Shown here piece after piece: positions 1 to 40,735 of a stretch of 40,735 nucleotides of DNA. The stretch is from positions 1 through 40,735 of the IMG/VR virus record IMGVR_UViG_3300025949_000010. One strand, 5' to 3'. Numbering within the stretch: position 1 is the first letter of the stretch; every line of letters begins with the position of its first letter. Made by a program: the position numbers and the translations under genes. Source of the DNA: a virus. Below the pieces are notes generated by a model. That model saw only the letters and a program-made list of their open reading frames with translations, did not search any database and was not told the DNA's origin.

Positions 1-127
1 AGAGCTTGCGAAAGTCGCTGCCCGGCGGAGGTCTGTGATGGTGTGGCTCCAAGACGACGACAAAAGGAAGGGGTGAGATGATGGCGCAAGGTGCGGTGTG
101 GATGCTCGGATGGGTTTTCGGGCTGGC
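1..127. repeat. Terminal direct repeat, left copy (circular closure)
   Basis: Bases 1-127 are identical to 40609-40735. The repeat holds the last codons of the helicase-loader gene, a 12-codon mini-ORF and the start of the next gene, so reading frames continue across the junction. An exact 127-base overlap equals a common largest assembler k-mer, so I read it as closure of a circular or circularly permuted genome and not as a biological terminal repeat. Confidence 0.95.
38..76 (+). CDS. 12-residue mini-ORF after the helicase loader
   Basis: ATG at 38 overlaps the TGA of the helicase-loader gene (seen complete at 40644-40646) and has a good Shine-Dalgarno, GGAGG at 27-31, six bases upstream. 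It encodes MVWLQDDDKRKG and stops at 74-76, one base before the ATG of the next gene. It could be a real micropeptide, or a translational bridge that couples the helicase loader to the membrane protein at 78. The same ORF appears at 40646-40684 because of the terminal repeat. No function is recognised. Confidence 0.4.
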   Translation: MVWLQDDDKRKG

Positions 128-395
128 GTGTGGGATCGCGGTGGCATGGTTCCGGTCCACGATGGAGCGGCCGGAGTACAGGCTCGGCGATCCGGTGCTC
201 GTGCGCGTGGGCACCATGTGGCTTCGCGGTGAGCTGCTCAAGGTCGAGCAGTCGACCTCTGGGAATTCTGACTACGCCACGTGCACGGTGGGGTTGGGAG
301 CCGGTCAGGATGTAGCCACTTGGGCGAAGAACATCCGACCAGCTACCAAACCGGTCGAGTCACCAAGGCGAGACCCGGAAACGTATCGTGGCTAA
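78..395 (+). CDS. Small membrane-anchored protein with SH3/KOW-like tail
   Basis: This 105-residue protein starts with one hydrophobic segment (about residues 8-25, WMLGWVFGLACGIAVAWF), with the rest probably cytoplasmic. The segment from about residue 37 (RLGDPVLVRVG) has the alternating pattern of a small SH3-like barrel, as do several other small proteins of this genome. AAGGAAGGGG just upstream is a fair Shine-Dalgarno; ATG 81 is an alternative start. The stop overlaps the next GTG start. It belongs to the transcript of the replication genes. No family is recognised; an inner-membrane host-takeover protein is only a guess. Confidence 0.7.
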   Translation: MMAQGAVWMLGWVFGLACGIAVAWFRSTMERPEYRLGDPVLVRVGTMWLRGELLKVEQSTSGNSDYATCTVGLGAGQDVATWAKNIRPATKPVESPRRDPETYRG

Positions 396-558
396 CAAGC
401 CCCGCCGTCCATGGGGTGGCGAAATCCCTCCCGACACCGAGCTAGACCGCGCCCCTGCTCACTGGCGAGCGTGGTGGACCTGCAAGAACGCAGAAGCAGA
501 CAAGCCAGGGACCTGGGTACGACACGAGAGACCAGAACCGAAGGAGACGAAGCGATGA
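388..558 (+). CDS. Small hypothetical protein (GTG start)
   Basis: A 56-residue frame starts at GTG 388, inside the end of the preceding gene, and stops at TGA 556-558, which overlaps the ATG of the next gene. This tight overlap on both sides, typical of the genome, is the main reason to call it. The product is rich in Trp, Pro and charged residues (HWRAWWTCKN in the middle) and has no membrane segment. No family is recognised. Without it there would be a 160-base gap in an otherwise gapless gene string. Confidence 0.6.
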   Translation: MANKPRRPWGGEIPPDTELDRAPAHWRAWWTCKNAEADKPGTWVRHERPEPKETKR

Positions 559-842
559 CCGAGGAAGAGTTAGCAGCGATCGAAGAGGGAGTGCGCGAGG
601 TGTCAGGCCTCATCCGCGCCATGGGCGACATGGCCATGGAGATCCGTCACCTCCGGGCGCTGCCGGTGCTTGTGTCGTGCGCTGACTGCGCGAACATGAC
701 ACCGCGGAAAGATGAGGGAATCTTGTTCGGCGAGGTCTTCAAATGCAGGGGCGTCAAGCCACCCAGAGAACTCCCAGCGGAAGACGTCGTCCCGTCGTGG
801 TGCCCGCTCAAAGCCCAGCAAAATCAACGCGATGTAAAATAG
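555..842 (+). CDS. Small Cys-rich, probably zinc-binding protein
   Basis: This 95-residue protein has an acidic N-terminal helix (MTEEELAAIEEGVREV) and four cysteines in a CxxC...C...C arrangement (SCADCANM, FKCRGV, PSWCPLK), as in small phage zinc-finger proteins. ATG 555 overlaps the previous TGA. It is the last gene before the promoter-bearing gap at 843-928, so it ends the transcript that starts in the replication module. A structural zinc site is inferred from cysteine spacing. Function unknown. Confidence 0.7.
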   Translation: MTEEELAAIEEGVREVSGLIRAMGDMAMEIRHLRALPVLVSCADCANMTPRKDEGILFGEVFKCRGVKPPRELPAEDVVPSWCPLKAQQNQRDVK

Positions 843-847
843 TTCGC

Positions 848-884
848 TTTTCGTGTGGACAAAGAATCTAGGGTGGGCTAGGTT
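848..884 (+). promoter_or_regulatory. Promoter P1 (repeat family copy 1)
   Basis: TTTTCGTGTGGACA (848-861) contains a -35-like TGGACA (856-861); 17 bases later is a -10-like TAGGTT (879-884). The same block, with the same 17-base spacer, recurs at 4790 and 11471, each time in a gap between tightly packed gene strings. The predicted start is near 891, giving a leader of about 38 bases before ATG 929. Leader bases 906-916 (GGCAGAAGGAA) also recur after P2. Confidence 0.8.
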
Positions 885-928
885 CTTCTTCGTCAGCACG
901 GAGCTGGCAGAAGGAAGCAGGGGACGAG

Positions 929-1270
929 ATGGCGAAGAAGAACGCAGCCGATCGCGAACTGGATCGGGCCTGGTCGGCGGTCGCGGAGACGATGGCGCAC
1001 GAGTCGTTGGCGATCGGCGGCCCGATGACCTCCCCCGCCATCGAACGAGTCCTCAGTGACATCCACGCCCTCTTGGGCGAAACGCAGGAGGCTGCGGCAG
1101 CCATCGAAGAACTGCGGACTGTGTGGACTATTCTGGAGATAGAGTCGCGAGAGAGCGCCGTCGAGCACGCGCTCTCTCGACTTCTTCTGGCTCTCAAGAA
1201 GGCCGACACGAACACCTACGCCCGCGGATACGCGGATGCAGTGAGTGACTACGAGGAGGGTGGAGAATGA
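929..1270 (+). CDS. Hypothetical helical protein, first gene of operon I
   Basis: This 113-residue protein opens with MAKKNAADRELDRAW and is predicted almost wholly helical, with Ala/Glu-rich heptad-like stretches (AAAAIEELRTVWTILEIES). A purine-rich AAGGAAGCAGGGGA lies just before ATG 929. It is the first gene after promoter P1 and probably strongly expressed early. The P2-driven gene at 4867 has a related leader and a similar basic start (MSK...), but the proteins do not otherwise align. Function unknown. Confidence 0.75.
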   Translation: MAKKNAADRELDRAWSAVAETMAHESLAIGGPMTSPAIERVLSDIHALLGETQEAAAAIEELRTVWTILEIESRESAVEHALSRLLLALKKADTNTYARGYADAVSDYEEGGE

Positions 1271-1446
1271 GCAGGAAGCGAAGCGACGGGAATACGGTAT
1301 CCAGGCGCATCGTTTTGCGCTGGCTGGTCACACAAACCCGCATGTGGGCGCAGAACGCGGAGCGCACCGGGGCGGTAGCTGACGTGAAGGTGGCTCGTGT
1401 GCTGGCAGAGTTGTCGGCGACGTTCGCGAACGGAGATGAGCGATGA
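1267..1446 (+). CDS. Small basic hypothetical protein
   Basis: A 59-residue frame has ATG 1267 overlapping the previous TGA, and its own TGA overlapped by ATG 1443. The N-terminus is basic (MSRKRSDGNTVSRRIVLRWL) and the rest looks helical. The four-base overlaps at both ends support translation. A nucleic-acid-binding role is possible from charge only; no family is recognised. Confidence 0.65.
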   Translation: MSRKRSDGNTVSRRIVLRWLVTQTRMWAQNAERTGAVADVKVARVLAELSATFANGDER

Positions 1447-1745
1447 GGACTGTGGAAGAGTTGAGAGCGTTCGCGAAGACGCAGTTGCCGCGTCTGGCCG
1501 AGACGATGCGGGCGAACGAACAGGTGTACTTGGCCAAGGCGGCGAAGTGTAGTCGGCACGCCGCATACGTGGAGCACCGCGCCAAGTCGGTTGACCAGAT
1601 GGACGAAGTAACTCTGCGGTTGATGGTGGCGGATTGGGCGGCTCACCACCAAGTGGTGGCCCACGGCGAGGGAGAGGCAATGGCCGCACGTGCTGAGATG
1701 CAGGGTCTTCAAGACTGGCTCTTCCCGGGGGAGGAGCAGAAGTGA
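1443..1745 (+). CDS. Hypothetical helical protein
   Basis: A 100-residue protein, mostly helical, with a single cysteine, two adjacent histidines (WAAHHQVVAHGEGEA) and an acidic end (FPGEEQK). It starts at ATG 1443 in a four-base overlap with the previous gene, and its stop is overlapped by GTG 1742. No domain is recognised; its role is taken to be early host takeover only because of position. Confidence 0.7.
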   Translation: MRTVEELRAFAKTQLPRLAETMRANEQVYLAKAAKCSRHAAYVEHRAKSVDQMDEVTLRLMVADWAAHHQVVAHGEGEAMAARAEMQGLQDWLFPGEEQK

Positions 1746-1882
1746 AACACTGGCTACGCGCCATCCCCGATGCCGACCTCCGCGCCATGGTCACGGCTGC
1801 GTATGAGGTGGGGCGATGGGGGGTCTTCGAGGTGTGCTGCGACGAGCTGATTCGACGGCAGAACGAAGTAAAGAAGACATGA
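1742..1882 (+). CDS. Very small hypothetical protein (GTG start)
   Basis: A 46-residue frame from GTG 1742 (overlapping the previous TGA) to TGA 1880-1882, which overlaps the ATG of the HTH gene. The sequence (MKHWLRAIPDADLRAMVTAA at the start, VCCDELIRRQ later) looks like two short helices with a vicinal Cys pair. The overlap pattern is the main evidence. No family is recognised. Confidence 0.6.
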   Translation: MKHWLRAIPDADLRAMVTAAYEVGRWGVFEVCCDELIRRQNEVKKT

Positions 1883-2127
1883 AGCCCACCAAGTCCACCC
1901 CTCGCGGCCAGTGGCGCTCCGGCGTCCGAGAGCACGAGAGCCTCCCCGCGATGATCTCGCACCTCTGCGAAGTCACCAACCGCAGCAACCAAGACGTTGC
2001 CACTGGCATCGGATGCTCTGAGACGTCCGTGCGTAACTGGCTCAAGGGCAAGACCACGCCGAAGGCAGCGGACCTGGCTCGGCTGGCGACGCTGTTCGGG
2101 ACCACACTCATGGTTACTGGCGCATGA
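1879..2127 (+). CDS. XRE-type helix-turn-helix DNA-binding protein
   Basis: This 82-residue protein has an HTH core at about residues 25-75: the segment SNQDVATGIGCSETSVRNWL gives the turn and recognition helix, followed by KGKTTPKAADLARLATLFG, typical of Cro/C1-type regulators. The 20-residue N-terminal tail is basic. It probably binds an operator and tunes phage or host transcription. It is not next to an integrase or a divergent promoter, so it is unlikely to be a classical lysogeny repressor. The target is unknown; the repeated P1/P2/P3 block is an obvious candidate. Confidence 0.75.
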   Translation: MKPTKSTPRGQWRSGVREHESLPAMISHLCEVTNRSNQDVATGIGCSETSVRNWLKGKTTPKAADLARLATLFGTTLMVTGA

Positions 2128-2309
2128 AGCGCGAGCACTCGCCGTCAGAGGGACCGCGTGTACCGCTGCGATGGGGTTCGGCATGCACGCAAATCTGCGT
2201 CCGGTGCGGAATGTGGCGCGAGGACATGAGAACCGGCGTTGGAGCTACGCTTTGGGGCCGATGGAAGTCGGCGAAGCTACTTCGCAAGCGACTGCTGGAG
2301 GACGAATGA
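2124..2309 (+). CDS. Small CxxC-containing hypothetical protein
   Basis: A 61-residue protein with ATG 2124 overlapping the previous TGA and TGA overlapped by ATG 2306. Three cysteines cluster in ACTQICVRCGMW, which suggests half of a zinc ribbon or a redox motif, and the C-terminus is basic (WGRWKSAKLLRKRLLEDE). One of several small Cys-containing proteins in the early region. Function unknown. Confidence 0.6.
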   Translation: MKREHSPSEGPRVPLRWGSACTQICVRCGMWREDMRTGVGATLWGRWKSAKLLRKRLLEDE

Positions 2310-2545
2310 CGTACTACGAAAGCAGCGTCGAGGACGCTCTCAGGATGCTCCGAGAGGCTCAGCGAGCCGGCAGACGTGTGCGGTGCTGGGCACGGGGCCG
2401 GACGGTCACGGCAGCCGTGGAAGGTCGTGTAATCGACTGGGGCGAGTACACACGCACGGGTGAGTGGCGACCGGTGACGCTGTACGGCCGCGGGTCCACG
2501 CTAGCAGAGGCTCTCTTCAATCTTTCACACCACGAGGCGTTCTGA
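2306..2545 (+). CDS. Hypothetical protein
   Basis: A 79-residue alpha/beta-looking protein: an N-terminal helix (SSVEDALRMLREAQRAGRRV) is followed by strands (VRCWARGRTVTAAVEGRVIDW; EWRPVTLYG) and a last helix (TLAEALFNL). The gene sits in an unbroken overlap chain with its neighbours. No family is recognised. Confidence 0.7.
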   Translation: MTYYESSVEDALRMLREAQRAGRRVRCWARGRTVTAAVEGRVIDWGEYTRTGEWRPVTLYGRGSTLAEALFNLSHHEAF

Positions 2546-2868
2546 TGGAAGCGCTAGACGTAGAGAAGCTCCGCAAGCTGCTGGCGGACGAGAAGCGAGC
2601 CGAGCAACGCTGCGACGCATACCCAAGCCCTGGCACATGGCGTGAGCTGGCAACGATCCAGGAGGCTCTCAACGAGGAGATGGCGAAGCAGCTCCCCGCG
2701 CTGCTCGACCGCATCGAGAAGTTGGAGGTGGTGGCGGATCTGGCGCGTACTGCGGCGATAGCTTCGTGGAAGGCGCGAGAAGACGACGCGGACCGCGGCG
2801 GCCAGGTCGTGGACCGGCTCGCCTTCGACACGCTCGACACTGCCCTCGCCGCTCTGGAGACGCCGTAA
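2545..2868 (+). CDS. Helical hypothetical protein with coiled-coil tendency
   Basis: A 107-residue, nearly all-helical protein with heptad patterns (MEALDVEKLRKLLADEKRAE; LLDRIEKLEVVADLARTAAI). ATG 2545 overlaps the previous stop by one base, and the next ATG (2868) overlaps its stop by one base. It is probably an oligomeric or partner-binding protein. No catalytic motif is visible and no family is recognised. Confidence 0.7.
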   Translation: MEALDVEKLRKLLADEKRAEQRCDAYPSPGTWRELATIQEALNEEMAKQLPALLDRIEKLEVVADLARTAAIASWKAREDDADRGGQVVDRLAFDTLDTALAALETP

Positions 2869-3287
2869 TGCCCGCCGACAAGCGCATCCGCTCCGTATCC
2901 GACACCTCCACGGACATCGATGACGTTGACTGCAACCGCTGGTCTCGTCTCATCGCTCTAACCCGTCGCGTCCTGCTCTCCCTCGGCAACGGGGACCCGG
3001 AGACCGGCCGGCTGGGGCTCCATCCCGCCATCGTCATAGAGGCCCTGGACACCCACCAGCACCTCCCAACCCACCTCATCCCCGTCCCCCGAGCCACGAC
3101 GGTCGCTGCCCTCAAGGAGGCACGTAGCCTCCGCAACAAGCCCTGGGAACAGAAGAGCCCCTCAGAGCGAGTCGTGAGCCTCGCCACGTCGGACCTCATC
3201 AACGGACACGACGCGGCGCACATCTACATACAAAACGTCTTGAGTGTGCCTCTGGCTACTCTGGCGCCCCCACCGTTCGACGAGTGA
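2868..3287 (+). CDS. Hypothetical protein
   Basis: A 139-residue protein starting MPADKRIRSVSDTSTDIDDV with no membrane segment or recognisable motif. It contains a basic patch (EARSLRNKPWEQKSPSERVV) and ends in a hydrophobic, Pro-rich tail. It overlaps its upstream neighbour by one base and is followed by a 14-base gap with a strong Shine-Dalgarno for the next gene. Function unknown. Confidence 0.7.
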   Translation: MPADKRIRSVSDTSTDIDDVDCNRWSRLIALTRRVLLSLGNGDPETGRLGLHPAIVIEALDTHQHLPTHLIPVPRATTVAALKEARSLRNKPWEQKSPSERVVSLATSDLINGHDAAHIYIQNVLSVPLATLAPPPFDE

Positions 3288-3301
3288 AAAGGAGAAGGAA
3301 G

Positions 3302-3775
3302 ATGACGACGATTCGATTGACCAAGCGGTTCGTGGCCGACGTGTTGCGCAAGGAGCCGCTCAGCGGGCTGACGTTCGGGGAGTTCATCAGTGTGGACAAC
3401 CAGCGCGACCACGCCTCGGAATGCGCGTCCTGCGCGGTTGGAACGGTCATCAAGCGGACGCTGTCGACCGGCACAAAGGCTGTCGACGCAGCCGACGCCG
3501 CCGTAGTCGTACAGCTCAGCCAGCCGGGATTTGGTTGGTCGTCCAACGAGGTGGACCCGAGCGACGGCCCGTGGCGGGCGCTGTCAAAGACCTACGAGCA
3601 AGCGGTGACTCAATCGGAGGCTGAGACCTTGAGGGCACGTCTCGCCCAAGGCCGCCGCGCCGCCATCCGCTACGTGGAGAAACACTTCCCCTCTCACGTC
3701 GAGATGGAGATCAACGGATACGAGGCTCGGAAGGCTCGCGGGGTGACGGTGGTCAAGAGCAAGGCGAAGCAATGA
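3302..3775 (+). CDS. Hypothetical protein upstream of the recombination genes
   Basis: A 157-residue protein. I chose ATG 3302 over the in-frame upstream GTG 3284 because AAGGAGAAGG just before ATG 3302 is a very good Shine-Dalgarno. It contains ECASCAVG, a CxxC pair, and a basic C-terminus (EARKARGVTVVKSKAKQ). ATG 3772 of the Rad52-like gene overlaps its stop. Co-translation with Rad52 and the SSB-like protein suggests a role near DNA recombination, but no domain supports this. Confidence 0.7.
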   Translation: MTTIRLTKRFVADVLRKEPLSGLTFGEFISVDNQRDHASECASCAVGTVIKRTLSTGTKAVDAADAAVVVQLSQPGFGWSSNEVDPSDGPWRALSKTYEQAVTQSEAETLRARLAQGRRAAIRYVEKHFPSHVEMEINGYEARKARGVTVVKSKAKQ

Positions 3776-4374
3776 GCCTCTCAGCGGACCAGCGGCGGAT
3801 GCTGGACGCCTCGCTCTCCCGCGAGCACGTCAAGCAGCGCAAGGGTGGCCAAAACGGCCTCTCCTACGTCGAGGGATGGCACGTCATCGCCGAGATGAAC
3901 CGCATCTTCGGCCAGGGCTCCTGGGGCTACGAGTGCACCCCAACGCTGGCTAACAGCGAGCTTCTAGACGATGGCGACAAAGGCAAGCGTTGGCATGTGA
4001 CGTATACGGCATCGTGCCGCCTGACGGTCGCTCAATGCCTGGACGTGGTGGACCACGGCGCCGGGCACGGCATCGACAAGGACCGCGGGTTGGCTCTGGA
4101 GAGCGCCATCAAGGAGGCGTGCACGGACGCGCTCAAGCGCTGCGCCAAGAGCTATGGGAACGTCTTGGGTCTGGCCCTCTACGACCGCGACCAACGCAAC
4201 GTGAGCGACACGGCTCCGGTCATGGACCCGCCGGACCTGCTGGACCGCCTGAGACGGGAAGACGCTGCCGCCAAGGAGCTGGTCAGGACCGAGTGGCGCA
4301 ACTACACCGACCCCCAGCGCGAGGCTATCGAAGCCGTCGTGGACGAACTGAAACAGAAGAAAGCGAGCAGATAG
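3772..4374 (+). CDS. Rad52/Rad22-family single-strand annealing protein
   Basis: A 200-residue protein with the Rad52 core: KQRKGGQNGLSYVEGWHVI and EMNRIFGQGSWGYE near residues 22-55, then DHGAGHGIDKDRGLALESAI, KEACTDALKRCAKSYGNVLG and LALYDRD around residues 92-140. This family forms rings that bind ssDNA and anneal complementary strands, as in eukaryotic Rad52 and many phage recombinases. The poorly conserved acidic-to-basic C-terminal tail probably holds partner-binding sites. It lies directly before an SSB-like gene, a typical pairing. Probable roles are replication-coupled recombination, concatemer formation and repair. Confidence 0.92.
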   Translation: MSLSADQRRMLDASLSREHVKQRKGGQNGLSYVEGWHVIAEMNRIFGQGSWGYECTPTLANSELLDDGDKGKRWHVTYTASCRLTVAQCLDVVDHGAGHGIDKDRGLALESAIKEACTDALKRCAKSYGNVLGLALYDRDQRNVSDTAPVMDPPDLLDRLRREDAAAKELVRTEWRNYTDPQREAIEAVVDELKQKKASR

Positions 4375-4767
4375 ATGGCGAGCAAGCCCGTGGTGAAGGT
4401 GTACGGCAAGCGCAAGGGCGAGACGACCGGCCCGGAGTACGTGGACGTGGCCGCGTTCTGGGTGAACGACGACGGCCGCCTAGGGGGCCAGTGGAGCAAG
4501 GACATCGTGGCCGTGAAGGTCCGGCCTCGGGACGGTGGCGAACCGTACGTGGTCAAGCTCTCGGACTACTTCTGCAACCTCCGAGACGAGCGTGAAGGTA
4601 GCCAGAGAGCCGGCCGCCCCGCCCCCAACCAGGTTCGCAAGCAACGCCGAGAAGAGCCGCCGGACTTCGGCGACGACGACCTACCGCCGGCCTTCCGACA
4701 CGGGGACAATAGGCTCAACCAGCGCGACCCACACGGTAACGATGACACGGACGATATCCCCTTCTGA
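4375..4767 (+). CDS. Predicted ssDNA-binding protein (SSB-like, divergent)
   Basis: A 130-residue protein. Residues 1-65 look like an all-beta, OB-like fold (VVKVYGKRKG, EYVDVAAFWVN, KDIVAVKVRPRDGGEPYVVKL). A low-complexity basic linker (AGRPAPNQVRKQRREEPP) follows, then an acidic tail ending DDTDDIPF. That last part matches the conserved C-terminal tip of bacterial SSB (DDDIPF), which docks repair and replication proteins. The gene starts immediately after the stop of the Rad52-like gene. I do not recognise the N-terminal family, so the SSB call rests on architecture, the tail and context. Confidence 0.75.
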   Translation: MASKPVVKVYGKRKGETTGPEYVDVAAFWVNDDGRLGGQWSKDIVAVKVRPRDGGEPYVVKLSDYFCNLRDEREGSQRAGRPAPNQVRKQRREEPPDFGDDDLPPAFRHGDNRLNQRDPHGNDDTDDIPF

Positions 4768-4789
4768 CAGGCCGATTCTGGCGCATGTC

Positions 4790-4827
4790 GATTTTGTGTG
4801 GACAAACAAATAGGCGTGCGCTATGAC
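4790..4827 (+). promoter_or_regulatory. Promoter P2 (repeat family copy 2)
   Basis: GATTTTGTGTGGACA (4790-4804) holds TGGACA at 4799-4804; 17 bases later is TATGAC (4822-4827). It lies in the first gap after the Rad52/SSB operon. The predicted start near 4834 leaves a leader of about 33 bases that repeats the P1 leader word GGCAGAAGGAA (4848-4858) just before ATG 4867. No terminator precedes it, so it reinforces read-through from P1. Confidence 0.8.
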
Positions 4828-4866
4828 TCCTGAGTCGACAACGAGTCGGCAGAAGGAACGGGGAAG

Positions 4867-5112
4867 ATGTCGAAGAGCACGAGCGGATGGGGCTACGAGG
4901 TCATCCAGCGCGGCGAGGGCGGTGCTGCTCGCGGCAACCATTGGAAGGGAGCGACCGGCATCCGGTTCCGCTCCATCGGTCGGGCTCTGATGGCCGCTGC
5001 CAGGGTCTGCCAGGACGGTGAGGAGTGGCGCGTGGTGGAGCTTCTGCCGGGCGAGCCGCTCGACTATGACGGTATCGTGGTGGGTCGGGTGACGTGGGAA
5101 CGGGGGCTGTGA
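4867..5112 (+). CDS. Hypothetical protein, first gene of operon II
   Basis: An 81-residue protein (MSKSTSGWGYEVIQRGEGG...) with alternating strands, one helix (RSIGRALMAAARVCQDG) and an acidic beta end (YDGIVVGRVTW). It is directly behind promoter P2, with AAGGAA eight bases before the ATG. The small Cys-rich protein at 12988 starts in a similar way (GGYGFEVQR) and has a similarly placed helix, but this may be chance. Function unknown. Confidence 0.72.
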   Translation: MSKSTSGWGYEVIQRGEGGAARGNHWKGATGIRFRSIGRALMAAARVCQDGEEWRVVELLPGEPLDYDGIVVGRVTWERGL

Positions 5113-6314
5113 TGACGGCGAGAGAGCGGGCGATCGAAGTGGCGGCGCGCGTGGTGTACGAGCATGCACGCGAGCATGGGATGAGGTCGTGGCTCAACGG
5201 CGAGTTTGCCGCCGAGTGCGACGCCATCGGGGCTGCTCTGGACCTCCCACCAAGTGATGCAGGGGAGCGAGACAGAGCTCTGGTGAAGGAGACCATTCGT
5301 GACGTGCTGGACGCGTCCAGGCACTCACTCGTCAGCGTGTCGGACGTGGAGGAGAGTGACATCCGCCGCATCCTCGCCGCCGTCAACGCCACGCACCCAC
5401 CCGATGCCGACGAGTGCCGCGTGTCGCGATCGCATCGATGCGGCTTCGTACAGACGTGGCGCGAGTGCTTCGAAGACCGCGGACGCGAACTAGACCGTCT
5501 CACCGCCATCATCGGCGACGTGATCGACGTGTGCGAGCCGGACCCCGCTGACGAGGATGAGCCGCGCGACGTGCTCGCGGTGGCGAAGCGGTGCGCTGCC
5601 GCCCTCGCGCAGATGACCACCGAGCGTGACGAGTGGAAGGTTGAACTGGCGCGCGTGCTGCGCGAGCACGCGGAGGGCCCGGGTCTCGTCGGCTGGTGCC
5701 GTGCGAATGTCGGCGCGGGTCGCGACATCTGCGGCGCGTGCGCTGACTGCTACGCGAAGGTGAAAGCCGAGCGCGACGAGTGGAAGAAGCGAGCGGAGGA
5801 AGCGGATCAGAAGCAGCACGATGCGCTCGCACTCGGCACGCGTGACTTCGAGCAGGCATCGCAGCTCGTCAAAGAACGCACCGCCGAGCGCGACGAGGCG
5901 CGACGGGAGCGGGATGCGGCGACGGCGGCGCTGGACAAGCTGCGCGACGCAGGCATCGCACTGGCCGCAGCTAACCTTGGCCGCCCCGACGCGGAGAACT
6001 GCGCCTGCGTCGGCTGCGATTTCGTGAAGGCGCTCGAAGAATCCGAGGACGTCGCCTCCCGCGTCCGCAACCCCGATGGCTCGCGACTGCTTGGCGGCTC
6101 AGCGAATGTGCCCGAGGCAGCGGACCCGGCGCTATCCGACTTGGATCGGCTCTGCGACGCGCTCATGGCGACGCCGGACGGCTCACCCGAGGAGGAGACA
6201 GCGCATATCGCGCTGAATGAGTACGCGTCGAGGCTCGCGCTGGACGAGCATGAGATATCGCGTGCATGTGACGCAGCTACGTCACGACGCACAGCCAAGG
6301 AGACCGCCCGATGA
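5112..6314 (+). CDS. Large coiled-coil/Cys-cluster protein, unknown
   Basis: A 400-residue protein. I chose ATG 5112, which overlaps the previous stop by one base, over GTG 5094. The N-terminal third is helical. The middle has long charged coiled coils (TERDEWKVELARVLREHAEG; KAERDEWKKRAEEADQKQHD; ERTAERDEARRERDAATAAL) interrupted by Cys clusters (CGACADC near residue 210; CACVGC near residue 301), suggesting a zinc-stabilised rod. The repeated ERDEW words suggest internal duplication. Its codon use looks richer in GCG/CGC than flanking genes, like the next gene. No family is recognised. Confidence 0.7.
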   Translation: MTARERAIEVAARVVYEHAREHGMRSWLNGEFAAECDAIGAALDLPPSDAGERDRALVKETIRDVLDASRHSLVSVSDVEESDIRRILAAVNATHPPDADECRVSRSHRCGFVQTWRECFEDRGRELDRLTAIIGDVIDVCEPDPADEDEPRDVLAVAKRCAAALAQMTTERDEWKVELARVLREHAEGPGLVGWCRANVGAGRDICGACADCYAKVKAERDEWKKRAEEADQKQHDALALGTRDFEQASQLVKERTAERDEARRERDAATAALDKLRDAGIALAAANLGRPDAENCACVGCDFVKALEESEDVASRVRNPDGSRLLGGSANVPEAADPALSDLDRLCDALMATPDGSPEEETAHIALNEYASRLALDEHEISRACDAATSRRTAKETAR

Positions 6315-7771
6315 CCACCGAATCAGAGCGCATCGTGGCGAGGCTGAGGGCGAGGGCGACGGAGCTGGCCCGCGAGTCGCGCACCTGGGATGACGGCACG
6401 CCCGAGGCGTACGCGCTGGCGCGAGCGGCCAGTGAGCTGCTGGAACAGGCTACCGCCATCGCCGCCCTCCCCGTCGAGGTGCCCGCGAGCGTCTACTGCG
6501 AGACGTGCGCCGACGAGCACGAGACCGATTACGGTCGATGCGTCACGATGCTCGGGCGCGCCAAAGCCCTGCGCCCGCGCGGGCCTGGTGATCGCGCGAT
6601 GGACCTGCACACGAACGACGGGCGCGTGTGGACGTTCAACCAACGGGGCGAGTTGGTGCGCGTTCTCCCCGCCGAGGCTGGGGAGCTGCGAGCCGATTTC
6701 GAAGAGCACGCGAAGTGGCAAGCGGCATGCGCCGCTGACGTGCGGCGCTTCGTGAAGGCCGATGGCGAAAGCGCGACGATTCAGGCCGATAAGCACGCGT
6801 ACGCAGCGGAGATGATCCGGATGGTCCTCGCAGGCGCGACGACCACGCAGCTTTGCCGACCTCCCCGTCCAGCCCCGCCCGTCGCTGCGGCCAGTGGAGA
6901 GCTGGAGAGCGCGTGCGCGTTCCTGGACGAGCGGCGAGAGAGCGTGTCGTTCGACAACTCGACGATGAACACGCGAGGCTCGTGGTCGTCGTCTGTCAAC
7001 CTGCGCGTGCCAGAGCGTCGCGCCAACGCGTTCGCAGCGACCATCGTCGCCACCGCGCGCGCCCTCGGCTGGACGCCTCCCCGCCCGTCCCCGCCCGTCG
7101 CTGCGCCGACCGAGGACGAGCGCATCGGCAACGCGCCGGATGCGGACGTCGGGTACAAGCGCGATGATCAGAACGCGGCGCGCGAGCGTGTCGCCAAGTG
7201 GGGCCGTCGAGACGCGGCCGATGCATGCCGCTTCGTGCGCGGATGCGGCAATGACCTCGCGTTCTACGCGTTCGGCGATGGCCACGGCGCCTACGTCGCG
7301 ATCACGATCGACGAGGAGAACGAATCCACCGTGATGTACGCGAACCGAGAGACGAAAGAGACCGACGTACGCAGCGTCTCTCCGCAGAACCTCGCCGCGC
7401 TCTTCGCGAAGCTCGCGCGCGTCGCTGCGCCGGATGACAGAGCGGACGCTATCGAGACCGCCGCGAAGGCTCTGCTCCGCTGCTCCGACGTTGCATGCAA
7501 GGGTTGCGACGAGTTTGGGTGCCGCTACTGCAATCTGCGCAAGGCGATCGCGCTGACGAAGGAAGACCGCGAAAACGGCGCCCTGACGGACCTGGAGTAC
7601 GTGTCGCTACACAGCGTCGCTGCGCCGGATGACGCGGTGCTGCGTGCTGACGTGATCGAGCTGGGCCGCATGATGGACGAGATGATGCTGCGGAACTGGA
7701 CAGAGGCTGACTGGCCCACGCTGCGCGACGCCATCCGTGCCCTCGTCGAACGCGCGAAGGCGGGGGCGTGA
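6311..7771 (+). CDS. Large modular protein with repeated PPVAA/VAAPDD linkers, unknown
   Basis: A 486-residue protein. It contains a Cys pair near residue 63 (YCETCADEHETDYGRC), a beta-rich DLHTNDGRVWTFNQRGELVR block, and a zinc-ribbon-like cluster near residues 396-411 (CSDVACKGCDEFGCRYCN). Four linkers look alike: RPAPPVAAASGE, RPSPPVAAPTED, ARVAAPDDRADA and HSVAAPDDAVLR. The DNA word GTCGCTGCGCCGGATGAC occurs twice, near 7420 and 7615, so modules were probably copied or shuffled. ATG 6311 overlaps the previous stop. A multi-domain scaffold is the most I can say. Confidence 0.7.
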   Translation: MTTESERIVARLRARATELARESRTWDDGTPEAYALARAASELLEQATAIAALPVEVPASVYCETCADEHETDYGRCVTMLGRAKALRPRGPGDRAMDLHTNDGRVWTFNQRGELVRVLPAEAGELRADFEEHAKWQAACAADVRRFVKADGESATIQADKHAYAAEMIRMVLAGATTTQLCRPPRPAPPVAAASGELESACAFLDERRESVSFDNSTMNTRGSWSSSVNLRVPERRANAFAATIVATARALGWTPPRPSPPVAAPTEDERIGNAPDADVGYKRDDQNAARERVAKWGRRDAADACRFVRGCGNDLAFYAFGDGHGAYVAITIDEENESTVMYANRETKETDVRSVSPQNLAALFAKLARVAAPDDRADAIETAAKALLRCSDVACKGCDEFGCRYCNLRKAIALTKEDRENGALTDLEYVSLHSVAAPDDAVLRADVIELGRMMDEMMLRNWTEADWPTLRDAIRALVERAKAGA

Positions 7772-8328
7772 TGCTGGTGCTTGGCTGCGACCCCTCACTG
7801 ACCGCCTACGGCTGGAGCATCGTCGATCGCTCCGTGTTGCCACCGAAGGTTCTAGCCACCGGCTGCATCCAGACGAAGAAGGATGCAAAGAAATCACACA
7901 TGTACGCAGCAGACCAAGACGCGCAGAGAGTGGTGATGCTCGCGCGAGGGCTTGAGTTCGCGGTCTCCATGCTGGACCGGTTGGCATCCGAGCAGGCGCC
8001 GGCCGGCCGCATGACGATGCCCGTCAGGGTCGTCTGTGAGGCTCCTGCTGGCTCTAGACACGCCGTGAGCGCCAAGGCCCTGGGTCAGTCTCTCGGTGTC
8101 ACCTTGGGCGTCCTGGTGGCTCGTGGGTACGGGTGCCGGTTCGTGCAGGCCGGAGAGGTCAAGCTGCGCATGGCATCGTCGATGGGTGCGAGCAAGGGAA
8201 ACGTGGCCGAAGGCGTCGCACGGCTCACGGGCTGGTACTCCGCTGCCAAGACGAAACCAGAGCGGGAAGCGGAATCAGACGCTACCGCGGTGGCCCTGAC
8301 CCTCACGCTAGAGGAGCTGAACTCATGA
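7771..8328 (+). CDS. RuvC-like Holliday-junction resolvase
   Basis: A 185-residue RNase H-fold nuclease. LGCDPSLTAYGWSIVD (residues 4-19) carries the first catalytic Asp (D7); VVCEAPAGSRHAVSAKALGQ carries Glu90; AESDATAVAL carries Asp170. The pattern and length fit RuvC and phage RuvC-like resolvases, which cut four-way or branched DNA. It probably trims recombination intermediates made by the Rad52-like protein, or branched concatemers before packaging. ATG 7771 overlaps the previous stop; GTG 7768 would add one residue. Confidence 0.88.
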   Translation: MLVLGCDPSLTAYGWSIVDRSVLPPKVLATGCIQTKKDAKKSHMYAADQDAQRVVMLARGLEFAVSMLDRLASEQAPAGRMTMPVRVVCEAPAGSRHAVSAKALGQSLGVTLGVLVARGYGCRFVQAGEVKLRMASSMGASKGNVAEGVARLTGWYSAAKTKPEREAESDATAVALTLTLEELNS

Positions 8329-8480
8329 GTCGTGTTGGCGAAATCAGGTGGCATCGCGGCAGCTTCCAGCAATGTGTCGGCGACAGTTGGCGTGTTACGA
8401 CCTGGGTGAGCATCGATCCGGCCTGGCTCGATTGGAAGTGCATCCCCAGCGCGTGGGTGAAGCGCCGGGGTGCGCCATGA
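8325..8480 (+). CDS. Small Trp-rich hypothetical protein
   Basis: A 51-residue frame between the resolvase and the HNH gene, overlapping both by four bases. It is rich in Trp (GEIRWHRGSFQQCVG, VTTWVSIDPAWLDWKCIPSAW) and probably beta. Position and overlaps support translation; no family is recognised. Confidence 0.6.
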   Translation: MSRVGEIRWHRGSFQQCVGDSWRVTTWVSIDPAWLDWKCIPSAWVKRRGAP

Positions 8481-9121
8481 AGTTCTCAGCAGGCGACCGC
8501 ATCGAGTGGAAGCGTCAGGCCGGCCTAGGAGGCTGGCAGCCCGGCACCGTGCTCTCCGTGGAGCAGCGGACGTACACTGTCCTAGACAGCCGTGGGGGGC
8601 GTTTCGCGAACATCCGTGAGAGCTATGTGCGCATGGCTTCACCGAAGGCGGAGCCACGCAAGGTGCCTCCCCGGCCAATCTTTCGGGCGGACGGCAGCCT
8701 TGGCGGAATGCTGGACGGACACGCTGCGGCGGAGATAGACAAGCTCTTGGACAAGGTCCACGCCCGCACCGTCTCAGGACGAGACAAGGCCGCCGTGATG
8801 GCTGCGCCCATCGTGAGCCGTCCGAAGTCGAGGAAGCCAACGCGTAGCCGGAGCTACATGGCCTTCGTGCGCGAGCGCCCGTGCTGCATCTGTCTCCGGC
8901 AGGCCGACGAGGCCCATCACTTCGGGCCGCGTGGGATGGGAACGAAGGCGACGGACCTGTCGTGCGTCCCGCTGTGCAAGGAGCATCACGTGGAGTTCCA
9001 CACATCTGGCCGGTGTACGCTGCTAGGCCTAGAGATGGGTCGGACCGAGACGGAGCGGCACTTCTACAAGGCGCAAGCCGAGTGCCTCATCGAGTGGATC
9101 GAGTCGAAGGGAGAGGAGTGA
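8477..9121 (+). CDS. HNH-type nuclease with N-terminal SH3-like domain (Ref/DUF968-like)
   Basis: A 214-residue protein. Residues 1-53 (MKFSAGDRIEWKRQAG... GTVLSVEQRTYTVLD) look like a small SH3/KOW-type barrel. Residues 127-176 carry the nuclease signature: CCICL (C136-C139), EAHHFG (H147-H148), GMGTKATDLSCVPLCKEHH (C163, C167, H170-H171) and H175. This is the zinc-stabilised HNH pattern of the Ref/DUF968-type nucleases, some of which cut at RecA-made displacement loops. Placement after a RuvC-like resolvase supports a recombination or branch-cleavage role. Homing activity seems less likely, as the gene is embedded in an operon with overlaps. Confidence 0.8.
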   Translation: MKFSAGDRIEWKRQAGLGGWQPGTVLSVEQRTYTVLDSRGGRFANIRESYVRMASPKAEPRKVPPRPIFRADGSLGGMLDGHAAAEIDKLLDKVHARTVSGRDKAAVMAAPIVSRPKSRKPTRSRSYMAFVRERPCCICLRQADEAHHFGPRGMGTKATDLSCVPLCKEHHVEFHTSGRCTLLGLEMGRTETERHFYKAQAECLIEWIESKGEE

Positions 9122-9432
9122 TGCCGGGTCTAGTCATCGACAACGCCAGTCGCGTACTGGGAACGCTCGCCGAGCTACAACTACGCGCCGACCTGGGCAA
9201 CAGCTCCCACGCGCGACGCGAGGCCGCCGCCCTCAACAAGGCCATCGCTGCGATCGAGTACCACACCAACCACGTCGAACAGGAACGCGCCGCCCTGCCG
9301 CTCCTCTGTGCCCTGGTCGACGCTGTTCGCGCGGGACATGCAGCGAGAGACCTTCACGAGCGTCTGAGTGCCGCGGAGAGCCTGGAGCGGGCCATGGAGC
9401 GAGCCGGGAGATACAGCGATGACAACCGGTAG
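9121..9432 (+). CDS. Helical hypothetical protein
   Basis: A 103-residue, almost fully helical protein with a possible coiled coil (ALNKAIAAIEYHTNHVEQER; LHERLSAAESLERAMERAGR). ATG 9121 overlaps the previous stop by one base. Its 3' end overlaps the Dam-type methyltransferase gene by 14 bases. No motif is recognised; a small partner protein is possible. Confidence 0.68.
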   Translation: MPGLVIDNASRVLGTLAELQLRADLGNSSHARREAAALNKAIAAIEYHTNHVEQERAALPLLCALVDAVRAGHAARDLHERLSAAESLERAMERAGRYSDDNR

Positions 9433-10051
9433 CCATGTGCTCCTGTCCAGCGAACGCATGGACTGGCAGACCCCGGAGTGGTTCTTGGGGTTGGTCCGTG
9501 AGGTGTACGAGAACGCGATCGGCTTCGATCCCGCCACCGTGGAGAGCAACCCGACATGCGCCGATCGATGGTACACGAGCGATGGGGTCTACACGCGCGT
9601 TGGCTTGCTGGCCCGGGGTCAATGCGGGCTATCGTCGAGCTGGGACGGGTACGGTCCAGGGTTCTGCAACCCGGTGTACGGGCCACACCTGAGCGGGCCC
9701 ATCGACCCGAAAGCGGAGATCTGGCGCAAGGGGAAGTTGATCGGGATGGGGACGGGGTGGGGCGAGAAGATCGCTAGCTTTCAAGGCGAACTGATCTCAC
9801 TGGTCCCAGTGCGCACTGAAACCGCATGGTGGCGCCGCATCATGTCAACCGCCGATCTGGCGTTGCTGTGGGGCTCCCCCGAGCACGGCTCGCGTATCTC
9901 GTTCGTGAATCCGGACACAGGCAAGCCGCAAAGCGGGAGCAACTTGGCGTCGACCGTCTTCTACAAAGGTCCGCGCGCGGACCGGTTCCGCGAGGTGTTC
10001 GGCCCGCATGGCACCATGATCAAGCTGGCAGCACAGGAGGAAGGGCGATGA
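9419..10051 (+). CDS. Phage Dam-type DNA N6-adenine methyltransferase
   Basis: A 210-residue protein with the phage Dam layout: MDWQTPEWFLGLV near residue 14, GFDPATVESNP around 35-45, then SSWDGYGPGFCNPVYGPHL with the catalytic motif IV near residues 83-87, and ISLVPVRTETAWWRRIM near 124-140. These enzymes transfer methyl from S-adenosylmethionine to adenine N6, usually in GATC-like sites, protecting phage DNA from restriction or marking it. Motif IV reads NPVY where the family normally has [DN]PPY, so activity may be altered. I chose ATG 9419, inside the end of the previous gene. Confidence 0.82.
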   Translation: MTTGSHVLLSSERMDWQTPEWFLGLVREVYENAIGFDPATVESNPTCADRWYTSDGVYTRVGLLARGQCGLSSSWDGYGPGFCNPVYGPHLSGPIDPKAEIWRKGKLIGMGTGWGEKIASFQGELISLVPVRTETAWWRRIMSTADLALLWGSPEHGSRISFVNPDTGKPQSGSNLASTVFYKGPRADRFREVFGPHGTMIKLAAQEEGR

Positions 10052-10371
10052 GAGAAGTTGACGCGATGCGGCGCCGTACAGAACAGCGCCTGATGACGCC
10101 GGACGCTCGGAGGGAGCGCGAGGACTTCCTAGCAGCGTACGCGAACCGCACGACGCTCTCGCACGCGGACGTACAGAAGCGCGACCGCTACCGGAAGGAG
10201 CTGCAAGAAGGCTCGTTCAAGTGGACCACAGTCAGTCGCGTGGTGGCCGACGACGACTCGTTTGAGATGGTCTACATCGACAAGACGGGCGCTGAGCTGT
10301 GGCGCCGAAAGCAGACCGTGGAGGAGCGAACGCTGCCTCTGCCGCTGGAGGAGCCACATGGACGCGCTTGA
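10048..10371 (+). CDS. Hypothetical charged protein
   Basis: A 107-residue protein, basic and helical at the N-terminus (MREVDAMRRRTEQRLMTPDA) with a beta-looking C-terminal half (FKWTTVSRVVADDDSFEMVY; IDKTGAELWRRKQTVEERTL). ATG 10048 overlaps the methyltransferase stop. No family is recognised; it may regulate or partner the methyltransferase, on context only. Confidence 0.68.
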   Translation: MREVDAMRRRTEQRLMTPDARREREDFLAAYANRTTLSHADVQKRDRYRKELQEGSFKWTTVSRVVADDDSFEMVYIDKTGAELWRRKQTVEERTLPLPLEEPHGRA

Positions 10372-10561
10372 CGAGAAACTGGCGGGCGCGGTGATCCGGG
10401 AGACGGTCAACGCGGCCCTTCTGGAGGCCGTCGAGACTGCTGGTGGCGAAGTCGTCGCGATCGATGGCGTCTGGATGGAGGCAAAGTACGACCGGGAGAC
10501 GTACGACCGCTTCGCGTCCGAGCTGAGGGCCGCCGGCTTCCACATCGTGAGACTGCCGTGA
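10358..10561 (+). CDS. Small hypothetical alpha/beta protein
   Basis: A 67-residue frame with ATG 10358, overlapping the previous gene by 14 bases and the next by four. It is helix-rich (MDALDEKLAGAVIRETVNAA) with a compact C-terminal helix and strand (DRFASELRAAGFHIVRLP). No cysteines or membrane segment. Function unknown. Confidence 0.65.
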   Translation: MDALDEKLAGAVIRETVNAALLEAVETAGGEVVAIDGVWMEAKYDRETYDRFASELRAAGFHIVRLP

Positions 10562-10800
10562 CCCCGGACGAGTCACTCTCCGCTCTACACCTCCTCCGCA
10601 TGGCCGCCCACCACGACTACGCCCAAGCCCTGGACGTCGCCATCTCTCTGCTTGAGTCCACTGTGAAGCTAGACTCCATCGCCTACCGCTCTCGGGTTAC
10701 CCGTCTGCTCTACATCGGCAAGGGAAGCCCGAAGATGTGCGTGACGCGAAAGACGGTCTCGGAGCAGTTGGTGGCGATGGCCGCGAAGGAGTGCCGATGA
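10558..10800 (+). CDS. Small hypothetical protein (GTG start)
   Basis: An 80-residue protein. GTG 10558 overlaps the previous TGA in the GTGA pattern used repeatedly in this genome. It begins MTPDESLSALHLLRMAAHHD and is mainly helical with a basic middle (YRSRVTRLLYIGKGSPKMCV). No family is recognised. Confidence 0.65.
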   Translation: MTPDESLSALHLLRMAAHHDYAQALDVAISLLESTVKLDSIAYRSRVTRLLYIGKGSPKMCVTRKTVSEQLVAMAAKECR

Positions 10801-10994
10801 ACGACACCTCAACGCTACCCGACATGCTCGCCGCTCACGTGCGCATGGTGGAGAGCGGCCTACGCCCTGGCGCGTCTGGCCCCGATCGCATCCGGGCTAT
10901 TGAGTCGTTTGCATCCATCATCACTGCGCTGGTAGGTGCGCGAGGCAGGGCAGAGGCGGCCATGTCGGCGCTCTATACAAGGAAAGACCTATGA
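10797..10994 (+). CDS. Small helical hypothetical protein
   Basis: A 65-residue protein (MNDTSTLPDMLAAHVRMVES...) predicted as three helices. ATG 10797 overlaps the previous stop and its own stop is overlapped by ATG 10991. No motif is seen. Confidence 0.63.
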   Translation: MNDTSTLPDMLAAHVRMVESGLRPGASGPDRIRAIESFASIITALVGARGRAEAAMSALYTRKDL

Positions 10995-11245
10995 CCAAGA
11001 GAGAAAAGCTGCTGAGAGACATCCGTGGCGCCGGATACGAGCCCCTATACCGAAGGCCAGATCGACCCATTGTTGGCAACGGCCGGCCGTGGTGGCTAGA
11101 GTGGGCACGAAAGCCACACGGCGACAGCTACCGCTACATCTCCGGCCTCGGGAAGACGCGTGGCAGCGCGCTGGAGCTGCTGATGCTGCGCGCGAACGCC
11201 ATGCGCACGCTTGGTCTTCACGGCGGCAGGAGCGACGAGGCATGA
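10991..11245 (+). CDS. Small basic hypothetical protein
   Basis: An 84-residue basic protein: an N-terminal helix (MTKREKLLRDIRGAGYEPLY), an Arg/Trp-rich middle (RPWWLEWARKPHGDSYRYIS) and a C-terminal helix (GSALELLMLRANAMRTLGLH). The strand-then-helix layout resembles small nucleic-acid-binding folds, but no family is recognised. It overlaps both neighbours by four bases. Confidence 0.65.
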   Translation: MTKREKLLRDIRGAGYEPLYRRPDRPIVGNGRPWWLEWARKPHGDSYRYISGLGKTRGSALELLMLRANAMRTLGLHGGRSDEA

Positions 11246-11454
11246 CCTGGCAAGATGGACACCCCATCAACCGCAAGCGCCCCCTCTCCGAATCCCAGAA
11301 GCGCCAGCTAGCCCGTGTAGCCGGTACTTTCGTCGACCCACCACCCACCGTCGCCACTCGCGCAGCTCGCTTCAACCAGAGCTTTGGCAAGCGACCGCCT
11401 GACCTAGCGCTGCGAAGCGTGACTGGCGCACCGATCGGACCGCCGAAGCGCTGA
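11242..11454 (+). CDS. Small basic hypothetical protein, last gene of operon II
   Basis: A 70-residue, largely disordered-looking basic protein (NRKRPLSESQKRQLARVAGT; Pro-rich FVDPPPTVATRAARF). ATG 11242 overlaps the previous stop. It is followed at once by promoter P3, with no terminator between, so operon II transcripts can run on into the packaging genes. Function unknown. Confidence 0.62.
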   Translation: MTWQDGHPINRKRPLSESQKRQLARVAGTFVDPPPTVATRAARFNQSFGKRPPDLALRSVTGAPIGPPKR

Positions 11455-11470
11455 GTATTCGCGCACTTGT

Positions 11471-11509
11471 GATTTTCGTGTGGACAGGGAAAGCGGGGAG
11501 GGTTAGGGT
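11471..11509 (+). promoter_or_regulatory. Promoter P3 (repeat family copy 3), probably leaderless
   Basis: GATTTTCGTGTGGACA (11471-11486), TGGACA at 11481-11486, a 17-base spacer, then TAGGGT (11504-11509). The expected start, 6-7 bases after the -10 box, falls on the A of ATG 11516. Unlike P1 and P2 there is no leader and no Shine-Dalgarno, so the first gene may be translated from a leaderless message. Confidence 0.75.
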
Positions 11510-11515
11510 TAGCTC

Positions 11516-11692
11516 ATGACAACGACGAACGAGATGGTTCTGAATGGCAAGACCTACGCGGTGGTTTCGGTTGGCGAGACCGTGACCACGCTTCGCGGTC
11601 CGCGTGGCGGCGAGGTCCGGCTTGTCCAGAACATCAAGTCTGGCCGCTGGTTCCTGACGACGGCTCGCGGGATGGTCGCGGTGTCGCTGTGA
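11516..11692 (+). CDS. Small beta-rich protein, first gene of operon III
   Basis: A 58-residue protein (MTTTNEMVLNGKTYAVVSVG, then VTTLRGPRGGEVRLVQNIKS, ending RGMVAVSL) with the strand pattern of a small barrel. ATG 11516 sits exactly where promoter P3 should start transcription. The stop is overlapped by GTG 11689. No family is recognised. High expression from a dedicated promoter and small size suggest a regulatory or host-interaction protein. Confidence 0.7.
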   Translation: MTTTNEMVLNGKTYAVVSVGETVTTLRGPRGGEVRLVQNIKSGRWFLTTARGMVAVSL

Positions 11693-11973
11693 GGCGCGTG
11701 GAGGAGAAGGCGGACGGCTGGTCGACCAAGTCGTGCCTGTATGGCATCTGCGCGAAGCGCATGCACGAACTGGCGGCGGCAGAGATGGCAGTGGGCCGTG
11801 CGAGCGACGCCCGCCGTTCGCTCTCTCCAGGCTCGTCGCGCGCCAAGATAACGACGGCCAACGCACGGTGGGCGACCAAGTGTGAGGCCCGCGATCGCCT
11901 GCTCGTTGAGGTCACCGCCGTGCTCAACGCGGTCGGCCTAATCGGCGACGAGGACGGGGTGCACGAGGTATGA
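11689..11973 (+). CDS. Hypothetical helical protein (GTG start)
   Basis: A 94-residue basic, helical protein with three cysteines (SKTSC-like DGWSTKSCLYGICAKRMHEL; WATKCEARDRLL). GTG 11689 overlaps the previous TGA, and the stop is overlapped by the ATG of the RHH gene. No family is recognised. Confidence 0.66.
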   Translation: MRRVEEKADGWSTKSCLYGICAKRMHELAAAEMAVGRASDARRSLSPGSSRAKITTANARWATKCEARDRLLVEVTAVLNAVGLIGDEDGVHEV

Positions 11974-12167
11974 CCAAGAAAGCCAAACGAGGGAGGCCCC
12001 GAAGGGAGGGCCCACCTGGGTATTCCTACATCGCCTCTCGTATCCCCGTCGATCTTGACGCATGGGTGACGCTGGAGGCGAAGCGCAGGGACGACACCCG
12101 CTCGGGTGTGGTCAAGCAAGCGCTTCACTGTTACCGGGCACAGAGGACGAAGGAGGGTGGTGTATGA
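11970..12167 (+). CDS. Ribbon-helix-helix DNA-binding protein
   Basis: A 65-residue protein with a basic N-terminal arm (MTKKAKRGRPRREGPPGYSY) and a compact Arc/MetJ-like fold: strand YIASRIPVDL, helix DAWVTLEAKRRD, turn, then helix TRSGVVKQALHCYRAQR. Such proteins bind operators as dimers or tetramers through the beta ribbon. It is third in operon III, so it may control P3 or the early-to-late switch. ATG 11970 overlaps the previous stop. Confidence 0.75.
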   Translation: MTKKAKRGRPRREGPPGYSYIASRIPVDLDAWVTLEAKRRDDTRSGVVKQALHCYRAQRTKEGGV

Positions 12168-12991
12168 CGTTCAAGGTCGGCGATCGGGTACGGCTCAAGC
12201 TCGGGGGCGGCCTCGCAACCGTAATGTCTAGGTACAGCGATGGTACGGTGGGGCTAGATCTGCCCGGGAAGACCTGGGCCAGGCAGGACGACGGGTTCGC
12301 GCCGTTCTACGAAGGTAACCTTCTTCCCGCCGAAGAGCCTCGCCCCCTCCGCGTAGGGGACCGGGTGCGCGACGTGAGCGGCCGATCGCCAGCCCACCGC
12401 GTGTACATCGTCCGCGAACTGTACAAATCCGGGGAGGTGTACGCTACCACGGAAGACGAAGCTGGGTGGATGGTCTACGACAAGGCGGAGTCCTTCGCGC
12501 ACGTCGATCCCAGCCACGACGTTGCCCCAGGAGCCGCTTCCGTGGCGAAGACGGCCGAGGGTAGCGCCAAGGCTTCCGACGCCACCACGGTCAACGTAGC
12601 GCCTCAGGAGTACTTCGAGGCACTGACGACCGGACGGTTGGCACCTCAACCAGTCGCGACCCTGCCGATCGCAGCGCGGAGGGTGTACGTATCGGGGGCA
12701 GGGCCCTCCAGCAGCCTCTGTGGGAAGTGCTACGGCCCTGCATCCGTTGCCTACGAAGGTCTCTTCACCCGTGAGCCCTCCAGGTGCCTCCGAGAGGGAG
12801 GGTGCCTAGCGGAGCGAGAGCCACGTGTCACCGCTCGGCATATGGGCTACGCGAACGATACGATCGAGCGACAGTACTTCGCGTTCGGATTCGAGCGTGT
12901 GGAGGTAGGCCCGTACCCTACCCGTGACCTCGCTGTCTCTGCATGGCGTACGGCTCTACTCGACAAGGCTAGGAAGGAGGCGGGTAAGTGA
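12164..12991 (+). CDS. Multi-domain protein: two KOW/SH3-like repeats, portal-like peptide, Cys cluster
   Basis: A 275-residue protein. Two similar small barrels open it (FKVGDRVRLKLGG at residue 3; LRVGDRVRDVSGR at residue 62). A low-complexity linker (about 120-145) follows, then APQEYFEALTTGRLAP at 146-161, which closely matches a peptide of the portal protein of this genome (GQYFEAMTTGRLEP). A Cys cluster (LCGKCY, RCLREGGC, residues 186-214) precedes a helical end. ATG 12164 overlaps the RHH stop. No known family; the portal-like peptide may be a short duplication. Confidence 0.7.
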   Translation: MTFKVGDRVRLKLGGGLATVMSRYSDGTVGLDLPGKTWARQDDGFAPFYEGNLLPAEEPRPLRVGDRVRDVSGRSPAHRVYIVRELYKSGEVYATTEDEAGWMVYDKAESFAHVDPSHDVAPGAASVAKTAEGSAKASDATTVNVAPQEYFEALTTGRLAPQPVATLPIAARRVYVSGAGPSSSLCGKCYGPASVAYEGLFTREPSRCLREGGCLAEREPRVTARHMGYANDTIERQYFAFGFERVEVGPYPTRDLAVSAWRTALLDKARKEAGK

Positions 12992-13212
12992 TCGGCGGCT
13001 ACGGCTTCGAGGTCCAGCGTATCGTCGGCTCTGAGATGCCGTCGCACTTCAGGTGCTGCTCATGCGGCCACGGGTGCCCGTACGCGCTGTCGCTGCACTT
13101 CGACGGCCCGACGCCAGCGCGCAAGGCTGTGGGGCGCTTGCTGGCTCTGGCTCGCGCCTGGACCGGCGACAACGTGTGTGGGTGGTGTCGAGAACGGGAG
13201 GCGAGGAAGTGA
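12988..13212 (+). CDS. Small zinc-finger-like protein (GTG start)
   Basis: A 74-residue protein with CCSCGHGC around residues 23-30 and CGWC near the C-terminus, which together could bind one zinc ion. The middle is a helix (PARKAVGRLLALARAWTGD). GTG 12988 overlaps the previous TGA. Function unknown. Confidence 0.65.
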   Translation: MIGGYGFEVQRIVGSEMPSHFRCCSCGHGCPYALSLHFDGPTPARKAVGRLLALARAWTGDNVCGWCREREARK

Positions 13213-13463
13213 GCGACTGTGGCTTCGCCTGGGAAGCTCCGGACGGCAAGTGCTGGTGTGGCGCTGGCAGCAGCGACCCGCGGTGTCGAATGAAGGAGCC
13301 GGCCACCGACCCGCACACGGCAAGACAGGACTTCGAGCGGGAGCGAGCGCATGGCTACGGCTTCGCGATGCCGCCGAGCCGCTACCGCACGCTAGACGAA
13401 CGTCGCGCCTGTCTCTCTGCCTGGACCGTCTCCCCTGACGAGCGAGAGGGGTGGAGCAAGTGA
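13209..13463 (+). CDS. Small Cys-containing hypothetical protein (GTG start)
   Basis: An 84-residue protein with an N-terminal Cys cluster (SDCGFAWEAPDGKCWCGAGS, then DPRCRM) and a polar helical remainder (TARQDFERERAHGYGF). GTG 13209 overlaps the previous TGA in the local GTGA pattern. It probably binds metal. Unrecognised. Confidence 0.63.
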   Translation: MSDCGFAWEAPDGKCWCGAGSSDPRCRMKEPATDPHTARQDFERERAHGYGFAMPPSRYRTLDERRACLSAWTVSPDEREGWSK

Positions 13464-13738
13464 CCAAGCCGTTCGTCTACACAGCCAACCGTGACGACAC
13501 GGCGCCGAACGCTCGCGGCATGAACCTTTGCGCCAAGCGCAAAATGGCTGCCCAGCAGCTCAAGAACCGTGACGCGCGCATCTCGATGATGCTGACGAAG
13601 ATGGGCCGAGAGCGCTGGAACGGAGACCCCGACATCCAGCCGCCTCCCCTGGTCAAGCCAGTCGCGTCGGGACCCCTCGGAAAATGTCCTGACGACGAGC
13701 AAGTCCCGTGGCATCGTAGAACCAAGGCGAACAGATGA
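13460..13738 (+). CDS. Small basic hypothetical protein (GTG start)
   Basis: A 92-residue basic protein (MTKPFVYTANRDDTAPNARG... AKRKMAAQQLKNRDARISMM) with a Pro-rich C-terminal half. GTG 13460 overlaps the previous TGA, and the stop is overlapped by ATG 13735. It lies two genes before the small terminase; no motif is recognised. Confidence 0.63.
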   Translation: MTKPFVYTANRDDTAPNARGMNLCAKRKMAAQQLKNRDARISMMLTKMGRERWNGDPDIQPPPLVKPVASGPLGKCPDDEQVPWHRRTKANR

Positions 13739-13935
13739 CGCAACACAGCCCGTGGCGAACTGATATACGGACGCTGCTGCTCCACTCCAGACGGTCGTCG
13801 CGATGGACGAAGCGGAAGCGCGACCGCATGCGTCGTTCCATGAACAGGATGTCTCGCGTACTTGGCCGCCTGAAAAGAAGTATCAACCGGATGATGGACG
13901 CGCTGGCCGTCTCGCGAATCGAGGACATCCCGTAA
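13735..13935 (+). CDS. Very basic small protein before terminase
   Basis: A 66-residue protein very rich in Arg and Met (HSRRSSRWTKRKRDRMRRSM, NRMSRVLGRLKRSINRMMDA), probably one amphipathic basic helix. It could bind DNA or RNA. ATG 13735 overlaps the previous stop and it ends two bases before the small-terminase ATG. The strong charge bias could also mark a weakly constrained frame, so confidence is moderate. Confidence 0.55.
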   Translation: MTQHSPWRTDIRTLLLHSRRSSRWTKRKRDRMRRSMNRMSRVLGRLKRSINRMMDALAVSRIEDIP

Positions 13936-13937
13936 CC

Positions 13938-14456
13938 ATGGCCATCCTCGGCAAAGACACCCTTCCCCTCAAGCGTCAACGCTTCGTTGAGGCGCTACTA
14001 GGCGAAGCTCAGGGCAACGCTACCGAAGCAGCCCGCATCGCAGGGTACGAAGGCAACCCCGCCAGCCTCGGAGCAACTGCGTCCAGGCTGTTAAAGGACG
14101 TTAGGGTCAACGCTGTGGTCGCTGCGGCACGTGAGAGCCTCGCGGAAGCCACCAAGCGCAAGACCATCGCCGACCGCGTAGAGCAGGAGGAGTTGCTTAC
14201 GGACATCCTTCGCGGGCTGGTCATGGAGAAGCGAGCTATCCGCATGGCTGACGGCTCGGCCGAGTTCGAAGAGTGCCCTCCGCAGCTAGCCGACAGGCTC
14301 AAGGCCATCGAGCAGCTTGGCAAGCGCCACGGCCTCATCTTGACGAAGGTCGAGAGCAAGTCCGAGGTGACGGGCAAGGATGGGACACCGCTGATCCCCG
14401 TGGTAGTATCCGAGGCTGAGATGCTGGCCGCTGCGGCTAGGAAGGTGGGCGAATGA
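13938..14456 (+). CDS. terS: Terminase small subunit
   Basis: A 172-residue protein with the Terminase_2-type N-terminal helix-turn-helix (LPLKRQRFVEALLGEAQGNA then TEAARIAGYEGN; residues 9-45). The family pattern continues (SRLLKDVRVNAVVAAARESL), then a central oligomerising helical region (EELLTDILRGLVMEK; LADRLKAIEQLGKRHGL) and a beta-like tail. The small subunit recognises the packaging site and recruits the large subunit. It lies 0.7 kb upstream of terL, with three small genes between. No cos or pac site is identifiable by eye. Confidence 0.85.
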   Translation: MAILGKDTLPLKRQRFVEALLGEAQGNATEAARIAGYEGNPASLGATASRLLKDVRVNAVVAAARESLAEATKRKTIADRVEQEELLTDILRGLVMEKRAIRMADGSAEFEECPPQLADRLKAIEQLGKRHGLILTKVESKSEVTGKDGTPLIPVVVSEAEMLAAAARKVGE

Positions 14457-14692
14457 GTGACGCGGTGGACAAGGTGGAGCAAGCCATGAGCAACCTGCGC
14501 ATCGCACGCATCGTGTTGAACTGGTGGGAGGCAAAGGTTGCCGAGAGCATCCACAGGGATCTAGGGACGGTCGCGGTGGATGACCAGATGGCACTCCGTG
14601 ATGATGCGCTAGAGGGGGTACGCCTGGCTGAGCTGGCGCTCTTGGAGGCGACGTCCAGCACCGTTCGAACCTACATATCGGAGCAATCGTGA
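14453..14692 (+). CDS. Small helical protein in the packaging cluster
   Basis: A 79-residue helical protein (MSDAVDKVEQAMSNLRIARI...; DALEGVRLAELALLEATSST) with ATG 14453 overlapping the terS stop. Probably structural or regulatory in packaging by position. No family is recognised. Confidence 0.65.
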   Translation: MSDAVDKVEQAMSNLRIARIVLNWWEAKVAESIHRDLGTVAVDDQMALRDDALEGVRLAELALLEATSSTVRTYISEQS

Positions 14693-14958
14693 GCAATCTC
14701 GGAGCACAGGCCGCCAAGGCCAAGCGTGAGTCAACGGACGGGACGCACCGGGAAGAGAGTCGAGAGTGGCGCGGCATGGTCGTCAGGATGGGCCAGGGCG
14801 GCACTGAGTGGGCGCGGGTGGCCATCCCTGAATCTGTCCTGCGTCAGTACCTTGTGGGGCAGATGGAGCCCCCCAACACACGCGGCATCGTGGCAGCGCA
14901 CATCGAGAACGAGCTACGGGGAGACCCGTTCGTAGAGGGGCGAGGGTGGCCGCGTTGA
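14689..14958 (+). CDS. Hypothetical protein in the packaging cluster (GTG start)
   Basis: An 89-residue protein starting MSNLGAQAAKAKRESTDGTH with a basic, flexible N-terminus and a folded middle (WARVAIPESVLRQYLVGQME). GTG 14689 overlaps the previous TGA. The end overlaps the next small gene by 13 bases. Unrecognised. Confidence 0.63.
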   Translation: MSNLGAQAAKAKRESTDGTHREESREWRGMVVRMGQGGTEWARVAIPESVLRQYLVGQMEPPNTRGIVAAHIENELRGDPFVEGRGWPR

Positions 14959-15167
14959 CCGCCCTATCCACCGCTCTCGTCGTCCTCGGCCTTCTCGGCT
15001 GGGACGCATGGCGCCGCTACCTCGTGGCCATCGATCGCACGTCAGGGCTCAAGAAGCTAGAAGCAGGCATCGCTGAGCGCCTCGCCAAGATCGAGACGAA
15101 GCAGGCCGAGCTTACCCGCGCCGTGGGTATCCGAGCCGTCCAGCAGGCGCGTAACACCTCCGCGTGA
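14946..15167 (+). CDS. Small membrane-anchored coiled-coil protein
   Basis: A 73-residue protein with an N-terminal hydrophobic segment (LTALSTALVVLGLLGWDAW) then a charged helix with heptads (GLKKLEAGIAERLAKIETKQ, AELTRAVGIRAVQQA). GTG 14946 gives the listed start; TTG 14955, which overlaps the previous TGA, is an alternative. The topology resembles an i-spanin or a small anchored regulator, but position beside terL is odd for lysis. Its stop is overlapped by the terL GTG. Confidence 0.6.
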   Translation: MAALTALSTALVVLGLLGWDAWRRYLVAIDRTSGLKKLEAGIAERLAKIETKQAELTRAVGIRAVQQARNTSA

Positions 15168-16675
15168 CCGCCGGGCTGACGCTGGCTGAGGCAGACGCGA
15201 AACACGGCAAGGACGCCGTGACTGTCGCCATGCGACATGCAGCGTGGCGCAAGGGTAACCTGTCGTGGCTTCTGCACGATGGCAACGGCGACCCTTCGAA
15301 GGGCCAGCTAGCCTCACGTGCCCTCGTCCGCTCGACGCCGAGCCGCATCGTCGTGCTCGACATCGCCCGCCGGTGGGGCAAAAGCTTCTTCTTCGCGGTG
15401 GAAGCCATAGAGACGGGTCTGACCATCCCAGGCGCGCGCATCCCGTACGCCTGTGGCACCGTCACCAGCCTGCGGGAGTTCATCGTCCCCATCTTCGCAG
15501 CCATCATCGCGACCGCGCCAGACGACCTGCGCCCCGAGCTGGTAGGGGACGAGCTGCGGTTCAAGAACGGCTCACGCGTCGTGTTCGCAGCGTGTGAGGA
15601 CCGAGCCAAGGCGGAGCGACTCCGCGGCCCGAAGAGCCACAAGATCATCGTGGACGAGGCTGGGTTCATCCCGGTCCTGGAATACGTCGTCAACTCTGTC
15701 CTGCTATTCCAGCTAGCGGGCACGGGCGGCAAGCTGCTCATGGGCTCCAGCCCACCGGACAGCCCCTCGCACCCATTCGTGGACTTCTACAAGCGCGCAG
15801 AGGCTGCTAGCGCCGCCATGACGGCGACCATCTACGACACGCCGATGCTGACGCCGGAGGACATCGCCGAGCTGGCGTTCGCCTGTGGCGGTGAGCAGAC
15901 GGTCACATGGCAGCGTGAGGGTCTTGCCCGCTTCCTCACAGACCCGACCAGGGCGCTCGTCCCTGAGTTCGCGATGTACGAAGAGCAGATCGTCCAGGAG
16001 TACGTCGCTGTCGTCCCAGAGGGCTACTCAGAGCCCGCGGTAGACCGCTACATCGTGGGCGATCTCGGCTTTGTGGACCTTTCGGCGATGCTCTTCGCGG
16101 AGTGGGACTTCAACGGCGCGACGCTCTTCGTGGTGGACGAGGACTTCACTGAACGCGTGACCACGGACGAGCTACAGCATCGGACCGACGCCAAGGCGAA
16201 AGCGTTATGGGGTGAGGCGCCCATCTATCGCCGGCACCTCGACGCCACGGCCAGAGCCAGGGCGGACATGCAGAAGCTCCAGGTAGACGGCGACCCCACC
16301 GCCGAGAACGCTTGGCGCGCCGCGAACAACCACGAGCGTGACGTGCTGATCAATCGGCTACGTCTGGCGACGTCGCGGCTGAGCTACCGTATCCACCCTC
16401 GATGCGTGAACCTCATACGCCACCTACGGAACGGCGTGTGGAACGAGCGCAAGACCGACTTCGCCCGACCAGGCGGGGCGGATGGTCACTACGACGGCGT
16501 TGCAGCCATGATGTACTTGATTCGTCACCTCGACACGTCGCACAACCCGACGCCTGCTCGCCTGTTCAACCGTTTCGTGCAAATCGGCCCCGTGTCGGCT
16601 ACGCTACCGTCCGGCTCGGACGCTGCGAGGGCATGGAAGCTCCGAGAGGCGTTCAGCAGGAAGCGTAAGACATGA
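15164..16675 (+). CDS. terL: Terminase large subunit (packaging ATPase-nuclease)
   Basis: A 503-residue protein. ATPase half: Walker A-like ARRWGKS (residues 68-74), Walker B and catalytic Glu IIVDE (161-165), coupling motif MGSSPP (193-198). RNase H-like nuclease half: IVGDLGFVDLS with Asp300, LDATARARAD near residue 365, and GHYDGVAAMMYL near the end, giving the acidic metal site. The enzyme translocates DNA into the prohead through the portal and cuts the concatemer. Length and motif order are normal for the family. GTG 15164 overlaps the previous stop. Confidence 0.93.
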   Translation: MTAGLTLAEADAKHGKDAVTVAMRHAAWRKGNLSWLLHDGNGDPSKGQLASRALVRSTPSRIVVLDIARRWGKSFFFAVEAIETGLTIPGARIPYACGTVTSLREFIVPIFAAIIATAPDDLRPELVGDELRFKNGSRVVFAACEDRAKAERLRGPKSHKIIVDEAGFIPVLEYVVNSVLLFQLAGTGGKLLMGSSPPDSPSHPFVDFYKRAEAASAAMTATIYDTPMLTPEDIAELAFACGGEQTVTWQREGLARFLTDPTRALVPEFAMYEEQIVQEYVAVVPEGYSEPAVDRYIVGDLGFVDLSAMLFAEWDFNGATLFVVDEDFTERVTTDELQHRTDAKAKALWGEAPIYRRHLDATARARADMQKLQVDGDPTAENAWRAANNHERDVLINRLRLATSRLSYRIHPRCVNLIRHLRNGVWNERKTDFARPGGADGHYDGVAAMMYLIRHLDTSHNPTPARLFNRFVQIGPVSATLPSGSDAARAWKLREAFSRKRKT

Positions 16676-16899
16676 GCCACCGCAAGCGTGTACGTGCCTA
16701 CTGGAACAAACGAGCAGCCGCCGAGCGGATGGAGAAGCTCAGGGCGGCGCTCAATGGGTTCTTCAAGGCGAAGTATGCGCCATCGGCGTCGCTCGTGCCT
16801 GAGTGGGGCGCCATGCGGTCGCTGCTCTCCTTCGACGGGCAACGGGCCCTGCATCGCGATCTGGTAGCCGACCACTACAACATTCCGAAGGTGCGTTGA
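16672..16899 (+). CDS. Small protein resembling the N-terminal arm of the capsid protein
   Basis: A 75-residue basic protein between terL and portal, overlapping the first by four bases and the second by one. Residues 26-64 align without gaps to residues 8-46 of the major capsid protein of this phage. Shared residues include LNG (27-29), K32, Y35, LVPEW (41-45), F54, L60 and D63: 13 identities in 39 positions, with many conservative changes. The first 25 residues are basic and helical (MSHRKRVRAYWNKRAAAERM). I infer a paralogue or mimic of the coat N-arm, perhaps binding portal, scaffold or coat. No known family is recognised. Confidence 0.75.
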   Translation: MSHRKRVRAYWNKRAAAERMEKLRAALNGFFKAKYAPSASLVPEWGAMRSLLSFDGQRALHRDLVADHYNIPKVR

Positions 16900-19040
16900 T
16901 GGTGGCCCCCTCACTCACCGGACCCATCGCGAGCGCTCCGGATCTTCCTAACGACCGCTTCTGGCTGACCGTAGACGGCAAGGACTTGCCACAGGTCGGC
17001 CTGTCCAAGGCCATCCGCTACCGCGACCGCCTTCGTCGTGACGGCCGCCTCGACCTCTGGAGACGTTCAGAGAGGCTGTATTACGGTCAGGATGCAAACG
17101 GCGGCATGGCCAACAGCGCCGCGGTGCAGTTTGGTGGCGAAGCAGGGGAGCTGGTCCTCATACGCGTCAATCACTACCGCTCGATCCTACAGGGCATCAT
17201 CGCGACCGTCGTCAACCGCCGGCTATCCTACGACCCGCGCGCTACGAACAACGACTCGGAGAGCGCCAAGCAGGTCACGCTAGCGAAGTCGCTCCTGGAG
17301 TTCTACGGGCGCGAGCTAGACGACGACAACATGCGTGTGGACGCCGTCCGCATCGGCCTGACCATGGGCGAGGGCTACACGGCCCAGCGATGGAATGAGA
17401 ACGCCGGCAAGCCCTACGGGGTCGACAAGCAGCCTGACCCGTCTGGTGAGCTGGACGAGGCCGGTCAGCCGAAGATGACCGAGCGCGTGGTGTTCGAAGG
17501 TGACGTTGAGGCGCAGACCTTCACGCCCGTGGAAGTCATCCACGACATCGACGCGACGCAACGCGAGATGCAGTGGTGTATCCTTCCGTACCGCGCAAAC
17601 GTGTGGGACCTGGCAGCGGAGCACCCGGATCTGGCTGAGGAAATCCTCAAGATGCGCGGCTCGCCTCAGCAGCGTTGGCCTCGGTCCGCGTGGTCCTCGA
17701 CGCCGTTCGAGCGCTCTCAGTCGGCCCAAGAGACCGACATCGTCACCGTGTGGTGGCTCTACGCCCTCCCGACGTCTGCGCTCCCTAGGGGTCGCCATGC
17801 TCGGTGGGTGGGTAATGTGCTCCTCCACGACGGCCCGATGGACTTGGACCGCATCCCCATTCGCTCGGTGATGCCAGAGCGGGAGATGAGCGTCTCGCGC
17901 GGCCACTCCCCAGCCTTCGACCTCCTGGCTTTGCAGGAGGCATACGACTCGGTCATTGATACGATTCTCACGATGATCGACGCCTACGGACTACAGAGCA
18001 TCATCGTTCCGAAGGGGTCGGACTTCACACCGGAAGCGCTCGGCAAGGGCACCCAGATGCTGGAGTGGACGCCTGACCCGGAGTTGACGAACGGCGGCAA
18101 GCCGGAGGTCCTCAACCTTCTCCAGATGCCCAGCAGCCTCCCGGAGGCGTTGGACATGCTCCAACGGTTGATGGAGACGCTGAGCGGCATCAATAGCGTC
18201 GTGCGCGGCGACCCGCTGCCGCAGCTCAAGAGCGGCGCGGCGTTGGCCTTGGTGCAGTCGCTGGCCGTGGCGTTCAACACGAATCTACAGGGCGCGGTGG
18301 TGGCGCACGATGAGGGCGTGGCGACGGATCGCCTGATGATTCTCAAGCGGTACGCGCAGAACAAGCGCAATGTGGAGATCGTCGGCAAGGCCAACCGCGG
18401 CTCTATGCGAGAGTGGTCGGCGGATGACCTGTCCACCATCCAGCGCGTGACCATCGAGCTAGGCTCGCCTCTCCAGGACCAGACGGCGGGCAAACTGGAG
18501 ATCGCTACTCAGCTCCTCCAGCAGGACAAGTTCCCCATCACCGAGGGGCAGTACTTCGAGGCCATGACGACTGGCCGTCTGGAGCCCGTGTACCGTGGCC
18601 CGAAGGCCGCTCAGGACCTCATCACGCGGGAAAACGAGTTCCTTGCAGACGGGTCCGGCCCGGTTCAAGCCAGACTTACGGACGACCACGGCCTACACGT
18701 GCAGGAACACGCGGCAGTGATGGCCGAACAGCACATCCGGACCGACCCGACGGCCACGCAACGCGTCATGGCCCACATCCAGGAGCACGAGCAGATGTGG
18801 CTGGCCATGGACCCCGCTCTAGCGGTGATGACCAAGCAGAGCCTTGGACCTCCGCCGCCACCGGTTGCGCCGCCGCCTCCCACACCTGGTGGCCAGCCGA
18901 GCGGCAACGGCAAGCCTCCGCTCGCTCCGACGCCACCAACGGCGAGTAAGGCTCGGCCGCTGGGGCACGAGCCGCCGCCCGGAGGCCCGAGTCTTCCGAC
19001 GAATCCACTGACCGGACAGCCGGCCCCGCAACCCACCTGA
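16899..19040 (+). CDS. Portal protein
   Basis: A 713-residue protein from ATG 16899, one base overlapping the previous stop. The core has portal features: an N-terminal helical RYRDRLRRDGRLDLWRRSE region, SGINSVVRGDPLPQLKSGAA and LALVQSLAVAFNTNLQGAVV around residues 430-460, and the QYFEAMTTGRLEP segment near 550. The last 70 residues are Pro-rich and disordered (PPPPPVAPPPPTPGG and similar). Portals form the dodecameric vertex through which DNA enters and leaves. Position after terL and before scaffold matches P22-like phages, whose portals have a similar length. Confidence 0.88.
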   Translation: MVAPSLTGPIASAPDLPNDRFWLTVDGKDLPQVGLSKAIRYRDRLRRDGRLDLWRRSERLYYGQDANGGMANSAAVQFGGEAGELVLIRVNHYRSILQGIIATVVNRRLSYDPRATNNDSESAKQVTLAKSLLEFYGRELDDDNMRVDAVRIGLTMGEGYTAQRWNENAGKPYGVDKQPDPSGELDEAGQPKMTERVVFEGDVEAQTFTPVEVIHDIDATQREMQWCILPYRANVWDLAAEHPDLAEEILKMRGSPQQRWPRSAWSSTPFERSQSAQETDIVTVWWLYALPTSALPRGRHARWVGNVLLHDGPMDLDRIPIRSVMPEREMSVSRGHSPAFDLLALQEAYDSVIDTILTMIDAYGLQSIIVPKGSDFTPEALGKGTQMLEWTPDPELTNGGKPEVLNLLQMPSSLPEALDMLQRLMETLSGINSVVRGDPLPQLKSGAALALVQSLAVAFNTNLQGAVVAHDEGVATDRLMILKRYAQNKRNVEIVGKANRGSMREWSADDLSTIQRVTIELGSPLQDQTAGKLEIATQLLQQDKFPITEGQYFEAMTTGRLEPVYRGPKAAQDLITRENEFLADGSGPVQARLTDDHGLHVQEHAAVMAEQHIRTDPTATQRVMAHIQEHEQMWLAMDPALAVMTKQSLGPPPPPVAPPPPTPGGQPSGNGKPPLAPTPPTASKARPLGHEPPPGGPSLPTNPLTGQPAPQPT

Positions 19041-19054
19041 GGAGATGACCAAGC

Positions 19055-20257
19055 ATGAGTGAAATCGGAGCCCCCGCAGCATCCCCCGCCCCGGCGCCTT
19101 CCGCGCCCGCAAGCGCCCCTGCTGCCCAGCCCGCCGCGGACACCCGCGGAGCACCTCCGCGCGGTCACAAGTGGTCGCCGCAGGGCCCCCAGGCGCCCGC
19201 CAAGAGCCCGCAGGCCGTCGCAACGGGCACGGAGCCTCCCCAGCGTCAGAAAGCCCCCCAGGGGGCGCCAGCGAAGCCGCAGCCGGCTACCCGTGAGCCC
19301 GTCTTGGTCAAGCATCGGCTCGCGGACGGGTCCGAGATCGACCTGGATGTGTCGGAGCACCTCGAAAAGCAGATCGCGAGCTACAAACGCAAGGTCAAGG
19401 TCAACGGCCAGGAGCGGGAGTACTCCTTGGCGGAGGCCTTCGAGCGTCTTCCGCTCGCCGAGGGCGCTCACGAGCGCTTCCGAGCAGCCGCGGAGACCGA
19501 GAAGCAGGCGAAGGCCCGTGAAGAGCAGCTTCGCACGCGCCTGGAGCCTCTCCGTGACCCGAAACAGGCCCTCAGGGTCCTCACGCAGCTTCATGGGCCC
19601 GAGCAGGCTCAACGGATGATGGAGGAGTTCCTAGCTGCTCAGTACCAGCGGGAGAACATGCCTCCCGAGCAGCGTCGAGCACTGGAGGAACGTGAGCAGG
19701 CGGAGCGCGGCATCGAGACCGAGCGCGAGAAGCTCCAGCGCGAGCGTCAGGAGTTCGAAGCGCAGAAGGCGGAAGCGCTCAAGGTGCAGCGTGAGCAGGC
19801 GACGAAGGTCGAACTGACCCGCATTCAACGTGACTTCCCCATCCTGCTCAAGACGGCTGGCTTTTGGCCCTCCGAGTCGGCGGATGGGTCGAACCGTGGT
19901 GAGGTGGAGCAACTCCGGGCGGAAGCCATGAGCATGCTCGCGGGCGAAGCGCTGGAGGCCAAGCGCCTCAAGATTCCGTTGACCGAAGCCCAGCTCGCAG
20001 AGCGCGTCGCCAAGCGTATGCAGGCCTACGTACGGACCGCAGCGCAGACGATGGACCCTGAGACGCTCCGAGGCCTGCTTGGCAAGCAGGCAGACCGCAT
20101 CCGGGAGGCTGATGTGGCGCGGGTGATGAACCAGCCGGGCCGTGGCCGTCCGGTGATGGCGAAGCCCGGGAAGATCCCCGAGAGCATCAAGACGCCGGAA
20201 CAACTCAAGAAGCACCTCCGCCAACAGGACCTCGCAGCGGAAGCGCGGCGGCGATGA
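19055..20257 (+). CDS. Scaffolding protein
   Basis: A 400-residue protein with GAGGAGATG in its Shine-Dalgarno region. Residues 1-85 are Pro/Ala-rich and disordered. Next comes a small folded region (VKHRLADGSEIDLDVSEHLE, then KVKVNGQEREYSLAEAFERL), then long charged coiled coils (EREQAERGIETEREKLQRER; QEFEAQKAEALKVQREQATK) and a basic helical C-terminus (TPEQLKKHLRQQDLAAEARR), which in P22-type scaffolds is the coat-binding end. It lies between portal and coat, as expected. It directs prohead assembly and then leaves the shell. Confidence 0.82.
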   Translation: MSEIGAPAASPAPAPSAPASAPAAQPAADTRGAPPRGHKWSPQGPQAPAKSPQAVATGTEPPQRQKAPQGAPAKPQPATREPVLVKHRLADGSEIDLDVSEHLEKQIASYKRKVKVNGQEREYSLAEAFERLPLAEGAHERFRAAAETEKQAKAREEQLRTRLEPLRDPKQALRVLTQLHGPEQAQRMMEEFLAAQYQRENMPPEQRRALEEREQAERGIETEREKLQRERQEFEAQKAEALKVQREQATKVELTRIQRDFPILLKTAGFWPSESADGSNRGEVEQLRAEAMSMLAGEALEAKRLKIPLTEAQLAERVAKRMQAYVRTAAQTMDPETLRGLLGKQADRIREADVARVMNQPGRGRPVMAKPGKIPESIKTPEQLKKHLRQQDLAAEARRR

Positions 20258-20532
20258 CCACGAGTATCGAGTTTGTGGAAGGCGGACTAGTTTATGTCCG
20301 CGAGCCCAACGAACCACCGCTCTACGTCCTCAGCCATCGCGACTACAGCGACATCGTCGAGAGCGAGAGCGTCCACAAGCTGGGGCGCTTCTCGCCGACA
20401 TGGCAACGCTACGAACGAGCTGCCCTCACCGCGCAGACCACCCCGCTCGCGAACACTCATAGCCGCGTCGAGTTGGGCCTTTTGAAGCTCTGGCACAACC
20501 GGACACTTGCGCTGATTCGTCACGTGGTGTAG
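20254..20532 (+). CDS. Small protein between scaffold and coat
   Basis: A 92-residue protein (MTTSIEFVEGGLVYVREPNE...) with a beta N-terminal half and a helical, basic C-terminus. ATG 20254 overlaps the scaffold stop. Its 3' end overlaps the candidate promoter for the capsid gene. Head assembly is likely by position; no family is recognised. Confidence 0.68.
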   Translation: MTTSIEFVEGGLVYVREPNEPPLYVLSHRDYSDIVESESVHKLGRFSPTWQRYERAALTAQTTPLANTHSRVELGLLKLWHNRTLALIRHVV

Positions 20533-20535
20533 TGT
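20507..20535 (+). promoter_or_regulatory. Candidate promoter for the capsid gene
   Basis: TTGCGC (20507-20512), a 17-base spacer and TAGTGT (20530-20535) precede the only sizeable gap of the head cluster (20533-20663). It does not belong to the P1/P2/P3 family. The leader would be about 120 bases and contains a short hairpin, CAGAGC-CCC-GCTCTG (20555-20569). An extra promoter for the most abundant virion protein would make sense, but the boxes are imperfect. Confidence 0.4.
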
Positions 20536-20663
20536 CCCGTTCGAACATAGGTCACAGAGCCCCGCTCTGAGCAGTCCAAGCCTACGGGCCGCCTAGCTCA
20601 CCAGCCGCAAGCGACGAGACCGATAGCAACCGCCCTCACGGGCATCGCATCGGAGAATCGCAC

Positions 20664-21947
20664 ATGGCAGGCGTTGGACTGACTGATCTCAATGGCTGGT
20701 ACAAGACTCGTTACGGCGAGGCTCAGAAGCTCGTGCCGGAATGGGCTGTCCTACAGGGCATGTTTCCCTTCCAGGAGCGCAAGCAGCTCGGAAAGGACTT
20801 CCGAGAGCCCATCTTCCTCCGTCGTGAGCAGGGCCTCACGCTCGTCAACGGTTCCAACCTCGGGACCATCCAGACGCTGAACGCGGCCATCCCGCTGCAC
20901 TCGGAAGAGGCGATCCTCGTCTCCAACGAGATCCACATGCGCTCGCAGATCGCCTACGGCGCCATCGCGGCGGCGTGGAACAGCGGTCCGGCGGCCTTCG
21001 GGTCGGCGATGGACGAGGTCATTCTCGGTCTGGACGAGTCGCACCGGACGAACGTCGAGATCCTCATGCTCTACGGTGGAAACAGCTCCATCGGACAGGC
21101 AGCAAGCTTCTCTGGCTCGGGCACGACCCGCACGGTCACGATCTCTAGCGCCTCGTGGGCGCCGGGCATCTGGTCGCAGATCGAAAAGGCGCTTGTTGAC
21201 GTCTACGACGCGGTGGGCGGTACGAAGCTCAACACGAACGCTACGGTTGAGTTCACGAACATCGTCAATCCCGACCTCAAGACCATCTTGATCACGGGCA
21301 ACTCGTCGGACATGACGGCGATCGCCGCGAGTCCCACGCCGGTGTTCGTCCTCATCGGTGCTGGTGGCGCCACGGCCGGCTCGATGCAGGGCGTGGACGC
21401 GATCGTCACCAATACGACGTCGCTCTTCAACATCTCCGCAGCGACGTACTCCCTGTGGAAGTCGCAGAGCTACGCCCTTCCGACGGCTGCTCCGCTCACC
21501 ATGAGCGGCATCCACGCTGCAACGACTCGCGTCGTCAACCGTGGTGGCTACGGAAACATCACGTACCTGCTCAACCCCTACTCGTGGCAGGACATCTGCG
21601 ACGACCAGAGCGCCCTTCGTCGCTACACGGACTCGACCAAGTCCGAGATGCAGAACGGCACGATGGAGCTGGTCTTTTACGGGACCAACGGCGGCAAGAT
21701 GACGCTTCGTCCTCACCCGATGGTGAAGGCGGGCGAAGCCTTCGGCCTCATGGAGGACGAGTGGGTTCGCGCTGGCGTGTCGGACCTCACCAGCAAGCTC
21801 CCGGGCGTCGGCAACGATGACTTCTTCCTGGAGATCCCGGACAAGACGGGTTGCGAGATCCGCAACTTCTCGTCGCAGTTCGTGTACTGCCGCAAGCCTG
21901 CAAAGCAGGTCAAGATCACCAACATCGTCCCGCGTAGCGCGCCGTAA
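20664..21947 (+). CDS. Major capsid protein
   Basis: A 427-residue protein with GGAG eight to twelve bases before ATG 20664. It is called from position (after portal and scaffold, in its own gap with a candidate promoter), length, and an HK97-like pattern: a helical N-arm (LNGWYKTRYGEAQKLVPEW), an extended loop (REPIFLRREQGLTLVNGSNL), a long Ala-rich spine helix (QIAYGAIAAAWNSGPAAFGS), and beta-rich P and A domains. The N-arm (residues 8-46) is repeated in the small protein at 16672. Coat identity is inferred from context; no processing protease is seen, consistent with a P22-like uncleaved shell. Confidence 0.85.
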   Translation: MAGVGLTDLNGWYKTRYGEAQKLVPEWAVLQGMFPFQERKQLGKDFREPIFLRREQGLTLVNGSNLGTIQTLNAAIPLHSEEAILVSNEIHMRSQIAYGAIAAAWNSGPAAFGSAMDEVILGLDESHRTNVEILMLYGGNSSIGQAASFSGSGTTRTVTISSASWAPGIWSQIEKALVDVYDAVGGTKLNTNATVEFTNIVNPDLKTILITGNSSDMTAIAASPTPVFVLIGAGGATAGSMQGVDAIVTNTTSLFNISAATYSLWKSQSYALPTAAPLTMSGIHAATTRVVNRGGYGNITYLLNPYSWQDICDDQSALRRYTDSTKSEMQNGTMELVFYGTNGGKMTLRPHPMVKAGEAFGLMEDEWVRAGVSDLTSKLPGVGNDDFFLEIPDKTGCEIRNFSSQFVYCRKPAKQVKITNIVPRSAP

Positions 21948-21962
21948 GGCGTAGGAGTCGGC

Positions 21963-22892
21963 ATGGTAGCCAAGCTAATGCTAGAGATTGCCGCGCCGAC
22001 TCGCACCGGCGTGGAGATGGCCTCACCGTTCAACGCGGCGGCGTCGTCGCACATCGGCATCGCGCAGCTCTCGGCGATGTTCGCTGAGATCGACGCGGGC
22101 CTGATGCCGGCGGTGGTGCGCTTCTCCATCGATGACTCGGTGGGCGTCGCTGCAAGCCAAACGGTGGCTTTCAGTTTCTCCAATCTCATCGCTGGAGATG
22201 CGTTCATCATCGTCGGGCCTACGGGCCAGTCGTACACCTACACAGGCCAGACTGGTGCGGTGACGCTTGGGGACCCGACGTTCCAGATCGTGACCTCGGA
22301 CACGGCTACGGGCGCGTCTGTGGCCGCTCAGGTCAACGCCGACCCCCGCCTGTCGGGCATCATGACGGCGAACAACTCGACCGGAACCGTGACGTTCACG
22401 ATGCTCGCCAAGGGCAGCGTGGGCAACACGTGGAAGGTGTTCAAGCGGGTCACGACCGCTGGAGCCATGACGGTGGGCGGCCTCGCCTTCGCGGGCGGCA
22501 AGGACGGTGGGCAGCTCCAGTCGCTGACGCTGACGCTCTCGGGCGTCATCGCCAACAACGAAACGCTGACCATCGGCTCTATCGTGCTGACGGGCAAGTC
22601 TGCGGCACCCTCGGGCGAGTCGCAGTTCTTGTGCAACGTCTCCGCAGCGGCAGATGGCGCGGCGCTGGTCGCGTGCATCAACGCGCACTCCAAGCTCAAG
22701 GGTCTCGTGGCCGCGAGTGGTGGCGCCACGGTGACGATGACCTACCAGGAGGGCGGTCGGGTGGGCGCTCTGGTGACGATCTCCAAGGTCATCACCAACG
22801 GGACGCTTAGCGCGGCATCCTTCGCTCCGAGCACCACGGACACGTGGGCGGCCTCGGTCATCCAGTACGCGATTGGAGCGACGGCGACATGA
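21963..22892 (+). CDS. Head-associated protein with duplicated beta domain
   Basis: A 309-residue protein rich in Ser, Thr, Ala and Gly. Two similar beta units follow a 50-residue N-terminus. Copy one includes TATGASVAAQVNADPRLSGI then NNSTGTVTFTMLAKGSVGNT; copy two includes AAADGAALVACINAHSKLKG then GGATVTMTYQEGGRVGALV. This fold pattern is seen in phage surface and tail proteins. The place right after coat suggests a head decoration protein or head fibre. I cannot tell which. Confidence 0.7.
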   Translation: MVAKLMLEIAAPTRTGVEMASPFNAAASSHIGIAQLSAMFAEIDAGLMPAVVRFSIDDSVGVAASQTVAFSFSNLIAGDAFIIVGPTGQSYTYTGQTGAVTLGDPTFQIVTSDTATGASVAAQVNADPRLSGIMTANNSTGTVTFTMLAKGSVGNTWKVFKRVTTAGAMTVGGLAFAGGKDGGQLQSLTLTLSGVIANNETLTIGSIVLTGKSAAPSGESQFLCNVSAAADGAALVACINAHSKLKGLVAASGGATVTMTYQEGGRVGALVTISKVITNGTLSAASFAPSTTDTWAASVIQYAIGATAT

Positions 22893-23212
22893 TGCGACCC
22901 ATGGACGACGATCCAGAGATGGCAGCGCTGGCCCAGATGGGAGACCAGATGGGTCGGGGTCGCTTCATGGATGCCCTGCCGCCTGAGGAGCAGGACGCCA
23001 TCCGCATCATCATCAGCCCTGACGGCTCGGTCCAGGTCGAGGGCGGTGAGAGCGTCACGCCCGGCGAGGAAGAGGGCCAGGAGATGGCCACTGGAGCCGG
23101 AGGGCCGAACGCCATCCGCTCTGCTGCGGGGATGGACGTCGAAGGCGACGAGCCCGATTCCCTAAACATCGACATGGACGAAACGGAGCTGCCGCCCCTG
23201 CGCAGCCGGTAA
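22889..23212 (+). CDS. Acidic hypothetical virion-region protein
   Basis: A 107-residue, strongly acidic protein (MMRPMDDDPEMAALAQMGDQ; VTPGEEEGQEMATGAGG; DEPDSLNIDMDETELPP). It looks largely disordered apart from an IRIIISPDGSVQVEGG strand pair. ATG 22889 overlaps the previous stop. Acidic proteins here may be assembly helpers or internal head proteins; no family is recognised. Confidence 0.65.
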   Translation: MMRPMDDDPEMAALAQMGDQMGRGRFMDALPPEEQDAIRIIISPDGSVQVEGGESVTPGEEEGQEMATGAGGPNAIRSAAGMDVEGDEPDSLNIDMDETELPPLRSR

Positions 23213-23223
23213 CACGATAGGCC

Positions 23224-24210
23224 ATGGCGTACACGACCACAGACCTCGTCACCGCGGTCCGACGCCTGGCCTACCTTCCAGACGCCTCGGACATCACCGA
23301 TGTAGAGATCCTCGCTCGAGCGGACGAGGAAATGGCGACCATCATCGCCGACGCTGTGAAAGCGGGTCGCGAAGGCTTCTGGCTGACGTCGGAGGACACG
23401 CCGCTAGTCCCCAGCCAGACGGCCTACGCGATTCCCCGTCGTGCTCTCGGGCGCGGCGTGGTCGGCGTGGGCATGGTCAACTCGGATGGGACGTTCTTCA
23501 CCATCCCGCAGATCGACCCGGTCACGGGGTGGAACGGCCGCACCGTCACCATCAACAGCTACTGCTACAGCTTCCAGGCTGACAAGATCGTCTTCCCAAC
23601 GGCCCCGCCGTCCGGCTACAGCCTTCGAGTCCTGTACCTTCGTCGGCCGTCGCAGCTCGTCCCCATCTCGGACGCTGGGCAGATTGGCCGCGCCGTGGAC
23701 GCTGTGACGATCCAGACGTTCACCAAGCCGGCGTTCACTCAGATCGACATCCTAGACCCGACGCGCTTCGTCGGGCTCTACGCTGACATCGTGCGGGGCG
23801 ATGCCCCGTTCGACCTGTCTTACGTGGACCTGATCGTGACGGGCGTGACTGGGTCCTCCAGCCCGTTCGTGGTGGCGCTCTCGGCCACGACGCCCGTCGA
23901 CCCTACAGCGATCGCCGATTACACGGTCATCCAGAACGACCGCGTAGACTACCTCTGTGCGCGCGACCAGACGGTCTACCCGGCGGTTCCCGTCGAGCTA
24001 CAGCCGGTTCTAGAGGCCGCCACTGCCGTCCGCATCGCGGAGAGCATTCGTGACAGCGAGGCCGCTGCGATGGCCCAGCAGACGCTAGCAGCCCGCCGAC
24101 GCGCCGCCGTGGACATCCTGGAGCCTCGCAACGAGGAGGGCTCACGGCCCATCGTCAGGTCACGGAGCCCACTTCGCCAGACCTTCGGCATCGGTAGGCG
24201 TTGGCGGTGA
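23224..24210 (+). CDS. Head-to-tail adaptor (P22 gp4-like role)
   Basis: A 328-residue protein. The helical N-terminus (TTDLVTAVRRLAYLPDASDI, DVEILARADEEMATIIADAV) and C-terminal helices (LQPVLEAATAVRIAESIRD; AAAMAQQTLAARRRAAVDIL) flank a beta insert. That helix-strand-helix layout fits portal-binding adaptors (P22 gp4, T7 gp11 group). It lies just before the large tail-hub gene, where such adaptors are found. The identity is inferred from context and secondary structure. Confidence 0.65.
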   Translation: MAYTTTDLVTAVRRLAYLPDASDITDVEILARADEEMATIIADAVKAGREGFWLTSEDTPLVPSQTAYAIPRRALGRGVVGVGMVNSDGTFFTIPQIDPVTGWNGRTVTINSYCYSFQADKIVFPTAPPSGYSLRVLYLRRPSQLVPISDAGQIGRAVDAVTIQTFTKPAFTQIDILDPTRFVGLYADIVRGDAPFDLSYVDLIVTGVTGSSSPFVVALSATTPVDPTAIADYTVIQNDRVDYLCARDQTVYPAVPVELQPVLEAATAVRIAESIRDSEAAAMAQQTLAARRRAAVDILEPRNEEGSRPIVRSRSPLRQTFGIGRRWR

Positions 24211-27200
24211 GTGTCGTATCGAAGTTGGACGTCAAGGGGCTGGCCCGGGACCCCTCTGCGTTCGTGGCCGACTCGGCGGGGCTTCTTCGCCGTGCGGAGA
24301 ACGTCGTTCTTCGTTCGGAGGGCGTGGCAGAGAGCCGGCCGAACTTCGACCTCCTCCGCGAGGACACGGCGAGCGACACGTACCCCCGCAGCCTCTACGA
24401 GTTCAAGGGTAGCGTCTATTCGGTGGAGTCGGACGGCGACTTCTTGACGTGGAAGCTCAAGAACGAGCTTGGCGCCATGACGCCGCCAGAGACCAACGCC
24501 TTCCACCCGCCGAACTACGACCCGGACGAGACCTCGTTCGCACAGGCACGTGGCAACCTGTACCTTTCCGGGCTCCTTGGCACCATCGCCGTCGAATCGC
24601 GCGAAGCCAACCCGCGGTTCAGCGGCTCCGAGATGGTGTTCGTTACCGACTACGCGCAGCCATCGACTAGTGCAAAGGCGTGGGGCTCCAACTACTCCGG
24701 CCCCAGGTTCAACACTGGTGTTTCGAGCTACGTCTACAGGTTCGTCTACGTCAAGAAGGACTCGAATGGCTACATCCGTCGCAGCCCGCCCACGGCGCCG
24801 TTTTGCTTTAGCAAAGTGACGGATTCGCCAGTGTTCGGGTCTGGTACGCGAATGTACCTCCCGTCCTATGCCCAAGCTGGTGATCAGGTGGAGTACTACC
24901 GCTCCATCTCGGTAGTCGGGCAGTCCCCGCGGACGGATTGCTATCTGAGCGTCACCTACACCGTGCTTAGCGCGGATGTGGTCGCTGGCTACTTCAAGCC
25001 ACCTTCCGACACGACGCCCGACAACGAGTTGGGCGCCGAGTTGTACACCAACACCACGCAGACCGGCGAGGCATCCGAGAAGTACCCGCCGCCGGTCGCG
25101 CGGCATCTCGCATGGTGGTCCCGATGCATGTGGTACGGGGGCACGATCGAGAAGTCTCGCATCTCCCTCGACCTGCGTAACCTGTTCCGAGCCGGTGTGG
25201 TTGACCACATCGTCGACAACGGCGACGGCGGTCTCGACATGACGACGGTCAGCGGTACGAACGCAGTCACCGTCGCGGACACCACGCAGTGGAAGGTGGG
25301 CCAGTACCTCACGCTTGAGCCCAAGTTCGGCCCAGCCGTGGCCGACGCTACGTTCCCAGCGCTCACGTACATCACGAACATCTCCGGCGCGACCACCATG
25401 GACATCAGCGCCAACGCGTTGGCGTCTGGGACGGTGCACGTGTGGACGATGAATCCGTTTGCTCCCACGGGCCTCATCGGCGAGTTCGCCGGAGCCGGGA
25501 CGTACACGAGCGGCTCTCCCACTGTGACCGGCCTGGCTGACACCCGGGGATACCGAGCCGGCATGTACTGGACCGATTCGAGCAGCGGCCCGACGGTGGC
25601 GGGCGCCAAGGTCCCCGCGGGCACTAAGATCCTCAACGTCGCGTCGCCGACTTCGATCACGATGACGAAGAACGCGCTCGCGTCCGGCTCTTCTTCGGCG
25701 AACGTGGGGGACATCCTCACCATCACCAGGGATAGCGACGCGCGCGACTTCTACGCCTGGGGTCTGATGTCGGGCCTCGGTTCGCCCGATGATGACACGA
25801 CGATTGGCCTGTCTATCGTGCGCCCTTGGGCCACCCCGCGGCGGTGTTTCGGCGTGGCCTCTCCGAAGTGCCGATCGCTCGCGTTCCAGGTGACGATCTC
25901 CAACCTCGTCGAGGCCATCAACTACGAGACGCAAGCCGCCGGAACCCCATTCGTGCACGCTATCGCCACCGGCATCGTGGTCGGCGGTGTGGCGAGAAGG
26001 ACCAATCCGACCGACGACTATGGCAACCCGGAGCCCATCACCTCCGCGGCAACCGGTCTCACGCTGGAGAGCACTGGTGGCGCCCTCACGTCGATTCAGG
26101 TCGACTGCACCGCACCAGCCTCGTTCACGCCTACACCCACAGCGCTGCTCTCGGACTTCCCCGTGCGCCCGAACCGCGTTTGGTTCTCCGACCTGGACGA
26201 GCCGGAGTCGGTGCCGGTCGTCAACTTCATTGACGTGGGTCTCTTGGATGAGCCGATCCAGTCGCTCGTCACCCTGCGAAACTGTCTCTTGGTCTTCAAG
26301 ACCGATGGTCTGTGGCGCATCACCGGGTCCGGTCCTTCGTCGTGGACGGTGGAGCAGGTAGACACCACCCTCAGGCTGGTCAACCCGCAGTCGGTGGCGG
26401 TGATGAACGGCATTGCATACGCGTGGTGCGATCGTGGCTTCTTCCAGGTCGACGAGTCGTCCGCCACCAGCCTCAGCGCAAACGCCATCGACGTGGAGCT
26501 GCGGACGGCGGCGGCCTTCGTGCTCAACCAGGCCCGTTCGCATGGCGTGTTCGTCGCGACCCACCGTCAACGTAACTTCGTCATCCTCGGGGTGCCGTCT
26601 GGCGACCTCGCCGACTGCTGCGCGAAGGTCTATTGCTTCTCGGTAACCACGGGGCAGTGGTCGGAGTGGCCCGTAGCGTGGAACACGGCCTGCTCGGCGT
26701 TCTACGGGGACAAGATCTACGTGGCCCGGAACGAGCAAACCATTGGCGCCGTGGTCGCGGTCGCCTCCGAGATTCGGGAGAGCATCGACCCGCGCGGGTA
26801 TGACCGAGAATACGGCCCGCTGACGGCGAGCTACGCCAGCGGAGCGCTCACGGCCACGATCACCACCGTCCACGCTGGCTCGTGGATTCCGGCGATTGGC
26901 GACTTCCTCGGCGTCCTCGTGGGCGACACCACGGCATGGCGTCGCATCCTCGATGTGACGCTTGTCAGCACGACATACACGTTGACGCTTGAGGCCGGTG
27001 TCACCGGTGCCTCCACGAGCATCTCCGCGCGCGAGGGAGCGGTGCTCAAGCTGGAGTGGCATCCAGAGACTCCAAGCGGGGCACCGGTTGGCTCTGTGTG
27101 TCGTGAGCTACAGCCGCAGGTCGATCTACGAGACGGAGCGCAGACGACGGACGTGACCATCCCTCGGCATGTGGGCGGTGGGTCGTCTGAGTTGTCCCCG

Positions 27201-27389
27201 ACGCTCTACACGAACGTCTCAAACAAGGACCGTCTGCTGTCGATCCAACCGCTGCGGTTCGGAACGAGCCGGCAGATCGCACGGGCCGCCAATCTCGCTC
27301 CGTACCTGGAGACCTCCGACATCTTCCCGATTCGCGTCCTAGGCATGTCTCAGGTGTTCGAAGGCACCAGCGAGAAGACGACGCGATGA
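24207..27389 (+). CDS. Large tail hub / DNA-stabilisation protein (P22 gp10-like role)
   Basis: A 1060-residue beta-rich protein. GTG 24207 overlaps the previous TGA; TTG 24201 is less likely. It opens MSVVSKLDVKGLARDPSAFV, followed by LRRAENVVLRSEGVAESRPN, a start much like podoviral tail-hub proteins ('...NVVIDRPGVLEPRPG...'). Propeller-like repeats follow (RNCLLVFKTDGLWRITGSGP, SSWTVEQVDTT, MNGIAYAWCDRGFFQVDESS). A middle insert carries two similar beta units (VSGTNAVTVADTTQWKVGQY versus GAGTYTSGSPTVTGLADTRG). It probably plugs the portal channel and holds fibres. It is much longer than P22 gp10. Confidence 0.7.
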   Translation: MSVVSKLDVKGLARDPSAFVADSAGLLRRAENVVLRSEGVAESRPNFDLLREDTASDTYPRSLYEFKGSVYSVESDGDFLTWKLKNELGAMTPPETNAFHPPNYDPDETSFAQARGNLYLSGLLGTIAVESREANPRFSGSEMVFVTDYAQPSTSAKAWGSNYSGPRFNTGVSSYVYRFVYVKKDSNGYIRRSPPTAPFCFSKVTDSPVFGSGTRMYLPSYAQAGDQVEYYRSISVVGQSPRTDCYLSVTYTVLSADVVAGYFKPPSDTTPDNELGAELYTNTTQTGEASEKYPPPVARHLAWWSRCMWYGGTIEKSRISLDLRNLFRAGVVDHIVDNGDGGLDMTTVSGTNAVTVADTTQWKVGQYLTLEPKFGPAVADATFPALTYITNISGATTMDISANALASGTVHVWTMNPFAPTGLIGEFAGAGTYTSGSPTVTGLADTRGYRAGMYWTDSSSGPTVAGAKVPAGTKILNVASPTSITMTKNALASGSSSANVGDILTITRDSDARDFYAWGLMSGLGSPDDDTTIGLSIVRPWATPRRCFGVASPKCRSLAFQVTISNLVEAINYETQAAGTPFVHAIATGIVVGGVARRTNPTDDYGNPEPITSAATGLTLESTGGALTSIQVDCTAPASFTPTPTALLSDFPVRPNRVWFSDLDEPESVPVVNFIDVGLLDEPIQSLVTLRNCLLVFKTDGLWRITGSGPSSWTVEQVDTTLRLVNPQSVAVMNGIAYAWCDRGFFQVDESSATSLSANAIDVELRTAAAFVLNQARSHGVFVATHRQRNFVILGVPSGDLADCCAKVYCFSVTTGQWSEWPVAWNTACSAFYGDKIYVARNEQTIGAVVAVASEIRESIDPRGYDREYGPLTASYASGALTATITTVHAGSWIPAIGDFLGVLVGDTTAWRRILDVTLVSTTYTLTLEAGVTGASTSISAREGAVLKLEWHPETPSGAPVGSVCRELQPQVDLRDGAQTTDVTIPRHVGGGSSELSPTLYTNVSNKDRLLSIQPLRFGTSRQIARAANLAPYLETSDIFPIRVLGMSQVFEGTSEKTTR

Positions 27390-27730
27390 GGCTCATTGAA
27401 GCCAAGAAGGTCTTGACGCAGACCCAACAGGAGTACTTCGACTCCCTGGAAGCCATCATCAACGGCGGGTTTTCGTTCACTGATCAGATCGCCAAGCCGT
27501 TGACGTTCACATGGAACAGTGACACGACCCCCAGCGTACTGACGCAGGGCCGGACCCGACCGCTCACCGTGCTCATTCTAGCGGCGGTAGACCCGACCGA
27601 CACCGCCACCACCATGAGCGGCCTTCCGTGCTCGTGGACGTGGGACGCTGGCAAGGTCCGCATTGTCAGCGTCGTGGGCCTCACCGATAGCACGGACTAT
27701 CAGTTGACCATCCTTCCGGTGATGTCGTGA
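27386..27730 (+). CDS. Small tail-region protein
   Basis: A 114-residue protein with a short N-terminal helix ([20 protein letters not shown]) and a beta-sandwich-like body ([40 protein letters not shown]). It overlaps its neighbours by four bases on both sides and lies between the tail hub and the collagen-like fibre, so it is probably a tail component or fibre adaptor. No family is recognised. Confidence 0.65.
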
Positions 27731-28386
27731 GACTCCCGCGCCGTCTCCGGGATGTGCACGTGGCGGCCACCCCGCCCGACGGGAAGCCAATCCCACTGCC
27801 GTACGGGCCCCAAGGCCCGCAGGGGCCAGCCGGAGCCACCGGCGCGACAGGACCAACCGGACCGGCCGGCCCCACTGGCGCAACGGGTGCGACCGGCGCC
27901 AGTGGCGCACAGGGCCTGCAAGGCGCTACGGGGCCCCAGGGAGCCACAGGCGCCACCGGACCGGCCGGGCCGTCCCCGACGCTCGCCAGGTCCAACGCGA
28001 GCCCCACAACCGCCGCCCCGCTCGCCTCCGCGTCGCTCGCGGTCATGCCGGAGATGACGCTCACCATCACCACCCACGGCTTTGACGTTGTGGCCAACTT
28101 CTCTGCCACTCTGTCAATAGTCCCGCCTCTTCTGCTCGCCAACACGGCGGTGACGGTCCAACTGTACGTTGATGGGGTAGCGCAGCCCAAGACGCTCCGT
28201 ACCGCTAGCGTAACAGCAGCGGTTTCTACCGTGTCACTTGACGGCGATGTGGTAGCATTCTCGTCTCGTGTGACCGGATTGTCTGCAGGGTCCCACACGT
28301 TTGACGTTCGGTGGGTCAGGACTGGTACGGGTGCGGCGGCGTGCGTTGGCCTACAGCGCTCCTTTGACGTGATTGAGGTGCTCTGA
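27727..28386 (+). CDS. Collagen-like tail fibre protein
   Basis: A 219-residue protein. Residues 26-82 are about 19 uninterrupted Gly-X-Y triplets, rich in GPQ, GAT and GPA, which should form a collagen triple helix. The C-terminal 135 residues are a beta-rich head ([39 protein letters not shown]), probably the trimerising or receptor-binding knob. The N-terminal 25 residues are basic and likely bind the virion. GTG 27727 overlaps the previous stop. Collagen-like fibres occur in many tailed phages. Confidence 0.8.
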
Positions 28387-29096
28387 TGCCTACCTACGGC
28401 TCCAACGGTAACTACTCGGCGTCGGACCAAGACTACGCCGTCTCGGATACCGACCAGACACTCTCTCAGATTCCGATCGTCAGTTGGCTCACCGGCGCCA
28501 AGGGCCGCGTGGACGCCGAACATGCTGCGGCGTCCGCGAATGCGAACCGCGGCTACTGGAACAACCTCGCGCCGCCCACCGCCGACGACCTCATGGGTGG
28601 TCAGGAGGGTCAGGATGCCCAAAGCGCCGCCCTCCAGCAGTTGCAGGCGTGGGGCTCTGGTGGTCTCACCGGGACCGATCGCGCCGGTCTCGAATCCATC
28701 CGCGGCCGAGATGCACAGGCCAGCGGAGCACAGCAGCGAGCATTGATGCAGCAAGCACAGGCCCGCGGTGTTGGCGGTGGCGGCCTCGACTATGCGACGC
28801 GCCAGCAGGCCTCACAAGCTGGTCAGCAGCAAGCGTCGGACGCGGAAGCACAGATGCTCCAGGGGGCCCAGCAGCGAGCGCTACAGGCGACGCAGGCACA
28901 GGGTCAGCTCGGTGGTCAGGTGCGTCAACAGAACGCGCAAGCTGTCCAGGGCGCCTACGAGGGCCAGACGCAGCGCGCAGCGGGCGCAACTGGTCAGTAC
29001 GGGACCGACGTGGGTAACCGCTTCAACCAATCGCAGTCGGACCAGAACCGCCAAGCGGGTCTCATCTCCGGCCTACTCTCGGACTTGGACATCTAA
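28386..29096 (+). CDS. Gln/Ala-rich virion protein, ejection protein 1 (P22 gp7 position)
   Basis: A 236-residue protein. After a polar N-terminus it is dominated by Gln/Ala/Gly helices (QSAALQQLQAWGSGGLTG; QQRALMQQAQARGVGGGGLD; QASQAGQQQASDAEAQMLQG). It overlaps the next gene by one base and is the first of three large consecutive virion genes. Size (P22 gp7 is about 230 residues), order and low complexity fit an internal protein ejected into the cell with the DNA. Identity is inferred from context. Confidence 0.65.
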   Translation: MPTYGSNGNYSASDQDYAVSDTDQTLSQIPIVSWLTGAKGRVDAEHAAASANANRGYWNNLAPPTADDLMGGQEGQDAQSAALQQLQAWGSGGLTGTDRAGLESIRGRDAQASGAQQRALMQQAQARGVGGGGLDYATRQQASQAGQQQASDAEAQMLQGAQQRALQATQAQGQLGGQVRQQNAQAVQGAYEGQTQRAAGATGQYGTDVGNRFNQSQSDQNRQAGLISGLLSDLDI

Positions 29097-31036
29097 TGAC
29101 CCCCGAAGAGCAAGCAGCGGAAGACGAGCGAGCGCGCGAGGCGGCCCTTCGGTCGCTGGCGACGATCGAGCCGGCAGCCGCGGAGGCGCGTGGTGCCAGG
29201 TTCGTCGAGAGCCCAGGCTTCCGCATCGAGGCTGGCGGCGGCATGTCCGAACTGGACGCGCCCGAGTCCGCCGATGCTGCCGCTGCCGCTGAGGTCGTGC
29301 CCGACACCGATGCATTGTCGGAGGCTGGCGCCTATCGCGAACCGAACGACGACCCACCCCCGGCGACGAGCGAGGCCGCCGACTACGGCGCAGCGGGCAT
29401 GCGGCAGATGCAGCATGCGATCGACGGTGGCGGGGCGGATGACCTCGGCGCACCACGCGAAATCCAGCCGCTTCGACGTGACGACGCGGAGCCGCTTGGC
29501 TCCGTCGCGCGCAGTGGTCCGAATGAGGGTCGCATGTTCGCGCCGAGCGGCGCGATTGAGACGCCAGAGCAACGCTTCGCCCGTCTTGGGGTTGGCGGCG
29601 ACTTCTCGCAAGCTCCGCCTTCTGACGCGTCGGGTATTGTCCGAGCACGTCTAGCGCCGTCTCCGGCCCCCGCGGCCCCTCCGCCTCCTCCCGCTGCGCA
29701 GCCTCAAGCGGCTGTCACCAAGCCCGCAGGTGGCGGCGTGACTGGCAACGAGCCTTCTCCGGCTCTTGATGCTGGCCTCCCCACGGAAGCAGACATCTCT
29801 GGTCGTAGAGCGACTGAGCCGATTGGACGTCTCGTCCACGGGCTGGCTTCCGGGCTCGCGATGGTGGCCGGTCATGGGCCTTTGTCGTCCTACGAGTCTC
29901 GCGCCGACCAGATGGAGCAGGAGCGCCGCCAGGGCATCCGCGAAGCTCTCCAGCGCAAGGGCGTCATGCGCGGCCAGGAGCAGCAGCAGGCCGCTACGTC
30001 TGCGCGCCAGGCTGTCCAGGACCAACTCGCTGAGCGTCGCGTGGCAGCGTTGGAGGAGTCCACGCCCGCCCGCGTCGAGCAGATGCGTGCTCAGACCGAA
30101 GCGACCAGAGCGTCAGCGGAACACACCCGCATGACCACGGAAGAGCTGCGTGGCGAAGTCCAGTTCAACGCGGCGACCCGAGAGCAGCGAGAAGACCCGG
30201 CCAGCCCCACGAGCGACGGCATGCGTCGGGCCGTGGAAGCTCGCCTAGCCCTCATGGGTCCCGCTGGGGACGACGAGCGTGAGGTGCTGGGCGACCTCGG
30301 TCAGTACAACGCCAACCAGCTACACGACATCCTCCCGTCGCTGATGCAGGGCGTGGGGCTCCGTGTCCGTGGTGCTGGTACGCCTCAGGCCCAGCGCACT
30401 TCTGGCAGCTCTCTGGCCGAGCAGTACGTAGAGCACAACGTGCCTGGCGCTGTGGATGTGGCGCACGCTCAAGCTCTCATCGACTCGCTTGGCGGCGACG
30501 ACTCGCCCCGGGCACAAGCCATCCTCGTCTCTAGAGCGAACGAAGAGAGCGCCGCGACTCCGAGCGGGGCGGCGCAGGCGAACGTGGCTGCGGCTGAGAC
30601 GAGCTTGGCATCGCTCCAGTCGGCGCTTTCGCGCTATGGCGACGACATCCCCGGCATTGGCCTTGTAGAGGGCTCTGTGCCGTCGCTGCTCCTTGGCCAG
30701 GAAGGTCGCGAAGTTCGGGCGATGGTTCGCGATCTGTCCGATAACTACCTCCGAATGGTGTCAGGCGCGGCTGTTCCAGAGCATGAGATCGACAACCTCG
30801 CCGCTCGCCTTGGCACCTACGACGAGCGCCAGTTCCGCACGGCAATCGGTCGGATGCAGAGCGAGTTGAGAGCCCGTCGCACCGGCACGTCTCGCCCACG
30901 GGCTGCGGCGGCACGCACCTCCGACGAGGCGCGAGAGTCTGACAGCGGCGCGCCCATCACGCTTACGCGTGGCGGTGTTAGCCGTAGCTTTCGGCCAGAG
31001 GACGAAGCGCGCGCACGTCGCGTAGGGTGGCAGTGA
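29096..31036 (+). CDS. Large internal virion protein, ejection protein 2 (P22 gp20 position)
   Basis: A 646-residue protein. Residues 1-230 are acidic to Pro/Ala-rich and mostly disordered. From about residue 230 it is helical with coiled coils (YESRADQMEQERRQGIREAL, QRKGVMRGQEQQQAATSARQ; ARVEQMRAQTEATRASAEHT). A compact region near 480-600 (AAETSLASLQSALSRYGDDI; LRMVSGAAVPEHEIDNLAAR) resembles the C-terminal part of podoviral internal proteins. It ends in a short basic tail. It probably helps build the DNA channel through the cell envelope. Confidence 0.65.
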   Translation: MTPEEQAAEDERAREAALRSLATIEPAAAEARGARFVESPGFRIEAGGGMSELDAPESADAAAAAEVVPDTDALSEAGAYREPNDDPPPATSEAADYGAAGMRQMQHAIDGGGADDLGAPREIQPLRRDDAEPLGSVARSGPNEGRMFAPSGAIETPEQRFARLGVGGDFSQAPPSDASGIVRARLAPSPAPAAPPPPPAAQPQAAVTKPAGGGVTGNEPSPALDAGLPTEADISGRRATEPIGRLVHGLASGLAMVAGHGPLSSYESRADQMEQERRQGIREALQRKGVMRGQEQQQAATSARQAVQDQLAERRVAALEESTPARVEQMRAQTEATRASAEHTRMTTEELRGEVQFNAATREQREDPASPTSDGMRRAVEARLALMGPAGDDEREVLGDLGQYNANQLHDILPSLMQGVGLRVRGAGTPQAQRTSGSSLAEQYVEHNVPGAVDVAHAQALIDSLGGDDSPRAQAILVSRANEESAATPSGAAQANVAAAETSLASLQSALSRYGDDIPGIGLVEGSVPSLLLGQEGREVRAMVRDLSDNYLRMVSGAAVPEHEIDNLAARLGTYDERQFRTAIGRMQSELRARRTGTSRPRAAAARTSDEARESDSGAPITLTRGGVSRSFRPEDEARARRVGWQ

Positions 31037-33252
31037 TGCCGTGGACTGACGAAGACGAGCTTGAGTTCAGCGACCACGGGCCACTGCCTGCGGGCGCTCA
31101 AGTGCTCCCGGAGCAACGCATCGTCGGCCGCAATCCCGACGCCGACCTGGAGGAGAACGATTGGCTCGGAGACCTGCTCACCTCGGCAACGCCGCTGGTA
31201 GCGCCTCCGCTCGCCGACATGGACCGTTCTGCCGATGCCGCATCTCGCGTGGGGCGCCGCGCTAGCCGCTTCTTGTCGTCTGCCGCCGAGGACCCCGGAG
31301 CCGCTCTTGCCGGAGCCGCACAGGGGGCATCCTTGGGGTGGGCAGATGAGCTGATGGGGCTGGCCCAAGCCAATCCCGCGGCGGAGCTTGGCCGGTCTCT
31401 CTCGACGGGCGACTCGTTCGACCCCATCTCTCGCTACCGCGAAGGCCGGGACACGGCGCGTAGCTACACGGCGGACGCTGCGGATCGTTCCCCGTACGCT
31501 TACGGCGGCGGTGAGGCCATCGGCTCTGTTGCTCCACTGCTCATCCCTGGTGGCGCTGCGGAAGAGGGCGCTGGCATCCTCGCGTCTACGGCTCGTGGCG
31601 CCATGGAGGGCGGTCTGTACGGCGGCGCGGCTGCCTTGGGTGAGTCTGAGGCCACGGACGTTCCAGAGCTTCTGGGAGACGCTGGGGAGGGCGTAGCGGC
31701 GGGCGGCCTCGTCGGCGGAAGCCTTGGTGCGGTCGGCGGCATCGCCTCTCGCGCTCGTCGGGCGGCGCCACGTCTCCAGCGTGAGGCTGACCGCGCTCGC
31801 ATCTCGTCCGTTCTTGGCGAGCGTCGGGCGCCCATCTCCGATACCGAGATGCAGCGGCTTATCAGCACCCTTGGACGGGGCGAGCGTGACCCTGTTGCTG
31901 GGGCTGCGCGTCGCATCCGTGAAGGTGGCTTCGTCGGCCCCTTCTCCACGGTGGAAGACGTTGCGGAGCGTGCCCAGGCAGCGGCCGACCGAGAGGGCGC
32001 GCGACTTGGCGAGATTCGAGCGACCGCAGACGCCTCCCCGCAGGGTGGGCGCATCCGCGTTGATGCCGTTCCCGATGCCCTCCAGCGCTACGCGCAAGCT
32101 CTCTCCCGCGGTGAGTCCACGGAACCGTTCGCGGGCGCTGTCACTGACACAGCAGAGCGATGGCGCCGCATTGGGATGGCTCAGGCCCCAGAGCTTGCGG
32201 CGCTGAGGGATGCCGAGGCAGAGCTAGCCCGCATCCATCGCGAGCCACCCCCGCAGATTCCACGCGTTGAAGAGATGGATTCGCGTCCTGACGACTTCGT
32301 CAACGACATCACGGGTCGGTTCGGCGCCGAGGAAATGGCGGCGATCCGCGCTCGTGCTGCCACACCACCGCTTGGTGAGACTGCCGCGTCCCCGCGCCGG
32401 GTACGACCCCGCCGACCTGCGGAAGAGAATCCTTCGACCCCAGAGCGCGCGCCAGACCCGCCGCAGACGCCCCCGCCCACCTTCCGCTCGCCGGAGACGC
32501 CCGAGGACATCGTGGCAGCTCGCCTGGCTGACGCTCGGCGCATGAGCAGTGCTACGCAACACGTTCTAGAGCTACGGGCGCAGCCGCCCACCCGTGCCCG
32601 CGCCGACTTGGAGCGCGCTCTCTCGCAGCTCGACACCACGGTACCGTGGACCAACCCTCAGGGGTCCCCCGTTCGGCTTCCTGTCGACGTGGCTCGTGGG
32701 CAACGCCGTACGATCCGTGATGCGCTGGACCGCGAGATTGCGCCGATGCTGCCTCCAGAGGTGGCTGCGGACTTCGCCCCAGCCCGACGACGATGGCAGG
32801 CCGCGGACACCGTCTCAGGCATGGCGGAGCGCCGGGCGTCTCGCGCTCAGATGCGGTCGCCTCTCGCATCGGCCCTCCCGGCCGCTCAGGCGGTCCTGCA
32901 AGGCGGCTCCGGCGCGGTGGCGGCATTGGCCGGCGGCGGCATCTACAGAGCTGCTAGGGCCCGCGAGGCGGCGGCGCTGGCCACCGGCCTTGAGATGGTC
33001 TCTGGACTGCTACAGCGTACGCCAGAGCGACTAGGCCCGTTCGCTGACGTCCTCCGCAACGCTGCTACCCGCGGCGCGCTGCCAGTCGTTCACCAACTGC
33101 TGATGCGCCGTGACCCAGCCTACGCGGCCATGGTAGAGCAGGCCATTCCGAGTGAGGATGTGCCGATGGCGTCGGAAGACGATTTCGCGCCCGCCGATGA
33201 TGTTCCGATGGCCACCGAGGATGACTTTCTGCCCCTTGAGGAGACCCCATGA
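31036..33252 (+). CDS. Large internal virion protein, ejection protein 3 (P22 gp16 position)
   Basis: A 738-residue protein from ATG 31036, one base overlapping the previous stop. Residues 90-240 contain Gly/Ala-rich, weakly hydrophobic segments (GAALAGAAQGASLGWADELM; SVAPLLIPGGAAEEGAGILA; GEGVAAGGLVGGSLGAVGGI) that could insert in membrane. A disordered Pro-rich linker lies near 470-500, followed by long helices. The C-terminus has a direct repeat: DVPMASEDDF and DVPMATEDDF about 16 residues apart. Third of three consecutive large virion genes, as in P22. Ejection role inferred. Confidence 0.65.
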   Translation: MPWTDEDELEFSDHGPLPAGAQVLPEQRIVGRNPDADLEENDWLGDLLTSATPLVAPPLADMDRSADAASRVGRRASRFLSSAAEDPGAALAGAAQGASLGWADELMGLAQANPAAELGRSLSTGDSFDPISRYREGRDTARSYTADAADRSPYAYGGGEAIGSVAPLLIPGGAAEEGAGILASTARGAMEGGLYGGAAALGESEATDVPELLGDAGEGVAAGGLVGGSLGAVGGIASRARRAAPRLQREADRARISSVLGERRAPISDTEMQRLISTLGRGERDPVAGAARRIREGGFVGPFSTVEDVAERAQAAADREGARLGEIRATADASPQGGRIRVDAVPDALQRYAQALSRGESTEPFAGAVTDTAERWRRIGMAQAPELAALRDAEAELARIHREPPPQIPRVEEMDSRPDDFVNDITGRFGAEEMAAIRARAATPPLGETAASPRRVRPRRPAEENPSTPERAPDPPQTPPPTFRSPETPEDIVAARLADARRMSSATQHVLELRAQPPTRARADLERALSQLDTTVPWTNPQGSPVRLPVDVARGQRRTIRDALDREIAPMLPPEVAADFAPARRRWQAADTVSGMAERRASRAQMRSPLASALPAAQAVLQGGSGAVAALAGGGIYRAARAREAAALATGLEMVSGLLQRTPERLGPFADVLRNAATRGALPVVHQLLMRRDPAYAAMVEQAIPSEDVPMASEDDFAPADDVPMATEDDFLPLEETP

Positions 33253-33857
33253 GTAACGAGAAGATCAACCACTTCCCCAAGGACCCGGGCAAGGCCCTCA
33301 TGTCCACGGCCGGTAACCGCGTCCGGCTCGTCACGGACGGCACGGCATCGGCTCCGTTCAACGTGGCCAACCTGCCCTTCAACGGCGCGTCTGGTACGAC
33401 GCAGCTACCCGCCGCCTTCGCGTGGCTGCGCTCTATCGTCGTCAACGTGACGGACATCCGCCATCTGTCGGTTGAAGTGCTCTACAACGGCAACGCGTCA
33501 GGGTCTGTGGGACAGGTCCAGGTGCTTCCGTTCTACTGCAAGCAATACACGGCGCCTCTGACCACGGATGACGTGTGGGACAACTTCACGGACAGCGATG
33601 GGTCGCTCACGCTCGCGGCTCTGGCGGCGGGCACGCTTCCGACCTCGTCCAACATCACGACGACGACGACGTATGCCGTCAAGAAGCTCAACCCGGTCGT
33701 GTTCCTAGGCCCCGCGGCCACGGGCGCATCGAACAAGGCGCGTATCGCCTTCGAGCTGAACGTGGAATCGGCCACTTATGTGATGTTCTACGTCCGAGAG
33801 ATCGGCGAGACCACGAACAGTGGCGTAGTGGACCTCTGGTACTGCGGCAGCAACTGA
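33249..33857 (+). CDS. Beta-rich virion protein
   Basis: A 202-residue protein with an N-terminal MSNEKINHFPKDPGKALMST and a beta-sandwich-like body (FAWLRSIVVNVTDIRHLSVE; ARIAFELNVESATYVMFYVR). It is Thr/Ser/Asn-rich with no membrane segment, like many phage surface proteins. It lies between the ejection proteins and the LamG-like protein, so a tail or spike-base component is likely. No family is recognised. Confidence 0.68.
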   Translation: MSNEKINHFPKDPGKALMSTAGNRVRLVTDGTASAPFNVANLPFNGASGTTQLPAAFAWLRSIVVNVTDIRHLSVEVLYNGNASGSVGQVQVLPFYCKQYTAPLTTDDVWDNFTDSDGSLTLAALAAGTLPTSSNITTTTTYAVKKLNPVVFLGPAATGASNKARIAFELNVESATYVMFYVREIGETTNSGVVDLWYCGSN

Positions 33858-33858
33858 C

Positions 33859-34641
33859 ATGGCGCTGCTCATTCCGCCTCTTATCCGGCCTCTAACGGGA
33901 CCCACCACGGCCCCGCTGGATAGCGGCTTGCCTTGGGAGAGTGGTAGCGGGTCGGGCGGCGGCTCGTCTCTCATCCCAGCATTGCCCACAGCGAACCTCG
34001 TTGGCGACTACAACAGCACGTCGCCGAGCTTCTACACGCTCACGTCTTCTCGCGTGTCTGCGATGCTCGATCAGAGCCCGGTCGGCACCAACGCTCTCTC
34101 ACAGGCGGTGGCGGCGAACCGTCCTACGATCGCTGCGGCCGGCGGTCCTACAGGACAGGACGCGTTCGACTTCTCGTTGAACGCTGGCCTTGGCGTCTCG
34201 TGCGCCAATGTGTCACTTGGGCTCAGCGCCACGTGTTCCATCTACTGCGTCACGCAGACGCCTGGGACGAGCCGTTACATCTACGACGGCGGCGCGGCGG
34301 CGGATTCGCGCTTGGCGTTCAATAACGTGTCCGGCACTCAGCTCGTCATCTTCGCCGGTTCCCAAGCATGCACGGTCGCTTGCACGCCGGGGACGTGGAT
34401 CGTTGACGCGGCTGTGTTCAACGGGGCGAGTTCCGGGCAGAGCGTCAACGGTGCCGCTCTCGTGACTGGTAACCCGGGCGCTGGCTCTGACGCCGGCATC
34501 ACGTTCGGGGGCCGCCAGGCCAACGATGGCGCCGCTGGTCTGAACGCTAAGGCGATTCGCATGCTGGTCTACAGCGTCGCGCACTCGCCCGCGCAGGTCG
34601 CTGCTGTGTACGCGTATCTCCACGCGTGGAGCGGCGTGTGA
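33859..34641 (+). CDS. LamG/concanavalin-like tail or receptor-binding protein
   Basis: A 260-residue protein. Residues 1-45 are a flexible, Gly/Ser-rich start (SGSGSGGGSSLIPALPTANL), probably the virion-binding part. Residues 50-255 show the jelly-roll pattern of LamG-like domains: VSAMLDQSPVGTNALSQAVA, AANRPTIAAAGGPTGQDAFDF, YDGGAAADSRLAFNNVSG, VDAAVFNGASSGQSVNGAAL, ITFGGRQANDGAAGLNAKAI, and the final LVYSVAHSPAQVAAVYAYLH. Such domains bind sugars. Its place at the end of the structural genes fits a receptor-binding protein. Confidence 0.75.
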   Translation: MALLIPPLIRPLTGPTTAPLDSGLPWESGSGSGGGSSLIPALPTANLVGDYNSTSPSFYTLTSSRVSAMLDQSPVGTNALSQAVAANRPTIAAAGGPTGQDAFDFSLNAGLGVSCANVSLGLSATCSIYCVTQTPGTSRYIYDGGAAADSRLAFNNVSGTQLVIFAGSQACTVACTPGTWIVDAAVFNGASSGQSVNGAALVTGNPGAGSDAGITFGGRQANDGAAGLNAKAIRMLVYSVAHSPAQVAAVYAYLHAWSGV

Positions 34642-34991
34642 CGCAGGGCATCCCCACGCCGGACAAGGCGAGCGCGGACGCGATCCGGGCGCAGGTTGAC
34701 GCGTCGTGCGGCTTCCCGCGTTGCGATCGCTTGTCCGGCACGCTCGTCTCAGTCGTCGCGGTGACGTGCCCATGTACGAAGCCGAACGTCCCAGACCCAC
34801 GGTGTCAGTTCCGCACCGACGCAGACGCTTTACCGCTCCAGACGGTGGGCGGATGGGCCTACCCCGTGGTTGGCGACGCCAAGACCATGTCTGGCCTCAC
34901 GCCACAGCAACGATCATCGATCGTTACCCTCGTCGAATCGGCCGCTACGCCAGTCGGCCAGTCCGCCGCTGCTGTGAAAGGCGCTGAGTGA
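34638..34991 (+). CDS. Small Cys-containing protein (GTG start)
   Basis: A 117-residue protein with cysteines in CGFPRC and TCPCTKPNVPDPRC (residues 24-29 and 45-58), then a polar remainder (SGLTPQQRSSIVTLVESAAT). GTG 34638 overlaps the previous TGA; an in-frame GTG at 34626 would add four residues. It may bind zinc. It lies between the receptor-binding protein and the lysis genes; role unknown. Confidence 0.65.
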   Translation: MTQGIPTPDKASADAIRAQVDASCGFPRCDRLSGTLVSVVAVTCPCTKPNVPDPRCQFRTDADALPLQTVGGWAYPVVGDAKTMSGLTPQQRSSIVTLVESAATPVGQSAAAVKGAE

Positions 34992-35284
34992 TGTTCTCTG
35001 GTGTACCCATGGAAGCCGTCCTCTCCATCCTCTCCATCCTCGCCTCTGTGGCGTTTGCGCACCGCTCGCGGTCTGAGAGCGAAGCCAAGGCGCAGAAGAC
35101 GCACGGGGAGGCTGTGGCGGCCCTCATCGTTCGCGCGGAGAACGCTGAGAAAGCTCGCGACGAGTACCACGGGAAGTGGTTAGCTTCTGAGGACCGCGCC
35201 CGCGCTCTACGGAGCGAGCTTTCCGAACACGAGAACGGCCGGTCAGCGGCCAGGATGCCGACCCCCCGAACCCCGTACAGGTGA
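34991..35284 (+). CDS. Small anchored coiled-coil protein, i-spanin-like
   Basis: A 97-residue protein with one N-terminal hydrophobic segment (PMEAVLSILSILASVAFAH, about residues 6-24). A charged coiled coil follows (RSESEAKAQKTHGEAVAALI; RAENAEKARDEYHGKWLASE; RARALRSELSEHENGR). That is the topology of inner-membrane spanins and Rz-like proteins, which reach across the periplasm to disrupt the outer membrane. ATG 34991 overlaps the previous stop by one base; GTG 34988 is an alternative. No outer-membrane partner gene overlaps it; the lipobox in the next gene may supply that role. Confidence 0.6.
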   Translation: MFSGVPMEAVLSILSILASVAFAHRSRSESEAKAQKTHGEAVAALIVRAENAEKARDEYHGKWLASEDRARALRSELSEHENGRSAARMPTPRTPYR

Positions 35285-35289
35285 TCTCC

Positions 35290-35862
35290 ATGTCCCAAGC
35301 CCTGAAAGACTTTCACGCCCAGATCCTCGCCCTTGTGGCCCTCATCGTCCTCGTAGTGGGCTTCGTCGTATGCCCCCAGGAGCGACTTGACCACATCGGC
35401 CATGCTCTGGTCACCTTCGGGACGTTCCCGGCAGGACAGGCCATCTACGCGGCGTTGGCGGCCCTCGCGCTGGCCGGCATCCGCTGGGCCCTCTCCTACA
35501 TCCCGGCTCGGTTCCGCTCAGAGACCACGGTCACGGTGCAGCAAGTGGGGCCTGTGAAGGTGGAACCGACGAACAAGGAGAGCGGCCATGCCCTACCGGC
35601 ATCGCTCTTCCTGGTGATCGCAGTAGGGGCTACGGTCGCCCTCATCGCGACCCACCTTCAGGGCTGTGGTGGGCCTCCGGTCACGGCAGCGCAGCGGACG
35701 GCGTACAGCGTAGAGGCTGCTCACTGTTTGGAAGCCGAGCAGGCGATCGCAGACCGCCCGGCTACGACCGAAGCGCAAGACATGGCGGACCTGGCGGCGG
35801 AAGAGGCGCGGTGCGATGCTGCGCGGCAGGCGATCGAACACCCTGTTGATGGAGGTCTGTGA
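35290..35862 (+). CDS. Three-helix membrane protein with internal lipobox, holin/spanin candidate
   Basis: A 190-residue protein. ATG 35290 has AGGTGA five bases upstream; GTG 35281, overlapping the previous TGA, is equally possible and adds three residues. Three hydrophobic segments: residues 12-28 (ILALVALIVLVVGFVV), 51-70 (AIYAALAALALAGIRWALSY) and 103-122 (PASLFLVIAVGATVALIATH). The third ends in LQGC (Cys126), which fits a lipobox, followed by a 64-residue helical tail with two more cysteines. A holin is the simplest call; a fused membrane plus lipoprotein spanin is possible. Confidence 0.6.
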   Translation: MSQALKDFHAQILALVALIVLVVGFVVCPQERLDHIGHALVTFGTFPAGQAIYAALAALALAGIRWALSYIPARFRSETTVTVQQVGPVKVEPTNKESGHALPASLFLVIAVGATVALIATHLQGCGGPPVTAAQRTAYSVEAAHCLEAEQAIADRPATTEAQDMADLAAEEARCDAARQAIEHPVDGGL

Positions 35863-35863
35863 C

Positions 35864-36208
35864 ATGAGCGACGAGAACGTTGGTAGCCCCTCGGCTGTTG
35901 TGTGTCGGAGCGCGCAGCGCGTTCGACTAGATGATGGTGTCGCGTCATTCGGCGATGCGCTCGACGCGCTCAAGGCTGGGGAGCGAGTCGCCCGGAAAGG
36001 GTGGAACGGAAAGGACATGTGGCTATGCTATATGCCGCCCGTGACGATTGCCGAGGGCTTGGTGAACGGCCGCACCAAGAAGTTTTGGCCGGTGGGCGAC
36101 CTGCCGGTGGGCGGCTACGTCGTTATGCGCACGGCACAGGGCATCTGGCAGCCAGGCTGGCTGGCTTCACAAGCCGACATGCTCGCGGCGGACTGGTCCA
36201 TCCTCTGA
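35864..36208 (+). CDS. DUF2829 / Tad2-family protein, predicted anti-Thoeris
   Basis: A 114-residue protein with GGAGG (35851-35855) eight bases before ATG 35864. Residues 28-114 carry the DUF2829 signature: SFGDALDALKAGERVARKGW, NGKDMWLCYMPP, the strand GGYVVMRTAQGIWQPGW, and LASQADMLAADWSIL. Members named Tad2 bind and sequester the cyclic ADP-ribose-type signal made by Thoeris defence, preventing NAD depletion. Residues 1-27 are an unusual polar extension. It lies among the lysis genes, a common place for accessory cargo. Family membership is clear; anti-Thoeris activity is inferred from it. Confidence 0.85.
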   Translation: MSDENVGSPSAVVCRSAQRVRLDDGVASFGDALDALKAGERVARKGWNGKDMWLCYMPPVTIAEGLVNGRTKKFWPVGDLPVGGYVVMRTAQGIWQPGWLASQADMLAADWSIL

Positions 36209-36417
36209 TGGAAGTCCTCGGCACCATCGTCTCGCTACTCGTCACGGAAGGCCCGCCTGTCGTGGCCTTCGTCGCCAAGGTCGTTCCCGACCTCATCGCG
36301 TTCGCCAAGGGCCAGCTCGGCCGGGACGCGCTCTTCGTCACGCTAGACGCGGCGATCGATGCGCATCGAGAGCTGGTGAAGGCTGAAATCCACGCGAAGT
36401 ACCAGCCGGCGACGTGA
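36208..36417 (+). CDS. Small amphipathic protein in the lysis region
   Basis: A 69-residue protein with a moderately hydrophobic N-terminal half (VLGTIVSLLVTEGPPVVAFV, then AKVVPDLIAFAKG) and a charged helical C-terminus (DAAIDAHRELVKAEIHAKYQ). ATG 36208 overlaps the Tad2 stop by one base. It could be a small holin or antiholin, but the hydrophobic stretch is broken by Pro-Pro and charge. No family is recognised. Confidence 0.6.
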   Translation: MEVLGTIVSLLVTEGPPVVAFVAKVVPDLIAFAKGQLGRDALFVTLDAAIDAHRELVKAEIHAKYQPAT

Positions 36418-36623
36418 CTTCCGCCATCCTCCCCGCATCTCTCTCCGAGAGCGTACGCATCGCCACGCACCATCTGCGAGCGGCCCAGCGGCTCCGAGGC
36501 AGGTACAACGCCGAGAAGGCCGTGGAAGGCCATGTAGACGCCGCATGCGCTATTCTGGAGAAGGCTCTCCGCGCGGAGGATGACACCGCCGATGTCTACC
36601 TAGACGAACGCCCCGACCGGTGA
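36414..36623 (+). CDS. Small helical protein (GTG start)
   Basis: A 69-residue protein (MTSAILPASLSESVRIATHH; LRAAQRLRGRYNAEKAVEGH; ACAILEKALRAEDDTADVYL) predicted helical with a basic middle and acidic end. GTG 36414 overlaps the previous TGA. It is the last gene before the structured non-coding stretch. Function unknown. Confidence 0.6.
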   Translation: MTSAILPASLSESVRIATHHLRAAQRLRGRYNAEKAVEGHVDAACAILEKALRAEDDTADVYLDERPDR

Positions 36624-36816
36624 GGGCCGAGGCGTCCTGGGTGCCTATCTCCCAGGCTTGGCAGGGTAGTTATGGGCTGTCTCTCCAGCGTCACGCCTAG
36701 TCGGGAGACGGCGTTCTCTCCATCCGTTTGTAGAGGTTTCGGAGTCCTCTCCGAGTGACCTGAGGAGCGCCACCGCCCACGATACAGGGAGCGTCCGATG
36801 ACCTCCGTGGCGCCCA
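36624..36816. other. Structured non-coding stretch downstream of the late genes
   Basis: There is no supported gene here. At least three hairpins are visible. GCCGAG...CCTGGG-loop-CCCAGG-CTTGGC spans 36626-36662, starting three bases after the last stop. GTCTCTC (36679-36685) pairs with GGGAGAC (36703-36709). TCGGAG-TCCT-CTCCGA (36739-36754) is extended outward by AGGT/ACCT. None is followed by a T run. They may slow or end transcription, protect RNA ends, or form a small RNA next to the minus-strand tRNA. Confidence 0.45.
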
Positions 36817-36892
36817 TAGCGGGGATGGGATTTGAACCCATGATCTCTGGCGTATGAAGCCAGCGGGGACGACCAGGCTCCCCTACTCCGCA
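36817..36892 (-). tRNA. tRNA with CAU anticodon (Met or Ile2), minus strand
   Basis: On the minus strand the cloverleaf is near-complete: acceptor 36886-36892 with 36818-36824, U8-A9, D stem GGGG/CCCC, anticodon stem CTGGC/GCCAG with loop TTCATAC (anticodon CAU), a five-base variable loop, T stem ATGGG/CCCAT with loop TTCAAAT, and discriminator A at 36817. CCA is not encoded. Acceptor pairs 1:72 (U:U) and 6:67 (A:C) are mismatched. An unpaired 1:72 recalls initiators, but the three G:C anticodon-stem pairs of an initiator are absent. CAU could also be the Ile-AUA tRNA. It is the only minus-strand gene. Confidence 0.8.
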
Positions 36893-36975
36893 GTGACACA
36901 GCGCCGGCTACCCACCAGGCCCGGAGCGCGACTCCCGCAGCCAATGGACCGACGCAGTGCTAGCCTAGCGCGTCC

Positions 36976-37521
36976 ATGCCATCCGACGCAACCCGCCTCC
37001 CTCCTGACGAGGACATCGCTCGTCTCATCGGCATCCCAGCAGCCGTAGCCGCTGCCATCCGGGCGGTGGAGTCGGGACCCCGCCCGAACCCACGAGCGGT
37101 GAGGTTCGAGTGCCGACTGTTCAACCGAGACTCGCGCTTTCACGTCCCCTTCACCCCTCCGCTTGGGACGAAGGTCGAGACCGACCGGGCAGCATTCGAG
37201 CACGCCATGACGCTGGACCCCGCTACAGCGGTCCGTAGCAGCTCCTTCGGCGCATTTCAGACGATGGGCGCCCATCTGCTCGCTGTGACCGGAAAGGGCC
37301 CTGTGGAGGCTCTGGCGGCCTTCGACGCGTCTCCGGCGAAGCTCTCCGTAGCGATGCTCGCTCACTGGGTCCACGGCGTTCCTAGGTTCCTGGAGTGGGC
37401 CAACGCTGACCCACCGGACTTCATGGCGATCGCCCTTCGGTGGAACGGGAAGGCGAGCTATGCGGCGAAGCTCAAAGCCGCATATGACGCCTACATCGCG
37501 AAGTGGCCCGAGCGGGGCTGA
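36976..37521 (+). CDS. Endolysin, N-acetylmuramidase (DUF3380 family)
   Basis: A 181-residue protein. IARLIGIPAAVAAAIRAVES contains the probable catalytic Glu32. It is followed by RAVRFECRLFNRDSRF and then the family pattern FEHAMTLDPATAVRSSSFGA, FQTMGAHLLAVTGKGPVEAL, and the final FMAIALRWNGKASYAAKLKA. This family cleaves peptidoglycan glycan strands and is typical of phages of Gram-negative hosts. There is no N-terminal binding domain and no signal peptide, so release by a holin is expected. No Shine-Dalgarno is visible before ATG 36976; a TAGCCT box 10-15 bases upstream might give a near-leaderless message. Confidence 0.85.
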   Translation: MPSDATRLPPDEDIARLIGIPAAVAAAIRAVESGPRPNPRAVRFECRLFNRDSRFHVPFTPPLGTKVETDRAAFEHAMTLDPATAVRSSSFGAFQTMGAHLLAVTGKGPVEALAAFDASPAKLSVAMLAHWVHGVPRFLEWANADPPDFMAIALRWNGKASYAAKLKAAYDAYIAKWPERG

Positions 37522-37530
37522 AAAGCGAAA

Positions 37531-37551
37531 GGCGGCCTAGCTAAGACCGCC
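37531..37551 (+). terminator. Weak hairpin after the endolysin
   Basis: GGCGGCCT (37531-37538) and AGACCGCC (37544-37551) form an eight-base stem with one mismatch and loop AGCTA, nine bases after the endolysin stop. An A-rich stretch precedes it but no T run follows on this strand, so termination is possible but weak. Confidence 0.35.
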
Positions 37552-37741
37552 CATCACCCGACCAGGTAACCCCAATCCGAGGCCGAAGCCCCCACCCCTG
37601 CGTTGCCACCGTCGCGCCGGTGTTGCCCGGAGTTGCGTAAGTCCTAGCATGGCCCGCTCGCCCGTGGTACACGTTCCCCGTCTCTCGTCGCGCTTCCCCC
37701 TCCTTTCCGTGACGAGTGACCCAGGAGGGAAGGCCCTTCGG
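37552..37741. other. Non-coding gap between endolysin and terminator
   Basis: There is no supported gene on either strand. The + strand is pyrimidine-rich around 37670-37715. I see no clear promoter, tRNA or direct repeat. With the terminator, promoter candidate and leader hairpin that follow, it makes the 331-base gap between the late and replication units. Confidence 0.4.
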
Positions 37742-37782
37742 CGCCCGCGTAGCCTGCAAAACTACGCGGGCGTTGTTCTATT
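37742..37782 (+). terminator. Strong rho-independent terminator
   Basis: CGCCCGCGTAG (37742-37752) and CTACGCGGGCG (37762-37772) form a perfect 11-base-pair stem with a nine-base loop, followed by TTGTTCTATT (37773-37782). It is the only strong intrinsic terminator seen in the genome. It separates late transcription from the replication unit. Confidence 0.9.
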
Positions 37783-37808
37783 GACTTGCTGATCTGAACA
37801 TGTAAGCC
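37781..37808 (+). promoter_or_regulatory. Candidate promoter for the replication unit
   Basis: TTGACT (37781-37786) is a good -35 box. The best -10 at an allowed distance is TAAGCC (37803-37808, spacer 16), which is poor. A promoter is expected here, directly behind the terminator and in front of the RNA ligase and replication genes, so the call leans on context. It is not a copy of the P1/P2/P3 block. Confidence 0.4.
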
Positions 37809-37817
37809 TCGTGGCAT

Positions 37818-37839
37818 CGTGAACCGGCAGGGGTTCGCG
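37818..37839 (+). promoter_or_regulatory. Leader hairpin before the RNA ligase gene
   Basis: CGTGAACC (37818-37825) pairs with GGTTCGCG (37832-37839) in eight base pairs including one G:U, with a six-base loop. It ends two bases before the Shine-Dalgarno GGAGG (37842-37846). It could stabilise the 5' end of the message or control ribosome access. Confidence 0.45.
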
Positions 37840-37852
37840 GTGGAGGTCTCAC

Positions 37853-39001
37853 ATGCGATTGATGGTCCAAGATTTCCTCGTCAACCGAGGCGCGTCCGAT
37901 TTGCGCTCGATGCACGGCGTCAAGCTCCGCTGGAGCCAGAAACGGCCTGGCGTCTTCACGCTCAACTATGACCAACTGGAGGTGGTCGACACAGACCCGC
38001 TCTCCCAGGAATGCCGAGGTCTCATCCTCAGAGCCATTGGCGGTCAGGTGACAGATGATCGGCCAGTCGGTGCCACTGAGATTGTGGCGTTACCATTCGC
38101 TCGGTTTTTCAATCATGGGACCGGTCCGTGCGCCCGCGTGGATTTCGATTCCGCCCGCTTCTACGAGAAGCTAGACGGCACGCTGTGTATCGTGCACCAC
38201 GACGGTGGCGCATGGCACGTGGCCACCCGTTCAGTGCCGGACGCGGACGTCCCGATCGACGGCGGCGACCCGCAAGCCACGTTCCGGACGCTCTATGAGA
38301 GGAGCCTCCCGCCCGGTGTCGCTCTTGGCGATGGTTTGGACCCGTCCTGTACATACATGTTCGAGCTGACAGCGCCGGAGAACCAGGTGGTGGTCAGGTA
38401 CGATGATCGCGCGGTGACGCTGCTCGGCGTCCGTGAGGTGACCACAGGTCAGGAGCGCGATCCCGCGCTTGTCGGGCCGACCTATCGTGTCTGTCCGTGG
38501 CACTCGATCACGCTGGAGACGATGTTGGAGTGGATCGCCGAGCGCGATCCGGCCAAGCATGAGGGCGTGGTGGTCTGCGATTCGCAGTACCGCCGGTGCA
38601 AGGTCAAGAGCCCTGGTTATGTGGCGCTAGCGCATACGCGCGAGTCTGTTGGCAAGTCGCCACGCGCGATGATGGAGCTGATTCTGCTCGGCAAGGACGA
38701 CGACGCCCGCCCGCTCCTACCGGAGTATCTCTACCCACGGATAGACGCGATGAAGGTGGGCTTGGCGGCAGAGCTTGCCCGAATCGATGCGGCATACGAG
38801 CACCTACGACCTCACAACGACGATCGGAAAGCGTTCGCGCTTCGCATCAATGCCAGCGCCTACCCATCGGACATGGCAGCGCTCATGTCCAGGTTCGCTG
38901 GCAAGTGCCAAGACGCTGCCGGGTGGGTGCAGCTCGCCAAGAAGGAGGGGACGTGGCCCCCGGCGTTCCTTGACGTTCTCGTCGAGCGGGCCGCGCGGTG
39001 A
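37853..39001 (+). CDS. RNA ligase, T4 Rnl1-like
   Basis: A 382-residue protein with GGAGG six bases before ATG 37853. Nucleotidyltransferase motifs: ECRGLIL (53-59); motif I YEKLDGT with the AMP-accepting Lys106; motif III region YMFELTAPENQVVV from residue 168; motif IV EGVVV (237-241); motif V RCKVKSPGY with Lys250 and Lys252. The C-terminal 120 residues are helical, as in Rnl1. Such enzymes reseal tRNAs cut by host anticodon nucleases. A tRNA gene lies 1 kb upstream. No polynucleotide kinase/phosphatase partner is visible, so it would rely on host end-healing or on other substrates. Confidence 0.88.
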   Translation: MRLMVQDFLVNRGASDLRSMHGVKLRWSQKRPGVFTLNYDQLEVVDTDPLSQECRGLILRAIGGQVTDDRPVGATEIVALPFARFFNHGTGPCARVDFDSARFYEKLDGTLCIVHHDGGAWHVATRSVPDADVPIDGGDPQATFRTLYERSLPPGVALGDGLDPSCTYMFELTAPENQVVVRYDDRAVTLLGVREVTTGQERDPALVGPTYRVCPWHSITLETMLEWIAERDPAKHEGVVVCDSQYRRCKVKSPGYVALAHTRESVGKSPRAMMELILLGKDDDARPLLPEYLYPRIDAMKVGLAAELARIDAAYEHLRPHNDDRKAFALRINASAYPSDMAALMSRFAGKCQDAAGWVQLAKKEGTWPPAFLDVLVERAAR

Positions 39002-39903
39002 GCCGCTACGGGCGCATCCGCTCCATCAAGCCGGAGTGGAGGTCTGATCAGCGGATGATGCGGGCCGGGCACGAAGCCCGCATCTTGTCCATTGTTCTGC
39101 TTACGCTCGCTGACGATGAGGGCCGTGGTCGCTGGATCGAGCCGGTCATGGCCGCTGAGGCGTTCGGCTACGACTCGGACCCGCTCGCGAGTTTGTCGCG
39201 AGGCCTCGCGAGCTTGTCGGGCTGGTACGTGCAGGTTTACGAAGTGTCCGGCGAGGGGTATTTTCAGGTCATCAAATGGGCCAAGCACCAGAAAATCGAC
39301 CGACCGACCGAAAGTAAGCTTCCGCCGCCCCCAGCAGGCCAACTCACTGAAATTATAGCCACTCGTGCATCTTCTCGCGAAGCTCGCGAGGAAGTCGCGA
39401 GGCCTCGCGAGGAATTGGCGTCTGGATCTCGGATCTCGGATGTAGGATCTCGGATCTCGGAGGTGGGAGGAATTTCGCCGCCCGTCGCGATTCCAGACGA
39501 GTGGCCTGGCCCACTCCCGAGACCCTCCGATGACAGTTTCGATAGGCGGTCGTGCAAGTACCTGATGGCTTTCGCCACAGCCTTTCGCGCCACGGGCGCC
39601 ACAGCCTCCCCGTGGATGAACGGGATCGGTACGCGCGAGTGCCACGAGTTGGCCAGATGGCTGGAGTCCGAGTTCAAGGACACCGCGTTAGAGACCGCAG
39701 GAGCCCTTGGGAGCGGTTTTGCGAGGTCATCCTATGCCAAGCGCCAGGGCTACCGCTTCCGTGGCTCTGGGGGGCTTATAGACGGTCCTGGCGAGTTCCT
39801 GAAATCCGGCATGACTGGGTATGTACGTCCGAGTGAGGTGGTGCACGACACCACGAGCGATGAAGACTTCCGGCTAGCGCTGAAAGGGACGGCCGTCAGA
39901 TGA
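38998..39903 (+). CDS. Replication initiator/organiser protein (lambda O-like role)
   Basis: A 301-residue protein; GTG 38998 overlaps the ligase stop. Residues 4-110 are the common phage replication-protein N-domain: RIRSIKPEWRSDQRMMRAGH, LTLADDEGRGRWIEP, then GYFQVIKWAKHQKIDRPTES, a winged-helix type DNA-binding region. Residues 123-158 are a low-complexity linker (SREAREEVARPREELASGSR) encoded by the repeat arrays. Residues 160-300 form a helical domain, perhaps binding the helicase loader. The gene for a DnaC-like loader follows, overlapping by four bases, as lambda O is followed by P. Confidence 0.78.
   Translation: MSRYGRIRSIKPEWRSDQRMMRAGHEARILSIVLLTLADDEGRGRWIEPVMAAEAFGYDSDPLASLSRGLASLSGWYVQVYEVSGEGYFQVIKWAKHQKIDRPTESKLPPPPAGQLTEIIATRASSREAREEVARPREELASGSRISDVGSRISEVGGISPPVAIPDEWPGPLPRPSDDSFDRRSCKYLMAFATAFRATGATASPWMNGIGTRECHELARWLESEFKDTALETAGALGSGFARSSYAKRQGYRFRGSGGLIDGPGEFLKSGMTGYVRPSEVVHDTTSDEDFRLALKGTAVR
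39185..39211. repeat. Origin-like TCGCGA cluster 1
   Basis: Three TCGCGA palindromes start at 39185, 39196 and 39206, about one helical turn apart. The last two form the perfect 16-base palindrome TCGCGAGGCCTCGCGA (39196-39211), which also occurs at 39395-39410. It lies inside the replication-initiator gene and is read here as SRGLA. Confidence 0.75.
39375..39410. repeat. Origin-like TCGCGA cluster 2
   Basis: Four TCGCGA palindromes start at 39375, 39384, 39395 and 39405, spaced 9, 11 and 10 bases. The last two form a second copy of the 16-base palindrome TCGCGAGGCCTCGCGA, read here in another frame (VARPRE). AT-rich GAAATTATA lies about 20 bases upstream, unusual in this genome, and could be the unwinding element. 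Confidence 0.78.
39424..39458. repeat. Tandem 7-base iterons GGATCTC
   Basis: Five head-to-tail 7-mers: GGATCTC, GGATCTC, GGATGTA, GGATCTC, GGATCTC. Four of them contain GATC, the usual target of Dam methylases, and the phage encodes a Dam-type enzyme. Together with the TCGCGA clusters just upstream, this resembles the iterons inside lambda gene O. Confidence 0.78.
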
Positions 39904-40646
39904 CCGCGAAGATTCACCATCTGGGGCCTGAGGCTGCGGCCATGGTCGCGAGGCTGGAGGCCGCTCGGGACTCGGCCGGCTTCGTGACCGAGGACCAGAT
40001 TCGGGCGAAGCGTGAGGCGTGGGACCAAGCGCAGTGGGGCGACCGCCTCCGCTCTAGCGGCATCTTCGATGAGCTGGACGACGATGCTAAGCGAGCCGTT
40101 CTCGCGAACAGGGCTCGCCCCGAGCTTCCGACCGAGCGCGTCAAGGAGTGGTGGAGCGTCCGTCGACCGCTGGACCCCGACCAGGCGCCATCGGGTCCAC
40201 CATGGCTCTTCCTGTGCGGCGGGAAGGGCTGCGGCAAGAGTACGGCGGCTGCTCACGTGCTCGCGCGCGAGTGGGGCCTCTACACGATCATGTCGACGCT
40301 GATGGCGGACTACACGACGTGGAAGCGAGCCAAGCCGCACGAGCGACACTCCAGCATGTTCGAGCGCTACAAGCGTTCAGGCGTGCTCGTGCTGGACGAG
40401 TTGGGCATGGAGAAGGACAGCGAGGCAGAGGCAGCGCGAGAGGCCTTCTTCGCATTGGTGAACGGTCGGCAGAGCAAGCGGACGCATACGATCGTCATCT
40501 CGAATCTCAGCCGAGATCTGGTGATCAAGAGGGTCAAGACGGGCGTATACGACGAGCGGTCCCACGACCGCCTACGGAGCATTTCCCTCGTACTCGGCTT
40601 CGAGGGGCAGAGCTTGCGAAAGTCGCTGCCCGGCGGAGGTCTGTGA
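39900..40646 (+). CDS. DnaC-like helicase loader (AAA+ ATPase)
   Basis: A 248-residue protein. Residues 1-95 are a helical N-domain, likely for the host replicative helicase or the initiator. Walker A GGKGCGKST (107-115) and Walker B VLVLDEL (162-168) are clear; sensor-like TIVISNLS and an Arg-rich HDRLRSISLV segment follow, as in DnaC/IstB ATPases. It probably loads host DnaB at the origin proposed in the preceding gene. ATG 39900 overlaps the previous stop. Its last 38 bases are repeated at window positions 1-38. Confidence 0.88.
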   Translation: MTAKIHHLGPEAAAMVARLEAARDSAGFVTEDQIRAKREAWDQAQWGDRLRSSGIFDELDDDAKRAVLANRARPELPTERVKEWWSVRRPLDPDQAPSGPPWLFLCGGKGCGKSTAAAHVLAREWGLYTIMSTLMADYTTWKRAKPHERHSSMFERYKRSGVLVLDELGMEKDSEAEAAREAFFALVNGRQSKRTHTIVISNLSRDLVIKRVKTGVYDERSHDRLRSISLVLGFEGQSLRKSLPGGGL

Positions 40647-40684
40647 TGGTGTGGCTCCAAGACGACGACAAAAGGAAGGGGTGA
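40646..40684 (+). CDS. 12-residue mini-ORF (repeat copy of 38-76)
   Basis: The same mini-ORF as at 38-76, seen here in its true context directly after the helicase loader, with ATG overlapping the loader TGA. It is one locus in the circular genome. Confidence 0.4.
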   Translation: MVWLQDDDKRKG

Positions 40685-40685
40685 G

Positions 40686-40735
40686 ATGATGGCGCAAGGT
40701 GCGGTGTGGATGCTCGGATGGGTTTTCGGGCTGGC
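40686..40735 (+). CDS. Start of the membrane protein gene (repeat copy, cut by window end)
   Basis: The first 50 bases of the gene at 78-395, repeated because of the terminal overlap. It confirms that the helicase-loader transcript runs into that gene without a terminator. Confidence 0.9.
   Translation, partial: MMAQGAVWMLGWVFGL

Follow-up and report, generated by a model that had tools for sequence, protein, structure and literature searches.

The window analysed here is a stretch of 40,735 nucleotides, positions 1 to 40,735 of the IMG/VR virus record IMGVR_UViG_3300025949_000010. Towards its end it carries a replication initiator gene (38998..39903, plus strand), whose 301-aa product comprises an N-terminal winged helix (aa 8–101), a linker and a poorly predicted C-terminus; the AlphaFold2 model is confident as a winged helix for aa 11–110 and poor beyond. 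In a profile search, the product matched phrog_1408 (1.2e-20) and phrog_2149 (2.5e-20), both ‘replication initiation protein’, with the match limited to the N-terminal residues 6–142. The gene is followed directly by one for a DnaC-like helicase loader (39900..40646, plus strand; phrog_50, 5.5e-21; Pfam IstB_IS21, 1.8e-5) and preceded directly by one for an RNA ligase / tail-fibre attachment catalyst (37853-39001; phrog_562, 1.5e-40). A search of the window for known RNA elements returned nothing but a tRNA, namely a tRNA-Met (36817-36892, minus strand), which lies upstream of the gene for a muramidase endolysin (36976-37521). A single-sequence search of IMG/VR gave no close relatives of the initiator, and the window shows no DNA similarity to GenBank phages. 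Conservation was therefore judged from distant homologs.

The original prediction, made from the letters of the window, was that a 16-bp palindrome occurs twice in an initiator gene and is translated in two frames. Indeed, TCGCGAGGCCTCGCGA is present in exact copies at 39196-39211 and 39395-39410, both inside the gene that matches the PHROG initiators, and the whole window holds no further site, even at up to three mismatches. The two frames are likewise as predicted: the 39196 copy starts at codon position 1 (TCG CGA GGC CTC GCG, read SRGLA), and the 39395 copy at codon position 2 (GTC GCG AGG CCT CGC GAG, read VARPRE).

Each copy is held by an array of TCGCGA words. Array 1 (39185..39211), within the coding sequence of a predicted helix of the winged helix (aa 62–73), consists of three words at 39185, 39196 and 39206, in steps of 11 and 10 bp. 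Array 2 (39375..39410), within the linker coding sequence, consists of four at 39375, 39384, 39395 and 39405, in steps of 9, 11 and 10 bp. The predicted word counts of three and four are thus correct, as is the spacing apart from the first step of array 2, which, being 9 bp, makes ‘helically spaced’ slightly generous for that array. Both arrays belong to a 30-bp direct repeat (39183-39212 and 39382-39411, 90% identical and 199 bp apart). An isolated eighth word in the gene, at 39485..39490, is out of phase with the arrays and probably incidental. Across the window, TCGCGA is in mild excess (43 vs 31.5 expected; 1 of 100 shuffles), and therefore the signal lies in the local arrays. When the codons of the initiator gene were shuffled synonymously with the protein fixed, the mean count was 1.0 word per shuffle, and none of the 20,000 shuffles reached 8 words or 7 phased pairs.

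Phased word arrays in homologous initiator genes

The exact 16-mer was found in 20 IMG/VR contigs. In 16 of these, some of them near-identical to one another, the site falls within the gene of a homologous initiator, whose protein begins with RIRSIKPEF or a similar string; more words accompany it at steps of 10/11 bp, and in most cases there is a second group farther downstream. Three of the remaining four share one common unrelated context, and the last is in another unrelated gene. An alignment of eleven such proteins, used as a homolog search, returned at least 80 viral and at least 80 bacterial-genome loci, and the initiator gene was readable in 144 homologs among the matches listed, which were not chosen for the word. 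In addition, 433 GenBank phage records match a family member protein.

Among these 144 homologs, TCGCGA is the most enriched of the common 6-mers (12.8-fold). Over the initial 600 bp of the gene it reaches 7.0 (viral) and 5.3 (genome) words per kb, as opposed to 0.5 elsewhere in the loci. Three or more words are found in 107 of the genes, a fraction that may be overestimated for the whole family since the seed proteins were taken from word-bearing loci. The phasing, which is independent of that origin of the seeds, is pronounced: 323 phased word pairs against 2.9 expected from synonymous shuffles. Spacing and frame were counted in 93 non-redundant homologs among the matches listed. For word distances up to 60 bp, pairs fall at 10 bp (109), 11 bp (41), 20–22 bp (61), 30–33 bp (17) and 42–44 bp (5), with two or three exceptions to this 10/11-bp series, and all three reading frames are used (125/120/94 words). 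Two word groups are present in 50 of the 93, most often 204 bp apart; in the usual layout, with arrays about 200 bp apart, one is in the region coding for the DNA-binding domain and one in the linker. The distances between the two arrays favour a period of about 11 bp (R 0.65), a value dominated by one subfamily.

Conservation at the DNA level is clearest in the SRLLAS subfamily (18 genes), where the codon string TCG-CGA...CTC-GCG-AGC/AGT is near-fixed (TCG 17/18, CGA 17/18, CTC 18/18, GCG 18/18), whereas at other places in these genes the same amino acids are encoded by varied codons. Array 1 of this subfamily is located at gene offset 126, at about residue 43–50 of the domain, and that of other subfamilies at about 155–208, which corresponds to helix 62–73 in the window protein. 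Since the position differs between subfamilies, the DNA feature has shifted with respect to the protein. Furthermore, the pattern recurs at 23–35% protein identity to the window protein. The original prediction held that the DNA, not the peptide, is selected, and made this depend on the words being present in related initiator genes. They are present, and the three frames, the 10/11-bp steps that are not multiples of 3 and the shift of the arrays between subfamilies all agree with selection on the DNA. Among related phages and prophages, well over a hundred keep TCGCGA arranged in this way. In one family initiator (L022:3167-4189, minus strand), an HNH endonuclease domain follows the winged helix and precedes the last of the word arrays; arrays are preserved on either side of that domain.

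Exact TCGCGA arrays are absent from about a quarter of the homologs, some of which have no clear substitute. Members without TCGCGA often use TCGACGA, TCACTGA, CTCAAGAG-like or other words, the arrangement being unchanged. Taken as TC-core-GA words, at least three phased copies are present in 119 of 172 genes, compared with 1 of 172 shuffles. The word type (TCGCGA, TCGACGA, TCACTGA) tracks the protein clade, which fits reading of the words by the initiator and is at the same time confounded with descent and host. Within the helix of aa 48–56, TCGACGA users differ from TCGCGA users at position 49 (R to K) and position 52 (A to K); such covariation of winged-helix residues and word is correlational, because word type follows clade. 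Long arrays of different make were also seen: the Thermodesulfobacterium homologs L133 and L134 carry a different word, TCAGATGA/GAAATC, at 10-bp spacing, and in the gut Bacteroidota homologs L139 and L142, TC-core-GA words form 12-bp tandem arrays past the place where arrays usually lie.

In IMG/VR, the arrays are almost confined to this family. A spaced word pair is present in 31 of 33 whole viral records, in 1–5 copies each, and the reversed control pattern in none of the 33. Triple phased arrays in IMG/VR lie inside family genes in 100 of 118 cases among the matches listed, in keeping with the prediction of a probable initiator-binding site comparable to that in lambda O. Among the 18 outside the family, again among the matches listed, L260 and L315 look like family initiators cut by the contig end. 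The 18 also include a member of a different initiator family (L342:2256-3275, minus strand; phrog_2562). An unassigned ORF at L350:13032-13721 (minus strand) has an array of eight or more TCGCGA words; these two suggest that the word is in wider use. A circular 68-kb Rhodococcus plasmid record, possibly a phage-plasmid, encodes a family initiator (L447:1498-2121) with both TCGCGA arrays and GGGAACAG repeats. A 6.2-kb E. coli ‘plasmid’, considered as a replicon with a family member as its sole initiator, is actually a lambdoid phage fragment.

Tandem repeats beyond the second array

Beyond the interval covered by the original prediction, and missed there, the window has GGATCTC tandem repeats (7 bp, 5.4 copies) at 39424..39461 on the plus strand, 13 bp after the last array-2 word. 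They match GGA-type repeats of 5–8 bp at the same place in relatives, about one helical turn past array 2; in many actinophages the unit is GGGAACAG. The 110 bp that follow array 2 contain a strong tandem repeat, defined by 22 or more matches out of 30, in 80 of 172 genes, as opposed to 0 of 172 and 2 of 169 control segments. The periods are 7, 8, 5 and 6 bp, mostly not multiples of 3, and the units mostly begin with GGA (GGAACAGG, GGAACAG, GGATCAA, GGACCTA and others). Several members that use other words still carry the same GGGAACAG repeats, which are common to Hades, PSonyx, P12026, Ididsumtinwong and OneUp despite their different words.

When IMG/VR was scanned for this third element with a 31-mer of GGAACAGG repeats, 124 of 128 sites among the matches listed were inside family genes, every one of the 124 on the strand of the gene; the other four were at the edges of contigs, where three have TCGCGA words next to them. 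The DNA 20–60 bp past the last word is less stable than the locus mean by 0.13–0.15 kcal/mol per step. The element is not strongly A+T-rich and just slightly less stable than the DNA around it, so that it does not look like a classical A+T-rich opening region. The repeats have G-tracts and a purine-rich coding strand, and a G-quadruplex or R-loop role was considered for them from their composition.

A likely origin inside the initiator gene

Repeated sites inside an initiator gene that are conserved at the DNA level, as expected of an intragenic iteron origin, are found here. We consider it likely that the arrays are iterons to which the product of the gene itself binds, and that the gene contains the replication origin of the phage; an origin like those of lambda O and RepA_N, inside the initiator gene, is the most likely reading of the sequence data. 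What is observed is that the arrays exist, are phased and are conserved as DNA, that they occur almost exclusively in this family, and that a third element is coupled to them. From this we infer binding, complex formation, opening and loading, in the following manner. The N-terminal winged helix would bind one TC(N2-3)GA word per helical turn, so that protomers are stacked on one face of the DNA at both arrays. The two arrays, about 200 bp apart, might then be bridged, or wrapped, to form a single complex resembling the lambda O-some. About one helical turn past array 2, at the GGA-type tandem repeats, this complex would open or orient the DNA, and there the neighbouring DnaC-like loader, or in other members a primosomal C-terminal domain, could load the host helicase.

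GC skew, which had been put forward as a check, provides weak support. In the window, the detrended cumulative skew has its minimum at 38313, 987 bp from the arrays (maximum, 14948), as expected for an origin in the initiator gene. Across 17 records the agreement is weak and mixed: the mean distance to the skew minimum is 0.33 of the half-genome vs 0.5 expected (P about 0.006), but in several of them the minimum is far from the arrays, and many may be incomplete.

The words might instead serve as operators through which the initiator limits transcription of its own gene or of the loader gene that follows, with the origin elsewhere. Plasmid initiators often autoregulate, and the words are internal to the transcription unit. 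Nevertheless, operators are normally at promoters, and two arrays about 200 bp apart, with a strand-fixed repeat one turn downstream, are more origin-like. Autoregulation may, moreover, coexist with origin function, and we regard operators in place of an origin as unlikely.

DNA elements kept within a coding sequence for self-recognition are known, the example being aba in bstA (PMC8585504), and the arrays might by analogy be a partition, incompatibility or self-recognition site (parS-like or aba-like) rather than an origin. This is quite improbable, given that the arrays go with one family of initiators across the phages and prophages of many hosts, and that the third element adds a coupled, origin-like part.

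A reader other than the initiator, for instance a methyltransferase or nucleoid protein of host or phage with a role in replication control, is suggested by TCGCGA being a palindrome with CpG sites and by the DNA methyltransferase genes near several member genes. Helical phasing, however, does not point to methylation, and the word changes with the initiator clade. Such a change would be expected of a word read by the initiator, even though clade is here confounded with host; we think a reader of another kind very improbable. Finally, that the repeats lack a DNA function and arose from protein-level selection (on an SRE/LAS-rich linker), codon bias or recent duplication is scarcely credible, for although the linker is of low complexity and TCGCGA is mildly above expectation window-wide, array 1 is inside a structured domain, the pattern survives at 23–35% protein identity, and a codon- or peptide-driven origin is rendered highly unlikely by the synonymous shuffles (0/20,000) and by the use of three frames at 10/11-bp steps rather than multiples of 3.

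Having favoured an intragenic iteron origin, we would more tentatively raise the possibility, which we hold to be somewhat short of an even chance, that the family represents a widespread new class of phage origin, with a three-part code superimposed on the coding sequence of the initiator. It would be defined by two phased TC(N2-3)GA arrays, with a core that co-varies with the winged helix, and by a strand-fixed repeat of GGA plus 2–5 bases that the initiator or loader recognizes during opening in the form of single-stranded DNA or RNA. For most phages, the site at which replication starts has yet to be mapped. If the initiator gene does contain the origin, the origins of hundreds of sequenced phages and many prophages could be located from sequence to within some 300 bp, and such origins would be testable with small plasmids and usable as compact replicons. 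With sites and protein encoded by one gene, the family would also constitute a large natural data set on the joint change of initiator and binding word, and the GGA repeats would point to an opening or loading element of a new kind.

Relation to known initiators and origins

Origins of the type proposed are already known, and what sets this family apart is how the sites are laid out, their exact phasing, the third element and the breadth of its occurrence. The PHROG 1408/2149 initiators (‘RepA-like’ in actinophages) are direct homologs of the window protein. For these initiators, an internal origin, TCGCGA arrays or GGGAACAG repeats are undescribed in the open-access literature searched, and an earlier mention elsewhere is possible. 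Miko RepA (PMC7157519), taken up as a candidate for an experimentally tested member, was rejected: it shares the label, but its sequence is without the family signature. At E 0.01, none of 55 members matched Pfam Phage_rep_O (the lambda O family) or RepA_N, and a PDB sequence search with the initiator gave no match. The C-termini are variable, some members carrying DnaT or Phg_2220_C domains. The nearest folds of the modelled winged helix include the RepA N-domains 4pql (Z 7.1, rmsd 4.3 over 92 residues), 4pt7 and 5kbj, with scores tied with those of unrelated winged helices.

Two known systems come closest. First, in the RepA_N initiator of pSK41, an N-terminal winged helix binds Rep boxes central in the rep gene, the linker is encoded by origin DNA, and the C-terminal domain is DnaD-related (PMC5703833). 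The family shares with it the sites within the gene, and its N-terminal domain is predicted to be a winged helix. For RepA_N, four Rep boxes in one central cluster are described, and neither a further array in the region coding for the DNA-binding domain nor a GGA-type element.

Second, in lambda, repeated initiator-binding sites in the middle of gene O organize a wrapped multi-protein complex (PMC3985674). As in the family, the repeats are inside the initiator gene and a helicase-loader gene is directly downstream. Lambda, however, has four 19-bp iterons in one block, whereas the words of the family, 6–7 bp long and spaced by 10/11 bp, form two blocks separated by about 200 bp, with array 1 inside the region coding for the DNA-binding domain; in place of the A+T-rich region of lambda there are GGA-type tandem repeats.

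Bacterial origins with DnaA boxes and DnaA-trios also combine double-strand sites with short tandem repeats at a fixed distance. The three-part code proposed above would be comparable to the DnaA-trio, in a separately evolved system. The differences are the initiator and the repeat unit, 3 bp in the trios as opposed to 5–8 bp of GGA type in the family.

Enterobacterial variants of the family (L446:446-2460 and L448:1495-2382) occupy the lambda O/P position, upstream of ninB and with a DnaC-like loader; they are without TCGCGA and carry 7-bp GATTCCT repeats, in which the GGA strand is reversed.
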